The position numbers and the translations under genes were made by a program. Shown piece after piece: positions 1 to 64,000 of a stretch of 64,000 nt of DNA (positions are counted from its first letter, which is position 1; every line of letters begins with the position of its first letter). The DNA comes from Chitinophagaceae bacterium (lineage in GTDB: Bacteria > Bacteroidota > Bacteroidia > Chitinophagales > Chitinophagaceae), in assembly GCA_023957155.1 (NCBI GenBank), contig JAMLHK010000003.1, positions 342,238 through 406,237 on the forward strand. Reading direction: 5' to 3'. The notes under the pieces were generated by a model. That model was not told the origin of the DNA and did not search any database. It saw only the letters and a list, made by a program, of their open reading frames with translations.

Positions 1-1165
1 CTATAACAGATTCTCCGCCATAAGCTTTTCCCGGCCCCACCACGTACTTCGCTATATTTGAACGGGTGCTGTTTTTTTGACCACCCTCCGTATCTACCTG
101 AATGGTGTCATACACATACCCGTTTGCCATAAATGCATTGTATGCCGGGCTGTTATCTCTCTGCGGCTTCCAGTCGGGGCGGCTCCAGCCATGTTCCATC
201 ACCGACCACTTACGCCGGAGATCACCGGGTTCGTATGCCTCCAAAATATCCATTGAAGGGATATATAATTCCCACATACTGGCTTCTGCAGTTTGCATAT
301 TAGCAGGGCCTCTGTCCGGATTCTTTTGATTTCCTGATCCCCAGGGGTTACCGGTTAGCTGATGCTGAATGGAAAACAACGATTCAATATTGTTATTGTT
401 TGCGCTTGACATAAACATCCCGGCATAGTCCTGGAACAGATCGTAGTTGCCGGATTGCATCACTTCCCATGCTTTTGCTTTGGCATTATCGTAGTCCTTG
501 TTGTAGAGGTATAATTTGGCAAGCATGCCTTTAGCGCTGTATTTGGTTAATCTGCCTGCCTCGGGATCTGATTCAGGTAGCCCGGCTTCTGCTAATTCAA
601 GTTCTTCTTTTGCAAATCTCAATACATCTGCTTTTAAATACTTGGGGATATTGAAATTCCCTTCCAGTGCGGTTTTTCCAGGTTGAGTGATGATCGGTGC
701 ATCGCCCCATATCCGGGCAATGAAAAAGTATATGGTTCCCCTGAAAAAGCGACATTCTGCGATGGCAGGATCAATAAAGGAAGCATCACCACCCATAGAT
801 TTCTTTTGCTCAAGTGCAAAAATATATTCACTTGTCCATCCGCCGATCTTATAAAACACCTTCCATGCATCCGCTATACGGACAGATGTAGCGGAAAATG
901 AAAAATTAATAAACGGGGGATCATCACCACCGCCGGTATATTCATTGCCTGCCATCACATCGCCAATGGCATCCATTGCCCTGTTTTCATAACCGGTCCA
1001 GGGTAACCCATATAACGTGCTGGTAAGCCCCCTTACTTCCTCGGCAGTATTGTAGTAATTATCCAATGTGGCGCCATCTAATGAGGGGCGGTCTATAAAA
1101 GTTTTTTTACAAGATGCCAGGCTCACCAGTAAAACAACTACGGTAAATATTTTTTTATGTGTCAT
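1..1165 (-). CDS. SusD/RagB-family outer-membrane lipoprotein (3' end outside window)
   Basis: This is a glycan-binding lipoprotein that partners a SusC-type TonB receptor at the cell surface. The ATG at 1165-1163 opens a reading frame that stays open to base 1, so about 388 residues are present and the C-terminus is missing. The N-terminus is a short hydrophobic signal ending in the lipobox LASC followed by two lysines, the usual form for Bacteroidota lipoproteins. The body shows SusD-type helical segments, for example around KGMLAKLYLYNKDY. It lies 27 bases downstream of the SusC gene on the same strand, the standard order of a SusC/SusD pair. The substrate is probably the xylosylated glycan attacked by the neighbouring GH31 enzyme (inference). 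Confidence 0.92.
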   Translation of the reverse strand, partial: MTHKKIFTVVVLLVSLASCKKTFIDRPSLDGATLDNYYNTAEEVRGLTSTLYGLPWTGYENRAMDAIGDVMAGNEYTGGGDDPPFINFSFSATSVRIADAWKVFYKIGGWTSEYIFALEQKKSMGGDASFIDPAIAECRFFRGTIYFFIARIWGDAPIITQPGKTALEGNFNIPKYLKADVLRFAKEELELAEAGLPESDPEAGRLTKYSAKGMLAKLYLYNKDYDNAKAKAWEVMQSGNYDLFQDYAGMFMSSANNNNIESLFSIQHQLTGNPWGSGNQKNPDRGPANMQTAEASMWELYIPSMDILEAYEPGDLRRKWSVMEHGWSRPDWKPQRDNSPAYNAFMANGYVYDTIQVDTEGGQKNSTRSNIAKYVVGPGKAYGGESVI

Positions 1166-1192
1166 CTTAATTTTTTTTGTATGAAGCAATGA

Positions 1193-4100
1193 TTACAGTT
1201 CAATATTAATTCCCCCGGTAAATGTCCTGGGATTAGGGTAGTGCCCCGCATCAACATTCATCAGTCTTATATTATTATTGAATGCCCCAACCTCAGGATC
1301 ATAGCCACTATATTTTGAGAACGTATACAAATTTTGTACTGATAAATAGATCCTTGCATTATTAATCAACGCCTTGCGTGTCAGCTCCTGCGGTAAACGA
1401 TAACCTACCGTAAAGTTCTGAATACGCAGGTAAGAGCCGTCTTCCACATACCGGTCAGACATATAAACGTTGTTGGTATTGGTATTGGTAAACCTGGGCA
1501 GCCTGCCATTGGGATTATCTGCTGTATACCTGTCTGTAACCGTTCTCAGCTGGTTGTAATATGCGTTATCCATTTTTTCTAACTGCCAGCGAAGAAAATT
1601 AAAAATCTTCGCGCCATAGCTTCCCTGTAAGAAAAGCGAAACATCCATATTGTTGAACTGAAAAGTATTGGTAAACCCATAAGTGAATTTCGGAAGCGGA
1701 CTGCCGATATAGGTGATATCACTGGCATCAATTATTCCATCCGGTTTTCCATTGGCCTCCCCTGCCACATCCTTAAACCGGATATCACCCAACCAGGTAT
1801 GCGTTTCGTCAACAGTGTATCCAAACTGAGGTTTGCTGTTGTTCAGCTCATCCATAGTACGGAACAGGCCATCAGTTTTTAAGCCAAAGAAAGAACCGAC
1901 TGCAAAACCCGGATTCGTATAGGTAACGGTATAGTTATCATAATAAAGCTTACCGGTTAACCCTGCGGTGGAGTTTGCCATTTTATCCAGCTTATTTTTA
2001 AACTGCGAATAAATGATATTGGATTTCCAGGTAAAATGCTTAGTCTGTATATTCGTTGTATTCAGGCTGATATCAACACCCGTATTTGACATTTGGCCTA
2101 CATTACCGATGGGCGCTTTCAGATCATCCCACTGATCACCAACACCAATTAATCTTGGACCTGTAAGAAACAGGAGCATGTTGGTCGTTGTTTTTCTGTA
2201 CACATCTACCGTCAGATCTATTCTTCCGTCAAAGAAACCAAGGTCTGCACCTATGTTTTGGGTAACAACGGATTCCCAGCTAAGGTTCGGATTGGTAATA
2301 CCGTTCAGGTAGCTTGAATTGCCGAAGCCAACAGGTCCTGTCCAAAAGCCGACAGCTGAAGTATATGGAGGAGTCTGAGCGCCTGAAGGAAGATTTTGAT
2401 TACCCACAGCACCGTAACCGGCCCTGAATTTCAGATAGCTTATAGCCGGTCTGAGCGCTTGTGCAAATTCTTCATTGCTCACCGTCCAGGCTATGGAAGC
2501 TCCGGGGAAATATCCCCATTTATTATTGGGTCCAAAATTCGAAGATCCATCTGCCCGGTAACTTACCTGAATGGAATATTTGTTATCGTAAGTGTACCCT
2601 GCTCTTGCAAAATATGATTCCATTGCCCACTGGCTCTTTCCACCTCCGAGTTCCCATGTTGTTCTGTCGCTGCTGCCTGAATTAAGATCAAGAATATTAT
2701 TCTGCAGATCTACTTTTTTGCCACTGATGCCTTCGTAATAAGAGTATTGCGCTTCATGACCAACAGTTGCAGAGATATTGTGCTTGCTAAATGTTCTGTT
2801 ATAGTTTAGATAATTTCTCAGTGCATAATAGTAACTGTTACCCCGGTTATCAAACAACTGGCTGCGCAGGCTGGTACTCCCGATATTCCCTGCTTTTTGG
2901 AAAGCCGTATTATTGTTCAACCCCAATGAATATGAAATTTCGTTTCTTAAGGAAAGTCCTTTTGTAAATTCTATATCACCATACACGTTTCCAAACACCT
3001 GCGAGTTCACTGATTTATTGCCCCGATAATAGCTTCTGGCTACCGGATTATCCTGTCCGTACTGGAAACCACCAATGCTACTGCCACCACCCCAGGTTCC
3101 ATCAATGTTTTTCACAGGGATCAAAGGACTTTGTACGGCGCCCCACCAAATGGTCCCTTCCGCTGCATCGGCTAATGTTACATTCTGCTCGCTTCTCGAC
3201 GCATTAGCGCTCACCCCGACTTTCATCCATTTTTTCAGCTGATGATCCAGGCTGAACCTTGTTGAATAGCGTTTAAAATCCGAGCCGATCAAAATACCGG
3301 TTTGATCAAAATAGTTGAGCGACAGGTAATAACTCGTTTTGTCTTTTGAGCCTGAAAAGCTCAATTGATGATTTTGTACCTGTCCATTACGAAACATGGC
3401 TTCCTGCCAGTCGGTTCCCCTGCCCAACAATGAAGGATCCTTAAATTCATCGGAAGGTGTCAGTCCGAGCTGGGGAGCTACCTCATTCTGGTATTGCGCA
3501 AACTCACGCAGGTTCATCAGGTCTAACCGGTTGGCAACACGCGATTGCCCAACGTATACATCATAATTGATCTTCCCCTCTCCGCTCTTTCCCTTCTTAG
3601 TTGTAATGAGGATGACGCCGTTAGCAGCCAAAGAGCCATAAATTGCCTGTGCAGAAGCATCTTTCAGCACATCAATAGATTCTATATCTCCCGGGTTTAA
3701 AGTTGCCATCACACTATTTCCCGTTTGCCCGTCAGAGCCACCTAAACCGGCATAGCCGGAGCTGCTTTTTGTATTAGACATAAAAGGTACCCCGTCAATC
3801 ACGATCAGAGGATCATTGCTATTAATGGTGGTAACACCACGCACTTTAATGTTTACACCACCGCCAGGCTGCCCGCTGTTATTGGTAACCGTAACACCGG
3901 CTACCTTACCCTGTATGGCCTGGTCAACACCGGCAACAGGAAGATCTTTAATATCTTTTGCACTTACGGATGAAATAGAGCTGGTTATATTGGCTCTCTT
4001 TGCGGTGCCATAACCAATTACCACTACTTCATTTAAATTTTGTGCGGCAGCCTCAAGCGTTACCTCAATAACCGGTGAAGTACCGATGCTTACTTCCTCC

Positions 4101-4366
4101 GGCTTCATGCCAATGGAAGTAATAACCAGTGTTTTTGCATTTGCCGGAATAGTGAGTGAAAAAACACCCAACGTATTTGTAGCAGAAACAATTTGTGAAT
4201 TTTTAACCTGAACTGTTGCACCCGGTATAGCAGCGCCATTGTGGTCTTTAACCGTACCCGTTATGGTTCGGCTGGCATTTTGTGCATACAGGGAGGTAAT
4301 AAGCAGTAGCGCCAAAAGAGAACTTAACAGAGCCCTCACTTTAGCCGCCGTTTTGTTTTTGTTCAT
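1193..4366 (-). CDS. SusC/RagA-family TonB-dependent outer-membrane receptor
   Basis: This 1057-residue receptor imports oligosaccharides through the outer membrane using TonB energy. A signal peptide ending near LYAQ is followed by a carboxypeptidase-D-regulatory-like domain (about residues 30-110), the SusC hallmark VVVIGYGT near 115-122, a plug domain (about 125-240) with the LIVIDGVP and SAQAIYGS motifs, and a 22-strand type barrel ending in a short aromatic-poor tail. The length is typical of SusC. It is the middle gene of a minus-strand operon GH31-SusC-SusD and would be controlled by the divergent hybrid two-component regulator. The carried glycan cannot be read from sequence, but the GH31 partner suggests xyloglucan-type fragments. 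Confidence 0.96.
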   Translation of the reverse strand: MNKNKTAAKVRALLSSLLALLLITSLYAQNASRTITGTVKDHNGAAIPGATVQVKNSQIVSATNTLGVFSLTIPANAKTLVITSIGMKPEEVSIGTSPVIEVTLEAAAQNLNEVVVIGYGTAKRANITSSISSVSAKDIKDLPVAGVDQAIQGKVAGVTVTNNSGQPGGGVNIKVRGVTTINSNDPLIVIDGVPFMSNTKSSSGYAGLGGSDGQTGNSVMATLNPGDIESIDVLKDASAQAIYGSLAANGVILITTKKGKSGEGKINYDVYVGQSRVANRLDLMNLREFAQYQNEVAPQLGLTPSDEFKDPSLLGRGTDWQEAMFRNGQVQNHQLSFSGSKDKTSYYLSLNYFDQTGILIGSDFKRYSTRFSLDHQLKKWMKVGVSANASRSEQNVTLADAAEGTIWWGAVQSPLIPVKNIDGTWGGGSSIGGFQYGQDNPVARSYYRGNKSVNSQVFGNVYGDIEFTKGLSLRNEISYSLGLNNNTAFQKAGNIGSTSLRSQLFDNRGNSYYYALRNYLNYNRTFSKHNISATVGHEAQYSYYEGISGKKVDLQNNILDLNSGSSDRTTWELGGGKSQWAMESYFARAGYTYDNKYSIQVSYRADGSSNFGPNNKWGYFPGASIAWTVSNEEFAQALRPAISYLKFRAGYGAVGNQNLPSGAQTPPYTSAVGFWTGPVGFGNSSYLNGITNPNLSWESVVTQNIGADLGFFDGRIDLTVDVYRKTTTNMLLFLTGPRLIGVGDQWDDLKAPIGNVGQMSNTGVDISLNTTNIQTKHFTWKSNIIYSQFKNKLDKMANSTAGLTGKLYYDNYTVTYTNPGFAVGSFFGLKTDGLFRTMDELNNSKPQFGYTVDETHTWLGDIRFKDVAGEANGKPDGIIDASDITYIGSPLPKFTYGFTNTFQFNNMDVSLFLQGSYGAKIFNFLRWQLEKMDNAYYNQLRTVTDRYTADNPNGRLPRFTNTNTNNVYMSDRYVEDGSYLRIQNFTVGYRLPQELTRKALINNARIYLSVQNLYTFSKYSGYDPEVGAFNNNIRLMNVDAGHYPNPRTFTGGINIEL

Positions 4367-4398
4367 ATGCGTGCAATTATGGTTTAAAATATAGATAA

Positions 4399-7281
4399 TT
4401 AATACTTGATATTCATATTTATTGTTTGTTCACTGCCATTATATGATATGGCGGTATCAGCCTGCGCTGAAAAATCTATATCTGTTTTCCTCTCCTTATC
4501 TATCCATACTATTCTGAAGATTTTATTCTTTGATAAGCCGGAGAAGTCACCGCTGCACTTACCTATAGTAAGGGTCCTGCTTGCTTCTTTATAAGTGATC
4601 GGAATATTACAGAATGCCCCTTTTTCATAATTATAATTCACTCCTTCATCTTCATATAAATTGAAGCTGGCATCTTTTCCTGTATATATATAGAGGGTGA
4701 TCTTATCCGCGTTGGGCTGATTGGTGTGCTGAATATCAGACCCGACCGGTATAATAGAACCTTCTTTTACAAACAACGGCATTCTTTCGTATGGGGCAGC
4801 GGCGTTAATGAACCGGCCGCCTTCATGATATCTTCCGCTATATAAATCATACCAGCCCTGACCTGCGGGCAGATATACTTTTCTTTCGGTTGCATGTTGC
4901 TTATATACCGGGTTTACCAGCAGGGAAGGACCAAACATATACTGATCACCAATATTCCTTACGTTCGGATCAGAAGCAAAATCCATGATCAGCCCCCGCA
5001 TTAAGGTATAGTCGTTATGATAGGTGCTGCCTGCTATGGAATAGATATACGGCATCAGCTGGTAGCGCAGGCGGTTATAATACCACATGCTTTTATAAGC
5101 AGGATGATTTTCGGGCGCTATATTATATATCTCCCGGTAGGGATATTGTCCGTGCGACCTGAATAAAGGACAAAAAGCCCCAAACTGGTACCATCTTGCA
5201 TTCAGCTCTCTCCATTCCTCAAGCGCTTCACCCTGGGGGTCAGGCTTATCATATTTATCCTCTACAAAAAAGCCGCCTATATCGCTTGTCCAGTAAGGCA
5301 AACCCGATAGCGAAAAGTTAATGCCGGCAGGGATTTGTCTCTCCAACTCATCAAATCTTGCCGCAATATCACCACTCCAGGTAGCCGTACCATAACGCTG
5401 CATACCCGCATAAGCCGAACGGGTAAGAATAAAAACACGCTGATCCGGACGGGCATGGCGCTGACCTTCATAAATACCTTTTGCATTTTGCAGTGCATAC
5501 CCGTTAAAATATTGAGCAGACGGACCAAGAGCCGTGGGGTTCATCAAAGCCTTCCGTTTTTCAATAGACACATTTGATAAGATATCGGGCTCGGTTGCAT
5601 CTAACCACCAGGCATCAACGCCTTTACTGAAAAGCTTTGTATTGAGCAGGTTCCAGAAACCGTTCCTGGCATCTGCATTATAGGCATCATAAAAGGTAGA
5701 TACATAGCCTTTGCCGATCCAGTCGCGGGTGCTGTCTTCTATATTTTGTTTATACAGCCAGTTATTTTTATCGAATAATACATAACTCTCTATGCCTTCA
5801 TAAAATTTAGGCCAAACCGATATCATAAAATGGGCATTATACTCATTATGCAGTTTGCTGATCATTCCATCGGGGTCAGGAAACCTCGTTGAATCAAATT
5901 CCTGGCTTCCCCAGGCATCTTCTTTCCAGTAGCTCCAGTCCAGTACAATATTATCAATACCTATTTTTCTCTTCCTGAATTCAGCTACCGTATTTTCAAC
6001 CTCTGCCTGCGTTTTATATCGCTCACGGCTTTGCCAAAAGCCTAAAGCCCACCTCGGTACTATCGGCGCTTTGCCCGTTAACGAGCGGTAACCGCTGATA
6101 ATATCATCTGCCGTTTCACCATAAACAAAATAATAATCTATCCCCTCACCGGCTTCGGAAGAAATGCTCATTTTGTTATTCAAACGGAAATCAGGACTTA
6201 GCCATTTCAAAGACACAAAAGCCTGCGCAGACCCGGGAATCCATTCCACTTTAATCGGGTATTTCCTGTTCTTCTCTAATTCATAAGTGAAAAATGACGG
6301 GCCCGGATTCCATCCTTCACGCCATTTATCCAACAGCAGCTTCCCGTCAAGCCAATATTTAATATAGCCCGATGCAAACAGGTAAAACTTGTGCTCACCG
6401 CTACTGTCTGAGCTAATAAAGCCTTCCCAGGTTACTTTCCCTTTATCCATAGCAAAGCCGGGAGGCATATTTTTTAGAGAAGGCAGAAAGGCATAATCAA
6501 TCTTATCTTCCTGTTGCCTGGAAAATACTTTGCTGCTGTCTGTTTTGTCGGCATAGGTTACCGTCAATCCTTTTGAAACACCATCTGCACCGGTAAGCTG
6601 CAATGAGGATAGATCTTCTTTTTTACGATTATCACCAAAGGATGTTATAGAATAATTATCCCATAATAATCCATACTTATGCGAAGAAACCAGAAAGGGT
6701 ACAGCTACGATACCATTATATTGGGTAAGGTCAATATCTTTATTTTTATAATTAAAAATACCTGTTTGCGGCTGGCCCAAGCCATAAAAACCTTCATCCG
6801 AAGGAGATTCAAATACCTGGCTTACCTGGTAAAGCAGCTTTTTATCTATTTCAACCGGTGTTAGCGTTTTGCCACCACCTGCTTTTTCCTGCAGTATAAT
6901 ATTACCCGTGCTGTCCCTGAACACCACTTCACCGGTAAGGAGTGAAATGGTTGCCGATATGCTGCTTGTTTTTAGAACGGCTTCAGTTGCCATATACTGT
7001 GCCGTCCAGGCTACCGGGGTATTGTTCGAATCATCTCGCATTAAACTCTTTGCATCAGGGAAATGATTACCAGCAATAGCAGTAACCCGGATAATTTGGG
7101 GAGTAACAGCCGTTAACCTTACTGATGTTGCACCCTGCTGTACCGGTTGGCGGAGCTTAATAATAAACCCGTCTTCCAAACTAATGATGTTCTTTTCATT
7201 ATGGCATGCAAAGAGGAAGGACAGCATACACGCCCATATAATATATATATATTTATTTATACAAAACAACATTATCCGCAA
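4399..7281 (-). CDS. GH31 family glycosidase with PA14 insert, alpha-xylosidase-like lipoprotein
   Basis: A retaining alpha-glycosidase of family GH31, 960 residues. An N-terminal signal with lipobox LFAC suggests a lipid-anchored enzyme. The N-terminal beta-sandwich is interrupted at roughly residues 260-365 by a PA14-like domain (KFYLFASGYIKYWLDGK region), an arrangement known from bacterial xyloglucan alpha-xylosidases of the Xyl31A/BoGH31A type. The catalytic barrel carries WLDATEPD near residue 560, which holds the nucleophile Asp, and TWSGDI near 637, which holds the acid/base Asp. GH31 also includes alpha-glucosidases, so xylosidase is the favoured but unproven call. It is the first gene of the operon with SusC and SusD, and the regulator lies divergently upstream. 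Confidence 0.9.
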   Translation of the reverse strand: MRIMLFCINKYIYIIWACMLSFLFACHNEKNIISLEDGFIIKLRQPVQQGATSVRLTAVTPQIIRVTAIAGNHFPDAKSLMRDDSNNTPVAWTAQYMATEAVLKTSSISATISLLTGEVVFRDSTGNIILQEKAGGGKTLTPVEIDKKLLYQVSQVFESPSDEGFYGLGQPQTGIFNYKNKDIDLTQYNGIVAVPFLVSSHKYGLLWDNYSITSFGDNRKKEDLSSLQLTGADGVSKGLTVTYADKTDSSKVFSRQQEDKIDYAFLPSLKNMPPGFAMDKGKVTWEGFISSDSSGEHKFYLFASGYIKYWLDGKLLLDKWREGWNPGPSFFTYELEKNRKYPIKVEWIPGSAQAFVSLKWLSPDFRLNNKMSISSEAGEGIDYYFVYGETADDIISGYRSLTGKAPIVPRWALGFWQSRERYKTQAEVENTVAEFRKRKIGIDNIVLDWSYWKEDAWGSQEFDSTRFPDPDGMISKLHNEYNAHFMISVWPKFYEGIESYVLFDKNNWLYKQNIEDSTRDWIGKGYVSTFYDAYNADARNGFWNLLNTKLFSKGVDAWWLDATEPDILSNVSIEKRKALMNPTALGPSAQYFNGYALQNAKGIYEGQRHARPDQRVFILTRSAYAGMQRYGTATWSGDIAARFDELERQIPAGINFSLSGLPYWTSDIGGFFVEDKYDKPDPQGEALEEWRELNARWYQFGAFCPLFRSHGQYPYREIYNIAPENHPAYKSMWYYNRLRYQLMPYIYSIAGSTYHNDYTLMRGLIMDFASDPNVRNIGDQYMFGPSLLVNPVYKQHATERKVYLPAGQGWYDLYSGRYHEGGRFINAAAPYERMPLFVKEGSIIPVGSDIQHTNQPNADKITLYIYTGKDASFNLYEDEGVNYNYEKGAFCNIPITYKEASRTLTIGKCSGDFSGLSKNKIFRIVWIDKERKTDIDFSAQADTAISYNGSEQTINMNIKY

Positions 7282-7335
7282 TCGTTTCAGTTATCAGAAT
7301 TTCCCTTCAAAACTAATAGTATCACTTAAAATCCA

Positions 7336-7416
7336 GGGTAGTCAAATGTTCAAAATCGGGTACCCAAATGTTATCTGCAGGGGTAGCATTTGTTTATTTA
7401 AAGGGTATTAAATGTT
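7336..7416. promoter_or_regulatory. Four direct repeats, about 22-bp period, in the divergent regulator/GH31 promoter
   Basis: Read on the minus strand the region repeats AACATTTnnnTACCC. On the plus strand the copies are at 7336-7350 (GGGTAGTCAAATGTT), 7358-7372 (GGGTACCCAAATGTT), 7381-7395 (a weaker copy, GGGTAGCATTTGTTT) and 7403-7416 (GGGTATTAAATGTT). The spacing is 22, 23 and 22 bases, two helical turns, so all copies face the same side. They sit 55-135 bases upstream of the GH31 gene. AraC-type output domains like that of the adjacent hybrid regulator commonly bind direct repeats, so these are probably its sites (inference). Confidence 0.7.
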
Positions 7417-7520
7417 AACCTTCCCATTTTGCCCTGTTGTTTTTAATAACAGTTATGCTATCTTGAGAAACATACATAAAGTATTTTATTTATTATTGCA
7501 GGTAGCCCTTCAATGCCGAT

Positions 7521-10500
7521 ATGGTTAAAGAATCCATTCATCTTCTTGTTCTCTTATTTTTTTGCGGATTAAATACCTATTCGCAAAAAAACGAATACCA
7601 GTTTATGCATATAGACGTGAGGCAGGGGTTATCTCATAACCAGGTGAATACCATTTTCAAAGATGACAGGGGATTTATGTGGTTTGGCACTTTATCGGGA
7701 CTGAACCGGTTTGACGGGTATGATTTTAAGGTATTCAGAAATGATTTACATGATACAACCACTTTAAGCGACAACTATATAGCCGGCATTTTTGAGTTGC
7801 CGGAACGTAAGCTGTGGATCGTTACCAGGAACGGTAATAATATATACGACCCTAAAACAGAATCCTTTTCAAGAAATGACCAGCGCTTTCTCGCTTCACT
7901 TTCCCTCCCTGCCGGTAATGTAACATTCATTTCAAAAGATAAAAAAGGAAATTTCTGGTTTGTATACCAGGGTCTTGTAGGTATATATAAGTATTCTCCT
8001 GCAACCAGGAAGGCTGAAAAAATCTTCGTCCGGCAGGGGGATATCCGGGGTGTGTCGCCCGGAGATGTATCCATGCTTACTCATGACGGGGACAATAATA
8101 CCTGGATTATTTATCGAAACGGCGTTATTGAAAAAATAGATTTTGCTACCGGAAAAACCGGGTTTACAAATGAAGCGCTGCAAAAAAAGAATAACGGGAA
8201 AAACGAAAACTATTTTTTGTTTATTGATAAGGATAATGAGCTATGGATCACTGTGCCGCTTTCCATAACCCACGGAGGCGTTTACCACTATACCCCGGCA
8301 ACCAATACGCTTAATTATATTTCTAAAGAAACAAATGGTACCAGGATCAATTCCAATATTATTTCAGGCATTATTCAAAGTGCTGACGGAAAAATATGGA
8401 TCGGCACGGATCACGGAGGCATTAATATCATTGATAAAAAGACCATGCAGGTGCAATACCTGCTTAATGATGCGGAAGACCACACCAGTATTTCACAAAA
8501 CAGCGTATGGTGTGTTTATAAAGACGACAAAGAGGTTATCTGGGTGGGTACTTTCAAGCAGGGGGTTAACTATTACAGTAGTGAGCTGGCATTATTCAGC
8601 CTGTATAAACACAAAATATCTGATGCAAACAGCCTGCCTTTTGAAGACATCAATAAGTTTGTTGAAGATAAAGCGGGGAATATATGGATTGGCACCAATG
8701 GCGGGGGACTGCTCTATTTTGACCGAAAGCTGGGAAAATTCAAAAGTTTCCGGCATGATCCTTCCGATCCGAATAGTATCAGCAGTGATGTGGTGGTCAG
8801 CTTATGTATTGATCATGAAAATAAACTATGGGTAGGCACTTATTTTGGGGGATTAAACTGCTACGACGGGAAAAAATTTAAGCATTACCGGCACAATGTT
8901 TTAGATGACAGCAGTATTTCAGATGACAGTATATGGGAAATATTTGAAGATTCGGATAAAAAGCTCTGGGTAGGAACATTAACCAGCGGATTGAATCTTT
9001 TTGACAGAGCTACCCAAACCTTCCGGCATTTTGATGTTGAAAACCGCATGCTTCATTCTAACTATGTTTCTGTAATTATTGAAGACAGGCAAAAAAAACT
9101 CTGGCTGGCTACGTCAAACGGTATTGATGTATTAGATAAAAACCAGGAAACCACGTATACGTACAATCATGATGATAAAGACCTCTCCTCTTTAAGCAAC
9201 AACAATGTAATGTCAGTATTACAGGACAGCCGCGGAAAGATATGGGCCGGTACACGTGAAGGACTGAACTTGTTAGATGCGGAAAAGAAAAAATTTACGG
9301 TATTCAGAAAAGAAGACGGCTTACCGGATAATACCATACTTACCATATTAGAAGATGACGCACATAATTTATGGCTTGGTACACCGAACGGGCTGAGCAA
9401 TGGCATTGTAAGTACAGGCGAAAATGGAGAAACTACCGTCCGGTTTATAAACTATGATGAGTCCAATGGTTTGCAGGGCAGGGAGTTTAATGATAAAGCA
9501 GCATACAAGCTACATACTGGTGAGCTGGCTTTTGGCGGGCCTTACGGGTTTAATATTTTCTCGCCTGCTAAATTCCCGTCTGCAAGAGAGCTTCCTAAAA
9601 TCGTATTGACCGGATTGCATGTTTTTAACCAGCCCGTTGAACCGCTGAAAAAAGTAAATGGTTACCAGATATTATCTGAAGCTATTTCAGAAACAAAGGA
9701 GATCGCGTTGAAATACAATCACAATGTTTTCTCTATCTCGTTTGCCGCTTTGGATATAGGGATGTCATCTAAAAATAAATTCAGGTACATGCTTGAAGGA
9801 TTCAATAGGGAATGGTTGTCTACGGACGGCAGGCAACGCACCGTCACCTATACCAATATTGACCCGGGTTATTATACATTAAAGATACGAATGGACAGTG
9901 ATGATCCTTCAGCGATGGAAAATGCAGCCGTTTTACGCATACACATATTACCTCCTTTTTGGCGTACCGTACCGGCATTCATCCTCTATATTCTTGTCGT
10001 AACCGGTATTTTGCTTTTAGCAAGGCGACTTATCATACAACGGGCCAATATGCGTTTCCAGATGGCGCAGCAGCAAAAAGAAGCTGAACGTATTCATGAA
10101 TTAGATATGATGAAGCTGAAATTTTTTACCAATGTCAGTCATGAGTTCAGAACGCCCATTTCTCTGATTCTTACCCCGGTAGAAAAGCTGATCAAAGAAT
10201 CGGGCAAAGAGGCGCAGAAAAAACAATACCAGCTCATCTACCGTAATGCAAAAAGATTATTGGGGTTGGTCAACCAACTGCTCGATTTTCGTAAACTGGA
10301 GATGAAAGAACTAAGACTACAATTGTTCATGGGTAATATCATCAGCTTTTTGAAGGAGATCACCTTATCCTTTACTGATCTTGCGGAGAAAAAGAATATC
10401 ACCTTCACCTTCTTATCTACGGTGGAAGCAGCAGATATACCTTTCGATGCAGATAAGATTGAACGCATTATGTTCAACCTGCTGTCCAATGCATTCAAGT

Positions 10501-11666
10501 TTACCCGCGAAAACGGGAAGATCGGGGTGCATGTAGATATCATGGATAACAGCGCTGAAAAAAGAATGCTGGAAATAAAAGTCAGCGATACCGGTATCGG
10601 CATTCCGAAAGAAACCAAAGAGAAAATATTCGAGCGATTCTTCCAACATGATGTACCCGGTAATATGCTGAATCAGGGCAGCGGAATAGGATTAGCTATA
10701 TCAAAAGAATTTGCCCGTTTGCATGGAGGCGATATCAGGGTTGACAGTATTGTAGGGGAAGGCACTACCTTTACTGTTTTACTCCCTTTAACCGGATCAC
10801 TTACCAACATCTCACAAAAAAGCCACCCGGATATTGAAGAAGCATTAGTACATACCAATAGTGATGAAACCACCCACCGGATCAGCCGTAAAAAAAGCAT
10901 ATTGATCATAGAAGACAATGATGATATCCGGTTTTATATACAGGATAATCTCAGAAGTGATTATACCGTATACCAGGCTATAAACGGGAAGGAGGGCTGG
11001 AAGAAAGCTCAAGAGTTGCAACCCGACATGATCATAAGTGACGTGATGATGCCTGAGATGGATGGGATGGAATTACTACATAAACTCAAGACAGATACAA
11101 ATACCTCTCATATTCCTGTAATCCTGCTGACTGCCCGTGTAACAGATGAGCAGAAGCTGGAAGGATTAAATTCCGGCGCGGTAGATTATATAACGAAACC
11201 GTTTAGTTTTGAAATGCTGCAATCCCGCATAAAAACGCTGTTATTACAACAGGAGTCTATGCGGAACTTATTTCAAAAGCAGATCGAAATTAATCCGAAA
11301 GAGATCAGTGCCACACCGGTAGATGAAGAATTTATCAGCCAGGCTATCGGAATTGTGGAAAAAAACATATCGGAAACGGAGTTTTCCGTAGAAGATCTGA
11401 GCAGGGCTTTATTTATGAGTCGTGTTGCACTATATAAAAAATTGCTTGCCCTCACCGGTAAGGCACCTCTTGATTTTATACGTGTTATCCGAATGAAGCG
11501 AGCTGCCCAGCTCATGGAAAAAACTCAAATGACGGTGTCGGAAATAGCCTACGAAGTTGGGTTTAGTAATCCGAAATACTTTGCAAAACATTTTAAGAAA
11601 GAGTACAATACGCTCCCATCAGCATACATTGCGAAGAAACGAAACCGAAATAACGCCACAAGCTGA
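7521..11666 (+). CDS. Hybrid two-component system sensor/regulator (HTCS)
   Basis: A single-chain sensor, kinase and transcription factor of 1381 residues that senses periplasmic glycan fragments. After a signal peptide ending near TYSQ come two Reg_prop-type beta-propellers (about residues 30-680, many repeats of the WIGT...GGL type), a Y_Y_Y domain (about 715-805) and one membrane segment (about 815-837). The cytoplasmic part has a HisKA motif with phosphoacceptor His near 874 (NVSHEFRTP), an HATPase domain (about 990-1100, N and G boxes visible), a receiver with Asp near 1174 (SDVMMPEMDG), and a C-terminal AraC-type HTH (about 1285-1378). It is divergent from the GH31-SusC-SusD operon, its probable target. 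Confidence 0.96.
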   Translation: MVKESIHLLVLLFFCGLNTYSQKNEYQFMHIDVRQGLSHNQVNTIFKDDRGFMWFGTLSGLNRFDGYDFKVFRNDLHDTTTLSDNYIAGIFELPERKLWIVTRNGNNIYDPKTESFSRNDQRFLASLSLPAGNVTFISKDKKGNFWFVYQGLVGIYKYSPATRKAEKIFVRQGDIRGVSPGDVSMLTHDGDNNTWIIYRNGVIEKIDFATGKTGFTNEALQKKNNGKNENYFLFIDKDNELWITVPLSITHGGVYHYTPATNTLNYISKETNGTRINSNIISGIIQSADGKIWIGTDHGGINIIDKKTMQVQYLLNDAEDHTSISQNSVWCVYKDDKEVIWVGTFKQGVNYYSSELALFSLYKHKISDANSLPFEDINKFVEDKAGNIWIGTNGGGLLYFDRKLGKFKSFRHDPSDPNSISSDVVVSLCIDHENKLWVGTYFGGLNCYDGKKFKHYRHNVLDDSSISDDSIWEIFEDSDKKLWVGTLTSGLNLFDRATQTFRHFDVENRMLHSNYVSVIIEDRQKKLWLATSNGIDVLDKNQETTYTYNHDDKDLSSLSNNNVMSVLQDSRGKIWAGTREGLNLLDAEKKKFTVFRKEDGLPDNTILTILEDDAHNLWLGTPNGLSNGIVSTGENGETTVRFINYDESNGLQGREFNDKAAYKLHTGELAFGGPYGFNIFSPAKFPSARELPKIVLTGLHVFNQPVEPLKKVNGYQILSEAISETKEIALKYNHNVFSISFAALDIGMSSKNKFRYMLEGFNREWLSTDGRQRTVTYTNIDPGYYTLKIRMDSDDPSAMENAAVLRIHILPPFWRTVPAFILYILVVTGILLLARRLIIQRANMRFQMAQQQKEAERIHELDMMKLKFFTNVSHEFRTPISLILTPVEKLIKESGKEAQKKQYQLIYRNAKRLLGLVNQLLDFRKLEMKELRLQLFMGNIISFLKEITLSFTDLAEKKNITFTFLSTVEAADIPFDADKIERIMFNLLSNAFKFTRENGKIGVHVDIMDNSAEKRMLEIKVSDTGIGIPKETKEKIFERFFQHDVPGNMLNQGSGIGLAISKEFARLHGGDIRVDSIVGEGTTFTVLLPLTGSLTNISQKSHPDIEEALVHTNSDETTHRISRKKSILIIEDNDDIRFYIQDNLRSDYTVYQAINGKEGWKKAQELQPDMIISDVMMPEMDGMELLHKLKTDTNTSHIPVILLTARVTDEQKLEGLNSGAVDYITKPFSFEMLQSRIKTLLLQQESMRNLFQKQIEINPKEISATPVDEEFISQAIGIVEKNISETEFSVEDLSRALFMSRVALYKKLLALTGKAPLDFIRVIRMKRAAQLMEKTQMTVSEIAYEVGFSNPKYFAKHFKKEYNTLPSAYIAKKRNRNNATS

Positions 11667-11782
11667 TCGTTATCAAAAATTTCCGGTCAATGTAACCCAA
11701 CCACCGCCTGATATTATCGTTACCGGTATCCAACCGGTATAATCATCTACCCGCAGGAGCCCATACCATGAATCCGGAGGCT

Positions 11783-12601
11783 TTACTCAAAAAATATACG
11801 TATAGTTTGGTAAAACAACCGGTTTTGCAAATGAGCGGACTGCCTTTCGACATATCCCTGCAGCCCCAGCAATCCTGCTGCATTGCCTTTATTAATAGCG
11901 ATTTCCAGGTAACCTGCTGCATTAAATATGGCTAATTTTTCACCTTCGGGCACATCCGCATAGGTTTCACTGATCTTTTCAATGACCTCATCTCTTTTAA
12001 ATGCAATGGTAAACCGTCTTCCCTTTCGTTGCTCCTCAAATTGTTCACGGGTAATATTGATCACTACATTTTCAAAATGGTCAATAAAAATAATTTGCCC
12101 CTCCATCCAGTTCTCGCCCAGCATAGGCCGTAACGGATTTTTCTCCTCTATTTCAATATCTGGCATACCAAGCTGATGTATGCTCTGACCGCTGGCAATA
12201 GCCTGGATGCTTTTCCCGAAGATCCGGGCTATATGTAAAGTATTTTTGATGGCCGTCTTATCTAAGGGCAGGCCGATGACCAGCTCGGGCTTACCTTCGG
12301 TTATCATGGTAAGCAGTCCATTATCAGCGCATAAAATATATTGCCGGTTATGAAAAGCCAGGAGCAGGTGATCATGCCTGTTTTCAAAAAGATTCACCAG
12401 CACGATATGAAAAGCAAAATCAGGGAAATGCGCAATAACATTCCGGCACAGGTAAGCCGCACGGGGATAGTTAAAAGGAGTAAGCTCATGGCTGATATCT
12501 ACCAGGGAACATCCCGGAACCAATTGCAGCAATTGCCCTTTAATGGCTCCTGTGAGGTAATCTTTTTGTCCGATATCTGATGTAAGTGTTATTAAAGGCA
12601 T
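11783..12601 (-). CDS. SAM hydroxide adenosyltransferase / SAM hydrolase family (DUF62)
   Basis: Members of this family use water or hydroxide to split S-adenosyl-L-methionine into adenosine and L-methionine and are relatives of fluorinase and chlorinase. The N-terminus reads PLITLTSDIG, the family signature with the SAM-ribose binding Asp, followed by YLTGAIKGQL and, later, CADNGLLT, all family landmarks. I chose the ATG at 12601, giving 272 residues, because the family normally starts just before this signature; an in-frame ATG at 12652 would add 17 hydrophobic residues of no known role. The C-terminal domain begins with FIDHFENVVINI near the middle. It is convergent with the HTCS gene and stands alone. 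Confidence 0.85.
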   Translation of the reverse strand: MPLITLTSDIGQKDYLTGAIKGQLLQLVPGCSLVDISHELTPFNYPRAAYLCRNVIAHFPDFAFHIVLVNLFENRHDHLLLAFHNRQYILCADNGLLTMITEGKPELVIGLPLDKTAIKNTLHIARIFGKSIQAIASGQSIHQLGMPDIEIEEKNPLRPMLGENWMEGQIIFIDHFENVVINITREQFEEQRKGRRFTIAFKRDEVIEKISETYADVPEGEKLAIFNAAGYLEIAINKGNAAGLLGLQGYVERQSAHLQNRLFYQTIRIFFE

Positions 12602-12742
12602 GAGTAGAATCAGCAAGTATAACGCTATTCGTGCAAAAATAAGCGACTGCATCCGTAATAAAACGGGTTAACCCGTTGAAATGAAATAAAGGTGACACCG
12701 TCTGCACGTTTTAAAAGAAGAAAAGACATTATTTTTTAAAAG

Positions 12743-12773
12743 TTTGGCAATATCCCTTTTTCTCTTATTTTTG
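12743..12773 (+). promoter_or_regulatory. Bacteroidota-type promoter of tRNA-Lys
   Basis: A -33 box TTTG (12743-12746) and a -7 box TATTTTTG (12766-12773, matching TAnnTTTG) are separated by 19 bases. This fits the sigma-ABfr consensus exactly and lies about 60 bases upstream of the tRNA gene. Confidence 0.7.
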
Positions 12774-12834
12774 CACTCCTAAAAAATCAAATGGACTAAA
12801 GTTTAAAAGTTAAGCCATTTGATAAAAGCGCTTT

Positions 12835-12907
12835 GATTCCGTAGCTCAGTTGGTAGAGCAATACACTTTTAATGTATGGGTCCTGGGTTCGAGTCCCAGC
12901 GGGATCA
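12835..12907 (+). tRNA. tRNA-Lys (anticodon TTT)
   Basis: A complete 73-base cloverleaf. The acceptor stem GATTCCG pairs with CGGGATC (one G-T), the D arm is GCTC/GAGC, the anticodon stem ATACA/TGTAT holds loop CTTTTAA with anticodon TTT, and the T arm is CTGGG-TTCGAGT-CCCAG. The discriminator base is A and CCA is not encoded. Confidence 0.97.
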
Positions 12908-12919
12908 CGGAAAAATAAG

Positions 12920-12955
12920 AAGCCTTCAAAGTCCCTGATTTTGAAGGCTTTTTTG
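12920..12955 (+). terminator. Rho-independent terminator after tRNA-Lys
   Basis: A 10-bp stem AGCCTTCAAA (12921-12930) / TTTGAAGGCT (12940-12949) with a 9-base loop is followed by a run of T, just 13 bases after the tRNA. Confidence 0.9.
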
Positions 12956-13057
12956 TGTTCGATCAATAGATACTGACAAACCCGGAAAACCATAATCAAC
13001 TAATATAGAACTCATAATAAGTTCGAGTGCCAAGAGGATTTTTGATTTAAAATGAAA

Positions 13058-13192
13058 TTAATCTTCGAAAGCTTTTTTATTCAGCCTGAAATACTGGTCA
13101 ACCACAATCTTTGATATCTTAGATACGAAGTCTAAAATAATTTCAGCTTCGCCTTCTGTTACAATTGTTCCATGCTTTGCCAATATCTTCAT
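13058..13192 (-). CDS. Small conserved-looking protein, 44 residues
   Basis: The ATG at 13192 opens a short frame ending in TAA at 13058. The product is dominated by a single amphipathic helix with the pattern KHGTIVTEGEAEIILDF and ends in basic and acidic residues. I have an impression of similar very small Bacteroidota proteins with a KHG-x-V-T-x-EEA core, but the function is unknown. The ATG overlaps the TGA of another short frame (ATGA). It could be a remnant of a longer gene because the window shows nothing else coding here. Codon use looks coding-like. It is too short to be certain without homologues. Confidence 0.45.
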   Translation of the reverse strand: MKILAKHGTIVTEGEAEIILDFVSKISKIVVDQYFRLNKKAFED

Positions 13193-13555
13193 GAGGTACG
13201 CCAGAGGTGTAACGCCATCGGTAAGATGTATCCTTTTACCCTTAAAAAGAATCCATCCTGTATTTTTTTAATGTATAGCTTTGTGCATTATCCAGGTTTG
13301 CCCGGTTCTTCCGAAAGGAAACGGGAATATCTCCGAAGGTTTTTAAGAAGGTGCGATGAGCACGGGCCAAACGGGATTGATTCACCAACCATCAAACAAC
13401 AACTCAAATAAAAGAATAGGTACACCGGGAAACGATATTCTCATTATGCAAATCAACCGGACAACAGACATTCATATGCAGGACATGCCCGATGAAAAAG
13501 GGCTTCCCGAACCGATTCCGGCACAGAACAATATAGTGATGTAAGAATAATAAAT
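13193..13555. other. Intergenic stretch with no supported gene
   Basis: Between the 44-residue frame and the antiporter only weak overlapping open frames exist on both strands, none with family motifs or a convincing start context. I see no promoter matching TTTG-N19-21-TAnnTTTG and no strong hairpin. Confidence 0.5.
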
Positions 13556-15136
13556 ATGGTAGAACATTTTGTATTCTATTTAGCATTGGTACTGGTTATT
13601 ATATCGGCTATAATGCTCGCCAACAGGCTGAAAATCGCTTATCCGATATTGTTGGTCATAGCCGGGTTGCTGGTCAGCTTTATTCCCGGAACGCCGGTAA
13701 TAAAAATTGATCCTGAGCTTATCTTTATTATTTTTCTGCCTCCGCTTTTATATGAAGCAGCCTTTGCCGTTTCCTGGAAAGAGATGTGGAAATTCAGGCG
13801 CATCATTACCAATTTTGCTTTCGTTGTTGTATTTCTCACTGCCCTGTCCGTGGCTTTCGTGGCAAACAGCTATATACCCGGATTTTCGCTGGCAATGGGG
13901 TTTGTGCTTGGAGGGATCGTCTCCCCGCCTGACGCCGTGAGCGCAGGAGCCATCCTGAAATTTGTTAAAGTACCTAAAAGTATTTCTACTTTACTGGAAG
14001 GCGAAAGTTTATTCAATGATGCCTCTTCATTGATCATTTTTCGCTTTGCCATGGTAGCTGTTGCCACAGGCCAGTTCATCTGGCAGGACGCGGCAATGAG
14101 CTTCGGATGGATGGTCATCGGAGGCGTAGGAATAGGTGTATTGCTGGCTTTTATTTTTCTGAAAGTACACCGCATCTTTCCTACCGATGTCAATATGGAT
14201 ACAATTTTAAGCCTCGTTGCTCCTTATATTATGTATATCGCAGCAGAAGAAGTACACGCTTCAGGCGTTCTGGCAGTAGTGAGCGGCGGATTATTTTTAT
14301 CGGTCAGGAGGCATGAATTTCTCCGCACTGCCGGGTCGAGACTAAAAGGCTCTAATGTTTGGGAGAGCTTTGCTTTTTTGATCAATGGAATTGTATTTCT
14401 GCTGATAGGATTGGATTTACCGGAAATCATGCAGGGACTGAACAATGAAGGGATCGGCTTATCAGAAGCTATAGGATATGGTTTGCTGGTTACCGCTGTG
14501 CTCATTACTATAAGGTTTATTGCAGCTTTCGGCGCGTTGATAGCTACTCTTTTCATGCGGAATTTCATCAATGTAGCCCAACGGGCGCCAGGCATAAAAG
14601 CGCCTTTACTTTTGGGATGGACCGGCATGCGGGGTGTGGTTTCACTGGCTGCGGCTTTGTCTATTCCGGTACAAATGGACAACGGACAGGCATTTCCACA
14701 CCGGGATCTTATTCTTTTCATTACGTTTATCGTAATTCTTGTAACACTTATTGTACAGGGACTGACCTTGCCCGCACTGATCAAAAAATTAAAACTATCA
14801 GGCAGTAACAATTATCTCTCTGAAGAAGAAACCGAAAATCTGTTGAGGAAGGGAATGAAGCAGGCCGCATTTACCTACCTGAAAGAAAACTACCAGCACC
14901 GGAAAGAAGAAAATATATATTTTCAAAAACTGATGGACCGGCTGGAGCAGGAAAACAAGGAAAACGCCGTTCATACATTATCTGAGGAAGGCAGGGAAAT
15001 CTATTTCAAAACACTGGAAGAACAAAGAAAGTGGCTGCGTAAGGAGAATAAAAACAACCCGGAAATTGATGAAGAAATCATAAGACAGTATTTGCGAAAG
15101 CTGGATTTGGAGGAAGAACGGTTGAGAATCGGGTAA
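13556..15136 (+). CDS. CPA1-family Na+/H+ antiporter
   Basis: A 526-residue inner-membrane cation/proton exchanger. About twelve hydrophobic segments span residues 1-410. Two CPA1 hallmarks are present: SPPDAVSAGAILK near residue 121, and EGESLFNDASSLIIF near 147, whose Asp lies at the ion-binding site. The last 115 residues are hydrophilic, helical and highly charged (EEERLRIG end), a cytoplasmic regulatory tail common in this family. It probably exports Na+ to control pH and salt. It is followed 146 bases later by an NAD(P)-binding protein gene on the same strand, but the gap does not force an operon. Confidence 0.93.
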   Translation: MVEHFVFYLALVLVIISAIMLANRLKIAYPILLVIAGLLVSFIPGTPVIKIDPELIFIIFLPPLLYEAAFAVSWKEMWKFRRIITNFAFVVVFLTALSVAFVANSYIPGFSLAMGFVLGGIVSPPDAVSAGAILKFVKVPKSISTLLEGESLFNDASSLIIFRFAMVAVATGQFIWQDAAMSFGWMVIGGVGIGVLLAFIFLKVHRIFPTDVNMDTILSLVAPYIMYIAAEEVHASGVLAVVSGGLFLSVRRHEFLRTAGSRLKGSNVWESFAFLINGIVFLLIGLDLPEIMQGLNNEGIGLSEAIGYGLLVTAVLITIRFIAAFGALIATLFMRNFINVAQRAPGIKAPLLLGWTGMRGVVSLAAALSIPVQMDNGQAFPHRDLILFITFIVILVTLIVQGLTLPALIKKLKLSGSNNYLSEEETENLLRKGMKQAAFTYLKENYQHRKEENIYFQKLMDRLEQENKENAVHTLSEEGREIYFKTLEEQRKWLRKENKNNPEIDEEIIRQYLRKLDLEEERLRIG

Positions 15137-15282
15137 TGACAGAGTAAGTAAGTTCTCCATTCAGAAGCTAACCGGTGAGTGAAAAATAAAATAGCAGGAG
15201 CAAAAAATAATGAATCAGGAAATAAGCGTTATCCCCACCCGTACGGCAGACGAGTGTGTACCATAATCTATAAAACGAATAT

Positions 15283-15960
15283 ATGAACCCAATGAAAAGG
15301 CTGAAAATCATTATTACCGGGGCTACGGGAATGGTTGGTGAAGGCGTACTGCAGGAATGTATTGCCAATGACAAAGTAGAAAAAATATTGCTTATCAACC
15401 GCAGACCAAGCGGATATGCCCATCCCAAAATCGAAGAAGTCTTACACAGCGATTTCAACAATATCTCGTCTGCAGCGGATAAGCTGACGGGTTACGATGC
15501 CTGTTATTTTTGTGCCGGTATTTCTTCGGTAGGGATGAATGAGGAAAAGTACATCCGGGTTACTTATGATTTGACGATGAACTTTGCAAGAGCACTCTCA
15601 CAAGCCAACCCGGAAATGGTATTTTGCTATGTTTCGGGAGCAGGTACAGACAGCACCGGGAAAAGCAGGCAAATGTGGGCAAGGGTAAAAGGCAAAACGG
15701 AAAATGACCTGGCAAAGCTGCCTTTCAAAGCCGTTTACCATTTCCGTCCGGCTTTTATGAGATCCTCCAAAGGAGCAAAGCACGTAAAAGGATTGAACAA
15801 ATTCATCAACCGGCTGTTCCCTTTTTTCAGGATATTCAGCAAAACATATTTCCTGACGCTGGAAGAAGTAGGCAGAGCGATGATCAACGTAACCCTGAAC
15901 GGGTATAGTAAAAATGTTGTGGAGGTAAAGGATATTGCGGTGCTTTCTAAAAGTGAATAG
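15283..15960 (+). CDS. NAD(P)-binding Rossmann-fold epimerase-like protein
   Basis: A 225-residue atypical short-chain dehydrogenase-like protein. The dinucleotide-binding motif TGATGMVGEG lies near residues 13-22. The sequence then follows the pattern of nucleoside-diphosphate-sugar epimerase-like proteins of the HTATIP2/YbjT type, with CYVSGAGTDSTGKS near residue 112 and FRPAFM near 152. There is no classical YxxxK, so catalysis is doubtful and a binding or reductase role on an unknown substrate is possible. An in-frame ATG nine bases downstream (MKRLK) is an equally good start. Confidence 0.75.
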   Translation: MNPMKRLKIIITGATGMVGEGVLQECIANDKVEKILLINRRPSGYAHPKIEEVLHSDFNNISSAADKLTGYDACYFCAGISSVGMNEEKYIRVTYDLTMNFARALSQANPEMVFCYVSGAGTDSTGKSRQMWARVKGKTENDLAKLPFKAVYHFRPAFMRSSKGAKHVKGLNKFINRLFPFFRIFSKTYFLTLEEVGRAMINVTLNGYSKNVVEVKDIAVLSKSE

Positions 15961-16108
15961 ATTTTAAAAATCAGTGAAATATATCAAGCTCCCGCAGATA
16001 ACGTAAATGCACGCAAATAGTACACCTTTATTGATCAAATCAATTTTGTCATTTGCATGTTTATGAAAGAAAAGATACGTGAGCCATGTTAATGATGATG
16101 ACCGATTT

Positions 16109-16519
16109 TTATTTTAGGTTTAACCAGTCCGTATTTAAATTTAAATCATCGTGTTTCTTTGAATCAGCCCAAAGTTCATCATCTGTCAAGTTAGTTTCAA
16201 TTAATTCAACCGGCATTCCGCCATCGTTTATAATAGCCACTTTATATCCGGAAATTGGCTCATAAGGGCCTAAGATAACATCTTGTCCTTGTATAGCACT
16301 CATCAGATTTTCAACTTTCAGCGCAACATGCGGATTGTTTTTTATTACAGGATGTAACGGACTGTTTTCTTCAAAACGATGAAACTGAAACCTAAACTTT
16401 CCATTATTATCCGAAGTGTACATTCTGAAACTTTCGCTATAACGCTCATTAGGCCTTATGTTCTGTATCGGAATTCCTACATGATGAAAACTATATTTGA
16501 AATCAATTTTATGTGCCAA
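16109..16519 (-). CDS. VOC/glyoxalase-like domain protein
   Basis: A 136-residue protein with the outline of a vicinal-oxygen-chelate fold: an opening beta strand HHVGIPIQN, a central HVALKVENL strand-helix and a final strand PVELIETN whose Glu is often a metal ligand. The function is not predictable. The only in-frame start before the first domain strand is a TTG codon at 16519, directly after an in-frame TGA, so this gene uses TTG or has lost its start. It is followed downstream by no close partner and lies just after the NAD(P)-binding gene at 16544 on the same strand. Confidence 0.6.
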   Translation of the reverse strand: MAHKIDFKYSFHHVGIPIQNIRPNERYSESFRMYTSDNNGKFRFQFHRFEENSPLHPVIKNNPHVALKVENLMSAIQGQDVILGPYEPISGYKVAIINDGGMPVELIETNLTDDELWADSKKHDDLNLNTDWLNLK

Positions 16520-16543
16520 CGGTCAAATTTTGATTTATTGCTT

Positions 16544-17176
16544 TTATTTGTTTGACAATGAAACATATTTGCCCAGCTCAGTTGGATTTTCAGCCTGCTT
16601 TACCAGGAAATCGGCAACATCGGAACGATTAATGCTGCCGATGTTGATGCCTTCAAAAAGTTGTGTTTCTGCTCTGTATTTCTCGGTCAATGGCTTGTCT
16701 TTCAGGATTCCGGGTCTGACGATTTCCCATTTTATTCCTGATCTTGTAATAATTTCCTCCATTTTAGTTTTGTCGGCATACACCTCTTTAAGGAATAGTT
16801 TGAAAAATATTTTCATTAAAAAAGAGTTGTAAGCACCGCTTTCTCCTGCTCCAAAACCTGTTACTACTATGAATGGGACCCGGGTATTTGTTCCTTGTTG
16901 AACTACTGTCAAAAGTTTGGCAAAGTCTGAATAGAGCGTAGTGGGTTTCATAGCTTTTCCTGTTCCTACAGCTACAATTACAGCATCTGCATTTTCAATA
17001 GATCTTTTCAGGTCGGTTTCATTTGTTGCACTTCCTTTTATCATTATTAAATTAGGGCTGTTCGGCAATGAAATTTCTGACCTGGAAAGCGTTGTTACTT
17101 TATGATTTCGTTGCAAAGCTCTTTTTACGGTTTCGAGTCCAACACCTGCCGAGGCACCTATGATGGTAATGTTCAT
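16544..17176 (-). CDS. NAD(P)H-binding protein, NmrA-like SDR
   Basis: A 210-residue Rossmann-fold protein starting at the ATG at 17176, where the dinucleotide motif IGASAGVGLETV begins within a few residues of the start. A longer frame upstream to 17293 adds 39 residues that do not look like part of the fold. Further landmarks are DAVIVAVGTG near residue 66 and WEIVRPGILKD near 155, typical of NAD(P)H-binding NmrA-type proteins. Its substrate is unknown. It lies 25 bases upstream of the VOC-like gene on the same strand and may be co-transcribed with it. Confidence 0.8.
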   Translation of the reverse strand: MNITIIGASAGVGLETVKRALQRNHKVTTLSRSEISLPNSPNLIMIKGSATNETDLKRSIENADAVIVAVGTGKAMKPTTLYSDFAKLLTVVQQGTNTRVPFIVVTGFGAGESGAYNSFLMKIFFKLFLKEVYADKTKMEEIITRSGIKWEIVRPGILKDKPLTEKYRAETQLFEGINIGSINRSDVADFLVKQAENPTELGKYVSLSNK

Positions 17177-17275
17177 TTTATTGATCCAATTATTGCCGGT
17201 AAAGGTATTGATACCGTATCTAAAATATACTACATTTGAAAAAATACCACTATCTTTTAGGATACCACAAGTTAA

Positions 17276-18472
17276 TTGTAATCTCTCCCGCACATAACAC
17301 AGGTTTTCACAGAAAATATTCCAAAAAAATCAGCGGCGATCTGCGAAATCTGCGGGAAATAAAAAACAATGACTGAAAACGAGATATCGTATATCATCAA
17401 TGGATTGTAATCTCTCCCGCAGATAACACAGATTTTCGCAGATAATATTTCAAAAAATCAGCGGGGGTCTGCGAAATCTGCGGGAAATAAAAAACAATGA
17501 CTGAAAACAAGATATCGTATATCATCAATGGATTGTAATCTCTCCCGCAGATAACACAGATTTTCACAGATAATATTGCAAAAAATCAGCGGGGGTCTGC
17601 GAAATCTGCGGGAAATAAAAAAAGCAATGACTGAAAACGAGATATCATATATCATCAGAGGAGCTATATTCGATGTGTATAACAACCTCGGACCCGGTCT
17701 CCTGGAATCGGCTTATGAAGCTGCGCTGCAGTACGAATTGCTGAAGAGAGGAATGAAAGTCGAATCACAAGTTCCTTTACCTCTTGTTTATGATCAGATC
17801 AAATTAGAAATAGGTTATCGAATTGATCTGTTAGTGGATAACAAAGTAATTATTGAAATTAAATCTGTCGAAAATTTATCGGAAGTTCATCATAAGCAGG
17901 TAATTACTTATCTAAAATTATCTGGCAAAAAATTGGGAATACTTGTAAATTTTAATTGTACACAAATTGACAGGTCTATCTTTAGAAAGGTCAATGGATT
18001 GTAATCCCTCCCGCAGATAACACAGGTTTTTACAGAAAATATTCCAAAAAAATCAGCGGCGATCTGCGAAATCAGCGGGAAATAAAAAACAATGACTGAA
18101 AACAAGATATTGTATATGATCAATGGATTGTAATCCCCCGCAGATAACGCAGATATCCGCAGAAAATATTCCAAAAAAATCAGCGGAGGTCTGCAAAATC
18201 AGCGGGAAATAAAAAATAATGACTGAAAACAAGATATCCTATATAATCAATGGATTATAATCCCTCCCGCAGATAACGCAGATTTTCGCAGAATAATATT
18301 GCAAAAAATCTGCGGAGGTCTGCGAAATCAGCAGGAAATAAAAAACAATGACTGAAAACAAGATATCGTATATCATCAATGGATTGTAATCTCTCCCGCA
18401 GATAACACAGATTTTTACAGAAAATATTAAAAAAATCAGCGGGAGTCTGCGAGATCTGCGGGAAATAAAAAG
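17276..18472 (+). repeat. Minisatellite of seven ~128-bp units; one unit holds the intact GxxExxY gene
   Basis: Units begin with TTGTAATC(T/C)CTCCCGC at 17276, 17405, 17533, 17999, 18128, 18255 (variant TTATAATC) and 18384. Each unit is a long imperfect hairpin (CCCGCAGAT near its start pairs with ATCTGCGGG near its end) followed by a 13-codon mini-ORF MTENKISYIINGL. That mini-ORF equals the first ten codons of the GxxExxY gene joined to its last three. The unit starting at 17533 contains the full gene instead and is 466 bases long. So the short units are internal-deletion derivatives of hairpin-plus-gene; a TCA direct repeat sits at both deletion edges. Two further units lie inverted at 23.75-24.03 kb. 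Confidence 0.9.
17627..18004 (+). CDS. GxxExxY protein
   Basis: A 125-residue protein of the GxxExxY family (TIGR04256), widespread and of unknown function; the fold is thought to be nuclease-like. The defining GPGLLESAYE motif lies near residue 22, the family N-terminus TENEISYII is present, and the C-terminal half has the conserved-looking strand pattern IDLLVDNKVIIEIKSVENLSE with the acidic and lysine residues expected of a PD-(D/E)XK-like site. I chose the ATG at 17627 because it matches the family start and the copies in the repeat units; an earlier frame start lies in the hairpin repeat. It stands in the middle of a tandem repeat derived from itself. Confidence 0.9.
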   Translation: MTENEISYIIRGAIFDVYNNLGPGLLESAYEAALQYELLKRGMKVESQVPLPLVYDQIKLEIGYRIDLLVDNKVIIEIKSVENLSEVHHKQVITYLKLSGKKLGILVNFNCTQIDRSIFRKVNGL

Positions 18473-18546
18473 AAGATGATAATCGGAATTACAAGCCTGA
18501 TCGTGTTGGTTGCCTTGGGAGTATTACTTTTTTAATCTCTAACATC
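18384..18546 (+). repeat. Left arm of long inverted repeat bracketing the encapsulin island
   Basis: The last minisatellite unit plus the 19-codon mini-ORF and the bases AATCTCTAACATC recur in inverted orientation at 23675-23840 with only a few mismatches. The innermost identical bases are 18546 and 23675. The arms enclose about 5.1 kb. Confidence 0.88.
18476..18535 (+). CDS. Hydrophobic 19-residue mini-ORF, copy 1
   Basis: ATG at 18476 to TAA at 18533-18535 encodes a 19-residue, almost wholly hydrophobic peptide (begins MIIGITSL, ends GVLLF) that would form one membrane helix. An identical sequence lies inverted at 23686-23745. No ribosome-binding site is obvious, which is normal in this phylum. 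It may be translated or may just be part of the repeat. Confidence 0.35.
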   Translation: MIIGITSLIVLVALGVLLF

Positions 18547-18586
18547 AATTGTTCTATACTTCCTCCTGTTTACCCGGAACACGCTT

Positions 18587-19101
18587 TTACCGTATAGAGA
18601 AGGAGTAAACTTCCTCATAATTCCTTTGAATGCAATAATTGACCGTTTTGCGGGTATTATTGAAAACTACTGACCACTGTGTTGGCCATTCTTCGTCATT
18701 CAACCTCGCACTTTTCAGCAGCTCCATTCCTTCCTGTTCCGTTAGCGTATTTTTTGTTCTTCCCAGAGTGGTAATGAGTGTGTCATAGCGGTCGTAGCCC
18801 TCTCACCTCTCACCTCTCACCTATCCTTCCATTCGCCGGGCATCAGCAGGAAATTAGTCGCACACCGTGCACCATCGAGCACGCTCATTTCATTATTGAT
18901 ATATTCCACGATCGCGGTATTTCCCAGGGTATCGGCCAACTGAAAATGGTAATTGCTGCCCGCAGAAGCGTTCATATCGTATTGCTTCAAAAGATGGACA
19001 GCTTCCGGCACGGTAGCAGCTTTGTCCAGCACCATCCGAAAGGAAAGGGAACATGGTCTGAATTTTGTATAAGGCATTTTTTCTCTCCCACTTCGTTCCA
19101 T
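18587..19101 (-). pseudogene. Linear amide C-N hydrolase / acyltransferase-like C-terminal remnant
   Basis: Two adjacent minus-strand frames together spell the C-terminal half of a choloylglycine-hydrolase/penicillin-acylase-like (linear amide C-N hydrolase) protein. The first part (to the stop at 18817) has FRMVLDKAATVPEAV, ASAGSNYHFQ and NFLLMPGEW; the second (to TAA at 18587) continues with YDRYDTLITTLGRTKN and QWSVVFNN. They are separated by three 7-bp tandem repeats that bring in a stop and a frame change. The catalytic N-terminal Cys part is missing. The gene is dead; it ends close to the left inverted-repeat arm, which may have truncated the locus. Confidence 0.8.
18801..18821. repeat. 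Three 7-bp tandem repeats TCTCACC inside the pseudogene
   Basis: TCTCACC occurs three times head to tail and accounts for the frame break in the amide-hydrolase remnant. Changing copy number cannot restore the frame, because each unit itself brings a TGA. Confidence 0.85.
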
Positions 19102-19115
19102 CTCCTCTCCTCATA

Positions 19116-21062
19116 CTACCGCACCAATCCCTTCAATACAGAAATCAACCGGTCTACATCTTCACAGGTATTGTAAAATGCCAGTGAAGGGCGCACCGTG
19201 GTCTCCACACCCATTCTCCGCAAAATGGGCTGAGCGCAATGGTGACCGGTACGCACGGCAATGCCTTCGCGGTTCAACGCTTTTCCTACATCATCATTCG
19301 AATAGCCTTTCAATGTAAAGGATAACACACTTGCTTTATGTGCCGCAGTGCCAATCAGTCGTACACCCGGCACTTGTGTAAGATGATAGGTAGCGTATTC
19401 AAGCAATGCATGTTCATACGCATTGATATTAGCCATACCCAGCTGTGTTACATAATCTATTGCCGCGCCAAGTCCTACCGCATCTGCAATATTACCGGTA
19501 CCTGCTTCAAAGCGGTTGGGCGCTTTGTGATATTGTATCTTTTCAAAAGTTACATCCTGTATCATATTACCCCCACCCTGCCAGGGTTCCGTTTCGTTCA
19601 GCAACGCTTCTTTACCATATACCACGCCAATGCCTGTTGGACCAAACACTTTATGTCCTGAAAATACAAACCAATCCGCATCAAGTGCCTGTACATTTAC
19701 CGGCATGTGGGAAACAGACTGTGCACCATCAACCAAAACTTTGGCGCCGGCGGCATGTGCCATAGCCACTATTTGTTCAGCAGGCGTTACCGTACCCAGC
19801 GCGTTAGAAACCTGCGTAAAAGCAACCAGTTTCGTATTGGAGCTTAACAACTTCGCATATTCACTTAATAAGATCTGCCCGTCATCATCTACAGGGATTA
19901 CTTTTAATGTCAACCCTTTTTTATCAGCGAGTCTTTTCCACGGTACGATATTGGCATGGTGTTCCAAATGGCTCACAATAATTTCATCACCGGCTTTCAG
20001 GTATTGATCTCCCCAGCTTTGGGCAACCAGGTTAATCGCTTCCGTAGCGCCACGTACAAAAATGATCTCGTTAGGTGATTTCGCCCCAAGAAATTGCTGC
20101 ACTTTTTTTCGCGCTGCTTCATACGCATCCGTTGCCCTTGCTGCCAGCTCATGCGCGGCACGATGGATATTTGAGTTTTCCTGCCGGTAAAAATAACTCA
20201 GCCTGTCAATTACCAATTGAGGCTTCTGGGTAGTAGCTGCATTGTCTAACCACACCAGTGATTTACCATTTACCTTCTCATTAAGAATAGGAAAGTCTCT
20301 TTTTATTTTATACGCATCAAAGCCTGATGTAAAACCACCCAACTGCCCATTTTGTACCGGCTGCTCCCGGCTTTGTAAAAAGTAAAAGGAAGGGGTATGT
20401 ACATCAGCCGTTGGAGATAACGGCGAAATCCCGGACGGAGCATCACTTATACTGATCAATTTAAGAATGGATTCAACATCCGACCAATAAGCCTGCTCGC
20501 CGGCATAAGGCAATGCAAATATATCTTTTGAGCCTGCCGGCTTATCAATATTGGAGTCCGGGAAGCTGGTTACCGGTTCTTTAATGCTGAAATTATCCTG
20601 CTGGTGCACATACGAAGGAGATGCGCCGCTACCTGCTACAGATGCCGGCACACCACCATTCAATGTAGATTGATCAGATTTTGTTTGCTCATATCCCGGC
20701 GGCAGATAATTGTTCCCTTCTCCCGCACCCGGCAAAGCCGTATTTGTATTGCCGTAGCTGGCTATCGAAGAAGAGGCACCCAGTCCCGTTGCAGAAGGCG
20801 GCGCAGCTATTCCGTTGAAAGGATCAGATACCGCAAAGGGAGCCGGACCACCGGACTGAACCCATGCCTCATCAACCGGAACACCCACCCCCGGAACAAC
20901 GCCTTCCCCCGTAATGGATTTGGCAAACGCCGTTGCACGCGGATGTTCGTAAGGATCGAATGATACTTCCTTTGGCGCCTCTTCCGGCAAAGCGTTGAAA
21001 AGCTGGTTAGCCAATGCCTGCAATGCTTCAACCGGAGGAAGATTATTTGTATTTGTACTCAT
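19116..21062 (-). CDS. Cysteine desulfurase cargo of family 2A encapsulin
   Basis: A SufS-like PLP enzyme that takes sulfur from cysteine, 648 residues. The catalytic domain begins near residue 250 and is complete: SGHKVFGPTG near 469 carries the PLP lysine and RTGHHCAQP near 609 the catalytic Cys. The first ~245 residues are low-complexity, rich in Gly, Pro, Ser and Ala, and match the disordered cargo-loading extension known from family 2A encapsulin systems (Synechococcus SrpI). I chose the ATG at 21062 (MSTNTNNLP); an upstream start at 21107 lies deep inside the shell gene. The first 20 bases overlap the shell gene in another frame, so translation is probably coupled. Its likely role is sulfur storage inside the shell. 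Confidence 0.93.
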   Translation of the reverse strand: MSTNTNNLPPVEALQALANQLFNALPEEAPKEVSFDPYEHPRATAFAKSITGEGVVPGVGVPVDEAWVQSGGPAPFAVSDPFNGIAAPPSATGLGASSSIASYGNTNTALPGAGEGNNYLPPGYEQTKSDQSTLNGGVPASVAGSGASPSYVHQQDNFSIKEPVTSFPDSNIDKPAGSKDIFALPYAGEQAYWSDVESILKLISISDAPSGISPLSPTADVHTPSFYFLQSREQPVQNGQLGGFTSGFDAYKIKRDFPILNEKVNGKSLVWLDNAATTQKPQLVIDRLSYFYRQENSNIHRAAHELAARATDAYEAARKKVQQFLGAKSPNEIIFVRGATEAINLVAQSWGDQYLKAGDEIIVSHLEHHANIVPWKRLADKKGLTLKVIPVDDDGQILLSEYAKLLSSNTKLVAFTQVSNALGTVTPAEQIVAMAHAAGAKVLVDGAQSVSHMPVNVQALDADWFVFSGHKVFGPTGIGVVYGKEALLNETEPWQGGGNMIQDVTFEKIQYHKAPNRFEAGTGNIADAVGLGAAIDYVTQLGMANINAYEHALLEYATYHLTQVPGVRLIGTAAHKASVLSFTLKGYSNDDVGKALNREGIAVRTGHHCAQPILRRMGVETTVRPSLAFYNTCEDVDRLISVLKGLVR

Positions 21063-21969
21063 GATAATTACCGATTTCAACATCATCCAATACCGCAATG
21101 GCATCATCTACCAATACCGCTAAAGAGCAATACAGCGATACGAGATAAGATGCGATCGCTTTTTCATTGATGCCCATAAAACGGACGGAGAGACCCGGAG
21201 TTTGTTCGCCCTGCAATCCCGGCTGGAACAATCCTACCACACCCTGCTTCGCTTCACCGGTACGTAATAAAATGATCTTTGATTTTCCTTTTACTATGGG
21301 TAATTTATCCGAAGGGATCAGGGGAATACCTCTCCAGGTAAGGAATTGTGAGCCAAACAAAGAGATGGTGGGAGGAGGAACACCCCGACGGGTACATTCC
21401 CTGCCAAATGCAGCAACAGCCAATGGATGCAGCAAGAAGAAGCCCGGCTCCTTCCACACTTTGGCAATGAGGTCATCAAGGTCATCAGGCGTAGGCGCAC
21501 CGGTACGTGTTTTAATGCGCTGGCTGTCTGCCACACTATGTAATAAACCATAGCCTGCATTATTGATCAGCTCACTTTCCTGGCGTTCTTTGATGGTTTC
21601 TATAGCCAGCCGGAGCTGCTCCGATATCTGGTTATACGGCTTGCTGTACAGGTCGGACACCCGGGTGTGCACATCTACAATGGTTTGCACGGCAGCAAGA
21701 TTATATTCCCTGGGATTTTCAATATAATCCACAAAGGTTTGCGGCAGCACTTTTTCATCCCGCGAAGAGCAATCCACTTCAATCCGCGTAGCATTTTTTA
21801 CCTTGTTCAAACGGTATACTCCCGATTCTACAGGTATCCAGTTTAAAAGACGGGTGAGCCACCTGGGAGTAATAGTTACCATTTGCGGAACTGTGCGGGT
21901 GGCAATAGCCAACTGCCGGGCGGCGACATCGCCAAGAGCGGTTTGTTGCTGGGTTTTAGTTTCAGCCAT
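21043..21969 (-). CDS. Family 2A encapsulin nanocompartment shell protein (SrpI-like)
   Basis: A 308-residue HK97-fold shell protein. Recognisable stretches of the family are TPRWLTRLLNWIPVESG near residue 37, the central KVWKEPGFFLLHPLAVAAFGRE and GIPLIPSDKLP, and the C-terminal FMGINEKAIASYLVSLYCS. Family 2A shells of this type form icosahedral compartments that package a cysteine desulfurase, and the cargo gene follows with a 20-base overlap. No third gene (for example a serine acetyltransferase or rhodanese) is beside it. The upstream region to the SAM riboswitch is shared with the divergent cystathionine gene. The family has been described in cyanobacteria and others. Confidence 0.93.
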   Translation of the reverse strand: MAETKTQQQTALGDVAARQLAIATRTVPQMVTITPRWLTRLLNWIPVESGVYRLNKVKNATRIEVDCSSRDEKVLPQTFVDYIENPREYNLAAVQTIVDVHTRVSDLYSKPYNQISEQLRLAIETIKERQESELINNAGYGLLHSVADSQRIKTRTGAPTPDDLDDLIAKVWKEPGFFLLHPLAVAAFGRECTRRGVPPPTISLFGSQFLTWRGIPLIPSDKLPIVKGKSKIILLRTGEAKQGVVGLFQPGLQGEQTPGLSVRFMGINEKAIASYLVSLYCSLAVLVDDAIAVLDDVEIGNYHEYKYK

Positions 21970-22149
21970 TGTATTTGATTTACGTTTTATTTAAGTGTAA
22001 ATATATCTTAAAACAAATCCAACTTTTTAAGATGAGATGTTTTACGCTTATAAAGATAATTATAAGCTATATCCGGAAAAAAATAAATACACAAATTCAC
22101 CAACAATTATATTATCAATTTGGGCATACAGCATGACAACATAAAAAAA

Positions 22150-22182
22150 TTTGGTTATAAAAATATATTCACTATACCTTTG
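22150..22182 (+). promoter_or_regulatory. Promoter of the SAM-riboswitch transcript
   Basis: TTTG (22150-22153), a 21-base spacer and TACCTTTG (22175-22182) fit the -33/-7 consensus; transcription would start about 22189, just before the riboswitch. Confidence 0.65.
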
Positions 22183-22217
22183 CGGCAGTTCTTTATTACT
22201 GCACAGGATGCAGCATA

Positions 22218-22331
22218 CTTATCAAGAAAGGTGGAGGGTAATGGCCCTGCGAAGCCTTGACAACCTCCTTTTAGCTGTAATGTTAAAAGGGATGGTGTCA
22301 ATTCCATCACGCTGATAGCGTGGAAGATAAG
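22218..22331 (+). promoter_or_regulatory. SAM-I riboswitch (S box)
   Basis: The aptamer begins with CTTATCAAGAAAGGTGGAGGG and closes with GATAAG, which pairs with the first CTTATC. The conserved core GCGAAGCC..GACAACCTCC, the P3 segment AAAGGGATGGTGTCAATTCC and a P4 stem CACGCTGATAGCGTG are all there. It precedes a hairpin terminator and the cystathionine gene. SAM binding should favour termination. Confidence 0.95.
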
Positions 22332-22372
22332 CCAGATTTACAGCTCAGAAATAACGTGTACAATTATATTTG

Positions 22373-22406
22373 AAGCTCGTCTGATTTATCGGACGAGCTT
22401 TTTTAT
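22373..22406 (+). terminator. Riboswitch expression-platform terminator
   Basis: Stem AAGCTCGTC (22373-22381) / GACGAGCTT (22392-22400) with a 10-base loop followed by TTTTATT, 65 bases before the start codon. Upstream segments AGCTGTAA and TTTACAGCT (near 22273 and 22337) could pair as part of the alternative structure. Confidence 0.85.
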
Positions 22407-22470
22407 TGCTCTCCGTTGATCTTTTTTGGTAAGGAATGTCCCGTATTTTTCACCGTTAAAACTAAAAAAG

Positions 22471-23661
22471 ATGAACAGCATTGCAACACAGCTCATTCAC
22501 AGCATTCCCACAGATCCCCTGACCGGCGCGGTTTCCGTGCCTATTTATCAAACCAGCACCTTTGTACAGGAGGCGCCGGGTGTAAACAAAGGATATGATT
22601 ATTCCCGCAGTGGAAATCCCACCAGGGCAGCTTTGGAAAGCCTGATCGCTACTATAGAAAAAGGAGCCGCAGGCGCGGCTTTTGCAAGCGGTTTGTCCGC
22701 AATTGACGCGGTGCTGAAATTACTTGAAACCGGCGATGAAATACTGGCGGTTGATGATATTTACGGCGGCGCATTCCGCATATTTACACAGGTGTATCAA
22801 AAATTCGGTATTAAAGTGCGCTATGTGGATACCACCATTGCTGAAAATGTATTGAATGCCATCACGCCCAAAACAAAACTTATCTGGCTCGAAACTCCCA
22901 CCAATCCTACACTTAAAGTATCTGATATTGAAGCCATCGCCAAGATCGCAAAGAGCCGTCAATGTTTACTCTGCGTAGATAATACTTTCGCTTCACCCGC
23001 ACTGCAACTTCCCCTTACACTGGGAGCAGACATAGTGATACATTCCGCTACCAAGTATCTCGGCGGGCACAGCGACCTCATTGCCGGGCTGGTTGTTACC
23101 AGAGAACAAGAGCTGGGGGATAAAATAAAATTCATTCAGAATGCAAGTGGCGCCATCCTTTCACCATTCGACAGCTGGCTGGTGATCCGCGGTATTGAAA
23201 CACTGCACCTCCGGGTTAAACAGCATTGCGCCAATGCACAGGCAGTAGCTGAGTTTTTACAATCTCATCCCGCTGTAAATAAAGTGTACTATCCCGGGTT
23301 GAAAAGTCACACCAATCACACCGTTGCGGCCCGGCAGGCAAAAGGTTTCGGCGGAGTTGTTTCCTTTACCTTAAAAGACGATACCGTTGATGCAGCCAAT
23401 GCTTTTATAACCTCCACAACCTATTTTAAGCTGGCGGAAAGCCTCGGCGGCGTAAAAAGCTTACTCTGTCATCCTGCACAAATGACACACAAATCCATCC
23501 CCGAAGCAATAAGAAGAGCGTCCGGGGTTGCAGACAGCCTGATACGATTAAGTGTAGGACTGGAAGATGCCGGAGACCTGATCAATGATCTGGAAAATGC
23601 TTTCGCAAAGATCAAAAGCCGGGCAGGTAAAAAAGAGCAGCTTGCAGAAGCATTCGTGTAG
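22471..23661 (+). CDS. Cystathionine gamma-synthase/lyase-family PLP enzyme
   Basis: A 396-residue trans-sulfuration enzyme of the Cys/Met PLP family. Landmarks are [20 protein letters not shown] near residue 48, the Asp-binding CVDNTFASP and [11 protein letters not shown] near 192-202, whose Lys binds PLP. Synthase, lyase and O-acylhomoserine sulfhydrylase cannot be told apart here, though control by a SAM riboswitch points to methionine synthesis. I chose the ATG at 22471 because it starts directly before the family core; an earlier start at 22426 falls in the leader. The divergent neighbours handle sulfur as well. Confidence 0.9.
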
Positions 23662-23674
23662 GATTGCTTCTAAA

Positions 23675-24032
23675 GATGTTAGAGATTAAAAAAGTAATAC
23701 TCCCAAGGCAACCAACACGATCAGGCTTGTAATTCCGATTATCATCTTCTTTTTATTTCCCGCAGATCTCGCAGACTCCCGCTGATTTTTTTAATATTTT
23801 CTGTGAAAATCTGTGTTATCTGCGGGAGAGATTACAATCCATTGATTATATAGGATATCTTGTTTTCAGTCATTATTTTTTATTTCCCGCAGATCTCGCA
23901 GACTCCCGCTGATTTTTTTAATATTTTCTGCGAAAATCTGTGTTATCTGCGGGGGGATTACAATCCATTGATTATATAGGATATCTTGTTTTCAGTCATT
24001 GTTTTTTATTTCCCGCTGATTTTTTTTAATAC
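23675..24032 (-). repeat. Right inverted-repeat arm: mini-ORF plus two and a partial minisatellite units
   Basis: Read on the minus strand this is the same hairpin plus 13-codon mini-ORF unit as at 17.3-18.5 kb, two full units and a truncated third (ending at the CCCGCTGATT near 24020), then the 19-codon mini-ORF and its flank. About the first 195 bases are near-identical to the left arm. Confidence 0.88.
23686..23745 (-). CDS. Hydrophobic 19-residue mini-ORF, copy 2
   Basis: Identical in sequence to the plus-strand copy at 18476-18535, from ATG at 23745 to TAA at 23686, and predicted to be a single membrane helix. It faces the cystathionine gene. Its identity to copy 1 shows either recent duplication or gene conversion, not selection by itself. 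Confidence 0.35.
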   Translation of the reverse strand: MIIGITSLIVLVALGVLLF

Positions 24033-24143
24033 CGGTATAGCATGATTCCGCTTACCGGTTTGAATACGCCCTGCTTTTGCAATTAGCATCCGTAAATAAA
24101 ATATTTTAAAAAAAACTGAAATAAAAAAAGGTTTTATCTTAAT

Positions 24144-24164
24144 AGTCTACTATTTTTGTAGGAT
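24144..24164. promoter_or_regulatory. Palindromic operator-like site 1
   Basis: AGTCTACTATTTTTGTAGGAT, an imperfect inverted repeat of AGTCTAC and GTAGACT type. The contained TATTTTTG matches a -7 box, though no good -33 box is seen. Related sites lie at 24435 and 31121. Confidence 0.5.
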
Positions 24165-24227
24165 AAACAATTCTATTGATTACAAAAGTAATTGGGCTTA
24201 CTTTACTTTGTATACTTTGTAGAGTTG

Positions 24228-24392
24228 CTACAAACGGCTTTTGCTTTGCCGCAGGTAACGAGTTAAAATTTCTCCGGCTTCAATAAACCACCACCATTTA
24301 TTCTGCCGTACATATCGAAATGATCCGAACGGGTATTCAAACGCATTGATTTTCTGAAGCCCCTGCCAGGTTAAGAATATTATGGTGGTCAT
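24228..24392 (-). CDS. Possible 54-residue Trp-rich protein or gene remnant
   Basis: The minus-strand frame from ATG 24392 to TAG 24228 encodes a Trp- and Arg-rich peptide with KWWWFIEAGE near residue 32, and the frame stays open further upstream to about 24430. I do not recognise a family. Its amino-acid composition looks protein-like, but it lies in a promoter-rich gap and over an inverted repeat. It could be a remnant of a longer gene or chance. Confidence 0.3.
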   Translation of the reverse strand: MTTIIFLTWQGLQKINAFEYPFGSFRYVRQNKWWWFIEAGEILTRYLRQSKSRL

Positions 24393-24422
24393 GTATTTGC
24401 GACCTGTTACCAGGGGCTTCAG
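24354..24422. repeat. 12-bp inverted repeat with 45-base loop
   Basis: CTGAAGCCCCTG (24354-24365) pairs perfectly with CAGGGGCTTCAG (24411-24422), followed by an A tract, not T. It is therefore not an obvious terminator in either direction; it sits directly upstream of the operator-like site at 24435. Confidence 0.7.
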
Positions 24423-24434
24423 GAAAAAAACAAA

Positions 24435-24455
24435 AGTCTATAAAAATAGTAGACT
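24435..24455. promoter_or_regulatory. Palindromic operator-like site 2
   Basis: AGTCTATAAAAATAGTAGACT, an inverted repeat of AGTCTA and TAGACT with one changed base, lying 5 bases upstream of the -33 box of the TonB-receptor operon. Confidence 0.6.
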
Positions 24456-24460
24456 AAAAA

Positions 24461-24492
24461 TTTGGAACTGATTAGTGAACACTATACTTTTG
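24461..24492 (+). promoter_or_regulatory. Promoter of the TonB-receptor operon
   Basis: TTTG (24461-24464), spacer 20 bases, TACTTTTG (24485-24492). This is a full match to the Bacteroidota -33/-7 consensus. The predicted transcript starts near 24499 and has a 370-base leader. Confidence 0.75.
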
Positions 24493-24533
24493 CAGCACCT
24501 AATTAATCACCACCATTAGTTAGTTAATTTATA

Positions 24534-24625
24534 CAGAAGAAGGGAGAGTCAGGCTCTGCGAACTTCTGGCAACTTCCGTAAACGGATAAGTGCCTAACCT
24601 GGTCTAAACCATATTTAGAAACTAT
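24534..24625 (+). promoter_or_regulatory. S-box-like (SAM-I-related) leader candidate
   Basis: The leader holds GGGAGAGTCAGGCTCTGCGAA, CTTCTGGCAACTTCC and GGATAAGTGCCTAACC in the order seen in the S-box core (compare the true one at 22218). A closing P1 helix is not evident, and no terminator is clear before the gene at 24872. It may be a SAM-I variant or another riboswitch; I am not certain of the ligand. Confidence 0.5.
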
Positions 24626-24871
24626 AAATTGACTACGCCATGTATTCACGGACAATACTTATTCATTTGATGTTCAGTAAGATCACACGATGTTAATCCA
24701 AAATTGAAGGGTATAATCATATCCCCACTGAAGAATATTTGTAACTGCCGTTGTCCGGCGCCTTCATTTTTCAGGAATATTATTATTATAAGTTACCCAT
24801 CGTTCATGAATGGTGTACCACGCTGTTATAACTTTGGGTAGGAAAATTATGATCTGGCAATCAAAACAATT

Positions 24872-27172
24872 TTGAATTTTATGTTTTTTCGTCCTTTTAT
24901 TTCAGTGATCTTTTTTCTTGCTGTGCTTACCATCGAAGCGCATTCCCAGAACGGGCTGAGCGGATACGTATTTGATAAGGAGAGCGGGCTTCCTGTTGCA
25001 GGCGCCAGCATTTCGTCTGCAGACAAAAAGACATTCGCCAAAACAAACCGGTCAGGATGGTTTGCATTGGAATCATCTGCATCAATAGACAGCCTTATTG
25101 TTTCATCCGTAAATTACAGGGAGCAAAAGATTGCTGCTTCCCACCATATCCGGGTATTTCTCCAGCCCCGCGATACACAGCTTACCGAAGTTATTGTTTC
25201 TGCCAATCGTGAGCAGCAACCACGATCTGAAGCTCCTTTAGCCATTCATACGATCTCAAAATCCATCATCAATGATACAAAGGCAACCCGTTTGGATCTA
25301 TTGCTGAATAAAGTGCCCGGTGTATTTATGGTTGACCTGGGCAACGAACAGCACACCATGTCCATTCGCCAGCCTATGGGCTACAGCAATATGTATCTCT
25401 ACCTGGAAGATGGCGTTCCTATCCGGACGGTAGGCGATTTTAACCATAATGCACTCATTGAAATAAACCAGGCAGCAATAGAAAGGATGGAAGTGATCAA
25501 AGGTCCTGCTTCGTCATTGTACGGCAGCGAAGCCGTAGGCGGAGCCGTTAATTTTATTACGGTCACGCCATCGCAGATACCTACCGCTAAAGTGCAGATC
25601 GAAGCCGGCAGCAGGGGATATAAAAGAACAGATTTTTCTGCTTCCAACACGTTTAAAAAGCTCGGACTCTATGCAGGCGGGTATTTTGCTGACAGAAATG
25701 AAGACGACCGGAAACATAACGACTTCAGGAAACTGGCGCTGACATTGCGTGCCGACTATCGCTTTAATGAAAAAAGCCTGCTGAATTTTACTGCGGATTA
25801 TATAGACTATACCACAGACCAGGTTGGCGGATTGGACAGTGCCAATTTCTATAGCAAGCATTATGAAAGCGCTTACCGGTTTACCTACAGGAAAGTAAAT
25901 GCCCTCAGGCTGAAAGCGGCATTGGAGCACAGCTGGAATGAATCCAATAAAACAACGGTAACCCTGTTTCACAGAAATACGGCAATCGGGCAAAATCCAT
26001 TTTACAGTATAGGATCCGTACCCGGCAATCCCGCAAAAGCAACCGGGCAAATTAATGAAGATGCATTTAACAGCTATGGTATTATTGCCCAGCACAGGAA
26101 GAAATTCAACTTCCTGAACGCAAAATGGATCACAGGAGTGAGCGTAGATTACAGCCCCGCCACTTACCGGGCTAACTATATTGATATAGATGTGAACACC
26201 GATAAGGTATATTATGCTTACACCGCTACAGACTCTGTACTGACTGATTATAAAGTGGACCTGCTGAATTCTGCAATTTATACTCAGTTTGAATTGAACC
26301 CCGTTGAAAAATTTAAAGTGCTGGTAGCAGCCCGGTACGACAGGATGGACTATGATTTCAAAAATTTTCTTCCGCCCGGAGCTTATTCGGGAGCCGCCAA
26401 TGCTGCCAATTACTTTTCCTATTTCACGCCCAAAGTCGGGTTTACTTACGGCTTTACCAGCACGCAAGGCGTTTACGCCAATTACAGCGTGGGTTTTGCA
26501 CCACCTAATATTACCGACCTGTTTACCGGCGTACAGGTGCCCACACTTAAACCTTCTACATATAATAACTATGAGATTGGCGGATGGGTAAGCTTTGATG
26601 AAGAAAAAGGTAATGCAGATATAGCGCTCTATAAAATGGATGGTAAAAATGAGATTATGAGCGTGAGGCAAACCGATGGCACCTATAAGAACCAGAATGT
26701 GGGAGAAACCACACACTATGGTGTTGAGGTCAACGGGCGCTATGAAATACTGAAAGGATTGCGGTTAAGAGCAGGCGGAACGATTGCCCACCATGAGTAC
26801 AAACAATACATAAAGAACGACAAAAACCTTTCCGGTCATCACATGAGCCAGGCCCCGCCCTATTTTGTAAACAGCGAGCTGAGCTACAAGCCCGGTTTCC
26901 TGAAAGGATTCAGGATTTCGGTAGAATGGCAGGGCATGGGCGGCTATCACACCGACCCGGAAAATACAGCAACCTATAAAGGATTCAACATTTTAAATGC
27001 CAGAACCGGGTACCAGTTTAAGTCTGTGGAAGTTTGGGTAAACTGCCTGAACGTGGGAAACGCGGTATATGCTACTATCGTTGAAAAAAGCGCCTGGGGT
27101 ACAACCTACAGACCGGGACAGCTCAGAACATTGAATGTAGGTATAGGATGGAAATTAAACCAGGGTAATTGA
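24872..27172 (+). CDS. TonB-dependent outer-membrane receptor (FecA/BtuB type)
   Basis: A 766-residue receptor for a metal complex or similar small ligand. Signal peptide ends near AHSQ; a carboxypeptidase-regulatory-like domain (25-105) is followed by a plug (about 115-230) with TEVIVSANREQ and VIKGPASSLYGSEAVGGAVNF, and a 22-strand barrel closing at WKLNQGN. The size is far below SusC, so this is an ordinary siderophore/cobalamin/metal-type receptor, not a glycan one. It leads a three-gene operon: the next gene begins at the same TGATG overlap. Its promoter carries an S-box-like leader and an adjacent palindromic operator. Confidence 0.93.
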   Translation: MNFMFFRPFISVIFFLAVLTIEAHSQNGLSGYVFDKESGLPVAGASISSADKKTFAKTNRSGWFALESSASIDSLIVSSVNYREQKIAASHHIRVFLQPRDTQLTEVIVSANREQQPRSEAPLAIHTISKSIINDTKATRLDLLLNKVPGVFMVDLGNEQHTMSIRQPMGYSNMYLYLEDGVPIRTVGDFNHNALIEINQAAIERMEVIKGPASSLYGSEAVGGAVNFITVTPSQIPTAKVQIEAGSRGYKRTDFSASNTFKKLGLYAGGYFADRNEDDRKHNDFRKLALTLRADYRFNEKSLLNFTADYIDYTTDQVGGLDSANFYSKHYESAYRFTYRKVNALRLKAALEHSWNESNKTTVTLFHRNTAIGQNPFYSIGSVPGNPAKATGQINEDAFNSYGIIAQHRKKFNFLNAKWITGVSVDYSPATYRANYIDIDVNTDKVYYAYTATDSVLTDYKVDLLNSAIYTQFELNPVEKFKVLVAARYDRMDYDFKNFLPPGAYSGAANAANYFSYFTPKVGFTYGFTSTQGVYANYSVGFAPPNITDLFTGVQVPTLKPSTYNNYEIGGWVSFDEEKGNADIALYKMDGKNEIMSVRQTDGTYKNQNVGETTHYGVEVNGRYEILKGLRLRAGGTIAHHEYKQYIKNDKNLSGHHMSQAPPYFVNSELSYKPGFLKGFRISVEWQGMGGYHTDPENTATYKGFNILNARTGYQFKSVEVWVNCLNVGNAVYATIVEKSAWGTTYRPGQLRTLNVGIGWKLNQGN

Positions 27173-28392
27173 TGATGAAAATTTTTCTTTATAGCTTTTT
27201 AGCAGCGCTTATTCTTTCCTGCAATACAAAAGAAAAAACAACCGGTACTTTTGCCACTCCCGGGTTGGGCATCAGTAAGGATAGCGCATTTGCAGGTTCC
27301 TGCCCTTACCTGTTCCAGGCGGCAGATGGTACAACGCTGATCAGCTGGTTGCGCGATGTTTCAGATACACAGGCAGTATTATGCTATGCGATTGCAGAAA
27401 ATGGCGCTGATTTTGGACCGACCATTACCGTTCCCGGAAGTGATAATGCGTATCCGCATGGAGAGAATTTACCAAGAGTCATTAAAACACCTGACGGAAA
27501 AACATTAGCTACATGGGGAGCGTCAAATCCCAATCCCCAAAATCCATATTCCGGCATAGTTTATTACAGCTGGTCATTAGATAACGGTAAAAGCTGGACT
27601 GATCCGCAAACCCTGAGCAGGGATACCAACAGCATTGACCAACGCTATTTTGATATTGAAATACTAAAAGATAATACAGTAGGTGTAATATGGCTCGATA
27701 ACAGGAAAAATACGGACAGGGAAGGATCATCATTATACTTTGCTGCATTTGATGACAACAACATACCGGGTAATGAAAAACCCATTGACGCTACCTGCTG
27801 CCCGTGCTGCCGTACAGACCTGTTCGTAGACAAACAGGGGAACCTGCATACGGTATACCGGAAAATAATCAATGACTCAATAAGGGATATCGTACATGCC
27901 GTTTCAGCGGATAATGGTAAAACGTTTTCTGCGCCGGAACGCATCAGCCCCGATGGTTGGGTCATCAATGGCTGCCCGCATACCGGGCCGGCTATCGCGC
28001 AAACATCCGGGGGACTCTCTTTTGTATGGTACACGCAGGGAAACGGCAGTGGTGTTTTCTATGCAGGCTCAAAAGATAACGGTAAAACATTTTCAAAAAA
28101 AGAGCCGGTAAGCGCTGTGCCTTCAGCAAAGCACCCTCAACTGGCAATAGCAAATACCGGCGAACAACTGACGGTATGGGATGAAGGCGCTTTACACGGC
28201 AACAGGATCGGGTTGGAGATAAGATCGGCAGATGGGAAAAAACGGCAAACAGGCTATTTGACAGACAGCACGAGCTACGCCTCCTTCCCGGTAATAAAAG
28301 CTTTCGGCAAAGGATTTATCGTAGCTTACGCCGGTAAAGAACAGGCTGATGACGAGGAGAAAATTTTTTATAAAATCATCCACCCGTTGTGA
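27172..28392 (+). CDS. Cys-rich sialidase-like beta-propeller lipoprotein
   Basis: A 406-residue exported lipoprotein (lipobox LSCN, Cys near residue 17) with BNR/sialidase-type repeats such as SLDNGKSWTD and SADNGKTFSAPE. It has no complete sialidase catalytic set that I can see. An unusual CCPCC cluster near residues 209-213 and GCPHTG near 266 look like metal-binding sites. I chose the ATG at 27172, which overlaps the receptor stop codon (TGATG); an earlier TTG at 27169 is less likely. Position between two TonB receptors suggests a surface metal-capture role (inference). A role in sialic-acid use is not supported by neighbours. Confidence 0.75.
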   Translation: MMKIFLYSFLAALILSCNTKEKTTGTFATPGLGISKDSAFAGSCPYLFQAADGTTLISWLRDVSDTQAVLCYAIAENGADFGPTITVPGSDNAYPHGENLPRVIKTPDGKTLATWGASNPNPQNPYSGIVYYSWSLDNGKSWTDPQTLSRDTNSIDQRYFDIEILKDNTVGVIWLDNRKNTDREGSSLYFAAFDDNNIPGNEKPIDATCCPCCRTDLFVDKQGNLHTVYRKIINDSIRDIVHAVSADNGKTFSAPERISPDGWVINGCPHTGPAIAQTSGGLSFVWYTQGNGSGVFYAGSKDNGKTFSKKEPVSAVPSAKHPQLAIANTGEQLTVWDEGALHGNRIGLEIRSADGKKRQTGYLTDSTSYASFPVIKAFGKGFIVAYAGKEQADDEEKIFYKIIHPL

Positions 28393-28454
28393 GCTTCCGA
28401 AAAGTACAGTAAAAGAAAATAAAAAAATTAATGATCATCATAGGTTAGTAAATA

Positions 28455-31076
28455 ATGAAACAATACGGAAAATATATACAGACAGGTATGGTGTGTGTGC
28501 TTTTTAGCCTGGGAGTATTCGCTCAGAACTCCGCTACCGTAGTCACCGATATCTTCCATATATCCGGCAATTGTGAAATGTGCAAAGAAAGGATAGAACA
28601 CGCTGCCCTTGCGCTTAAGCCTACGATACAGGCTAACTGGAATATTAAAACCGGGCAACTGGTTATTGAGTACGACAGCGCATTAATATCCAAAATTGCT
28701 GTTCAACAGAAAATTGCTGAGGCAGGACACGATAACGAATCGTTTAAAGCATCGGAAGAAATATATAAATCCCTGCCTTCATGCTGCCACTACCAACGCT
28801 CCGGAAAAGGAGAAGCACGAAATACACTGCATAGCATATCCGGGGTAATCGTTGAAGAAACAATAAAGGGAAAAATTCACCCGGTTGCGGGAGCCACCGT
28901 AAAAAGCCTTCATTCAGGTGAAAGCTTTATTACTGACAGTACAGGCGTTTTTCAATTTCAATCTACCCTCCCTGCTCCCGTAGTGATCAGCTATGTTGAA
29001 TTTTCACCGGACACAATAACCATTACCAATACAGATATCGTTACGGTAACTTTAAAAAATGCGTCTGCAGTTGATTTAAAAACCATAACGATCACTTCTA
29101 AAAAAGCACCGGCTTATTTATCTGTACGTAATATATATAATACCCGAACGTTGGGAGCAGCCGAGTTATCCAAAGCCGCCTGTTGTAATCTCTCCGAGAG
29201 CTTTGAGACCAGCCCTTCTGTTGACGTAAGTTATTCAGATGCGGTAACCGGCATCAGGCAGATACAGCTGCTGGGCTTATCGGGCATTTACACGCAGCTG
29301 CTTACGGAGAATGTGCCGGAGTTAAAAGGTCTTACGGGCAACTACGGACTTACATTTATTCCCGGCCCATGGATAGAAAGCATACAAATAACAAAGGGTG
29401 TCGGTTCTGTAGTAAATGGCTATGAAAGTATAGCAGGGCAAATCAACATCGAGGAAAAAAAGCCTGATAATACTGAGCGTCTGCTAATCAACACTTATGC
29501 TAACAGCATGGGACGTGTGGAAGCAAATATTAATCTTACCCAAAGGCTGAACGACAAGTGGAGTACGGCACTGCTCACTCATACCGATGCAGTAGCATGG
29601 CAGCATGATGGAAATCATGACGGATTTGTAGATATGCCGGGAGGACGGCAGTTTAATATCATAAACCGCTGGAAGTATATGGATAATAACGGGTGGATAG
29701 CCCAGTTTTCCATTAAGGCGCTGAATGATAACCGATACGCGGGGCAACGGGGCTCTCACCACGGCACAGATAATTCAACAGGCGACCATTACCACGTGGA
29801 TATTCATGCAGAGCAATATGCGGTAACCGGGAAATTAGGATATGTATTTCCACAGCATAAGTATAAAAGCCTGGGACTGATCGTTTCCGGTAATACTTAT
29901 AATAACCAGTCCGTATACGGGATAAATACCTATTCAGGTAAGCAGAAACATGTTTATGCCAATCTTATCTATCAATCCATCATTGGTACCACAGCTCACA
30001 AATACAGGACCGGGCTGAGTTTCAGCAATGAAAATTATAATGAAATTTATACAGCAGATCACAGCGGTCATACCGGTGACAGCGATGAACCGGGGCATAA
30101 CCACGGAGCGCCCGGCAGCTCGGGGGAAACCGTGGTATATACCCGCAATGAAATAATACCCGGCGCATTTTTGGAATATACCTATACTACCCCCTTCAAC
30201 CTCTCAGTGGTTGCCGGCATACGCGCTGATCATCACAATTACTTCGGGTGGATAACAACTCCGAGACTTAACCTGAAATACGATTTCTCGGAGCATACCA
30301 ATGTGCGTATTTCCGCAGGCTCCGGCTACCGGGTAGCCAATATCTTTGCCGAGAATGCCGCGGCGTTCGTAAGCTCAAGACAATTCAAAATAATGAATGC
30401 TTCGCATAGCTATGGCTATGGTCTCGACCCCGAAAAAGCCTGGACAGCAGGTATTAACTTCCTTCATTCCTTCAAACTCTATCAACGCTCCGGCATAGTA
30501 AGTATAGATGCTTACCGGACAAATTTTATAAACCAGACGGTTGCTGATTTTGATGCAGGTCCGCAGGAGGTATACTTCTATAACTTAGATGGAAAATCCT
30601 ACTCCAATAATATACAGGTTGAAGTGAATTACGAACTGTTGAAAAAGCTGGATGTCCGTGTTGCTTACCGGTGGCTTGATGTAAAGACCACTTACTGGGG
30701 AGAAACCCTGGAAAAGCCGCTCCTGTCAAAACACCGGGCGTTCATAAACCTTGAATATAAAACGGGTGATAAATGGAAGTTTGATTTTACCACGCAATGG
30801 TACGGTAGGAAAAGGATCCCTTATACTGCATCGAATCCTGCGGAACTACGCTTAAACGACTATTCGCCTGCATACATCCAGGTTACTGCACAGGTCACAA
30901 GGAAGCTCAATGATAAATGGGAAATATATGCAGGAGGGGAAAACCTGACGGGTTACCGGCAAAAAAACCCGATCCTGGATGCAGCCCATCCTTTCAGCAA
31001 ATACTTTGACGGCTCATTGGTCTGGGGGCCGGTAACAGGAAGAATGATTTACCTGGGGGGAAGATTTACACTGTAA
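28455..31076 (+). CDS. TonB-dependent receptor with N-terminal HMA domain
   Basis: An 873-residue outer-membrane receptor. After the signal peptide (ending near VFAQ) comes a heavy-metal-associated ferredoxin-like domain with the metal motif GNCEMC (Cys 40 and 43), then a CC pair near 113, a carboxypeptidase-regulatory-like domain (about 128-215), a plug with TSPSVDVSYSD (about 245-345) and the barrel. A loop near residue 535 is His-rich (HSGHTGDSDEPGHNHG). HMA domains bind Cu+ or other soft metals, so this protein likely takes part in metal import or handling. It follows the Cys-rich lipoprotein by 62 bases and ends the operon. Confidence 0.9.
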   Translation: MKQYGKYIQTGMVCVLFSLGVFAQNSATVVTDIFHISGNCEMCKERIEHAALALKPTIQANWNIKTGQLVIEYDSALISKIAVQQKIAEAGHDNESFKASEEIYKSLPSCCHYQRSGKGEARNTLHSISGVIVEETIKGKIHPVAGATVKSLHSGESFITDSTGVFQFQSTLPAPVVISYVEFSPDTITITNTDIVTVTLKNASAVDLKTITITSKKAPAYLSVRNIYNTRTLGAAELSKAACCNLSESFETSPSVDVSYSDAVTGIRQIQLLGLSGIYTQLLTENVPELKGLTGNYGLTFIPGPWIESIQITKGVGSVVNGYESIAGQINIEEKKPDNTERLLINTYANSMGRVEANINLTQRLNDKWSTALLTHTDAVAWQHDGNHDGFVDMPGGRQFNIINRWKYMDNNGWIAQFSIKALNDNRYAGQRGSHHGTDNSTGDHYHVDIHAEQYAVTGKLGYVFPQHKYKSLGLIVSGNTYNNQSVYGINTYSGKQKHVYANLIYQSIIGTTAHKYRTGLSFSNENYNEIYTADHSGHTGDSDEPGHNHGAPGSSGETVVYTRNEIIPGAFLEYTYTTPFNLSVVAGIRADHHNYFGWITTPRLNLKYDFSEHTNVRISAGSGYRVANIFAENAAAFVSSRQFKIMNASHSYGYGLDPEKAWTAGINFLHSFKLYQRSGIVSIDAYRTNFINQTVADFDAGPQEVYFYNLDGKSYSNNIQVEVNYELLKKLDVRVAYRWLDVKTTYWGETLEKPLLSKHRAFINLEYKTGDKWKFDFTTQWYGRKRIPYTASNPAELRLNDYSPAYIQVTAQVTRKLNDKWEIYAGGENLTGYRQKNPILDAAHPFSKYFDGSLVWGPVTGRMIYLGGRFTL

Positions 31077-31104
31077 AAAAAATTTAAAATGAAGCACATA
31101 AAAT

Positions 31105-31141
31105 TTTGGAATTTCAATTTAGTCTACTACTTTTGTGGACT
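31105..31141 (+). promoter_or_regulatory. Promoter with embedded palindrome of the second receptor operon
   Basis: TTTG (31105-31108), spacer 19, TACTTTTG (31128-31135) form a perfect consensus promoter. The palindrome AGTCTACTACTTTTGTGGACT (31121-31141) covers the -7 box, so a bound protein would block initiation. The 260-base leader that follows, to 31402, shows no recognisable riboswitch or gene. Confidence 0.72.
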
Positions 31142-31402
31142 AATAAAAATCAGCCTGATGTACAGCTATAATCAACGCATGTTTTGTTTTAATTGTAACC
31201 CGCAGTGTTGCAAAAACTTCTTTTCTGTCTGTTGATGTAGCCAATGTCTCCATCTATTTACCACCATAGATTTTAGAGCTTGTTTCTTGAACGGAGGGTT
31301 AAGGAATATCCGATAAATAGTTGAAATATTTACAACGTATTATTATTGACGTTACCTGCTTTATTCATATAAGTAATTTGATTTGTTTTAAACCACCACA
31401 AC

Positions 31403-34400
31403 ATGAAATTTTATTTTAAGCGGTCTGTACAGCGTGTTCTTTTATTAAGCGGATTCTTTCTCCTTTCCTTAGCGCTTCATGCCCAAACCCAGGCTGTTGA
31501 AGGATATATTATAGATACCAAAACAAATGAGCCTGTAGTGAATGCAGTGATCAGCGAAAAAGGAACGACCAACAAGGTATTAAGCGATACAAAAGGATTT
31601 TTTTCATTGAACCCTTCAAAAACATTCCCGGTAACCTTAGTAATAACTTCGGTTGGATATACAACAGCAGAAGAAGCGGTGCGCTCGGCAAAAAGTGATG
31701 TACGCTTTTATTTATCTCAAAATGCCGGTGTATTAAACGAAGTTGTTGTGGTGGGCTATGGCACGCAAAGAAGAAAAGACCTGACGGGGTCAATATCATC
31801 TGTTTCCAAAAAAGTACTGGAATACAACATATCTCCCTCTGTAGATGCATTGCTTGGCGGTACGGTTGCCGGACTGAATGTTACACAGGAGTCCGGTCAG
31901 CCCGGTGCACCGGCAACCATCCGGATACGGGGCGGCAATTCTGTAAATGCCAGCAATAACCCGCTGTTCGTAATTGACGGCTTCCTGTTTTTTACAGACA
32001 ATGCTTCCACAAAAGCCGGGCTGAGCGGCGTAGAGGGTGAGCTTAACCCGCTTGCTTTTTTAAACCCGTCCGACATTGAATCCATTGAAGTATTAAAAGA
32101 TGTTTCCGCCACTGCCATTTACGGATCGCGCGGATCAAACGGTGTGATCCTGATCACCACCAAGAAAGGAAAGAAGAGCAGTAATTCAATAGACTACCAA
32201 TACTCCACCGGTTTTTCCCATTCTGCAAAGCAGTTGGATCTGCTCAATGCAACACAGTGGGCCCGCATGCAGAAAGATTATTTTCTCAACAAGCCGGGGT
32301 ATACTGACCAGGAGATTGCCAATTTGGGCCAGGGATACCAATGGCAACAGTCCGTACTCCAAACGGGGGTTACTCAAAACCATTCCATTTCTATAAGCGG
32401 CGGTGATGAAAAGTCGCAGTACTTTATTTCCGGCAATTACCTGAACCAGGAAGGTGTTGTGCTGAATTCGGGATTGAAGCGTTTTGTTGGCCGTGCCAAT
32501 TACGACCGCACCGTATTTCCGGGTCTTAGAGTAGGCGTAAACGTTACCGGAAGCCAAAGTACGCAAAACTCGCTTACCACCTTTGAGGCCGTTAACTATA
32601 ACAGCTCTCCTTATTCTGCCGGGATCACGAACTCGCTTACTTATGCGCTGTATATGCCGCCGGTTGTTCCGTTTTATACTGCCAGCGGCGGGTATAACTA
32701 CAATAATCCCTTTGAGTATGCCTATCTCAGGGAAGGCGATGTAACCGCTAATCCGATCTCGGACCTCCTGAAAAGTACCGCTCAAACCGTATATTCCACT
32801 GTGCTGGGTAATTTTTATGCCCAGTATAAAACAGAGAGCGGCTTTTCCGCAAAAGTGAGCGTAGGCACCAATATCGGGTACACCACACAGAATTATTTCT
32901 CTCCTTCCTACACAGCAATAGGGCTTGAGCCCCATGGAATAGGAGGCATTGGAAATAAAAAATCTGCTATCCTTTTATCGGAATATACCCTGTCTTACGC
33001 AAAGCGCATAAACGATATTCACTCTTTTGATGTGCTGGCCGGTTATACTTATCAGCATACCCGAACAAATTTTATTACAACCCTCAGCTCAAACTTTACC
33101 AATGAAGACCGGGGCGTAAATAATTTGCAGGATGGAAAGCCTTATGGAAGCCGGCCCATATTCAGCGGGCTTACTGAAAGCGGGCTTCATTCATTGCTTG
33201 GCCGCGTCAACTATTCATTGCTCGACAGGTACCATTTAACGGCCAATTTCCGCAGCGATTACTCCACCCGCTTTGCTAAAAACCATAAATGGGGTGTATT
33301 TCCATCCATCGGGCTTGCATGGAATGTGAATGAAGAATCCTTCCTGAGCCATTATGACCCGATCAGCAATTTAAAACTGCGCGTAAGCGCCGGGCAGGTA
33401 GGTAACCAGGAGATCGGGGATTATGAATACCTGCAGCTCTTAGAAGCGGTATATTACGGCGGGGGTGTTGCGTACCAGGTAGGCAATAGCGGTAATGAAA
33501 ACCTGAAATGGGAAACCACATTTCAATATAACGTGGGTATAGATGCCGGTTTTTTAAATAACAGGATCTCGACTACCGTTGATGTATATCATAAAAAAAC
33601 TTCCGATCTGCTGATCCGGGTACCGCCGGATCTCGGGCAGAGCAACGAGCAATTAGTGAATGTGGGTAACCTGGAGAACAAAGGCGTGGAGCTGACAGTG
33701 AACGGGTTAGTCATTGATAATAAAAAACTACAGTGGTCTGTAGGCGCCAACGCGGCTTACAATGCCAATAGAATTACCAAACTGTACAACAACATCCGGG
33801 AAAGAATACTGGGTGTGGAAATACTCAGGGTGGGACAACCGCTGGGCTCGTTTTACGGGCAGGTATTTGAAGGCGTAATTCAACAGGGAGAAGATTTTTC
33901 CAAGCTGCCTACAAGCCCGTCCTATACCACACCTCAGCCCGGCGATCCCAGGCTGAAAGATGCAAACACCGACAATCATATTGATCAGAACGACCGCGTG
34001 ATACTGGGCAGCAAACAACCCAAGCTTATTTACGGCTTTTCTTCTTCCGTAAATTTCAGGGGATTTGACCTGTTTGTACTGCTGCAGGGATCAAAAGGTA
34101 ACAGTGTATACAACCAGTTGCGCCGCTATCTCGAAAGACCAACGGATGCCTACAATGCTTCCGCGGTGTTGCTGGATGCATGGACAGAATCTAACCCTTC
34201 CAATAAGGTTCCGCGTATCACCAGCAGTCCTTTTTCTTCTGAACTGGACAGCCGCTATATTGAAGACGCATCCTTTTTAAGACTAAGGACAATAACGCTC
34301 GGCTATACTGTCAATAAAGCAATGCTGACAGCCCGTAAGCTGCCTGCATTGAACATCCGTTTGTTTGCCACAGCACAAAATCTTTTAACCCTCACCGGGT

Positions 34401-34495
34401 ATAAAGGATACGATCCGGAGGTATCAAAAGGAATTGATCTGGGAACATTTCCTATGCCACGCACCTTTTTGTTTGGCGTAAACATTTCTTACTAA
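31403..34495 (+). CDS. SusC/RagA-family TonB-dependent receptor
   Basis: A 1030-residue receptor: signal peptide ending near LHAQ, carboxypeptidase-regulatory-like domain (about 32-108), the SusC hallmark VVVVGYGT near 115, plug with LFVIDGFLF and SATAIYGSRGSNG, and a large barrel. It heads a run of six same-strand genes with SusD, a DUF4625 lipoprotein, TlpA, DUF6029 and Omp28 proteins. No glycoside hydrolase is linked, so a glycan substrate is not indicated; the metal-linked neighbours suggest another cargo such as a metal chelate or a peptide. The promoter palindrome is shared with the upstream receptor operon. Confidence 0.95.
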   Translation: MKFYFKRSVQRVLLLSGFFLLSLALHAQTQAVEGYIIDTKTNEPVVNAVISEKGTTNKVLSDTKGFFSLNPSKTFPVTLVITSVGYTTAEEAVRSAKSDVRFYLSQNAGVLNEVVVVGYGTQRRKDLTGSISSVSKKVLEYNISPSVDALLGGTVAGLNVTQESGQPGAPATIRIRGGNSVNASNNPLFVIDGFLFFTDNASTKAGLSGVEGELNPLAFLNPSDIESIEVLKDVSATAIYGSRGSNGVILITTKKGKKSSNSIDYQYSTGFSHSAKQLDLLNATQWARMQKDYFLNKPGYTDQEIANLGQGYQWQQSVLQTGVTQNHSISISGGDEKSQYFISGNYLNQEGVVLNSGLKRFVGRANYDRTVFPGLRVGVNVTGSQSTQNSLTTFEAVNYNSSPYSAGITNSLTYALYMPPVVPFYTASGGYNYNNPFEYAYLREGDVTANPISDLLKSTAQTVYSTVLGNFYAQYKTESGFSAKVSVGTNIGYTTQNYFSPSYTAIGLEPHGIGGIGNKKSAILLSEYTLSYAKRINDIHSFDVLAGYTYQHTRTNFITTLSSNFTNEDRGVNNLQDGKPYGSRPIFSGLTESGLHSLLGRVNYSLLDRYHLTANFRSDYSTRFAKNHKWGVFPSIGLAWNVNEESFLSHYDPISNLKLRVSAGQVGNQEIGDYEYLQLLEAVYYGGGVAYQVGNSGNENLKWETTFQYNVGIDAGFLNNRISTTVDVYHKKTSDLLIRVPPDLGQSNEQLVNVGNLENKGVELTVNGLVIDNKKLQWSVGANAAYNANRITKLYNNIRERILGVEILRVGQPLGSFYGQVFEGVIQQGEDFSKLPTSPSYTTPQPGDPRLKDANTDNHIDQNDRVILGSKQPKLIYGFSSSVNFRGFDLFVLLQGSKGNSVYNQLRRYLERPTDAYNASAVLLDAWTESNPSNKVPRITSSPFSSELDSRYIEDASFLRLRTITLGYTVNKAMLTARKLPALNIRLFATAQNLLTLTGYKGYDPEVSKGIDLGTFPMPRTFLFGVNISY

Positions 34496-34552
34496 ATACA
34501 TGCAATTAATAACACACTATATTTTTTCACCATTTAAATAATAACACAGTAT

Positions 34553-36268
34553 ATGACAACATCTCTGAAACGTTTAGCTATTGTAGCTGTTGCAGTGGGG
34601 TCTTTGGCAGGTTACTCCTGCAAAAAGGAGGTTGATCCCGATAACAATAAGCCCATCACCGGTGAATCCGTTTGGAAATCCGACCAGGAAGCGATCGCTA
34701 CCGCCAACGCTGCTTTTCCGCCATGGCAAAGGCTGAGCTCTTCCTTCTCCTTCCTCCTGGAATCAGCAAGTGAGCATACCATCAGCTTTGAAGGTGCAGA
34801 TGATGCCGATGGTCCCTTAGTAAGCCAGTTCAAAACAGACGTTAATAACTGGTACCCTACAAAGATCTTCAATTACCTGTACGTGAGTATAGGCGAAGCG
34901 AACAGGACCATTGAAAAAGCAGACTCCAGCCGCGCCGGGGGTAACCTTTCACAAGCGAGCATTGACCTGGCTAAAGCCCGGGCAAAATTTATCCGTGCAC
35001 ATGCATACGCTTACCTGGTAAACCTTTGGGGTGAAGTGCCGCTTATTTTAAAAACGAAGCCTTCAGCAGCAGATCAGACCTCACGTAAATCTATAGACGA
35101 AGTGTATACACAGATCGTGAAAGATTTTATTGAAGCTGAAGCCGTTTTGCCAAGTTTCGAAGCAACACGTTCCAACCCAAGTAAAGGAGCCGCCAACGCA
35201 CTTTTGGCAAGAGCTTTCCTGCAATGGGCAAGCAAACCGCTTTCTCAAACGGAAGTGGCTGGTATTGCAGGCGGCAAAGCTGATCCCGGAGCAGCAACAT
35301 GGGATGCTGCCAAGCTACAAAAAGCGGTTGAATATGCCGACAAGGTGATCAAAAGCACTAACTATAAACTGGAAAATGATTTTGAAGCTAACTTTGGTGT
35401 TGCTGCCGAAAACAAAGCATCCGAGCATATCTTTACCATTCACCATGATGGTGATGGACTGGGGGATGCACAGGGTAACCACCAAACGCACTGCCCGTTT
35501 ACTTTCCGCTTTGATCTGTACCAGGATAACCATATCGGCCCCGCCGATGTTACTCTGCTGGAACGTTTTTCGGATAATGACAAGCGTAAGCACTATTCGC
35601 TTTTCACAAAGCTGTATAACGAAGATGAACCGGTTGCATCACCCGCAACCAAAGCGTCCGACTATAAGGAGTATGATTATGTATTTCCCGCTACCTCACC
35701 GCGTATCGGTAAGTTCGTTCACCGTAATGCAAAATACCGGGACGTTGCCCCCGGTTCCGAAGCAGGACAGCCCAATAACATGAACCGTATTGAAATACGC
35801 TATGCAGAAGTGCTGTTAACGAAAGCAGAAGCGCTGCTCCGCTTAGGCAAGGCAACAGAAGCGGCACAGGTGGTTAATGAACTAAGGAAAAGAGCCGGTG
35901 TGGAAGAGTATGCTACCCTTACACAGGAACAGCTCGAACAGGAATGGTATCTTGAGCTTTTCTTCGAACAAAGGCACTGGTCTAACCTTGTGCGCTGGAG
36001 GAAGTTAGTAGGTACGATCCTTACAGACGTTCCTAAATTTGAGTACTATAAATCCGATTACAGCTCGGTGGCGTCTCAGATCGCAAAGTTTGGAGCTGAA
36101 AGTGACGGCACCGGTGGTAAAGTGAAAACCAATTATCCGTTTTTTGCGAAGATCTATAAGCACCTGCATTCAAAAACAGATAATGTTTCCGGGAAATTTT
36201 ACCGCTTCCCCATTCCGAAAGGATTGTCGGGTAACGATTTAGGGATCGCTCAGAACCCCGGGTACTAA
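34553..36268 (+). CDS. SusD/RagB-family outer-membrane lipoprotein
   Basis: A 571-residue surface lipoprotein, lipobox GYSC at Cys 23, that caps the SusC receptor encoded 57 bases upstream. The sequence shows SusD features: ARAKFIRAHAYAYLVNLWGE near residue 143, and a C-terminal RagB/SusD part with NRIEIRYAEVLLTKAEALLR near 410 and a final RFPIPKG element before the end. The ligand is unknown. A hairpin follows the gene and may reduce expression of downstream genes. Confidence 0.94.
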   Translation: MTTSLKRLAIVAVAVGSLAGYSCKKEVDPDNNKPITGESVWKSDQEAIATANAAFPPWQRLSSSFSFLLESASEHTISFEGADDADGPLVSQFKTDVNNWYPTKIFNYLYVSIGEANRTIEKADSSRAGGNLSQASIDLAKARAKFIRAHAYAYLVNLWGEVPLILKTKPSAADQTSRKSIDEVYTQIVKDFIEAEAVLPSFEATRSNPSKGAANALLARAFLQWASKPLSQTEVAGIAGGKADPGAATWDAAKLQKAVEYADKVIKSTNYKLENDFEANFGVAAENKASEHIFTIHHDGDGLGDAQGNHQTHCPFTFRFDLYQDNHIGPADVTLLERFSDNDKRKHYSLFTKLYNEDEPVASPATKASDYKEYDYVFPATSPRIGKFVHRNAKYRDVAPGSEAGQPNNMNRIEIRYAEVLLTKAEALLRLGKATEAAQVVNELRKRAGVEEYATLTQEQLEQEWYLELFFEQRHWSNLVRWRKLVGTILTDVPKFEYYKSDYSSVASQIAKFGAESDGTGGKVKTNYPFFAKIYKHLHSKTDNVSGKFYRFPIPKGLSGNDLGIAQNPGY

Positions 36269-36294
36269 CGTATTTTTGGGTACACATCCAACAG

Positions 36295-36338
36295 CAATAT
36301 ATCACCTGCCCGGCAAAGCTGAAGCAGGTGATATATTG
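36295..36338 (+). terminator. Strong hairpin after SusD, possible attenuator
   Basis: Perfect 15-bp stem CAATATATCACCTGC / GCAGGTGATATATTG with a 14-base loop, followed by TATTTTCC rather than a long T run. It lies between SusD and the lipoprotein gene and may partly terminate or protect the upstream mRNA. Confidence 0.6.
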
Positions 36339-36392
36339 TATTTTCCTGTAAAGACGGATAACAGGGATCATTTCCCTTAAAGTATACTGAAC

Positions 36393-36866
36393 ATGAAAAG
36401 CAAAATATTTTGGTGGCATATAGCAGCACTTCTGTGTGTAAATGTATTTTTACTCTCCTCCTGCAGTAAAGAGAATGCAAAACCCGCGGCGCCCACTATA
36501 GAAATCGTTCACCTCGGGATTGATGACGGCATTACGGATAATATTTTTTACATAGGGGAAGAAGGACATTTTGAAGTGAATATAACCGCACCGGCGCGCA
36601 TTGAAAAAATTGATCTTGAGATCCGCCAGGAAAGCGGCTATGGCAACTTTACCATAACCAAAACCTATACCGGTGAATATGTCGGGAAAAAAGAATTGCG
36701 TGGGTTCCAGGATTATCCTGTAGTTCCCGAAGGCCAGGGAATTGGCGCCTACAGCTTTCATCTTAAAGTCACCGACCAGCAGGGGCAGGTTACCTCGGTT
36801 GACAGGAGCATTACAGTTGAGATTGGAGATGGCACCCATCCCGGTCATCAGCATGATGATCATTAG
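36393..36866 (+). CDS. DUF4625-type lipoprotein with His-rich tail
   Basis: A 157-residue lipoprotein (lipobox SSCS, Cys 24) with a single beta-sandwich resembling DUF4625 (VHLGIDDGITDNIFYIGEEGH region). The last nine residues are HPGHQHDDH, a likely divalent-metal binding tail. DUF4625 proteins are frequent beside SusCD-like receptors in Bacteroidota but their role is unknown. It starts 124 bases after SusD, past a hairpin, and precedes the TlpA-like gene by 23 bases. The His tail agrees with a metal-related locus. Confidence 0.75.
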   Translation: MKSKIFWWHIAALLCVNVFLLSSCSKENAKPAAPTIEIVHLGIDDGITDNIFYIGEEGHFEVNITAPARIEKIDLEIRQESGYGNFTITKTYTGEYVGKKELRGFQDYPVVPEGQGIGAYSFHLKVTDQQGQVTSVDRSITVEIGDGTHPGHQHDDH

Positions 36867-36889
36867 TAGTTAATCCGGAAAAATATACC

Positions 36890-37372
36890 ATGAAGAAGTA
36901 TTTGTTATTGGGACTGATATGCCTCTTGATTTCCGGCGTTTCAGCACAAACACAGCTCCCGGCAGTACAGCTGCATACACTGAAGGGAGAAACCATATCA
37001 TCACGGTCCCTGCTTAATGATGGGGTGCCGGTGGTCCTATCGTTCTGGTCTACGATATGCAAGCCCTGCATAGAAGAGCTGAATGTGTTCAGGGATCAAT
37101 GGACGAAATGGCAAAAAGAAGTGCGCTTCAGTATGGTTGCGGTTTCTGTAGATGATGCAAGGTCTGTTGCGCGGGTACGCGGGTTTGCCGCTGCACGCGA
37201 GTGGCCATTTACGGTATTGTTAGATAAAAACCAGGATTTTAAAAGAGCATTGAATGTGAATACCATTCCGCAGCTGTATATTATAGGAGCTGACGGAAAA
37301 ATCGTTTACTCCCACATCGGGTATACCCCGGGCAGTGAGAAAAAAGTGCTGGACATTTTAAAAGGCCTGTAG
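36890..37372 (+). CDS. TlpA/ResA-like periplasmic thioredoxin
   Basis: A 160-residue exported thioredoxin-fold protein: signal peptide ending near VSAQ, thioredoxin-like core with STICKPC (active-site Cys 57 and 60) and a cis-Pro region NTIPQLY. It would reduce or oxidise disulfides in exported partners, for example the CVYC-containing Omp28 protein encoded downstream, or deliver metal to a partner as some TlpA-like proteins do. The stop codon TAG directly abuts the ATG of the DUF6029 gene, a clear operon. Confidence 0.88.
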   Translation: MKKYLLLGLICLLISGVSAQTQLPAVQLHTLKGETISSRSLLNDGVPVVLSFWSTICKPCIEELNVFRDQWTKWQKEVRFSMVAVSVDDARSVARVRGFAAAREWPFTVLLDKNQDFKRALNVNTIPQLYIIGADGKIVYSHIGYTPGSEKKVLDILKGL

Positions 37373-38950
37373 ATGAAGCAAGCGATCATCCTCACCTGCT
37401 TAACTGTTGCGATTATATGCACAGGCACGATCTCCATCTCTGCCCAGGGCAACCTGTCGGGCAGCTTTGAAACCAACTCCGTTTATTATTTGAATGACAG
37501 CAGGGCCGGTATTATTGCACCCGATGATAAAACAGGATCCAATAATTATTTTAAGTTAGATTACCGCTATAAGAAATTCAGCGCAGGAGTTCAATACGAA
37601 GCCTACCTGCCGGTATTACAGGGATTACCTTCAACGCTGCGTAACAGCGGATTGACCTTTAAGTACGCCTCTTTCCAGGACAGCAATTTTTCAGTTACAG
37701 CAGGCGATTTTTATGATCAGTTAGGCAACGGGCTGATCTTCAGGGCCTATGAAGAAAGGGCTATCGGTCTCAATACCGCGGTGGAAGGCGTGCGGCTGGC
37801 TTATTCATTCCGCAACCTGGTTAACGTAAAAGGCTTTGCCGGGCGTTCCCGGGAATTTATGGACCGGGCTGCATCGAATGTAAAAGGCGGAAGCCTGTCG
37901 GTAGATATCGCTTCAGCGCTCCGGCTGGAACGTTCCACCGCTAATGCGGCAATCCATATCATTAACCGCTATGTCGCTTATGCGGGCCAGGAACCCATTG
38001 ATCCTAACGTGCAAGCCTATTCTTTCACCATGGACTGGACGATAGATGCGTTCAGCTTCCAGGGTGAGTATGCATATAAATCGAGAGACAACAGCACTTA
38101 TTCCAATAACAGGAACAAAGACGGAAGCGCACTGCTCCTGGAAATCGGGTATAACACACCCGGTTTTGGAAGCTCGCTGACATTGCGGCGGTTAGAATAT
38201 ATGCAGTTGGGCACTACGCGCGGCATAACCGGCATTGGGCGCGACCTGAATTATTTACCTGCGCTAACAAAGCAACACAGCTATTCGCTGGCCATGCTGA
38301 ACCCGCACAATACCATGGGTAATGAAGAAACCGGCGGGCAGCTCGATATTCAGTATAACGTAAAACAGGGAAGCCTGCTTGGAGGAAAATACGGAATACC
38401 CTTGTCGCTAAATGCGTCTACCTACTATAACCTGCAGGGTGATGTGGTTAACGGCTATTCTTTTTTTACACCGGGAAGCACAAAATATTTCCGGGACATT
38501 AATATAGAGATGGAGAAAAGGATCAGCGCTTCCGTGCTCACTCATTTATTTTACGCCAACCAGCAATTCAATCCCATGGTCATCGGCAAAGAAAACAGCC
38601 TCTATACATCGCATACCCTTGCAGGTGATCTGCGCTGGCAGCTGAAGCAGGCACAATCTCTCCGGTTTGAGCTGCAGCACCTGTGGAGCAAAGATTACCA
38701 GAAGAATTGGGCGGCAGCCCTGGTAGAGCTATCCGCTTCTCCCGCCTTTACCTGTTTTATAGGAGATATGTATAATTATGGCGACACTAATATGCATTAC
38801 TACAAGCTCGGGGGAAGCTATAGCTTTTCCCGCACGCGCGTTGGGCTTACCTACGGCAGAAGCAGGGAAGGGCTGATCTGTGCGGGAGGGGTTTGCCTGT
38901 ATATGCCTGCCTATACCGGTTTAAATCTTTCTTTAACGTCATCTTTTTAA
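37373..38950 (+). CDS. DUF6029-family outer-membrane beta-barrel protein
   Basis: A 525-residue protein with signal peptide (ending near SISAQG) and a long series of alternating amphipathic beta strands, ending in the aromatic-hydrophobic tail LNLSLTSSF, typical of an outer-membrane barrel. The start GNLSGSFETNSVYYLNDS matches my memory of DUF6029 proteins. Its function is unknown; association with TlpA and Omp28 genes suggests a secretion or uptake channel in the same pathway. It lies within the six-gene operon. Confidence 0.75.
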   Translation: MKQAIILTCLTVAIICTGTISISAQGNLSGSFETNSVYYLNDSRAGIIAPDDKTGSNNYFKLDYRYKKFSAGVQYEAYLPVLQGLPSTLRNSGLTFKYASFQDSNFSVTAGDFYDQLGNGLIFRAYEERAIGLNTAVEGVRLAYSFRNLVNVKGFAGRSREFMDRAASNVKGGSLSVDIASALRLERSTANAAIHIINRYVAYAGQEPIDPNVQAYSFTMDWTIDAFSFQGEYAYKSRDNSTYSNNRNKDGSALLLEIGYNTPGFGSSLTLRRLEYMQLGTTRGITGIGRDLNYLPALTKQHSYSLAMLNPHNTMGNEETGGQLDIQYNVKQGSLLGGKYGIPLSLNASTYYNLQGDVVNGYSFFTPGSTKYFRDINIEMEKRISASVLTHLFYANQQFNPMVIGKENSLYTSHTLAGDLRWQLKQAQSLRFELQHLWSKDYQKNWAAALVELSASPAFTCFIGDMYNYGDTNMHYYKLGGSYSFSRTRVGLTYGRSREGLICAGGVCLYMPAYTGLNLSLTSSF

Positions 38951-38962
38951 TAACAAATACCC

Positions 38963-39808
38963 ATGAGCGTTATGTTTAAAATATTTTCGGCTTGCGCGGT
39001 TGTTCTGGTAATGAGCGCCTGTACAAAAGGCAGCGGAGAGGGAGGCAACCCGGATGAAACACCCGGATCCACATTTACAAAAAATGTGCTGATCATGGAA
39101 TTTGTTTCATTTGATTGCGTGTACTGTCCCAGGGTATCCGACCGGTTGAAGGAGGCTTCCGAAATACAATATCCCGGCCGAATTGATATAATAAGTGTGC
39201 ATGGCCGGTTAGATGAAACAGATCCCATGGAGTTCAGCCATTACAAGCAGTTCCAGAATTATTTTTACGGTGTTACCGGGTATCCCGGCGTGATAACAGA
39301 CCAGCGGGATGATCTTGTTGCCGTTGGTGAATTTGACGCCGCATCCGGGTCTTTCTTAGGAAGGCTGAAAGCACAAACCCCGATCGGTATCGCGATCAAT
39401 ACCACGATGATCGCTGAAAATACGGTAAAGGTTGACGTGCAGGTATCCAACAAAGGAGAAGCCGGATCAGATTATCGCCTTGCCGTTGCCGTATTGGAAA
39501 ATGATATACCGTATAAGCAGGCCGATCTTGTTGACGGCGCCCTGAAATGGATTGAAGATTACCGGCATTTTCACGTGCTCCGCACTTTCCTGAGCGATAA
39601 TTATTTCGGAGATGCTATCGGCACTTTATCCGCTAATACCATCTATTCAAAAACCTTTTCCTATGATATACCTGCCGGCTATAAAAAGGAAAACCTTTCG
39701 TTCGTAGCCTATGTAATAGAAGCAAAAGGCTTTTCTCACCGGGTTTCGGTTAACAGCCGTTCTGTGGATATTGGGAAATCCATTGATTTTTCGGGAAAGA
39801 TAAAATAA
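38963..39808 (+). CDS. Omp28-family outer-membrane lipoprotein
   Basis: A 281-residue lipoprotein (lipobox MSAC, Cys 20) of the Omp28 type: a thioredoxin-like N-terminal half with FVSFDCVYCPR (Cys 52 and 55, a CxxC site) and a C-terminal beta-rich half. Omp28 proteins are surface proteins of Bacteroidota with unclear function; the CxxC makes it a plausible partner of the TlpA-like protein encoded two genes upstream. It starts 12 bases after DUF6029 and is the last gene of the operon. Confidence 0.85.
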   Translation: MSVMFKIFSACAVVLVMSACTKGSGEGGNPDETPGSTFTKNVLIMEFVSFDCVYCPRVSDRLKEASEIQYPGRIDIISVHGRLDETDPMEFSHYKQFQNYFYGVTGYPGVITDQRDDLVAVGEFDAASGSFLGRLKAQTPIGIAINTTMIAENTVKVDVQVSNKGEAGSDYRLAVAVLENDIPYKQADLVDGALKWIEDYRHFHVLRTFLSDNYFGDAIGTLSANTIYSKTFSYDIPAGYKKENLSFVAYVIEAKGFSHRVSVNSRSVDIGKSIDFSGKIK

Positions 39809-39828
39809 GTGTTACCCATTTTTTAAAT

Positions 39829-39889
39829 GGTGCTGTGGTCGAGTGGTCAGGCAAAGCTCTGCACACTGGTTCGAATCCGGTCAGCACCT
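39829..39889 (+). pseudogene. Truncated tRNA-Cys-like gene (anticodon arm deleted)
   Basis: GGTGCTG and CAGCACC form a perfect acceptor stem, the D arm and a TTCGAAT T-loop are present, and the segment AAGCTCTGCA is the 5' half of a Cys (GCA) anticodon arm. The 3' half of that arm and the variable loop (about 11 bases) are missing, so the RNA is only 61 bases. It lies 20 bases after the Omp28 gene and is probably a tRNA pseudogene. Confidence 0.75.
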
Positions 39890-40169
39890 CAACTATAAAG
39901 TATTGTATCGTAATTTCCTGCAGGTAGCATTTTCTGCTATCCTCTGCAAAATCTGCGGGATGAAAAACCGGGGGTTGACACAACAATAATCATTCCTCAG
40001 CCATAAAGTATTGCCGGATTTTATAACATTGACATCCCGGCGGCCATTCACATTTCATTTTCATTTTTTTAAAAAATTTTAACAAAATCATTTTTCCCGG
40101 ATTTTTATTTTCGTACACCTTATTCAGGTGCTATTATTTTATTAATGGATGTAAACATTTATTAATGCT

Positions 40170-41006
40170 ATGTTAGCGAACAAATTCTACACCCGCCAAA
40201 ACTATTACCGGGTCTTTATTTTCTGTTTATTGTCTTTTTATCTCTTTTCACCGGCTCATGCCCAACAACGGAAATCAACTTTTACGGCACGCCTGATCAA
40301 TATTGAATCCGTGGTAAAAGATCCTTTCCGGTACAATCTCTCCCTGTACAACGGTAGCGGCCACACGCAGATCTATGCCTTGCAAACCCAGGCTCCGGAT
40401 GGCTGGATGGCCTTGTTCCGTACAGACGGCAGCCAGGTAGCCGCTTTGAAGCTCGATTCGGGGAAAACGCAGGACATTGCTACAGAGATCATGGCGTCAC
40501 CATTTGCCAAACCGGGGAAGTATACCATACCGGTAACTGCGATCAGCAGCACGGATACACTCCGGCTGGAGCTGGAAGCGGTAGTAAAGGGCAGCTATGG
40601 ACTGGAGCTTACCACACCTACAGGCAGGTTGAGCGATGATATTACGGAAGGCAGCAGCAGGCAGCTCAGGCTGACAGCTAAAAACACGGGCACGCTACCT
40701 CTTGATAACCTGGAGCTTTCGGCACAATCTCCCACCCAATGGAGCGCAAGCTTTGCACTACCGAAAATAGAAAGGCTCGACCCCGGCCAGTCGCAGGATA
40801 TTGAGGTTAAGCTCAGCGTACCCGACAAGACCATTGCCGGAGATTATATGACCACATTTACCGCAAAGAACAATTACACCAGCGCTAATGCAACATTTCG
40901 CATGACCGTAAAAACATCGCTGCTTTCCGGCTGGATCGGCATCCTGGTGATATTGCTTGCCTTAGGAATGGTTTATTACCTGATTCGTAAATACGGTAGA
41001 AGATAA
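40170..41006 (+). CDS. Exported NEW3-domain protein of an ABC exporter operon
   Basis: A 278-residue protein with a signal peptide (ending near AHAQ), two immunoglobulin-like beta-sandwich regions and a C-terminal membrane helix at about residues 255-275 followed by basic residues. The second domain (GSSRQLRLTAKNTGTLPLDNL) matches the NEW3 alpha-galactosidase-associated type. Such proteins are found beside ABC-2 exporters of the COG1470 type. It is six bases upstream of the ATPase gene. Its role is unknown; binding or presentation of substrate in the periplasm is possible. Confidence 0.75.
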   Translation: MLANKFYTRQNYYRVFIFCLLSFYLFSPAHAQQRKSTFTARLINIESVVKDPFRYNLSLYNGSGHTQIYALQTQAPDGWMALFRTDGSQVAALKLDSGKTQDIATEIMASPFAKPGKYTIPVTAISSTDTLRLELEAVVKGSYGLELTTPTGRLSDDITEGSSRQLRLTAKNTGTLPLDNLELSAQSPTQWSASFALPKIERLDPGQSQDIEVKLSVPDKTIAGDYMTTFTAKNNYTSANATFRMTVKTSLLSGWIGILVILLALGMVYYLIRKYGRR

Positions 41007-41011
41007 ACGTC

Positions 41012-42025
41012 ATGCAAAATCCTATCATTGAACTGGAAGAGTTGACAAAAAGCTACGGTTCTGTGAAGGCGGTAGACCATCTTTCCCTTACAATCGGCAG
41101 AGGTGAAATCTTCGGTTTGCTGGGGCCTAACGGTGCGGGCAAAACCACGGCCATACTCATGATGCTCGGACTCACAGAACCAGACTCCGGCATTGCCCGC
41201 GTTTGTGGCATCAATGCCACCAGCAATCCTATTGCAGTAAAGCGCAAAGTAGGGTATATGCCCGATAGCGTGGGCTTTTATGATGGTATGACCGCAGCAG
41301 AGAACCTGATGTATATAGGCAGGCTCAACGGAATTACGGAAAATGAACTGTTGCCCAAAATACAGGCTACTATGGAGACCGTAGGACTGGCTGATGAGAT
41401 GCATAAAAAAACTTCTGTCTACTCCCGCGGTATGAAACAACGGCTTGGCCTGGCAGATCTGCTGATCAGGGAGCCGGAAGTAGTTATACTTGATGAGCCT
41501 ACCCTCGGCATAGATCCTACAGGTATAAAAGATTTTCTTACACTTATACACCGGCTGAGCCGGCAGCAGGGACTTACCGTGCTGCTATCGTCCCATCACC
41601 TGCACCAGGTACAGCAGGTTTGCGACCGCGTAGGCATTTTTGTAAGCGGAAAACTTGTGGTGGAAGGTAATATGGATACCCTCTCGCGTAATTTGTTTGG
41701 TGAAGCATCTTTTGCCGTACAGGTAACCTTCAGGAACAACCCGGATGAGCTCCGGGGACATACCGAAGCGCTGATGAAGCTTCCCGGTGTCAGGAATGTA
41801 ACCCTGCAGGAGAACGGTATAGACATATCCTGTGCTGAAAATATCACCCCGGACATTGTACGTTTTCTTGTGCACCAAGGGCTCGATATCACCAGTGTGC
41901 ACAAAAAAGAATTCGGGCTGGACGAAATTTATCACCGTTATTTTGAAAACAATCAAAAGCATATTTCCAATGGTAAGTCCACTGGTTTATTTCAAAGATC
42001 TTTTTTCAGGCGCAATAACGTATAA
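41012..42025 (+). CDS. ABC transporter ATP-binding protein
   Basis: A 337-residue ATPase of an ABC-2 type exporter. Walker A is GPNGAGKTT near residue 37, the signature YSRGMKQRLGLAD near 135, Walker B VVILDEPTLGIDP near 157 and the H-loop SSHHLHQV near 193. The C-terminal ~100 residues form the usual regulatory extension of this class. Its final 56 bases overlap the permease gene in another frame, implying tight translational coupling. The exported substrate is unknown. Confidence 0.93.
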   Translation: MQNPIIELEELTKSYGSVKAVDHLSLTIGRGEIFGLLGPNGAGKTTAILMMLGLTEPDSGIARVCGINATSNPIAVKRKVGYMPDSVGFYDGMTAAENLMYIGRLNGITENELLPKIQATMETVGLADEMHKKTSVYSRGMKQRLGLADLLIREPEVVILDEPTLGIDPTGIKDFLTLIHRLSRQQGLTVLLSSHHLHQVQQVCDRVGIFVSGKLVVEGNMDTLSRNLFGEASFAVQVTFRNNPDELRGHTEALMKLPGVRNVTLQENGIDISCAENITPDIVRFLVHQGLDITSVHKKEFGLDEIYHRYFENNQKHISNGKSTGLFQRSFFRRNNV

Positions 42026-42995
42026 GGATAAACGGAACAGGGAAGCGCCGAACCCGTTTTATGTCATGGTACGAAAGGAAGCCGGTGATCATATACGCAG
42101 CTGGCGTTTTATCGTAATGCTGCTGCTGGTTGTGCTTACCTTCTTAGGCTCTTTGTACGTATCGCTGAGCCATATCGGCAAAGCCGTGTCCAATATCAAA
42201 GACCCCGACCGGGTTTTCGTATATCTTAAGCTGCTGACCGTATCAGACGGGTCATTACCCACTTTTCATATTTTTATCAGCTTTCTTGGCCCTTTACTGG
42301 GCATCGCGCTCGGCTTTGACGCGGTAAATGCGGAACAGCAAAACGGCACCCTGGCACGCCTGATGGCGCAGCCGGTGTACCGGGATAATTTTTTGCTGGC
42401 AAAATTTTTTGGCGCACTGCTGGTAGTAAGCATTCTATTTGTGAGCCTCGCTTTGCTGATGACCGGCGGCGGGATGATCATAACCGGCGTGCTGGTGGAA
42501 CCCGTGGAGCTGCTTCGTATACTGGGATTCATTGTGCTAAGCATTTTATACATAGGCTTCTGGCTGAGCCTTTCCATCCTGCTGTCGGTCAGGTTCAGGA
42601 ATGCGGCCACCTCTGCATTGACCGCCATTGGAATATGGTTATTCTTTACCGTATTTTACCGGATCATTGTTAACCTCGTTGTTAGCGCCATGCTTCCCGA
42701 CTCCGGTATGCTGCGGCCCGAAGATATGCTGTCGTACAACAACCTTCTTTTATCTCTCCTGCGGTTTGCGCCCAGCCAGCTGTATACCGATGCGGCTACC
42801 ACCCTGCTGATGCCTTCTGTAAGAAGCCTGGGACCATTAACTATGGAACAGATGTCAGGCGCCATTCCTTCCCCGTTACCTTTGAAAGAAAGCCTCATGA
42901 TCGTCTGGCCGCAGGTTACCGGGCTTCTGGCGGCAACAGCACTCTGCTTTGCCCTCTCCTATTATCTTTTCATGCGCAGGGAAATCAGGTCGTAA
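41970..42995 (+). CDS. ABC-2 type transporter permease
   Basis: A 341-residue integral membrane protein with about six membrane segments and the long periplasmic loop after the first segment typical of ABC-2 permeases. It begins at the ATG at 41970 inside the ATPase gene; an open frame continues upstream to 41832 but that part is only the shadow of the ATPase. Landmarks include HIRSWRFIVMLLL near residue 38 and NGTLARLMAQPVYRD near 123. It would form the export channel with the preceding ATPase. Confidence 0.9.
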   Translation: MVSPLVYFKDLFSGAITYKDKRNREAPNPFYVMVRKEAGDHIRSWRFIVMLLLVVLTFLGSLYVSLSHIGKAVSNIKDPDRVFVYLKLLTVSDGSLPTFHIFISFLGPLLGIALGFDAVNAEQQNGTLARLMAQPVYRDNFLLAKFFGALLVVSILFVSLALLMTGGGMIITGVLVEPVELLRILGFIVLSILYIGFWLSLSILLSVRFRNAATSALTAIGIWLFFTVFYRIIVNLVVSAMLPDSGMLRPEDMLSYNNLLLSLLRFAPSQLYTDAATTLLMPSVRSLGPLTMEQMSGAIPSPLPLKESLMIVWPQVTGLLAATALCFALSYYLFMRREIRS

Positions 42996-43034
42996 AAAAC
43001 AGGTATTCCGGCATACCCCGGCAACAACCGGGAA

Positions 43035-43065
43035 TTTATTATAGGGCTATTCTTACCTATCTTTG
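43035..43065 (+). promoter_or_regulatory. Promoter of the GH28-like gene
   Basis: TTTA (43035-43038), 19-base spacer, TATCTTTG (43058-43065). The -7 box is perfect, the -33 box one base off. It is 70 bases before the start codon. Confidence 0.5.
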
Positions 43066-43135
43066 AAACAGGTACCGGCCGGTGATCCATTCCGGTTTGC
43101 ATTAACTATTTATACGCTGATTAAGAGATCTCTTT

Positions 43136-44623
43136 ATGAACAGAACGTTTCTTTTACCCGTGATCATATTATTTGCGGTTACTCCATTGCTCAGTTTTGC
43201 CCGGGTGATCATCTACCCGGCACCCAAAGGAGAGCCTCTTTCCAGTGACTATATTGTACGGATAAAAGGTAAAAAAGCGCCCGTTTACCTGGCACGCGTT
43301 TCCGCCATGCCCGTTAACCAGGTGTGGCCGGGATACCAGCGCCCGGTAGAACAAACGGAACTTGCTTCTTTTTGCCAGTTCGACACAGATGAGGAGGTTA
43401 CTGTTGAAATAACATCTTCTATTCCGGTCAGGAATGTAGTTGTACGTCCTTCGTCATACCAGATCAGGCCCGTGATCAAAGGCAACAAAATAGTACTCCG
43501 TATTACAAGACCGGGCCAGATCGTGGTTGAAGTGAATGATTCACATAAGGCATTACACCTGTTCACCAACCCGGTAGAACATCACCCGGTAACCCGGGGG
43601 GGAACAGACCTGCTGTATTTTGGCCCGGGGATACACGAAGCAGGCATTATTCATGCAAAAAATAATCAAACCATTTACCTGGCGGGAGGTGCGGTAGTAC
43701 ACGGCGTTATTTATGTAAAAGACGCAAGCCATGTTGTTATCCGCGGAAGAGGCATACTGGATGCAAGCGGGATAGGAAGATTTGATGCCAATAACATGAT
43801 ATATATTGACGGAAGCAGCCACATAAAGGTAGAAGGAGTGGTATTACGGGACGCTCATATATGGGCGCTTATGGTGCATAATTCAACGCATACGGAGATC
43901 AATAATGTTAAATTAGTGGGTCATTGGCGGTATAATGCCGATGGTATAGATATTGTGAACAGCAGCTATGCGTCAATCAGGAATTCATTTGTGCGGGCAT
44001 TTGATGACTGTATCGTTTTAAAAGGAGCCACCCCGTCTAACGGTGTAATGAAAGAGGTACTGATGGACAGTTGTGTGCTGTGGAATGATTGGGGAAGGGC
44101 GATAGAGATCGGCGCGGAAACCGCCATTGATTCTATTTCCGATATTGTTTTTCAAAACAGTGATATTATTCACTATGTACATATCGCCATGGATATCCAA
44201 AACGGCGACCGGGCGCATATTAGTAATGTCAGGTTCGATAATATACAGGTAGAGGGTCCGCTCCTGGAAAATGCTTTTTATGACAGTAAAGATTTCCCGA
44301 TTACAGATGTGAAGTCAGCTCAAAGCCATCAGCAAGCCATATCTTACCGGCCGGATCAGTTGGGTTTCCTTTTTGAAATAAACATACAGAAGAATAATTA
44401 CAGCAGGGATAGCGTACGAGGTACCGTACAGCATATCGTGTTTAACAACATAAAATATACCGGTGACCAATACCCGCATTCCAATTTTACCGGTTACTCT
44501 TCTCTTAATCGAATTAAGGATATCGTATTCAGCAATGTATTCATAAACGGGAAAAAGATCATGAGCCGGGAAGACCCCGGCTTTTCGGTTAACGAGCACG
44601 TGGAGCATTTAATTTTTAAATAA
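43136..44623 (+). CDS. GH28/GH49-like right-handed beta-helix glycosidase
   Basis: A 495-residue exported protein: signal peptide (ending near SFARV), a beta-sandwich N-terminal domain to about residue 150, then a parallel beta-helix. NADGIDIVNS near 281 and AFDDCIVLKG near 301 match the catalytic Asp motifs of polygalacturonase-like GH28 enzymes, but the usual GHG motif is replaced by AIEIGAE, and the N-terminal domain recalls GH49 dextranase/isopullulanase types. It probably hydrolyses a polysaccharide in the periplasm or outside the cell. It has no partner gene nearby, and the substrate is unknown. Confidence 0.8.
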   Translation: MNRTFLLPVIILFAVTPLLSFARVIIYPAPKGEPLSSDYIVRIKGKKAPVYLARVSAMPVNQVWPGYQRPVEQTELASFCQFDTDEEVTVEITSSIPVRNVVVRPSSYQIRPVIKGNKIVLRITRPGQIVVEVNDSHKALHLFTNPVEHHPVTRGGTDLLYFGPGIHEAGIIHAKNNQTIYLAGGAVVHGVIYVKDASHVVIRGRGILDASGIGRFDANNMIYIDGSSHIKVEGVVLRDAHIWALMVHNSTHTEINNVKLVGHWRYNADGIDIVNSSYASIRNSFVRAFDDCIVLKGATPSNGVMKEVLMDSCVLWNDWGRAIEIGAETAIDSISDIVFQNSDIIHYVHIAMDIQNGDRAHISNVRFDNIQVEGPLLENAFYDSKDFPITDVKSAQSHQQAISYRPDQLGFLFEINIQKNNYSRDSVRGTVQHIVFNNIKYTGDQYPHSNFTGYSSLNRIKDIVFSNVFINGKKIMSREDPGFSVNEHVEHLIFK

Positions 44624-44634
44624 GCGCCGGCTTA

Positions 44635-44790
44635 TCAGGATTTAAACAATTGCACATACTCGTTAAACAGGTATAGCTTACTACGTTGGGCTCCTGTAAT
44701 TTCTTTTACTATTTCCAGCCTTTCCAACAGCGCCATAAGGTTATACGCCGGCTTTAACGATACTCTCCCGGTGATTTGAATTTGCCTCTT
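44635..44790 (-). pseudogene. Fic-family C-terminal fragment
   Basis: The minus-strand frame ending at TGA 44635 reads ITGRVSLKPAYNLMALLERL followed by IVKEITGAQRSKLYLFNEY, the winged-helix tail seen after Fic domains. No start or Fic catalytic motif (HxFx(D/E)GNGR) is found upstream, so only about 50 codons survive. It marks the left edge of the accessory island. Confidence 0.75.
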
Positions 44791-45049
44791 ACCCCTTGCA
44801 GTAATATCTTATGTGCCTGTCCGCCTGGCTTAGCAATTGCAACACATTCATGTCGGTCAGCTCCAGGCTCTGTTAATCAGCCCCGGCTGAAAGCTTATAT
44901 ATGTACCCAATTGAAATTTTCCTATAAAATGACAATTAGCAGCTATCTAATGCGCTAAAACATAAAAAAACAACAATAGTAGAAATTTAATTATTATTTC
45001 CTGATTAAATTGTTTTTAAGCGTTTTCACAGCTAACTACCTGCCCTTCT

Positions 45050-45097
45050 TTACACATCCGTTACCTCCCTTACATCCACCAGGTGCGCAGCTTTATC
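45050..45097 (-). pseudogene. Fragment of the 202-residue protein gene at 46050
   Basis: The minus-strand frame spells KAAHLVDVREVTDV and a stop. The intact gene at 46050-46658 ends in EAAHLVDVREITHVGGC. DNA similarity continues on both sides (45031-45100 versus 46057-46149). So a second copy of this gene once stood here. Confidence 0.8.
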
Positions 45098-45206
45098 AAA
45101 TAGATTGCATTACACAGCATTTTGTAAATTAAGTGAGTTATGAATCACCAGGAAAAACACCGAAAATCGTATATCCGCATTGGTGAAATATTTTTGGGCG
45201 GCAGTT

Positions 45207-45506
45207 TTATTCGTCAATCCTGTTTTTTAAGTCCATTCGTTCGTGCAGAATTCTGATGATTTCAACTTCATCTTCCGCAATTTGTTGATAGAATATTATG
45301 TGTTTCCCGGTTCTTAGCCCGAGTAAGTTACTGTTTATTCCATCGTATTGTTTTCCAAGTTCTGGGTTTTCTCCAATTTGCATGCAGGCAAACTTCAATG
45401 TCAAATAATATCTGTCAGCCTGCTTTTCAGACCATTTTTCAAAAGTATAATCCCAAATATCATTTAAGTCGTCAATGGCTTCCTGTCTTAAAATAACTTT
45501 AGCCAT
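45207..45506 (-). CDS. parE: ParE-family toxin
   Basis: A 99-residue RelE/ParE-superfamily protein: IRQ-like start VILRQEAIDDLNDIWDYTFEKW, and the C-terminal strand HIIFYQQIAEDEVEIIRILHERMD, both classic for ParE toxins that poison DNA gyrase. It is the second gene of a pair, overlapping the antitoxin gene by eight bases, the normal antitoxin-toxin order. The coupling keeps the toxin below the antitoxin level. Confidence 0.93.
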   Translation of the reverse strand: MAKVILRQEAIDDLNDIWDYTFEKWSEKQADRYYLTLKFACMQIGENPELGKQYDGINSNLLGLRTGKHIIFYQQIAEDEVEIIRILHERMDLKNRIDE

Positions 45507-45747
45507 TTTTACTTTTTTCAGATTTTAATCTTTTCAAATTTTCGTCAAAGTCAAAATTTTCAACTCGTGGGCTGTTCAAGCCTTTCTGAATTGCAGCTCT
45601 CAATGCAGTAATTTTGCTTTCTTCATCTTCTAAAAGCCGAAGCCCGGCACGAATAACTTCACTCACGTTCTTATACCGTCCTGCTGATACCTGGCTACTT
45701 ACAAACTGGTCAAAATAGTCTCCGAGTGATATTGATGTATTTTTCAT
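45499..45747 (-). CDS. parD: ParD-family antitoxin
   Basis: An 82-residue antitoxin with an N-terminal ribbon-helix-helix (TSISLGDYFDQFVSSQVSAGRYKNVSEVIRAGLRLLE) that should bind its own promoter, and an acidic, flexible C-terminal half that wraps the toxin. It precedes and overlaps the toxin gene. The RHH motif and ParD type are clear from sequence. Confidence 0.93.
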   Translation of the reverse strand: MKNTSISLGDYFDQFVSSQVSAGRYKNVSEVIRAGLRLLEDEESKITALRAAIQKGLNSPRVENFDFDENLKRLKSEKSKNG

Positions 45748-45886
45748 TTTATCAAACTTTCCCCAAAGTTACCAAAAATTGGTAATTGTGCAAGTGTTTT
45801 AGTCACACCTTTTAGGTTTTTCTTTTTCAGTTCACCAAATTTGAAATTTGTTTCCATAAAAACTTCATCAATTCTCCCATTTTTAA

Positions 45887-45970
45887 GTCTCGTGAGACAC
45901 GAGCCCTGGCGACAGATCCTACCTCGCCGTGTTACTATCTCCCGTCGCCCCGGCACGCGTCTCACGTGCC
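45887..45970. repeat. REP-like long imperfect hairpin
   Basis: CGTGAGACACGAGCCCTGGC continued by GAC on the left arm pairs with GTCGCCCCGGCACGCGTCTC continued by ACG on the right, 19 of 23 positions, with a 34-base loop. Each arm is also partly palindromic by itself (CTCGTG-AGA-CACGAG; GGCACG...CGTGCC). It lies upstream of parD, and a frame running through it has no coding signal. Such structures are typical of REP/MITE elements. Confidence 0.7.
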
Positions 45971-46049
45971 GGAAAGAAGAAAAGGTGAAGACATACACCA
46001 GTACGGAAAATAGTGTAAAGCAGAACCATTCCCCTTGCATCAAATGCCA

Positions 46050-46658
46050 TTATAATGCTAACGACCTGCCCTTTACACATCCGCCCACATGCGTTATCTC
46101 TCTTACATCAACCAAATGCGCGGCTTCTACCAGCTTTATCAAATGGGTGTATACTGTTAGCGGGGCTGGTATAGCAGTGCTGTCACTGCAAAAAGCATGC
46201 TCCACTACCTGCTCCCAGCACTGCATCCAGCTATTGAGCGACTGGTAGCTGAAAAACTGTTGAAATACCCGGTAGGGATCGCTATATTCTTTTTCAGACA
46301 GGCAGCGCGGAAACTCCTTCCACACATCAGCGCTAACATAATGGCTGCAATAGTATTTTTTATGGAAGAGCTCTTCTTTTTTAATAGTAACAGCGCTGTG
46401 CTTTGTATGCCTCAAAGCATCAGCGGCTTTTATAAGTGAGCGGATGAGCTTGCTGTATAAAAGTATATCGGCAGGTGAATCTCCTTTGTACACACCTGCC
46501 CCGCTGGCATGGCACACGAGCTTTTTGATGAGCCTGCGAAAGTGGTGCACATGCGCTTCGGCAAAGAAGTGGGCAATTACCTGGTAAGGGTCTGTAATGC
46601 ATTCGCAGAGCCAGCATTGGGTGTTGAACGGGTCTTTGTGTTTGCGGGTGCTTGACAT
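46050..46658 (-). CDS. Hypothetical Cys/His-rich protein, 202 residues
   Basis: I do not recognise a named family. The protein is mostly helical and unusually rich in Cys, His, Trp and aromatic residues. CWLCE near residue 15 could be a metal knuckle. It follows the BECR-toxin-like gene at 46824 on the same strand, 165 bases downstream, so the two may be expressed together; this gene would then be a candidate immunity or antitoxin partner (inference). A truncated second copy of its 3' end lies at 45050. The start ATG at 46658 has no close competitor. Confidence 0.6.
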   Translation of the reverse strand: MSSTRKHKDPFNTQCWLCECITDPYQVIAHFFAEAHVHHFRRLIKKLVCHASGAGVYKGDSPADILLYSKLIRSLIKAADALRHTKHSAVTIKKEELFHKKYYCSHYVSADVWKEFPRCLSEKEYSDPYRVFQQFFSYQSLNSWMQCWEQVVEHAFCSDSTAIPAPLTVYTHLIKLVEAAHLVDVREITHVGGCVKGRSLAL

Positions 46659-46823
46659 GGTTGTTGTTTTTTTTGACGTTATCAGGGTTCTATAGCTGAA
46701 GCTACAGTAGTACTAAAGCTTAATCAGGGCGTTCCCGAAATCGGCCGTAATCGATTTCGGGCGGCTTTTTGCGCTACTTTTTTCCGCAAAAAAGTAGCAG
46801 AAAAAACAGCGAGAGGTCCGGAG

Positions 46824-47294
46824 TTAGAAGGAAAACTGCGTTTTCTCCGGTGGTATTACCCCGGGAAAAGCAGTAATGATCTCTCCGCCGATGCTGGTAA
46901 TGACGGTAATGGTGGTTACGGTATTGCCCGAAGGATCTTGCCCGAGCGGCGTGCCGGTATCCAGTACCCGCTGCAGGTGAGGGCTGCACGGCATTGTTTG
47001 GGGAGGTTGCTGGCAAGCATCTCTTATGCAGGCCACAATTTGCGGTATGGGTATGGTAAACTTGCCGGTAAGCGGGTGGTAGTAATGGCGTTCCAGTATA
47101 TGCGCCAGCGCTTTGCTGCTTAGGTAAGAGCCTTTGCGCAGCAGCTTTTTACGGTGCTTTACGGGCAGTTGCCAGATAAGCCCCTCCTGTAACTGCTGCA
47201 GCCAGCTTTGGGTATCTGCCAGCAGGAACAGCCATTGGGTTTCGTTAAAATGGATGTTGGTGTTTTGTGCAGGTGTGGCAACAGCGTTGTTCAT
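46824..47294 (-). CDS. Hypothetical protein with BECR-fold toxin-like C-terminal half
   Basis: A 156-residue protein. Residues 57-145 follow the pattern of BECR-fold (barnase/EndoU/colicin-like) RNase domains: KALAHILERHYYHPLTGKF near 61-79, a helix PIPQIVACIRDA, and a closing beta pair with ITVITSIGGEIITAFPG. The His residues could be catalytic. It lacks a signal peptide or secretion module. Placed in front of the 202-residue gene, behind an unusual hairpin leader, it could be a toxin of a two-gene system (inference). A plain housekeeping role cannot be excluded. Confidence 0.5.
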   Translation of the reverse strand: MNNAVATPAQNTNIHFNETQWLFLLADTQSWLQQLQEGLIWQLPVKHRKKLLRKGSYLSSKALAHILERHYYHPLTGKFTIPIPQIVACIRDACQQPPQTMPCSPHLQRVLDTGTPLGQDPSGNTVTTITVITSIGGEIITAFPGVIPPEKTQFSF

Positions 47295-47349
47295 AACAAA
47301 AAAGTTTTAGGCTGGCACCCGCACAAAAAAGGCGTGGCGCTCAACTTAC

Positions 47350-47457
47350 CGCTTTTGAGGTACTGGTATACCCACACACGAATAAGAGAGCCCACGCCGT
47401 AACATGGGCATTCTGCTTATCATCTCGTGTGTTAAAAATTACCAGTTTTCAAAAGCG
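47350..47457. repeat. 108-bp nested hairpin upstream of the BECR-like gene
   Basis: Arms nest in order: CGCTTTTGAGGTACTGGTA (47350-47368) with TACCAGTTTTCAAAAGCG (47440-47457), ACACACGA (47374) with TCGTGTGT (47425), ATAAG with CTTAT, and GCCCA (47390) with TGGGC (47405). A second hairpin, GCGAATTGCTTCA / TGAAGTAATCGC, follows at 47467-47500. The GGCGTGG/CCACGCC pair at 47331/47392 is an alternative fold. Confidence 0.75.
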
Positions 47458-47593
47458 AGATTCAAAGCGAATTGCTTCAATAATTTTATGAAGTAATCGC
47501 GAAAATATTTTATTCAGAACAAATATACAGAGATTTTACTATTTGCGGACACCTGTCCGCTTTATTTTTTTCCACAACGTTTTTATTTGTTAA

Positions 47594-47824
47594 ATGCAAG
47601 ATTCGTACGATATCATATGTGACTTCATTACCAAGGAATGGATCGGCCCAAGTGACGAATCTATGCGTGCATTTGCGACCAATCATGATATTGATGAGAA
47701 GACCGTTAGGCGAATAAAAAATTGGAAGCAGGCACCCTATAAAATTACAATTTACACTTTAGAAAAAATATGTACTGCAAGAGACTTAACGCTTGAGGAG
47801 TTTTTTAGATTGATTAAGAGATAG
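47594..47824 (+). CDS. Small HTH (XRE-like) protein
   Basis: A 76-residue protein whose central part, MRAFATNHDIDEKTVRRIKN, reads as a helix-turn-helix and whose C-terminus (YTLEKICTARDLTLEEFFRLI) matches the last helices of XRE-type domains. It is probably a DNA-binding regulator. It is convergent with the PARIS-like gene at 47846 and divergent from the BECR-like gene, so it may control either. Confidence 0.7.
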   Translation: MQDSYDIICDFITKEWIGPSDESMRAFATNHDIDEKTVRRIKNWKQAPYKITIYTLEKICTARDLTLEEFFRLIKR

Positions 47825-47845
47825 TTTTCTTTCGATAAATTCCCG

Positions 47846-49450
47846 TTATCCGGCATCTTTTATTATTTTACTGTCTATTCCCGCTTTTATAATGTTTGAA
47901 ATTGCATCCTTTCGTTTCAGAAGTGTTACAGTTACATTTTTATATTCGTTTTTATTTCGAATTCCCGTCAATTCACATACCCGAGATTTGGGAATCAAAG
48001 CATTTTTCAAATTAAAAACTCTTAAAATTGAATCATAATCCTGTCTTGCAAGAATATCTCTAAATTCCGTATCGATTTGGTCATATATTGCTTGTTTGCC
48101 TATTCCACTATATGTTGCGTCAATTTCAGCCAAAGCAGAAGCAATAGTATTAGAAGTAAAATTTGATAATGTCAAATACTCTCTGCGTAACATTTCTTTG
48201 TAATGTAACAATATTTGGCTATCGATTTGATTTGCAAAAAATCCGATAATATTCCTTCTAACTTGATCGAAAACATCGTCCACATCTTGGCCCATATGTG
48301 CTGCAACTTCTCTTACAATTGGTTCTATCAAAAGTAAATTTTCGGCTTCTGCAACGTCAAGTACCCAAATTCCGTTTCTATTTAACACAATTATATCCGC
48401 TTGTTGTCGTCTATCCCTATCAATTATTCCAAATGACTCAATATGATGAAATCCCTGTTGGTCTCTAAAAGCTTTAACAACCTGCATAACTTTATCACAA
48501 CTGCCAACAGGTTTTAAAGTTTTATCATCGTATACTTGCTCATATAGTTCGTAATCAATACTACTATTATCCCCCTCTATAAATATGATTGGTTTTCTAC
48601 TACCCAAAACATCCAAGTAGAGTTGCTCGGGTATAGGCAAGTTTTCATCTAATATCTCATAGTCCCAAACATTATTCTCGTAAGATTTTGCCCAAATTTT
48701 TTTTGCATTTTGCCTAGTGAAAGCAAAATCAATATTGTGAGTCAAGTAAATGAACGAGCAATCAGATCTTTCTGCCTCGATTAAGTCAAAGAAGGGTTTT
48801 ATAAGTGACGAATGAATATGCATCTCCGGTTCGTCAATAACTATAATGGCATCCGGCGGTGCACATATAACTTCTCCTGCTAAATAAAAAATTACCCTTT
48901 CTCCATCACTCATTTCTGAAGCATTGTACTTTGATGCCTCTTGGTCTGATGGATAGGCCTGAATAACACCAGCCATTTTATGCAATTTCCTATGGGGAAG
49001 TACTAATTCCCAAATTCTTTGTATCCTATCAAGTTTCGTGATAGGTCTATCTATCCTTCCTTCTTTAAAATTGAGCGATTCATCATATTCTTCGGTATGA
49101 AGCAATACAAGAAGCTTGTGGTAATCATCCAATAAATAAGTATTGAAGTTGCCCCCCCATCTATAAATAGCTTTTTCCTGAAACCGCCATTGGTCATCAT
49201 TATTTTCATGATAGTGCCCATATAAAAATTCAAATTCAGCCCTTTTCTTAGATTTAGGGCTTACTTCCATTGGAAAAGATAATGACTTCTGGGCTGATAT
49301 TCTATGGGTTTGATCTAAATACCTGCTTTCAATATCGGAGCCAAATCGTGTTTTTCCTGCGCCATTTGCACCTATAACAACAAGTTGATTAAATTCGAGA
49401 GTTGGGTTTGTGTTTGGCTGCCCCTTCTTTGCTGGTAATTGTATATTCAT
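47846..49450 (-). CDS. AAA/ABC ATPase fused to DUF4435 (single-gene PARIS-like)
   Basis: A 534-residue fusion. The N-terminal ATPase has Walker A GANGAGKT (27-34), an SxSDGE-type signature near 180 (MSDGERV), Walker B IVIDEPEMH (203-211) and the H-loop LTHN (236-239). From residue 287 follows a Toprim-like DUF4435 domain with acidic residues FIEGDN (Glu 292), IIDRDR (Asp 344 and 346) and DVAEAEN (365-371). This ATPase plus DUF4435 pairing defines the PARIS anti-phage system (AriA/AriB), known also as a one-gene form. The gene lies in an accessory region of TA and nuclease genes. Function as defence is inferred. Confidence 0.82.
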   Translation of the reverse strand: MNIQLPAKKGQPNTNPTLEFNQLVVIGANGAGKTRFGSDIESRYLDQTHRISAQKSLSFPMEVSPKSKKRAEFEFLYGHYHENNDDQWRFQEKAIYRWGGNFNTYLLDDYHKLLVLLHTEEYDESLNFKEGRIDRPITKLDRIQRIWELVLPHRKLHKMAGVIQAYPSDQEASKYNASEMSDGERVIFYLAGEVICAPPDAIIVIDEPEMHIHSSLIKPFFDLIEAERSDCSFIYLTHNIDFAFTRQNAKKIWAKSYENNVWDYEILDENLPIPEQLYLDVLGSRKPIIFIEGDNSSIDYELYEQVYDDKTLKPVGSCDKVMQVVKAFRDQQGFHHIESFGIIDRDRRQQADIIVLNRNGIWVLDVAEAENLLLIEPIVREVAAHMGQDVDDVFDQVRRNIIGFFANQIDSQILLHYKEMLRREYLTLSNFTSNTIASALAEIDATYSGIGKQAIYDQIDTEFRDILARQDYDSILRVFNLKNALIPKSRVCELTGIRNKNEYKNVTVTLLKRKDAISNIIKAGIDSKIIKDAG

Positions 49451-49568
49451 ATTTTACGATGTCTGCTTAATTGAATTCATTTGTACCAATACATTATGTC
49501 AAATAGTTGCACTCAACGGATCAAAACTCACCGATCATTCCGTCAGCTTAAATTTATAAGCTTCTTTA

Positions 49569-51227
49569 CTACAATTCTGAAGTCTCGCTTATAATTGTAA
49601 AGAAAAAACTTTTTGAATCTTGCTTGTTATAAAATAGGACGTCTATTTGATTTTCCCTCAGAATTGAGAAAACAACAATTTTGCCAATCAATCCTCCCTC
49701 TTTTTTTTCATAATTACCAGAAGATATTACTGCGCGATTTTTATTCAAATCTAGTGTAAAACTATATTTGAATTTGTCATCCTTCCATGTAATTTCATAA
49801 TAGATAGGATTAGATAATTGTTTAATTGATACTTCAAAGTCATTTACTTTCCATTTCCCAGAAATGCCTATTGAAGAATTCCTTTGGTCATTGAAATATT
49901 CAGTGCCAAACTTCCTAATAAAAGCCTGAGTAGCTTTAGCCAATTGCATTACTTCACTTTCCTTATTACTTTCCTCTTTAACATCGTCCTCTATCCTTTT
50001 TAAGGCTTGCCAAACATTTTTGTCAACATTTGTTTCATTTTTTGCCTGCTCCAATAGTGTTTTTGCTTCCTCAAAAAAGCCCTGATAAATATACTTGTAA
50101 GCCAAATTTGAAGCGGCAAGTGTATTTTTTAAATCTATTGCCTTTTTGTAATTTTTGACTGCTTTATTAGGCATCTGCAATTCACTATATGCTACTCCTA
50201 GGTTATTATACCCTGCAGCGTTATCTGAAAAGGAAACTAATTCTTTGTAGTGTAATAAAGAAAGAGGAAGAATTTTATTTTCAGTCTCTCTGTATAAGTT
50301 ACTATAAGAGTAGCCTGCTTCAAATAGATATTCTTTGCTGGTTGGATCATGCTTAACAGCTAGTTCAATAGCTAAGCATCTCTCAAGCCAATTAGAATCA
50401 CTGTCAAAAAAAGAAGCCAGCTTCCAATACAGCTTGGCAATATTTTTATCTTTAATAAAATTCTTTTTAATGTCTTTTAAATAGGCGATTGCGTCCTCTG
50501 GTTTACTGGCTTCTGAAAAGCAATTAGCAATTTCGAGTACAATATCTACTGCTCTATCCTCATCGTCGCTTATGCAAAGCATATATGCTGACCTTAAATT
50601 TTCCTCTGCTTTGGAATATTGCTTTGCCTTGACTAGGCAATCTCCTAAAAATAGAAGTCCAGTAATTCTGTTTGTTTTGTTTTTTGATTTTGAAATTAAA
50701 TCTTCTAACTCTTCGATAGTATTAATTCCCGCATATTGAAATTTGAAGTATAGGTAACTATAATTATTTTTCTCCCTCTCATCACTGTTAGTTACTTTAG
50801 TTTGAATCTCTTCAAAAATCTCATCTGCTTTATTTAGGTTGCCGTTTTTTAATTCTTTATAAATGTTAAAAAAAGTTGGTTTCTTCACCTCCTCGGTACC
50901 TTTTTCTAACATAGTTTCTTTCAAATTTGAATTTGTATTGCTACCTTGAATAATACCAGGATTCGATGGCGGTTCTTGTATATTTGTTTGCTCAAAATTT
51001 ACTTCAACTGGCCCAGTTTTTCCTGAAACCTTATTAAACCGTTGTATAAACTTACCGAGGGAGCGGCGGTAAACGATTACAAATATTGTTACTATTATAA
51101 TTAAAACTAATGGCCACGTACCGCTAATTGCTTTTATCGTTTCAACTATATTTATTGACTTAGTAGTAGAATCAGTTATTTGTAATAAAACAGGCATACA
51201 ATTCTGGTTTAATGTAAGTTGAAACAT
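49569..51227 (-). CDS. Membrane-anchored TPR protein of unknown function
   Basis: A 552-residue protein. One membrane helix (about 38-54, LVLIIIVTIFVIVY) is followed by a positively charged stretch and a linker (70-110); residues 115-430 are helical repeats of the TPR type, for example AAGYNNLGVAYSELQMPNKAVKNYKKAI near 345; residues 460-552 are a beta-rich end. An alternative start is the second Met (residue 11). It stands 118 bases upstream of the PARIS-like gene on the same strand and may belong to the same defence block. I cannot name the family. Confidence 0.7.
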   Translation of the reverse strand: MFQLTLNQNCMPVLLQITDSTTKSINIVETIKAISGTWPLVLIIIVTIFVIVYRRSLGKFIQRFNKVSGKTGPVEVNFEQTNIQEPPSNPGIIQGSNTNSNLKETMLEKGTEEVKKPTFFNIYKELKNGNLNKADEIFEEIQTKVTNSDEREKNNYSYLYFKFQYAGINTIEELEDLISKSKNKTNRITGLLFLGDCLVKAKQYSKAEENLRSAYMLCISDDEDRAVDIVLEIANCFSEASKPEDAIAYLKDIKKNFIKDKNIAKLYWKLASFFDSDSNWLERCLAIELAVKHDPTSKEYLFEAGYSYSNLYRETENKILPLSLLHYKELVSFSDNAAGYNNLGVAYSELQMPNKAVKNYKKAIDLKNTLAASNLAYKYIYQGFFEEAKTLLEQAKNETNVDKNVWQALKRIEDDVKEESNKESEVMQLAKATQAFIRKFGTEYFNDQRNSSIGISGKWKVNDFEVSIKQLSNPIYYEITWKDDKFKYSFTLDLNKNRAVISSGNYEKKEGGLIGKIVVFSILRENQIDVLFYNKQDSKSFFFTIISETSEL

Positions 51228-51353
51228 GATGTCTCATTAAGGTTGGCTTTCTATAGTCTATCAAAAGTGGATAAAAAGTTGAGAATATGCTCGCCATCTT
51301 GCGATATTACCAATGCAATGATGTATGCGGACTTTTGTGTCGGTTTATTTCTT

Positions 51354-52286
51354 TTATCCTTTGATAATCGTACCTTTAAAGTTGTCAAATATAAAGATTT
51401 TGTCAAACGGCGTTAGATGCATAGGCAGGCTATCAAGTTGTATCTTGAAACTTGACGCTGAGCTTGCACCATCGATGACAATTAGTAACCAACATTTACT
51501 CAACTCTTTTAAAGATTTATAGGTGTCAATTTTGCCTTCTTTTTTTACAATAGCTTTCCCAATAGCTTCGGGAGTTAATTCTGCTAACCAATAATCTTCC
51601 CCTAAAGTCAATTCTAAAATTTGGTGTTGTGTTCGGATAACATCCGAAATGAAATCTGGTTTTGTAGTTTCTATATTTTGATGTTTTTCAATAATATAAT
51701 CACAGATAGTTTGAATGATCTCGGCTTTTTTAAATGGTAATTGTTCTTTTAGCTTTGAAGGGATAACGATTATATTGAAAAGCCCTGTAATTTCACTATG
51801 TTCAGTAGTTAATTTTTTCTGGCATCTGTCAATTATTTTTTTTAATGTCTTTATTTCAGCTACTACATCATCATCATAAATTCCAGTATGTTCAATACCG
51901 ATTAGTTCATTTTTATATTTTATAACAAAGTCTGGTTGTTCGCCACATTCTACAATTTCTATTTCATTTTCTTGTGCCAAATAATAAATGAATTTACCTA
52001 AGTCGATTAACTCATAAAGCTTTTTTTTGCTGTCCTTTGTACCCTGAGATTTCAATTCTTCATAAAACGGGTTGATTATCTTTTTGATTTCCAGCTTTTC
52101 ACTTTGCTGCTGGTAAATACTTGCAATCATTTCCTCAGAAAGTTGAATTTCAGAAGCATTAACACCAATCATTTTTGCAAGCAGGGTAATTACACCTTCG
52201 ATTGGGTTGTCATCAGAGGCTTTTCCAATAACTCTTCTTGTCGTCATGTCAAAATTATTTAAAATGAGAGGGTCAATGGGTTGCAT
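51354..52286 (-). CDS. Hypothetical protein with possible PD-(D/E)XK-like nuclease core
   Basis: A 310-residue soluble protein. The stretch CGEQPDFVIKYKNELIGIEH near residue 118 has the spacing of a restriction-type nuclease core, Asp followed by a strand with Glu (IGIEHT), but with His-Thr where Lys is usual. The rest is helical. An in-frame Met at residue 14 (MTTRR) is an alternative start. It is in line with the TPR protein and PARIS-like gene and may be a defence-island member (inference). The assignment is weak. Confidence 0.5.
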   Translation of the reverse strand: MQPIDPLILNNFDMTTRRVIGKASDDNPIEGVITLLAKMIGVNASEIQLSEEMIASIYQQQSEKLEIKKIINPFYEELKSQGTKDSKKKLYELIDLGKFIYYLAQENEIEIVECGEQPDFVIKYKNELIGIEHTGIYDDDVVAEIKTLKKIIDRCQKKLTTEHSEITGLFNIIVIPSKLKEQLPFKKAEIIQTICDYIIEKHQNIETTKPDFISDVIRTQHQILELTLGEDYWLAELTPEAIGKAIVKKEGKIDTYKSLKELSKCWLLIVIDGASSASSFKIQLDSLPMHLTPFDKIFIFDNFKGTIIKG

Positions 52287-52761
52287 ACAACATTTGCATT
52301 TTCACTAATATACACCATAAAAGACACTACTCGAACAACATCAGTTGCCTGATTAAGCGATCGTTACAAATATTTTTTGCCCCATAACTACAATACAACT
52401 CAGCACCCGGATTATAGTCGTTTCTACACGGATATTCACAAAACCCTGCTCCTCGTAATACCTACCGAATCCACAAACAAAAAGCCACTAAAACAATGCT
52501 GCGGGTCTTTGGGTTATAGTCTGCCCTACTGAGTTATTCAGCCGGGCACGGATTATCAAAAAGATGAGGATTAAAAACCTGTTTGAATAGGGTATTTTTT
52601 TATAATGTCATTTTTCTACTGGTATGTGTCTTCACATACCAGTAGAAAAGAGTGAGTATTTCGGTATGTGAAGACACATACCGATAGGAAAATAGTATTT
52701 AAATACATTTTGCAGATTTAATAACTGTGATTTTATTACTGTATTAATTTCCAAGTCTTAA
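52287..52761. other. 475-base gap with two palindromic hairpins
   Basis: No gene is supported. TTTTCTACTGGTATGTG (52612-52628) pairs perfectly with CACATACCAGTAGAAAA (52633-52649) around a 4-base loop. A second hairpin at 52661-52684, TCGGTATGTG-AAGA-CACATACCGA, has a core that is the exact reverse complement of the first core. The rest shows nothing recognisable. Confidence 0.8.
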
Positions 52762-53172
52762 TTATCCTCCATGCTGCCAACAATATCCTCCAGACCTAGA
52801 CTTCCTCGAGCACCTATATCCTTTCTTTGTGGTGGCGCTGCATTGCCCTGAATATGAACTGGATTTAGAAGAACTCTCGGAGCTACCACTATAAATGGAA
52901 GATTTTTGAGAAGCAGTGGCTGATTGGCCTTTTCGCGTTGTAGGGCTTGCTTGTTTATTAACTACAACACCAGACTTTGATTTTTTAGTCTCCTTTGACT
53001 CAAGTATCTGCAACTTGATTACCAGCTCTGAATTTAATTTTTGGACAGAATCTATTTTATATTTTAAAATTTTGTTTTCTTCATCAAGAGTTAAGCAATT
53101 ATTTTCAAACGTATTACAAGAAAACATACTAATGAGTAATAGGGGTAATAGTAATAATGTCTTTATCGTCAT
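52762..53172 (-). CDS. Lipoprotein with C-terminal CxC/H zinc-like motif
   Basis: A 136-residue protein with a lipobox (MFSC, Cys 19), a short coiled stretch (about 30-60), a Ser-rich low-complexity linker and a C-terminal element CSATTKKGYRCSRKSRSGGY followed by CWQHGG. This last part resembles the DUF5763-type pattern C-x8-C-x8-C-x2-H, a small zinc-binding knuckle. Its function is unknown. It stands alone between two gaps. Confidence 0.65.
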   Translation of the reverse strand: MTIKTLLLLPLLLISMFSCNTFENNCLTLDEENKILKYKIDSVQKLNSELVIKLQILESKETKKSKSGVVVNKQASPTTRKGQSATASQKSSIYSGSSESSSKSSSYSGQCSATTKKGYRCSRKSRSGGYCWQHGG

Positions 53173-53453
53173 TTTAAAAATTTATATTAGTTGACTGCTT
53201 ATTTACAGTTGCCTGCAAAACCAAACAAATACAAGACATCACTCTTCCGAGTAGTGCCGGCATACACTTTTAAAGCCACTAAAACTTTTGAATATGGGTT
53301 CGGGTAGTGGCAGGCAGTCAAAAGATTGAAGGATTAAAATGCACTTTAAGATAAGATGTTTTTTGATAATATCAAATATTTTGTTGGTATAGGGTAGCAT
53401 TAGCAGGAGACTACTAATGGACTGCCTGCATTGGTTTTTAAAAAAATATCTTA

Positions 53454-54155
53454 CTAACCGGCAATCATTTTAGAGTTTGCTTTGTAACAACTATAACATT
53501 CTGGATATGCCATGCTTGTATCTGCTTTCTTTCCACAGGAGTGGCAATATTTTTCAGGGTATAACTCATCGTTCCATTTTGACCACGCATTATAACAGTT
53601 AGTGCATAAAGGTTTTTCAGGATTGTATTTTAGATTATTACTGCACCTTATGCAAACTCCGTCTTTTTTTGCATACATTCTAATACTTGGAATCTTCGTA
53701 TTGAAATTGATTGAATCTTCTGATTGCAACGATGAAAGAGGTATTGCATGTTGCAAAAAATGTTCTGCTTCCTTTTTTGCAACCTCAAATAATTGTTTAT
53801 CTGTATCTCGTCTGATATATATGCCCATTTCTCGGTTTTTCTCAGAGAACTCATACATATTCATGGAACTGATGACCATGCAATCTTGGTTAAAATAACA
53901 TTTTGCATGTAAGTTCTCCAGGTGTTTAATTTTAATATTTTTTAGTAAAAGTAAATTGCCTACACATTCAGGTTTAGAATCTTTGCCAATTAAAATAGTA
54001 ACAGGCGTATTCCTTTTGGCTGCATCGCTAATGCGAACAAACCAATTTTTGGATAGCTGCCAGTAAGGCGAGATTAATACTAATGTAGATTGAGCGTTCC
54101 GAATGATATCTTCGATTTTGGCGACTGTCTCTTGAGTAGTTAGAAATTCTGCCAT
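53454..54155 (-). CDS. PLD-like nuclease-type domain protein with zinc ribbons
   Basis: A 233-residue protein. Residues 1-135 form a single phospholipase-D-like domain with HAKCYFN (His 83, Lys 85), Ser 96-97, Asn 99 and Glu 109, as in Nuc/BfiI-type nucleases that act as dimers. The C-terminal 65 residues hold two pairs of CxxC motifs (Cys 168/171 with 184/187, and 204/207 with 220/223), likely zinc ribbons for nucleic-acid or protein binding. There is no signal peptide, so it acts in the cytoplasm. Position in the accessory island fits a defence or mobile-element role (inference). Confidence 0.8.
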   Translation of the reverse strand: MAEFLTTQETVAKIEDIIRNAQSTLVLISPYWQLSKNWFVRISDAAKRNTPVTILIGKDSKPECVGNLLLLKNIKIKHLENLHAKCYFNQDCMVISSMNMYEFSEKNREMGIYIRRDTDKQLFEVAKKEAEHFLQHAIPLSSLQSEDSINFNTKIPSIRMYAKKDGVCIRCSNNLKYNPEKPLCTNCYNAWSKWNDELYPEKYCHSCGKKADTSMAYPECYSCYKANSKMIAG

Positions 54156-54321
54156 AAATACAATAATAAAGGGTTGGTATAATTAACGACTTAAGCACAT
54201 GAGTATTGTTGATAGAATGTTCGTAAAGCATAACTAAATAAGAATCATTACTACCAAGGCAGGTAAAATACCGGGGCGGGCGGTATAATACATCGCCATC
54301 CTGTTGCATACCGCGGAGTAT

Positions 54322-54414
54322 TTACCGCCATATATCTTTTAGTATCTGCTCCTTGATCTTATGGACAACCTTGTCTGCGCCGGTTGGAAAAGAGAGGGTA
54401 AAGAAAAAACTCAT
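54322..54414 (-). CDS. Possible 30-residue ORF in a gap
   Basis: ATG 54414 to TAA 54322 encodes a 30-residue peptide with FPTGADKVVHKIKEQIL. The C-terminal part reads like the end of a longer protein, but no homologous upstream part is visible. The remainder of the 54156-54492 gap has no supported gene; CTCTGCGTGCTTTGCGTGAAA near 54456 resembles short repeats common in this phylum. Confidence 0.3.
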   Translation of the reverse strand: MSFFFTLSFPTGADKVVHKIKEQILKDIWR

Positions 54415-54492
54415 CAGCTACTGCTATCCAGCGAACGAGTTTGCATCGTTGCTCCTCTGCGTGCTTTGCGTGAAACATAGCTGGTCAAATAC

Positions 54493-55596
54493 TTATTCCT
54501 CCCGCTTTGCCTTATCAATAGCATCCAATAACCCGTCTCTCAGCTTATCTTCTGCCAGTTGCCAGAACATAATACCATTGAGCTGGTGCTTCAGCACATA
54601 TTCCGTTTTTAGCTGAACAGAGCGGGTATCATCGTAGGATGCCAGTAGTTTCCTTTGCGGGTTAAAGGCATAGGGCGCCCGGGCGGTGCTGTCCCAATAC
54701 AGGGTAAAGCCATTGGCGGCGGTCAATGAGTCGGCATACTGGTTGTAGGAGAAAGCCTTTAAAAACCTGCCGCTCCGGTACAGTCCGTTGTTAATGGTAT
54801 CCGCTACTTCATACAGCCTGGCATAAAAAGCAGCGCCCACAACAATTTTATGCGCAGGCACGCCTTTGGCAAGCATCATCTGCACCCCATGATCTGTGGA
54901 TTCTGTTTGCTGCGGCGTGGAATACAACGGTGTATGATGCCCGCTTACAGTAGTATAGCCATTAACCAGGTCGTAGCTCATGAGGTTTACCTTGTCTACT
55001 ATCTTCATCACTTTTTTCCATTCAACAGAGGAGTCAATGAACGAGGTAAACCCGCCGGCAGCAAAGCTGATCTCATGTTTTTTGCCGAGTTGCTTGCGGA
55101 GGTCTTTTACCAGCCGGGTGAAGGCGGGCTTATCTGCGGGATCGAAAGGATGACCGGGATGCCCTTCGATAGCCGGGTATTCCCAGTCGAGGTCAATGCC
55201 GTCCGTACCAAAATGATCATTGGCTTCTTTTACAGAACGTGCGAACTCCTTTCTTCCCGCTGCTTTTAAAAACACGGGTGAGCAGGTTTCACAGCCACCC
55301 CAGCCACCCAGCGACAGGATGACTTTCAGGTCCGGGTTGCGGCTTTTCAGACTAACCATTTTGTGAATGGCGGCGGTATCGCGTGCGCTGCCGATATGCA
55401 GGCGGTTGCCTTTTAAATGGCAAAAGCAGAAGATGATATGGGTGAGCTTTTCTACTTCAAAGCTGTCAATCATTTCAGGTCTTCCTGCATAATAGGCAAT
55501 GACTGAAATGTTCTTTTTATTGTTGCCGGTTTGGGCGGATGCTGTAATACAAAGCATGTTCAGTGCAATGCACACTGCCGGTAAATATTTGTTCAT
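54493..55596 (-). CDS. GH18 family chitinase-like enzyme
   Basis: A 367-residue exported glycosidase: signal peptide ending near TASA, beta-strand starter VIAYYAGRP, SLGGWGG near 95-101 and the catalytic DGIDLDWEYP at 132-141 with acid Glu 139. Downstream are MSYDLVNGY and MFWQLAEDK, also GH18 features. It probably cleaves chitin or another N-acetylglucosamine polymer. No cofactor domain or neighbouring chitin gene is seen; the enzyme stands alone at the right edge of the accessory island. Confidence 0.93.
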   Translation of the reverse strand: MNKYLPAVCIALNMLCITASAQTGNNKKNISVIAYYAGRPEMIDSFEVEKLTHIIFCFCHLKGNRLHIGSARDTAAIHKMVSLKSRNPDLKVILSLGGWGGCETCSPVFLKAAGRKEFARSVKEANDHFGTDGIDLDWEYPAIEGHPGHPFDPADKPAFTRLVKDLRKQLGKKHEISFAAGGFTSFIDSSVEWKKVMKIVDKVNLMSYDLVNGYTTVSGHHTPLYSTPQQTESTDHGVQMMLAKGVPAHKIVVGAAFYARLYEVADTINNGLYRSGRFLKAFSYNQYADSLTAANGFTLYWDSTARAPYAFNPQRKLLASYDDTRSVQLKTEYVLKHQLNGIMFWQLAEDKLRDGLLDAIDKAKREE

Positions 55597-55805
55597 ACAT
55601 ACTGTTGTTGAATGGTTGAAAGGGCAGCCTTACAAATATAAAGCTCTAAGGTTGTTTTGTTATTTTTTCCGCAAAAAAGCCGCCGGAAACATATTATGCC
55701 GGTGTTTCCCGGCACTGTATGCAATAAACCCTGCAGCACCTGTGTATAACATTCTGCCTTTATTTGAGTAAAGTGAAGCGTACTTTTGCAGCAAAGGAAT
55801 AGCGC

Positions 55806-57137
55806 GTGAATACTTCCAATAATATCTCCCGTAAAAATTTCATCAAAAACTCAGCTTTAGCTATGGCAGGATTGACCGTAACACCGGGTATGCCGGGTTT
55901 AAAAAATACTCCGGGGCAACCACCCGCAGCAGGTAAAAAAACATTAAGCCTCAAAAATGTTCGCCTGGAAACCGGCTTTGTATACGAGGGCGGCGAAGTA
56001 ACGGCAACCACCACCGGGCTGTTTTATATTGAGATAGAAAACAGCAACATTGCAGCCATATCTCCCAATCAGCCCAATGCCGATGCTATTGATGCAAAGG
56101 GTTACCTGGCGCTGCCTTCTTTTAAGGACATGCATATTCACATGGATAAAACCTTTTACGGCGATAGCTGGCGGGCAGTACGGAAAAGAACAGGCGGGGT
56201 GAAAGGAATGATCGCGCTGGAACAAAAGATACTTCCTGAAATGCTGAAAAATTCCACTTACAAAGCGGAAAAAATGATGGAGCTGCTGCAATCCAAAGGC
56301 ACGGGCTTTGCACGCAGTCATGTGAATATAGAGCCTACCTCTAAGCTGGAATCCTTACAGCATCTTCAGCAGGCCCTGGAAAACAGGAAAGACAGCTTTG
56401 GCGCTGAGCTGGTGGCTTTTCCGCAACACGGCGTATTCTATACCAACTCTGCTCCTTACATGAAGGAAGCAGCCAAAATGGATATTGATTTCATTGGAGG
56501 ACTGGATCCCTACAGCATTGACGGTGCCATTGAAAGAACGATTGACTTCACGGTTCAACTGGCGCTGGATCACAACAAGGGTATAGATATTCACCTGCAC
56601 GAAACCGGGGAATCAGGATTGAAAACAGTGGAATATTTGATAGACAAAGTAAATGAAAACACTGTGCTGAAGGGAAAGACTTATATCAGCCATTGCTTTG
56701 TGCTGGGAAAAATTGATAATCTTAAGCAGGAAGCCATAGCAGAAAAATTAGGCGCTGCACAGATAGGCATCAACTCCACTATTCCATTCGGGGGGCTGAT
56801 CATGCCTATCCCCACACTGTATAAGCATAACGTAAAAGTGATGACCGGTAACGACAGCATTGTGGATCACTGGAATACTTTCGGCACAGGAAGCGTATTG
56901 CACAAAGCCAACCTGATGGCGCAACTGTATGGCTATTCCACGGAGTTCGGCTTGTCGCGGAGCCTGCGGCTGGCAACAGCAGGCGTGCTGCCTTTAGATG
57001 ATAAAGGTAACCGGCAATGGCCTAAAGCAGGCGATAAAGCCAACCTGGTGCTTTTGAATGCGAGCTGCTCTGCCGAAGCGGTGTCGAGGGTTTCGCAGGT
57101 GGAGTCGCTGATCTATGAGGGGAAGCTGGTGTTTTAA
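55806..57137 (+). CDS. Amidohydrolase-family protein, cytosine-deaminase-like
   Basis: A 443-residue metal-dependent hydrolase. Metal ligands appear as HIHMDK (110-115), GIDIHLHETG near 257, SHCFVLG near 295 and GNDSIVDHW near 353, the layout of cytosine deaminase-type amidohydrolases. The N-terminus SRKNFIKNSALAMAG looks like a Tat or Sec signal, so the enzyme may be exported. The start is a GTG at 55806; no better ATG precedes the signal. A -7-like TACTTTTG lies just upstream at 55781. The substrate is unknown, an N-heterocycle or a similar amide. Confidence 0.82.
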   Translation: MNTSNNISRKNFIKNSALAMAGLTVTPGMPGLKNTPGQPPAAGKKTLSLKNVRLETGFVYEGGEVTATTTGLFYIEIENSNIAAISPNQPNADAIDAKGYLALPSFKDMHIHMDKTFYGDSWRAVRKRTGGVKGMIALEQKILPEMLKNSTYKAEKMMELLQSKGTGFARSHVNIEPTSKLESLQHLQQALENRKDSFGAELVAFPQHGVFYTNSAPYMKEAAKMDIDFIGGLDPYSIDGAIERTIDFTVQLALDHNKGIDIHLHETGESGLKTVEYLIDKVNENTVLKGKTYISHCFVLGKIDNLKQEAIAEKLGAAQIGINSTIPFGGLIMPIPTLYKHNVKVMTGNDSIVDHWNTFGTGSVLHKANLMAQLYGYSTEFGLSRSLRLATAGVLPLDDKGNRQWPKAGDKANLVLLNASCSAEAVSRVSQVESLIYEGKLVF

Positions 57138-57327
57138 GTAAAATCAATCAATTGTGTTTAAACTACGTAAAAATAAGCAAGATTGATTTTCGGCTGTTTG
57201 ACCCCCCCCAGCGGGATCACAGGAAATGAATGTAACGCTTTGCGGGTTATTTACCTGCAAAGCGTTTCTTCTTTCAGGTGCGTCACAGGTAAAACATCAA
57301 AATGGGAACAAAAGATGCCCGGTAATT

Positions 57328-57960
57328 TTAAAAGGTATATGCCAGTCCGAGTGAAAACACGCGCGGCCTCTCGGACACCCACAGGTAGTCCTCTATATTA
57401 TCTACTTTTGCAAAGCTATGTGCATACCGGAACTGCACGCTAAGCTTATCAGAGAGTATATACTCTGCGCCCAGCGCTCCTGCGAGATCGAATTTCTTAA
57501 ACTCTGACCATTCGTCTCTTTCTATATTAGATGAAACAAATAGCCCAAACTGCGGACCACCCTCAATAAAAATATTTTTGGCAACCCTGTAACGCAGCAA
57601 TACCGGCAGCTTGATATATCGCATTGAATAAGGCTCGGTGTACTCCTCTCTTTCCCCACCCACCATATTCATTATCATAAACTCTTTGAACCCCTGGTTT
57701 GAAAAAAACAGCTCCGTCTGAAGGGAAAAATCATCAGAAAGCCTCAGGGTAGCGAAACCGCCCACCTGATAACCCAGCAGGGGTTTAATTTTGAGAGAAG
57801 AAAAGGCTTCGCTCTTTCCCCTTTGTATCGTACTTAACTGTGCCCCTGCTTTCACGCCATAACGCAGGAGCAGGGCGTGTTTCTCCTGGGCCATAACTGT
57901 AACGGACAGTATGGTTCCGATAATCGTCCAGGTCATTTTAGCAATCAAATTTTTTTTCAT
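57328..57960 (-). CDS. Outer-membrane beta-barrel protein (PorT/OMP_b-brl type)
   Basis: A 210-residue exported protein that starts at the ATG at 57960 (MKKNLIAKM); the longer frame up to 57996 adds only non-signal residues. Signal peptide ends near TVMAQ; the rest shows eight amphipathic beta strands (GVKAGAQLSTI, GYQVGGFATLRL, FSLQTELFFSNQ), ending in SLGLAYTF, an aromatic barrel terminus. Its role is unknown; such small barrels are common in this phylum. The short basic frame upstream at 58.0-58.2 kb is not convincing. Confidence 0.85.
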   Translation of the reverse strand: MKKNLIAKMTWTIIGTILSVTVMAQEKHALLLRYGVKAGAQLSTIQRGKSEAFSSLKIKPLLGYQVGGFATLRLSDDFSLQTELFFSNQGFKEFMIMNMVGGEREEYTEPYSMRYIKLPVLLRYRVAKNIFIEGGPQFGLFVSSNIERDEWSEFKKFDLAGALGAEYILSDKLSVQFRYAHSFAKVDNIEDYLWVSERPRVFSLGLAYTF

Positions 57961-58454
57961 CCTGTTTGGTTTTATATGATTTAAAATATTACTCACCTAT
58001 ACAATCCTGTGCAACCCCGGAGTGCTGCATATATATAATGGCCAGGTACGAAAGGTGAACAGGTATACTGGTCATTTCTGAAAAAAACTTTCATCTTCCG
58101 GTTGGACGACCAAAGCATGATCCGGATTTTGGAGAAATTTGGTTTGATTACATCTTGTATTCTTCTTCTCTCCCTTTTACTTCTTCCTTCTCCCACTTGT
58201 TTTTAAAGGCATGGGGTCTTCAGCAGCTATAGTGAGTGGCGTAGCCGCTGCAGATAGATTCCCGGCTCTGTCATTGATTATTAGGATTTTCTATAAATAT
58301 TAATTGAATAAAATTAAAAAAATACATAAATACATACGTATATACTTGTATAATTGAAGGAATGGTTATATATTGTGTATGATTTTCTATATTTATTATT
58401 ACTTTATCAGGCATCGCAAACCGGCCCGAGAACTATCGTAAAAGCTGCCAGGCT

Positions 58455-59321
58455 ATGAAAGCAACACCTTTCGCCACGTATCAAAAAAGCACGATCGTTG
58501 ACAGCATTATAAAAGCTGCCCACCCGGAAAGCATTTTTTTGTTAGGATTAAAAACACAATATATTAAAGCAGAGAACATTTTTGGTGGCACAGGCAACGG
58601 TTCGGCGTACATTGCCGACCTGTGGCTGCTGGTATTGCTCAACAGTTTCGGAAACAAAAGCCGGCAGGAATGGCAGGAGCAAATAGAAGCGCATTGTACT
58701 GTTCATATCCCGGTCACTACGATTGTGGTGGAAGCACCTGCCTTTAAAGAATGGATAATGCATGGCGACCGGTTTGCCCGGCAGGTATGGCAACAGTCGG
58801 AATGTATCTATACGCTTGCCGGTACCACGTATCCCGGAATGGTCGCTGCCGAACCTGCCGGTATAAAAGAAACGGAAGCGGTTCTTAACGCAGCGATCAA
58901 TAAAGCCAGGGAGTTTTTGGCAGGCGCAGAGCTTTACCGGGTAAGAAAGCAATATAACCTGTCTGCCTTTATGCTGCACCAGTCTGCAGAGCAATCCCTG
59001 CTGGGGCTGCTGTTTGTTTCAACAGGCTTCCGAGCCAATACGCATAACGTGGAGCGCCTGCTCCGCTACGGCGGCTTCCTGTCAGGCGCATTGTCCGGGT
59101 TGTTTTTGCTTCACCGGGAAGAAGATAAACGGCTGATCAGGCTATTGCAAAAGGCATATATAGATACCCGTTACGGTAAGGATTATAGCATCCGTTACAA
59201 CGACCTGTTGCAGCTTACCGAAAAGGTAAGAAGCATCGCAGATAAGGTATCAGCCGCCGGAAAGCAAATAATCCATACCTTAACTTTACCAATAGCACAA
59301 CATGAAAAGCAATATGAATAA
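58455..59321 (+). CDS. Degenerate MNT-HEPN fusion protein
   Basis: A 288-residue protein with two parts. The first half has a nucleotidyltransferase-like loop NGSAYIADLW near residue 49, a degenerate GSx(D/E)-type motif in which one acidic residue is Trp. The second half is a HEPN helix bundle (AREFLAGAELYRVRKQYNLS and FMLHQSAEQ near 177). HEPN proteins act as RNases or as folding modules of toxin-antitoxin systems. It overlaps by up to 20 bases with the next gene (see 59302). A stand-alone cellular role, not toxicity, is equally possible. Confidence 0.72.
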   Translation: MKATPFATYQKSTIVDSIIKAAHPESIFLLGLKTQYIKAENIFGGTGNGSAYIADLWLLVLLNSFGNKSRQEWQEQIEAHCTVHIPVTTIVVEAPAFKEWIMHGDRFARQVWQQSECIYTLAGTTYPGMVAAEPAGIKETEAVLNAAINKAREFLAGAELYRVRKQYNLSAFMLHQSAEQSLLGLLFVSTGFRANTHNVERLLRYGGFLSGALSGLFLLHREEDKRLIRLLQKAYIDTRYGKDYSIRYNDLLQLTEKVRSIADKVSAAGKQIIHTLTLPIAQHEKQYE

Positions 59322-59892
59322 ACAGCAACGGTTTCAAAAGCCCTTTCATTTTTTAAGCAGAACCGGGAGAAGCCCGGCTACCGGGTTACAGGAAGTATTT
59401 CAGAATTTTTCACCCGGGGATTTCAGCCGCAGCTTAGACAGCTGGCAACGCATTGCGTTATCTAATGAACGAAGCGTTTATGATGAAGCCGGTGCAAGGG
59501 AAGACCTGGCAGAGGTAACGGATGCGCTGAAAAAGCTGGTGGAGTGCTGGCATATCATTTTTATCAGGAAGTTTTTGAATAAAAGTAAGCCGGCGGGTAA
59601 GCTGGAACAGTTAGAAAGAAAGATACTGATACAGGAGGGTATGGTCTATACGCTCGGCACAGAAGAGCAGGCAAAGCCCGTGCGTTTTATACACCGGTTT
59701 TGCCAAACCTTTGATCGCATCTATATTGAAATGGAGCTGCTGGATATGCTGGATGCCGTAGTTACCTACGATGGGGAATATGAAGAATATAAAGGCAACC
59801 TGGTATTTTTTTACCAGCACCTGCTTTATCTTGTCAGGTTAACGTATAAGCTAAACAACGCAATACGCCATCATTCAAAACAAAAACCGTAG
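59302..59892 (+). CDS. Hypothetical helical partner of the HEPN protein
   Basis: A 196-residue mainly helical protein of unknown family. No signal peptide or membrane segment is seen; several acidic and aromatic helices near residues 90-190 (YIEMELLDMLDAVV) resemble an antitoxin-like or regulatory protein but no motif is decisive. Two starts are possible, ATG 59302 or ATG 59314, the second forming the overlap ATGAATAA with the HEPN stop codon. The overlap says the two proteins are made together. Confidence 0.55.
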   Translation: MKSNMNKQQRFQKPFHFLSRTGRSPATGLQEVFQNFSPGDFSRSLDSWQRIALSNERSVYDEAGAREDLAEVTDALKKLVECWHIIFIRKFLNKSKPAGKLEQLERKILIQEGMVYTLGTEEQAKPVRFIHRFCQTFDRIYIEMELLDMLDAVVTYDGEYEEYKGNLVFFYQHLLYLVRLTYKLNNAIRHHSKQKP

Positions 59893-60038
59893 ACCGCGGA
59901 ACGATAACAGGAGCCGCAAACCGGTAAACCCGCTACCAGGCATCCGGTACTAACTCAGCCGGCTTTCCGGCCCTGCCCGTTTCTGGAAATGAAAAGAAGA
60001 TTGGATTTACGTACCTGCGTATTATACCTGCGGTATAT

Positions 60039-60554
60039 CTATTGACTACTTTTTTCCAGGTAATTTTCTATAAAGCGGGAGAGTTCGCTTCCATGTAAAT
60101 TTATGGCAGCAATCTTACCGTCCCCGTCCACAAGAACATTAAAAGGCAATCCTTCTACTCCGTAGGCATCGGCAACCGGGCTGCTCCAGTATTTCAGGTC
60201 ACTTACCTGCGGCCAGGTAATTTTTAAACGGGCTATCCCCTTTTCCCAGTTTTCCTTTTTCCTGTCTAATGAAACACCCAATATCTCAAACTTTCCTGCT
60301 TTAACCTCCTTATCATATTTCCGGTACATCTTTTTCAGCTCGGGCTGTTCCTGGACGCAGGGAGCACACCAGGTTGCCCAAAAATCCACCAGTACTAAGG
60401 AACCTTTTAATGAAGACAAGGTCAGCACTTTCCCGTCCGGCCGGGGTAATGCAATTTCCGGCGCAACGGACCTGACACGGAGGGTATTATTTTGTGCCGG
60501 CAACGCATGAGCAAAAAACAACAGGGAGAATGATACAACAAACAGGGACTTCAT
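60039..60554 (-). CDS. TlpA/ResA-like thioredoxin
   Basis: A 171-residue exported thioredoxin-like protein, signal peptide ending near LPAQ, active site TWCAPC (Cys 63 and 66) and cis-Pro region EGLPFN. It follows the rhodanese-like gene by two bases on the same strand, forming a two-gene unit with probable periplasmic redox or sulfur work. The C-terminus is basic and amphipathic (SRFIENYLEKSSQ), with no added domain. Confidence 0.88.
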   Translation of the reverse strand: MKSLFVVSFSLLFFAHALPAQNNTLRVRSVAPEIALPRPDGKVLTLSSLKGSLVLVDFWATWCAPCVQEQPELKKMYRKYDKEVKAGKFEILGVSLDRKKENWEKGIARLKITWPQVSDLKYWSSPVADAYGVEGLPFNVLVDGDGKIAAINLHGSELSRFIENYLEKSSQ

Positions 60555-60556
60555 AG

Positions 60557-60991
60557 CTATTCCGCAACCGGGTATTTTTTATCTATCCAATCCGCTTTTA
60601 TATTCCTGGGAATGTCTAACAGGTAAGCATTCTTAAATCCCGCATCCACCAGGGTTTTAAAAGCCGGTCGTACATTGGGGCAGCGGCTGAACGGGCAACA
60701 GCCGCAGTAGATCACCACTTCCTTATCTTTTTTTACCTTCTTTAACTGGTCTTTCAGCTTTTTTATATTCCCCGCTTCCTGGGCAGGCCCGACATCTACG
60801 GAACCTTTTATTACGGCATCAGGACCGATATTTATGATGAGCAGGTTACCCGTCTGGTTATTGTTTATTCTTTCCGCAAGCACAGCCGGCGGCATCAATT
60901 GGTTATTCTTCCAGGGCTCTTTGCCCTGCGCACAGGCGATCTGTCCTAAAAACAGGAACCCCGTAAGAAAATGAAAAAGTCTCCATCTCAT
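60557..60991 (-). CDS. Exported rhodanese-like protein with Cys-rich active loop
   Basis: A 144-residue protein with a signal peptide ending near ACAQ and a rhodanese-like core (LLIINIGPD as the strand before the loop). The active-site loop is EVVIYCGCCPFSRCPN: Cys 96 in the catalytic position, with Cys 98, 99 and 104 close by, more cysteines than in standard rhodaneses. The gene is two bases before the thioredoxin gene, so the Cys set may be recycled by it. The usual role is transfer of sulfane sulfur to a thiol or cyanide. Confidence 0.82.
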   Translation of the reverse strand: MRWRLFHFLTGFLFLGQIACAQGKEPWKNNQLMPPAVLAERINNNQTGNLLIINIGPDAVIKGSVDVGPAQEAGNIKKLKDQLKKVKKDKEVVIYCGCCPFSRCPNVRPAFKTLVDAGFKNAYLLDIPRNIKADWIDKKYPVAE

Positions 60992-61036
60992 GGCATCTGT
61001 ATTTACCGTTATCGCTTACTTACCCGCTTTTATATT

Positions 61037-61648
61037 TTATCTCCCGTTTGCACGAAGTACCGTGATCTCTTTGTCTATCTGGTCATCGTAGGTTTTCTTA
61101 ACAATATAGTTCCACTTCCGGTCCGGCACATCCACAAAAAAGATATCACCCAGCTTATGATTTTTCACCCCGTTTTGAAGCTCCCTCGGAACCATTTCTT
61201 CCCCGAAAAACCAGCCGGTATCACCCTGGGTATTGTTACCATCCATAGTATATTCGTCTGACAGCTTTTCAAAGGGAACCCCTTCGGAAATTTTCTGGAG
61301 GATCAGCTTCCGGAGATTTTCAATTTCGGCAACAGAAAGCTCTGCGCCATCCAGGAAGATATAGCTGGCCCGGTAGTTCACCGATTCCTTTGATTCAATA
61401 ATCTTATACGTAGTATAGCCGATAGACAGGATATCACCTTTGGTGAGCTTCAGTAATCTTTGATCTACGCGGGACGAATCCTTGCCGTAGGTTAATTTAT
61501 ATAATTCAGGCTTGAGCGCCTGGTTGGCATCAACAAATTTTTGCGCCTCCTGCAGCGTTGTTATTTTTTCAAATTGCTCCCTTAACGTAGGCTGCGCAAA
61601 AACCGGTACGGAAAAGAAAAGAAACAACCCGATTAACCCGTTTCTCAT
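61037..61648 (-). CDS. Parvulin-type peptidyl-prolyl isomerase (PpiC-like)
   Basis: A 203-residue exported protein: signal peptide ending near VFAQ, then a parvulin-like domain at about 95-200 with LRKLILQKISEGVPFEKLSD, GDTGWFFGEEMVPREL and FFVDVPDR. These match the rotamase core of SurA/PpiC-type folding factors. The N-terminal half may bind a client. It lies next to the rhodanese gene on the same strand, 45 bases upstream, and may be in the same transcript. Confidence 0.85.
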   Translation of the reverse strand: MRNGLIGLFLFFSVPVFAQPTLREQFEKITTLQEAQKFVDANQALKPELYKLTYGKDSSRVDQRLLKLTKGDILSIGYTTYKIIESKESVNYRASYIFLDGAELSVAEIENLRKLILQKISEGVPFEKLSDEYTMDGNNTQGDTGWFFGEEMVPRELQNGVKNHKLGDIFFVDVPDRKWNYIVKKTYDDQIDKEITVLRANGR

Positions 61649-61771
61649 ATTTTATACTTTTAGTTTGCAAGATATGAAAATGTATACTCCTTTTCCCTAA
61701 AGAAAGGGTTAAATGACGGGGGATATAATACCAACCTGCAAATCTTATCTTTGACCCTTAAATTGATTTCT

Positions 61772-62749
61772 ATGCTTAAAGTGGGCATTTTTGGCGTTGG
61801 GCACCTGGGGAAGTTCCATGTCAGCAACTGGCTGAAAATTAACAACGTTGAACTTATCGGGTTTTACGACCCCAGTAACGAAGCTGCAGCAGCCATTTCC
61901 AAAGAATATAAGCTGACCCGGTTCGATAGCCCGGATGCATTAATAGAAGCCTGTGATGCAGTGGATATTATTGCCCCTACTACACATCATTTTGAATTGT
62001 GTGAAAAAGCCATCCGGAAAAGCAGGCATGTTTTTGTTGAAAAGCCCCTGGCTAACGATATGGAGGAAGCCCATAAAATAGTAAAGCTGGCCAAGGAAGC
62101 GAATGTTAAGGTGCAGGTGGGTCATGTAGAACAATTTAACCCGGCCTACTTAGCCTTAAAGGGATATGAGCTGAATCCCATGTTCATAGAAGTACATCGC
62201 CTGGCGCAATTCAATCCCCGCGGTACGGAAGTCAGCGTGATCCTCGATTTGATGATCCACGACATCAACATCATCCTCAGCATCGTAAAAAGTGATGTAA
62301 AAAATATTTCTGCCAGTGGCGTTGCGGTCATGACCGATACCCCCGATATTGCCAATGTGCGTATAGAATTTAATAACGGCTGTGTTGCCAATCTCACTTC
62401 GTCCCGGATATCTATGAAAAAAATGCGAAAAATGCGCCTGTTCCAGAAAGATGCATATATCGGCATAGATTTCCTGGAGAAAAAAACAGAGATCATCAAG
62501 CTGAAAGATGAGGCGGACAGCGATGCCTTCACCTTTGATATTGACACACCTTCGGGAAAAAAGAATATCTCGATGAGCTATCCTCACATACAGGACACCA
62601 ATGCCATTTTCCTGGAACTGGAAGCTTTCACGCACTCGAGCCTTGAAAAGAAACCTACGGCCGTTTCCGAAGTGGACGGGATGATGGCTATGGAGGTGGC
62701 TCATCAGATTTTGCAGAAAATTCAATTTTCAAATCTGCAGGCTAAATAA
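61772..62749 (+). CDS. Gfo/Idh/MocA-family oxidoreductase
   Basis: A 325-residue NAD(P)-dependent sugar dehydrogenase or related enzyme. The start ATG at 61772 puts the dinucleotide site GIFGVGHLGKFH at once at the N-terminus; an earlier start at 61751 adds only seven residues. Further family marks are HVFVEKPLA near 93 and LDLMIHDINIIL near 163, with the catalytic-type Lys in EKP. A -7-like TATCTTTG overlaps the start region. The next gene builds polysaccharide, so the enzyme may modify a nucleotide sugar for it (inference). Confidence 0.9.
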   Translation: MLKVGIFGVGHLGKFHVSNWLKINNVELIGFYDPSNEAAAAISKEYKLTRFDSPDALIEACDAVDIIAPTTHHFELCEKAIRKSRHVFVEKPLANDMEEAHKIVKLAKEANVKVQVGHVEQFNPAYLALKGYELNPMFIEVHRLAQFNPRGTEVSVILDLMIHDINIILSIVKSDVKNISASGVAVMTDTPDIANVRIEFNNGCVANLTSSRISMKKMRKMRLFQKDAYIGIDFLEKKTEIIKLKDEADSDAFTFDIDTPSGKKNISMSYPHIQDTNAIFLELEAFTHSSLEKKPTAVSEVDGMMAMEVAHQILQKIQFSNLQAK

Positions 62750-62770
62750 TTAAAGCGTTTAAAAGCCATC

Positions 62771-64000
62771 ATGAGAAACCAACGAATGATAAACCCGTCC
62801 TGGCTGGCATTATCGGACTATATCTCGGCCGCCCTGGCGTGGATCGTTGCGTTCTTCATTCGAAAATATTTATCAGATTTCGAACTCAATGCCGGAACAG
62901 AACTGTTATACAACACCAGACTTCAGCTCAGTCTTATTTTTATTCCGGGTGGCTGGCTGATACTGTTCATGCTGCTGGGCAGCTATCATCATTCGCTTTA
63001 TACCCGTTCGTATGTACAGGAATTTATGTTAATCTTTTTCGCAACCCTGAGCGGAAGCCTCGTGCTGTTCTTTCTTTTGGTGCTGGATGATAAAGAAGCC
63101 CATTACCCGTATTACTATAAAGCATTCTTTTCCCTCTTTATCGTCCATCTCGGTTTCTTCTGGACTGGACGAATGTTGTTTCTTAATAAAGCCAAAAAAC
63201 AGTTGAGGAAAGGATACGTACGGTTCAACACCATCCTGATAGGCAACAACCCAACGGCTCTGTCGGTATATAAGGAAATAAAAAAGAACGAAGCCGTCCT
63301 CGGTTACAAATTCACCGGGTTTATTAATATTCATTCAGCTCCGTTGGATTCGCTCAGCAGGTTCCTTCCGGCTTTGGGATATCTGGAACAACTGGAAAAG
63401 ATTCTCGAAGAAGAAAATCCGGATCAGGTAATCATTTCCGGAGAAAACCTTTCTCCCGCCGAAACAACCTCCATCATTAACCGCATCAGCGAAAAAGATT
63501 TGGAGATCAAGATTACCCCCAATAACCTGGATATCCTCACCGGATCGGTACATACCCGCAATGTGCTGGACGCTCCTCTTATAGAAATCAAAACAGGTCT
63601 GATGCCCGAATGGCAACTGAACCTCATTCGGCTAACGGACGCCACGATTTCTGTGCTTTCACTGATCCTGCTATCGCCATTGATTCTATATGCTGCTATC
63701 CGGGTTAAGAAATCTTCTGCGGGCCCCATCCTGTTCAGACAACAGAGAATAGGTTATAAAGGCAGGCCTTTCATCATGTACAAATTTCGTTCGATGTACA
63801 CAGATGCCGAAAAAAACGGTCCCGCCCTTTCCTCTCAAAACGATCCCCGGATCACCAAATGGGGCAGGACCATGCGCAAGTGGCGTATTGACGAACTACC
63901 GCAGTTTTGGAATGTCATCAAAGGAGATATGAACCTCGTGGGACCCCGGCCGGAGAGGCAGTACTATATAGACCAGATTAATCAACGAACACCTTACTTC
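62771..64000 (+). CDS. Polyprenyl-phosphate sugar-1-phosphate transferase (WcaJ/PssY type), 3' end missing
   Basis: The ATG at 62771 opens a frame that runs out of the window after 410 codons. Five hydrophobic segments (four in the first 120 residues) are followed by a CoA-binding-like region, and the C-terminal part shows the sugar-transferase domain: a membrane segment near 295-315, QQRIGYKGRPFIMYKFRSM near 326, DPRITKWGR, and GDMNLVGPRPER near 390. These enzymes place the first sugar-phosphate on undecaprenyl phosphate for exopolysaccharide synthesis. The preceding oxidoreductase gene lies 21 bases upstream. Confidence 0.93.
   Translation, partial: MRNQRMINPSWLALSDYISAALAWIVAFFIRKYLSDFELNAGTELLYNTRLQLSLIFIPGGWLILFMLLGSYHHSLYTRSYVQEFMLIFFATLSGSLVLFFLLVLDDKEAHYPYYYKAFFSLFIVHLGFFWTGRMLFLNKAKKQLRKGYVRFNTILIGNNPTALSVYKEIKKNEAVLGYKFTGFINIHSAPLDSLSRFLPALGYLEQLEKILEEENPDQVIISGENLSPAETTSIINRISEKDLEIKITPNNLDILTGSVHTRNVLDAPLIEIKTGLMPEWQLNLIRLTDATISVLSLILLSPLILYAAIRVKKSSAGPILFRQQRIGYKGRPFIMYKFRSMYTDAEKNGPALSSQNDPRITKWGRTMRKWRIDELPQFWNVIKGDMNLVGPRPERQYYIDQINQRTPYF

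Follow-up and report, generated by a model that had tools for sequence, protein, structure and literature searches.

The array in the window

The window (the whole 64,000-nt stretch of DNA analyzed, from a Chitinophagaceae bacterium) contains an array of seven hairpins at 17286-18463, in which one intact gene of the GxxExxY type and five short open reading frames (mini-ORFs) are interspersed. Tandem repeats of about 128 bp flank the gene on both sides, at 17275-17657 and 17991-18471 (TRF). The features, including a second array without a gene, are as follows, with the basis of each in brackets.

17286..17357, plus strand: hairpin 1 (fold z -2.1, 6/200 shuffles as good; repeat family)
17369..17410, plus strand: mini-ORF MTENEISYIINGL, an internally deleted GxxExxY gene (sequence comparison with the intact gene)
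17415..17485, plus strand: hairpin 2 (inverted arms 17415-17443/17457-17485; fold z -6.3)
17497..17538, plus strand: mini-ORF MTENKISYIINGL (sequence comparison with the intact gene)
17543..17613, plus strand: hairpin 3, immediately 5' of the intact gene (fold z -4.1)
17627..18004, plus strand: intact GxxExxY gene, 125 aa, predicted PD-(D/E)XK fold (TIGR04256, PF13366, alignment, AF2, fold matches)
18009..18080, plus strand: hairpin 4 (fold z -2.5, 2/200 shuffles as good)
18092..18133, plus strand: mini-ORF MTENKILYMINGL (sequence comparison with the intact gene)
18137..18206, plus strand: hairpin 5 (fold z -6.6)
18219..18260, plus strand: mini-ORF MTENKISYIINGL (sequence comparison with the intact gene)
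18265..18336, plus strand: hairpin 6 (fold z -6.9)
18348..18389, plus strand: mini-ORF MTENKISYIINGL (sequence comparison with the intact gene)
18394..18463, plus strand: hairpin 7, the last of the array, without a mini-ORF behind it (fold z -5.7)
18464..18546, plus strand: 3' flank common to the second array (BLAST within the window; sequences)
23675..24023, minus strand: second array, gene-less, with two hairpins, two mini-ORFs and the common 3' flank (95% identity to 18195-18546)

Five of the seven hairpins fold better than all 200 of their dinucleotide shuffles (z -4.1 to -6.9), hairpins 1 and 4 being less clear (z -2.1 and -2.5, with 6/200 and 2/200 shuffles equally stable). Each mini-ORF (42 bp) consists of codons 1-10 of the GxxExxY gene fused to its last three codons and the stop. 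This derivation, put forward in an earlier note on the same DNA, stands: 336 bp are lost at a 3-nt (TCA) microhomology, and the junction is identical in every copy, the exact reading MTENKISYIINGL being present in three of the five mini-ORFs of the main array. The tandem units of about 128 bp, the hairpins and the deletion are likewise as the note described them; its unit counts and the position of the gene are not. It had six of seven units ending in the open frame and the seventh carrying the intact gene. Mini-ORFs in fact trail five of the seven hairpins (1, 2, 4, 5, and 6, with starts at 17369, 17497, 18092, 18219, and 18348), the gene sits after hairpin 3, and hairpin 7 is followed by other sequence with no gene remnant.

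The second array is an inverted copy of 18195-18546 (BLAST within the window), which takes in about 80 bp past the last hairpin of the main array; its two mini-ORFs run from 23999 and 23873 on the minus strand. A whole-genome search for the unit, proposed in the note, was run with the array as query and found two places only at E ≤ 0.001, the main array and this inverted partial copy, in a 4.6-Mb assembly that is 88% complete. The second array starts about 14 bp past the stop codon of a methionine/cystathionine lyase-like gene (22426-23661, named by eye), and a SAM riboswitch (RF00162, 82.6 bits) lies upstream of that gene at 22216-22333.

The GxxExxY protein

The window protein matches TIGR04256 at E 8e-42 (142.3 bits, cut-off 35) and PF13366 at E 2e-41 (141.6 bits, cut-off 22). 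In the profile search, PF13366 (PDDEXK_3) was the sole match of the window gene at E ≤ 0.001, with none to S23p/IVP (PF05635). The putative catalytic residues E27, D67, E77, and K79 are invariant in an alignment of 64 relatives, and the AF2 model (pLDDT 95.9) gives fold matches to PD-(D/E)XK nucleases; no solved structure related by sequence was found. On the evidence of model and alignment, the protein is a putative nuclease, with a predicted PD-(D/E)XK fold and conserved E, D, and ExK.

GxxExxY genes are present in at least 67 of the 98 genomes searched around that of the window. Carriage by phages or plasmids was considered and rejected, one query protein matching 0/50,697 phage and 8/72,556 plasmid records; PHROGs gave weak matches only. 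At two loci (L031 and L035), GxxExxY genes of the GNGFQE type lie, as judged by eye, between hsdS-like and hsdR-like genes.

Inverted-repeat arms and their boxes

Apart from the gene in the window, the genome has four PF13366 matches, which are distributed over three loci and include one frameshifted copy; box-like repeats are seen by eye around each of these loci, L004 being the least clear. A first set of 113 loci was taken from this genome, its relatives and named public genomes; the gene was located in 104 (nine had none by motif) and 101 were testable (three more had short flanks). A fresh set of 100 places was drawn from the top of the matches listed, most of the tail being excluded together with three places interrupted by in-frame stops and a single one lying at the edge of a contig. 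It gave 90 loci with a gene (10 without) and 86 testable ones (four more short-flanked). For each locus, the 300 nt on one side of the gene were searched for their best inverted match in the 300 nt on the other, and this match was compared with the 99% line of dinucleotide shuffles.

This test was passed by 69 of the 101 first-set loci, vs. 1/83 flank pairs displaced by 1 kb and 3/156 pairs a gene's length apart that were taken from other parts of these loci. In the fresh set, 56/86 passed against its own shuffle line, the displaced control belonging to the first set only. Over both sets 125/187 pass and 62/187 fail, with 4/239 for the controls (first set only). In 31 of the 101 first-set loci no partner matched better than the downstream flank of the locus itself, and in 60 this flank ranked in the top 5%. 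In the GNGFQE group the arms read GTCTGAA..GATT, and 19/34 loci of the fresh set lie over the shuffle line. Outside Bacteroidetes sensu stricto, 16 of 19 testable loci pass (taxa as annotated in public records), mostly on MAG contigs that are possibly misbinned; Ignavibacteria or Melioribacter account for three of the 16, and the others include Planctomycetota, Verrucomicrobia, Lentisphaerae, Cyanobacteria, Proteobacteria, and a Methanosarcinales MAG. Judged by these sequence comparisons, GxxExxY genes are mostly framed, in several phyla, by inverted repeats whose arms are made of tandem boxes. The boxed cassette is widespread and apparently not previously described: a literature search for repeats around GxxExxY, a weak test of absence with preprints and most subscription journals outside its coverage, found none.

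Each arm is built of two or three boxes in tandem, which often read CRCRRAK and are spaced 8-10 nt apart; in the flanks of GxxExxY genes, five-letter words repeat every 8-10 nt. Over 104 loci, CRCRRAK is concentrated beside the gene and oriented, with 240 forward and 115 reverse boxes upstream and 101 forward and 252 reverse downstream. At least three CRCRRAK boxes are present at 85/104 first-set loci vs. 3/83 displaced controls, and at only 37/90 loci of the fresh set, where subfamilies with other boxes are common.

Box type varies along with the protein. The last box base (T or G) changes four times on the protein tree of 121 loci, compared with 29 times on average when the labels are shuffled (100 rounds); for two further features of the boxes the numbers of changes are 26 vs. 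41 and 22 vs. 36 (observed vs. shuffled). Protein and box distances correlate over 85 loci (Mantel r 0.45, with 0/2000 permutations as high). Gene and arms go together in these sequences, with box type following the protein tree. Such a correlation would be expected of any units inherited together, and is by itself no proof of binding.

Residue 18 of the protein (Tyr or His) was considered as a code for the last box base and rejected as such; it is kept as a clade-level trend only. Among first-set loci, T accompanied Tyr in 17/18 and G accompanied His in 64/65. The prediction, fixed before the fresh set was seen, gave T for Tyr in 4/4, and for His 22 G, 9 T, and one tie (p 0.014). The residue changes twice on the tree, where one independent pair agrees and one does not differ. 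An end of the element supplying the stop codon of the upstream gene was also rejected (4/50 vs. a background of 283/4780, p 0.54).

Occupied, empty and gutted sites

Orthologous sites were compared within one genus, and gain and loss are unpolarised (G numbers denote genomes, L numbers loci). Site 1 lies between histidine-kinase-like and response-regulator-like genes. It is empty in G002 and G007, and also in G006, where at 65% identity the region may be a paralogue; it is occupied in G008 by a hairpin without a gene and in the window genome by hairpins and a frameshifted gene. Site 2 carries the cassette in G007, G003, and G001, and lacks it, with both flanks aligned, in G000, G011, and G010; another five genomes can be aligned at one flank only, and G008 at neither. 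Site 3 is empty in G000, G008, and G001. The gene is present there in G004, G009, and G005, and, with an in-frame stop seen by eye, in G003; it is gutted with the arms kept in G006, which has gene start and end without the middle, and in G002, which has the end only. G007 aligns on one side only, and G010 and G011 do not align. A search for an empty counterpart of the window array gave none: relatives retain the flank on the sufS-like side, and the opposite flank is unaligned in the seven loci compared. No target-site duplication or exact element end was found, the empty sites being too diverged to place ends.

A second, independent tandem pair occurs at L270, where an intact gene lies downstream of a gutted copy that has lost 281 bp at a TTTCA repeat, with breakpoints unlike those of the window. 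Internal deletions of the MITE type, with the ends kept, are known from the window, L270, and G006 at the third site. Gutted relics look rare in such comparisons. When loci were scanned for a further stretch of gene start (30 nt) or gene end (21 nt) away from the gene, the window alone was a clear case in one set of 104 loci, and in another of 90 only L270 showed both ends. The earlier note had seen in the array an autonomous and non-autonomous pair. The L270 pair and the deleted genes at an orthologous site agree with this; relics are rare, and neither movement nor target-site duplication nor high copy number was seen. Its further idea, that a cellular gene gave rise to something like a MITE, probably reverses the true order, because the gene usually lies between such arms.

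Among 636 gene-spanning pair alignments, 423 stop near the gene despite longer flanks and 36 run far into the flank. At 72% identity or more, 90 pairs are limited to the element, and only 14 of them extend at least 20 nt past the gene (e.g., L258/L262 and L195/L215). For the hairpin region of L005, the best match beyond the locus has E 0.005, in a search that diverged copies could escape. Several near-identical hairpins stand beside the GxxExxY gene of L287 (G001), at a site that is empty in three relatives. In G006, L301 and L309 are two contigs with the same match and sequence, representing either a duplication or assembly redundancy.

IVP genes

Genes of the IVP family, which encode a four-helix protein unrelated to GxxExxY, have the same plan of boxed arms with a 7-nt period, five-letter words in their flanks recurring at 7 and 14 nt. 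The gene was located in 29/30 loci of a first set and in 32/60 of a second, which is biased by a narrow motif; 27 and 31 loci were tested, and 15/27 and 23/31 passed the arm test, vs. 0/51 controls elsewhere (first IVP set). Some IVP loci among L117-L146 share similar neighborhoods across genera, as judged by eye, e.g., before the start of a thiolase-like gene (L120, L131, L132, L134, and L138) or after argC-like genes (L118, L119, and L140).

The two families tend to occur in the same genomes. Among the matches listed for 98 genomes, 65 have both, 16 neither, two GxxExxY only and 15 IVP only (Fisher p 3e-8, ignoring kinship). The 16 genomes without either family include some of 5-8 Mb.

Origin and mode of action

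The locus is best explained, at a probability of roughly 0.6, as a compact cassette resembling a mobile element, which would consist of a putative nuclease gene and boxed inverted-repeat arms, move rarely and shed non-autonomous derivatives. In the window, the cassette would have become a tandem array, across which a single internal deletion (336 bp, TCA/TCA) spread, so that gutted units now accompany the one intact gene. The nuclease may act on its own arms as DNA, in the form of a cruciform, hairpin, or duplex, and breaks or nicks at the arms could lead, via host repair, to gain and loss of units, internal deletion and occasional relocation. Copies are few per genome and differ from each other, so that replicative transposition is not seen. 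Weighing against this reading are also the 62/187 loci that fail the arm test, the top rank of a locus's own partner in no more than 31/101, the mere 37/90 fresh loci with three or more CRCRRAK boxes, the 14/90 element-limited pairs that reach 20 nt or more past the gene and the restriction of presence/absence data to one genus.

An alternative, which is unlikely, is a host or defense nuclease gene whose boxes or hairpins are operators kept by selection for self-regulation, losses and duplications being ordinary genome decay. Orthologous GxxExxY copies look mostly to be under purifying selection, with dN/dS of 0.03-0.17, well below 1, in 7/8 computable pairs (dS exceeds 1 in 4/8); this fits a kept host function as well as it fits the cassette model. 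The low number of copies per genome and the position of some copies, by eye, between hsdS-like and hsdR-like genes also speak for a host gene. Operators of a host gene would, however, leave unexplained that the arms flank the gene on both sides, that IVP genes, an unrelated family, follow this plan too at a spacing of their own, and that hairpin-only and gutted forms with arms exist; nor did PADLOC match either of the two GxxExxY proteins tried, which counts only against known defense families.

It is quite improbable that the element works at the RNA level like the intervening sequences (IVS) of 23S rRNA, the arms pairing in a transcript that is processed, e.g., by RNase III. Some cassettes do lie between genes resembling operon partners, and repeats, heptamers, and an ORF deletion are described for the Coxiella IVS (PMC4990558). 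Pairing in RNA should however favor G.U over A.C mismatches on the gene strand, and the gene-spanning GxxExxY arms have 123 and 143, respectively (p 0.24), the local hairpins 36 and 40. For IVP, the first set leans to G.U (24 vs. 13, p 0.10) and the second to A.C (8 vs. 18, p 0.08), giving 32 vs. 31 overall, and action of IVP arms as RNA was rejected on this ground. The lack of a G.U bias favors a role at the DNA level, and the array has no Rfam match at E ≤ 1. A plain minisatellite, in which slippage at hairpins multiplied a passenger gene and its deleted copy with nothing mobile or nuclease-driven, fits the tandem arrays, the microhomology at deletions and the lack of dispersed copies of the window array in its own assembly, but is very improbable, since it leaves unexplained the box arms around the gene at unrelated loci in several phyla and the empty orthologous sites.

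Beyond the locus, the cassette reading can tentatively be extended, at somewhat under even odds, to a wider proposal, in which boxed inverted-repeat cassettes form a general class, present in bacteria and perhaps also in archaea. Its members would carry single small genes of unrelated folds (PD-(D/E)XK in GxxExxY, four-helix in IVP), with an arm period particular to each protein (8-10 and 7 nt, respectively). These proteins would recognize the DNA of their own arms and maintain or spread the cassette by a mechanism unlike that of known transposases, 23S rRNA intervening sequences being the one branch noticed so far. If so, the joint presence of GxxExxY and IVP in genomes would suggest that they share a host factor. 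The boxed arms give the common GxxExxY protein a likely substrate, which makes its function directly testable, and the cassette model would explain one kind of intergenic repeat and connect it with the 23S rRNA intervening sequences, a long-standing puzzle.

Comparison with known systems

REP/BIME elements are short palindromic intergenic repeats tied to one adjacent nuclease-like gene, RAYT, which is a Y1 tyrosine transposase. The window array resembles them in having such repeats and one neighboring nuclease-like gene; it differs in that the gene is of the PD-(D/E)XK type, and not a Y1 transposase, and that copies per genome are few, REPs usually exceeding 100 copies per genome (PMC2817692). 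Pairs of MITEs and autonomous elements are alike in their internally deleted derivatives, which keep both ends and stand next to an intact copy, and unlike in that the cassette has neither a target-site duplication, as far as found, nor a dispersed high copy number. The BrickBuilt MITE of Porphyromonas gingivalis is, by the summary of its report, a minisatellite with small inverted-repeat ends (PMC4596501). It is likewise intergenic and from Bacteroidota, and differs in its 23-nt repeat, its 19 copies in one genome and the absence of a gene from what that summary names.

The closest in plan to the GxxExxY cassette are the 23S rRNA intervening sequences with an S23p/IVP ORF. The cassette differs from these in its PD-(D/E)XK protein, its 8-10 nt spacing, its sites between protein genes and its lack of an RNA pairing signal; the array lies outside any 23S rRNA gene, as 16500-24500 has no rRNA match at E ≤ 1. 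In Coxiella (PMC4990558), the intervening sequence has terminal inverted repeats, tandem heptamers before the ORF and, in one strain, a deletion of the ORF. Common to both systems are a single small ORF enclosed by terminal inverted repeats, tandem repeats of short length and derivatives in which the ORF is deleted.
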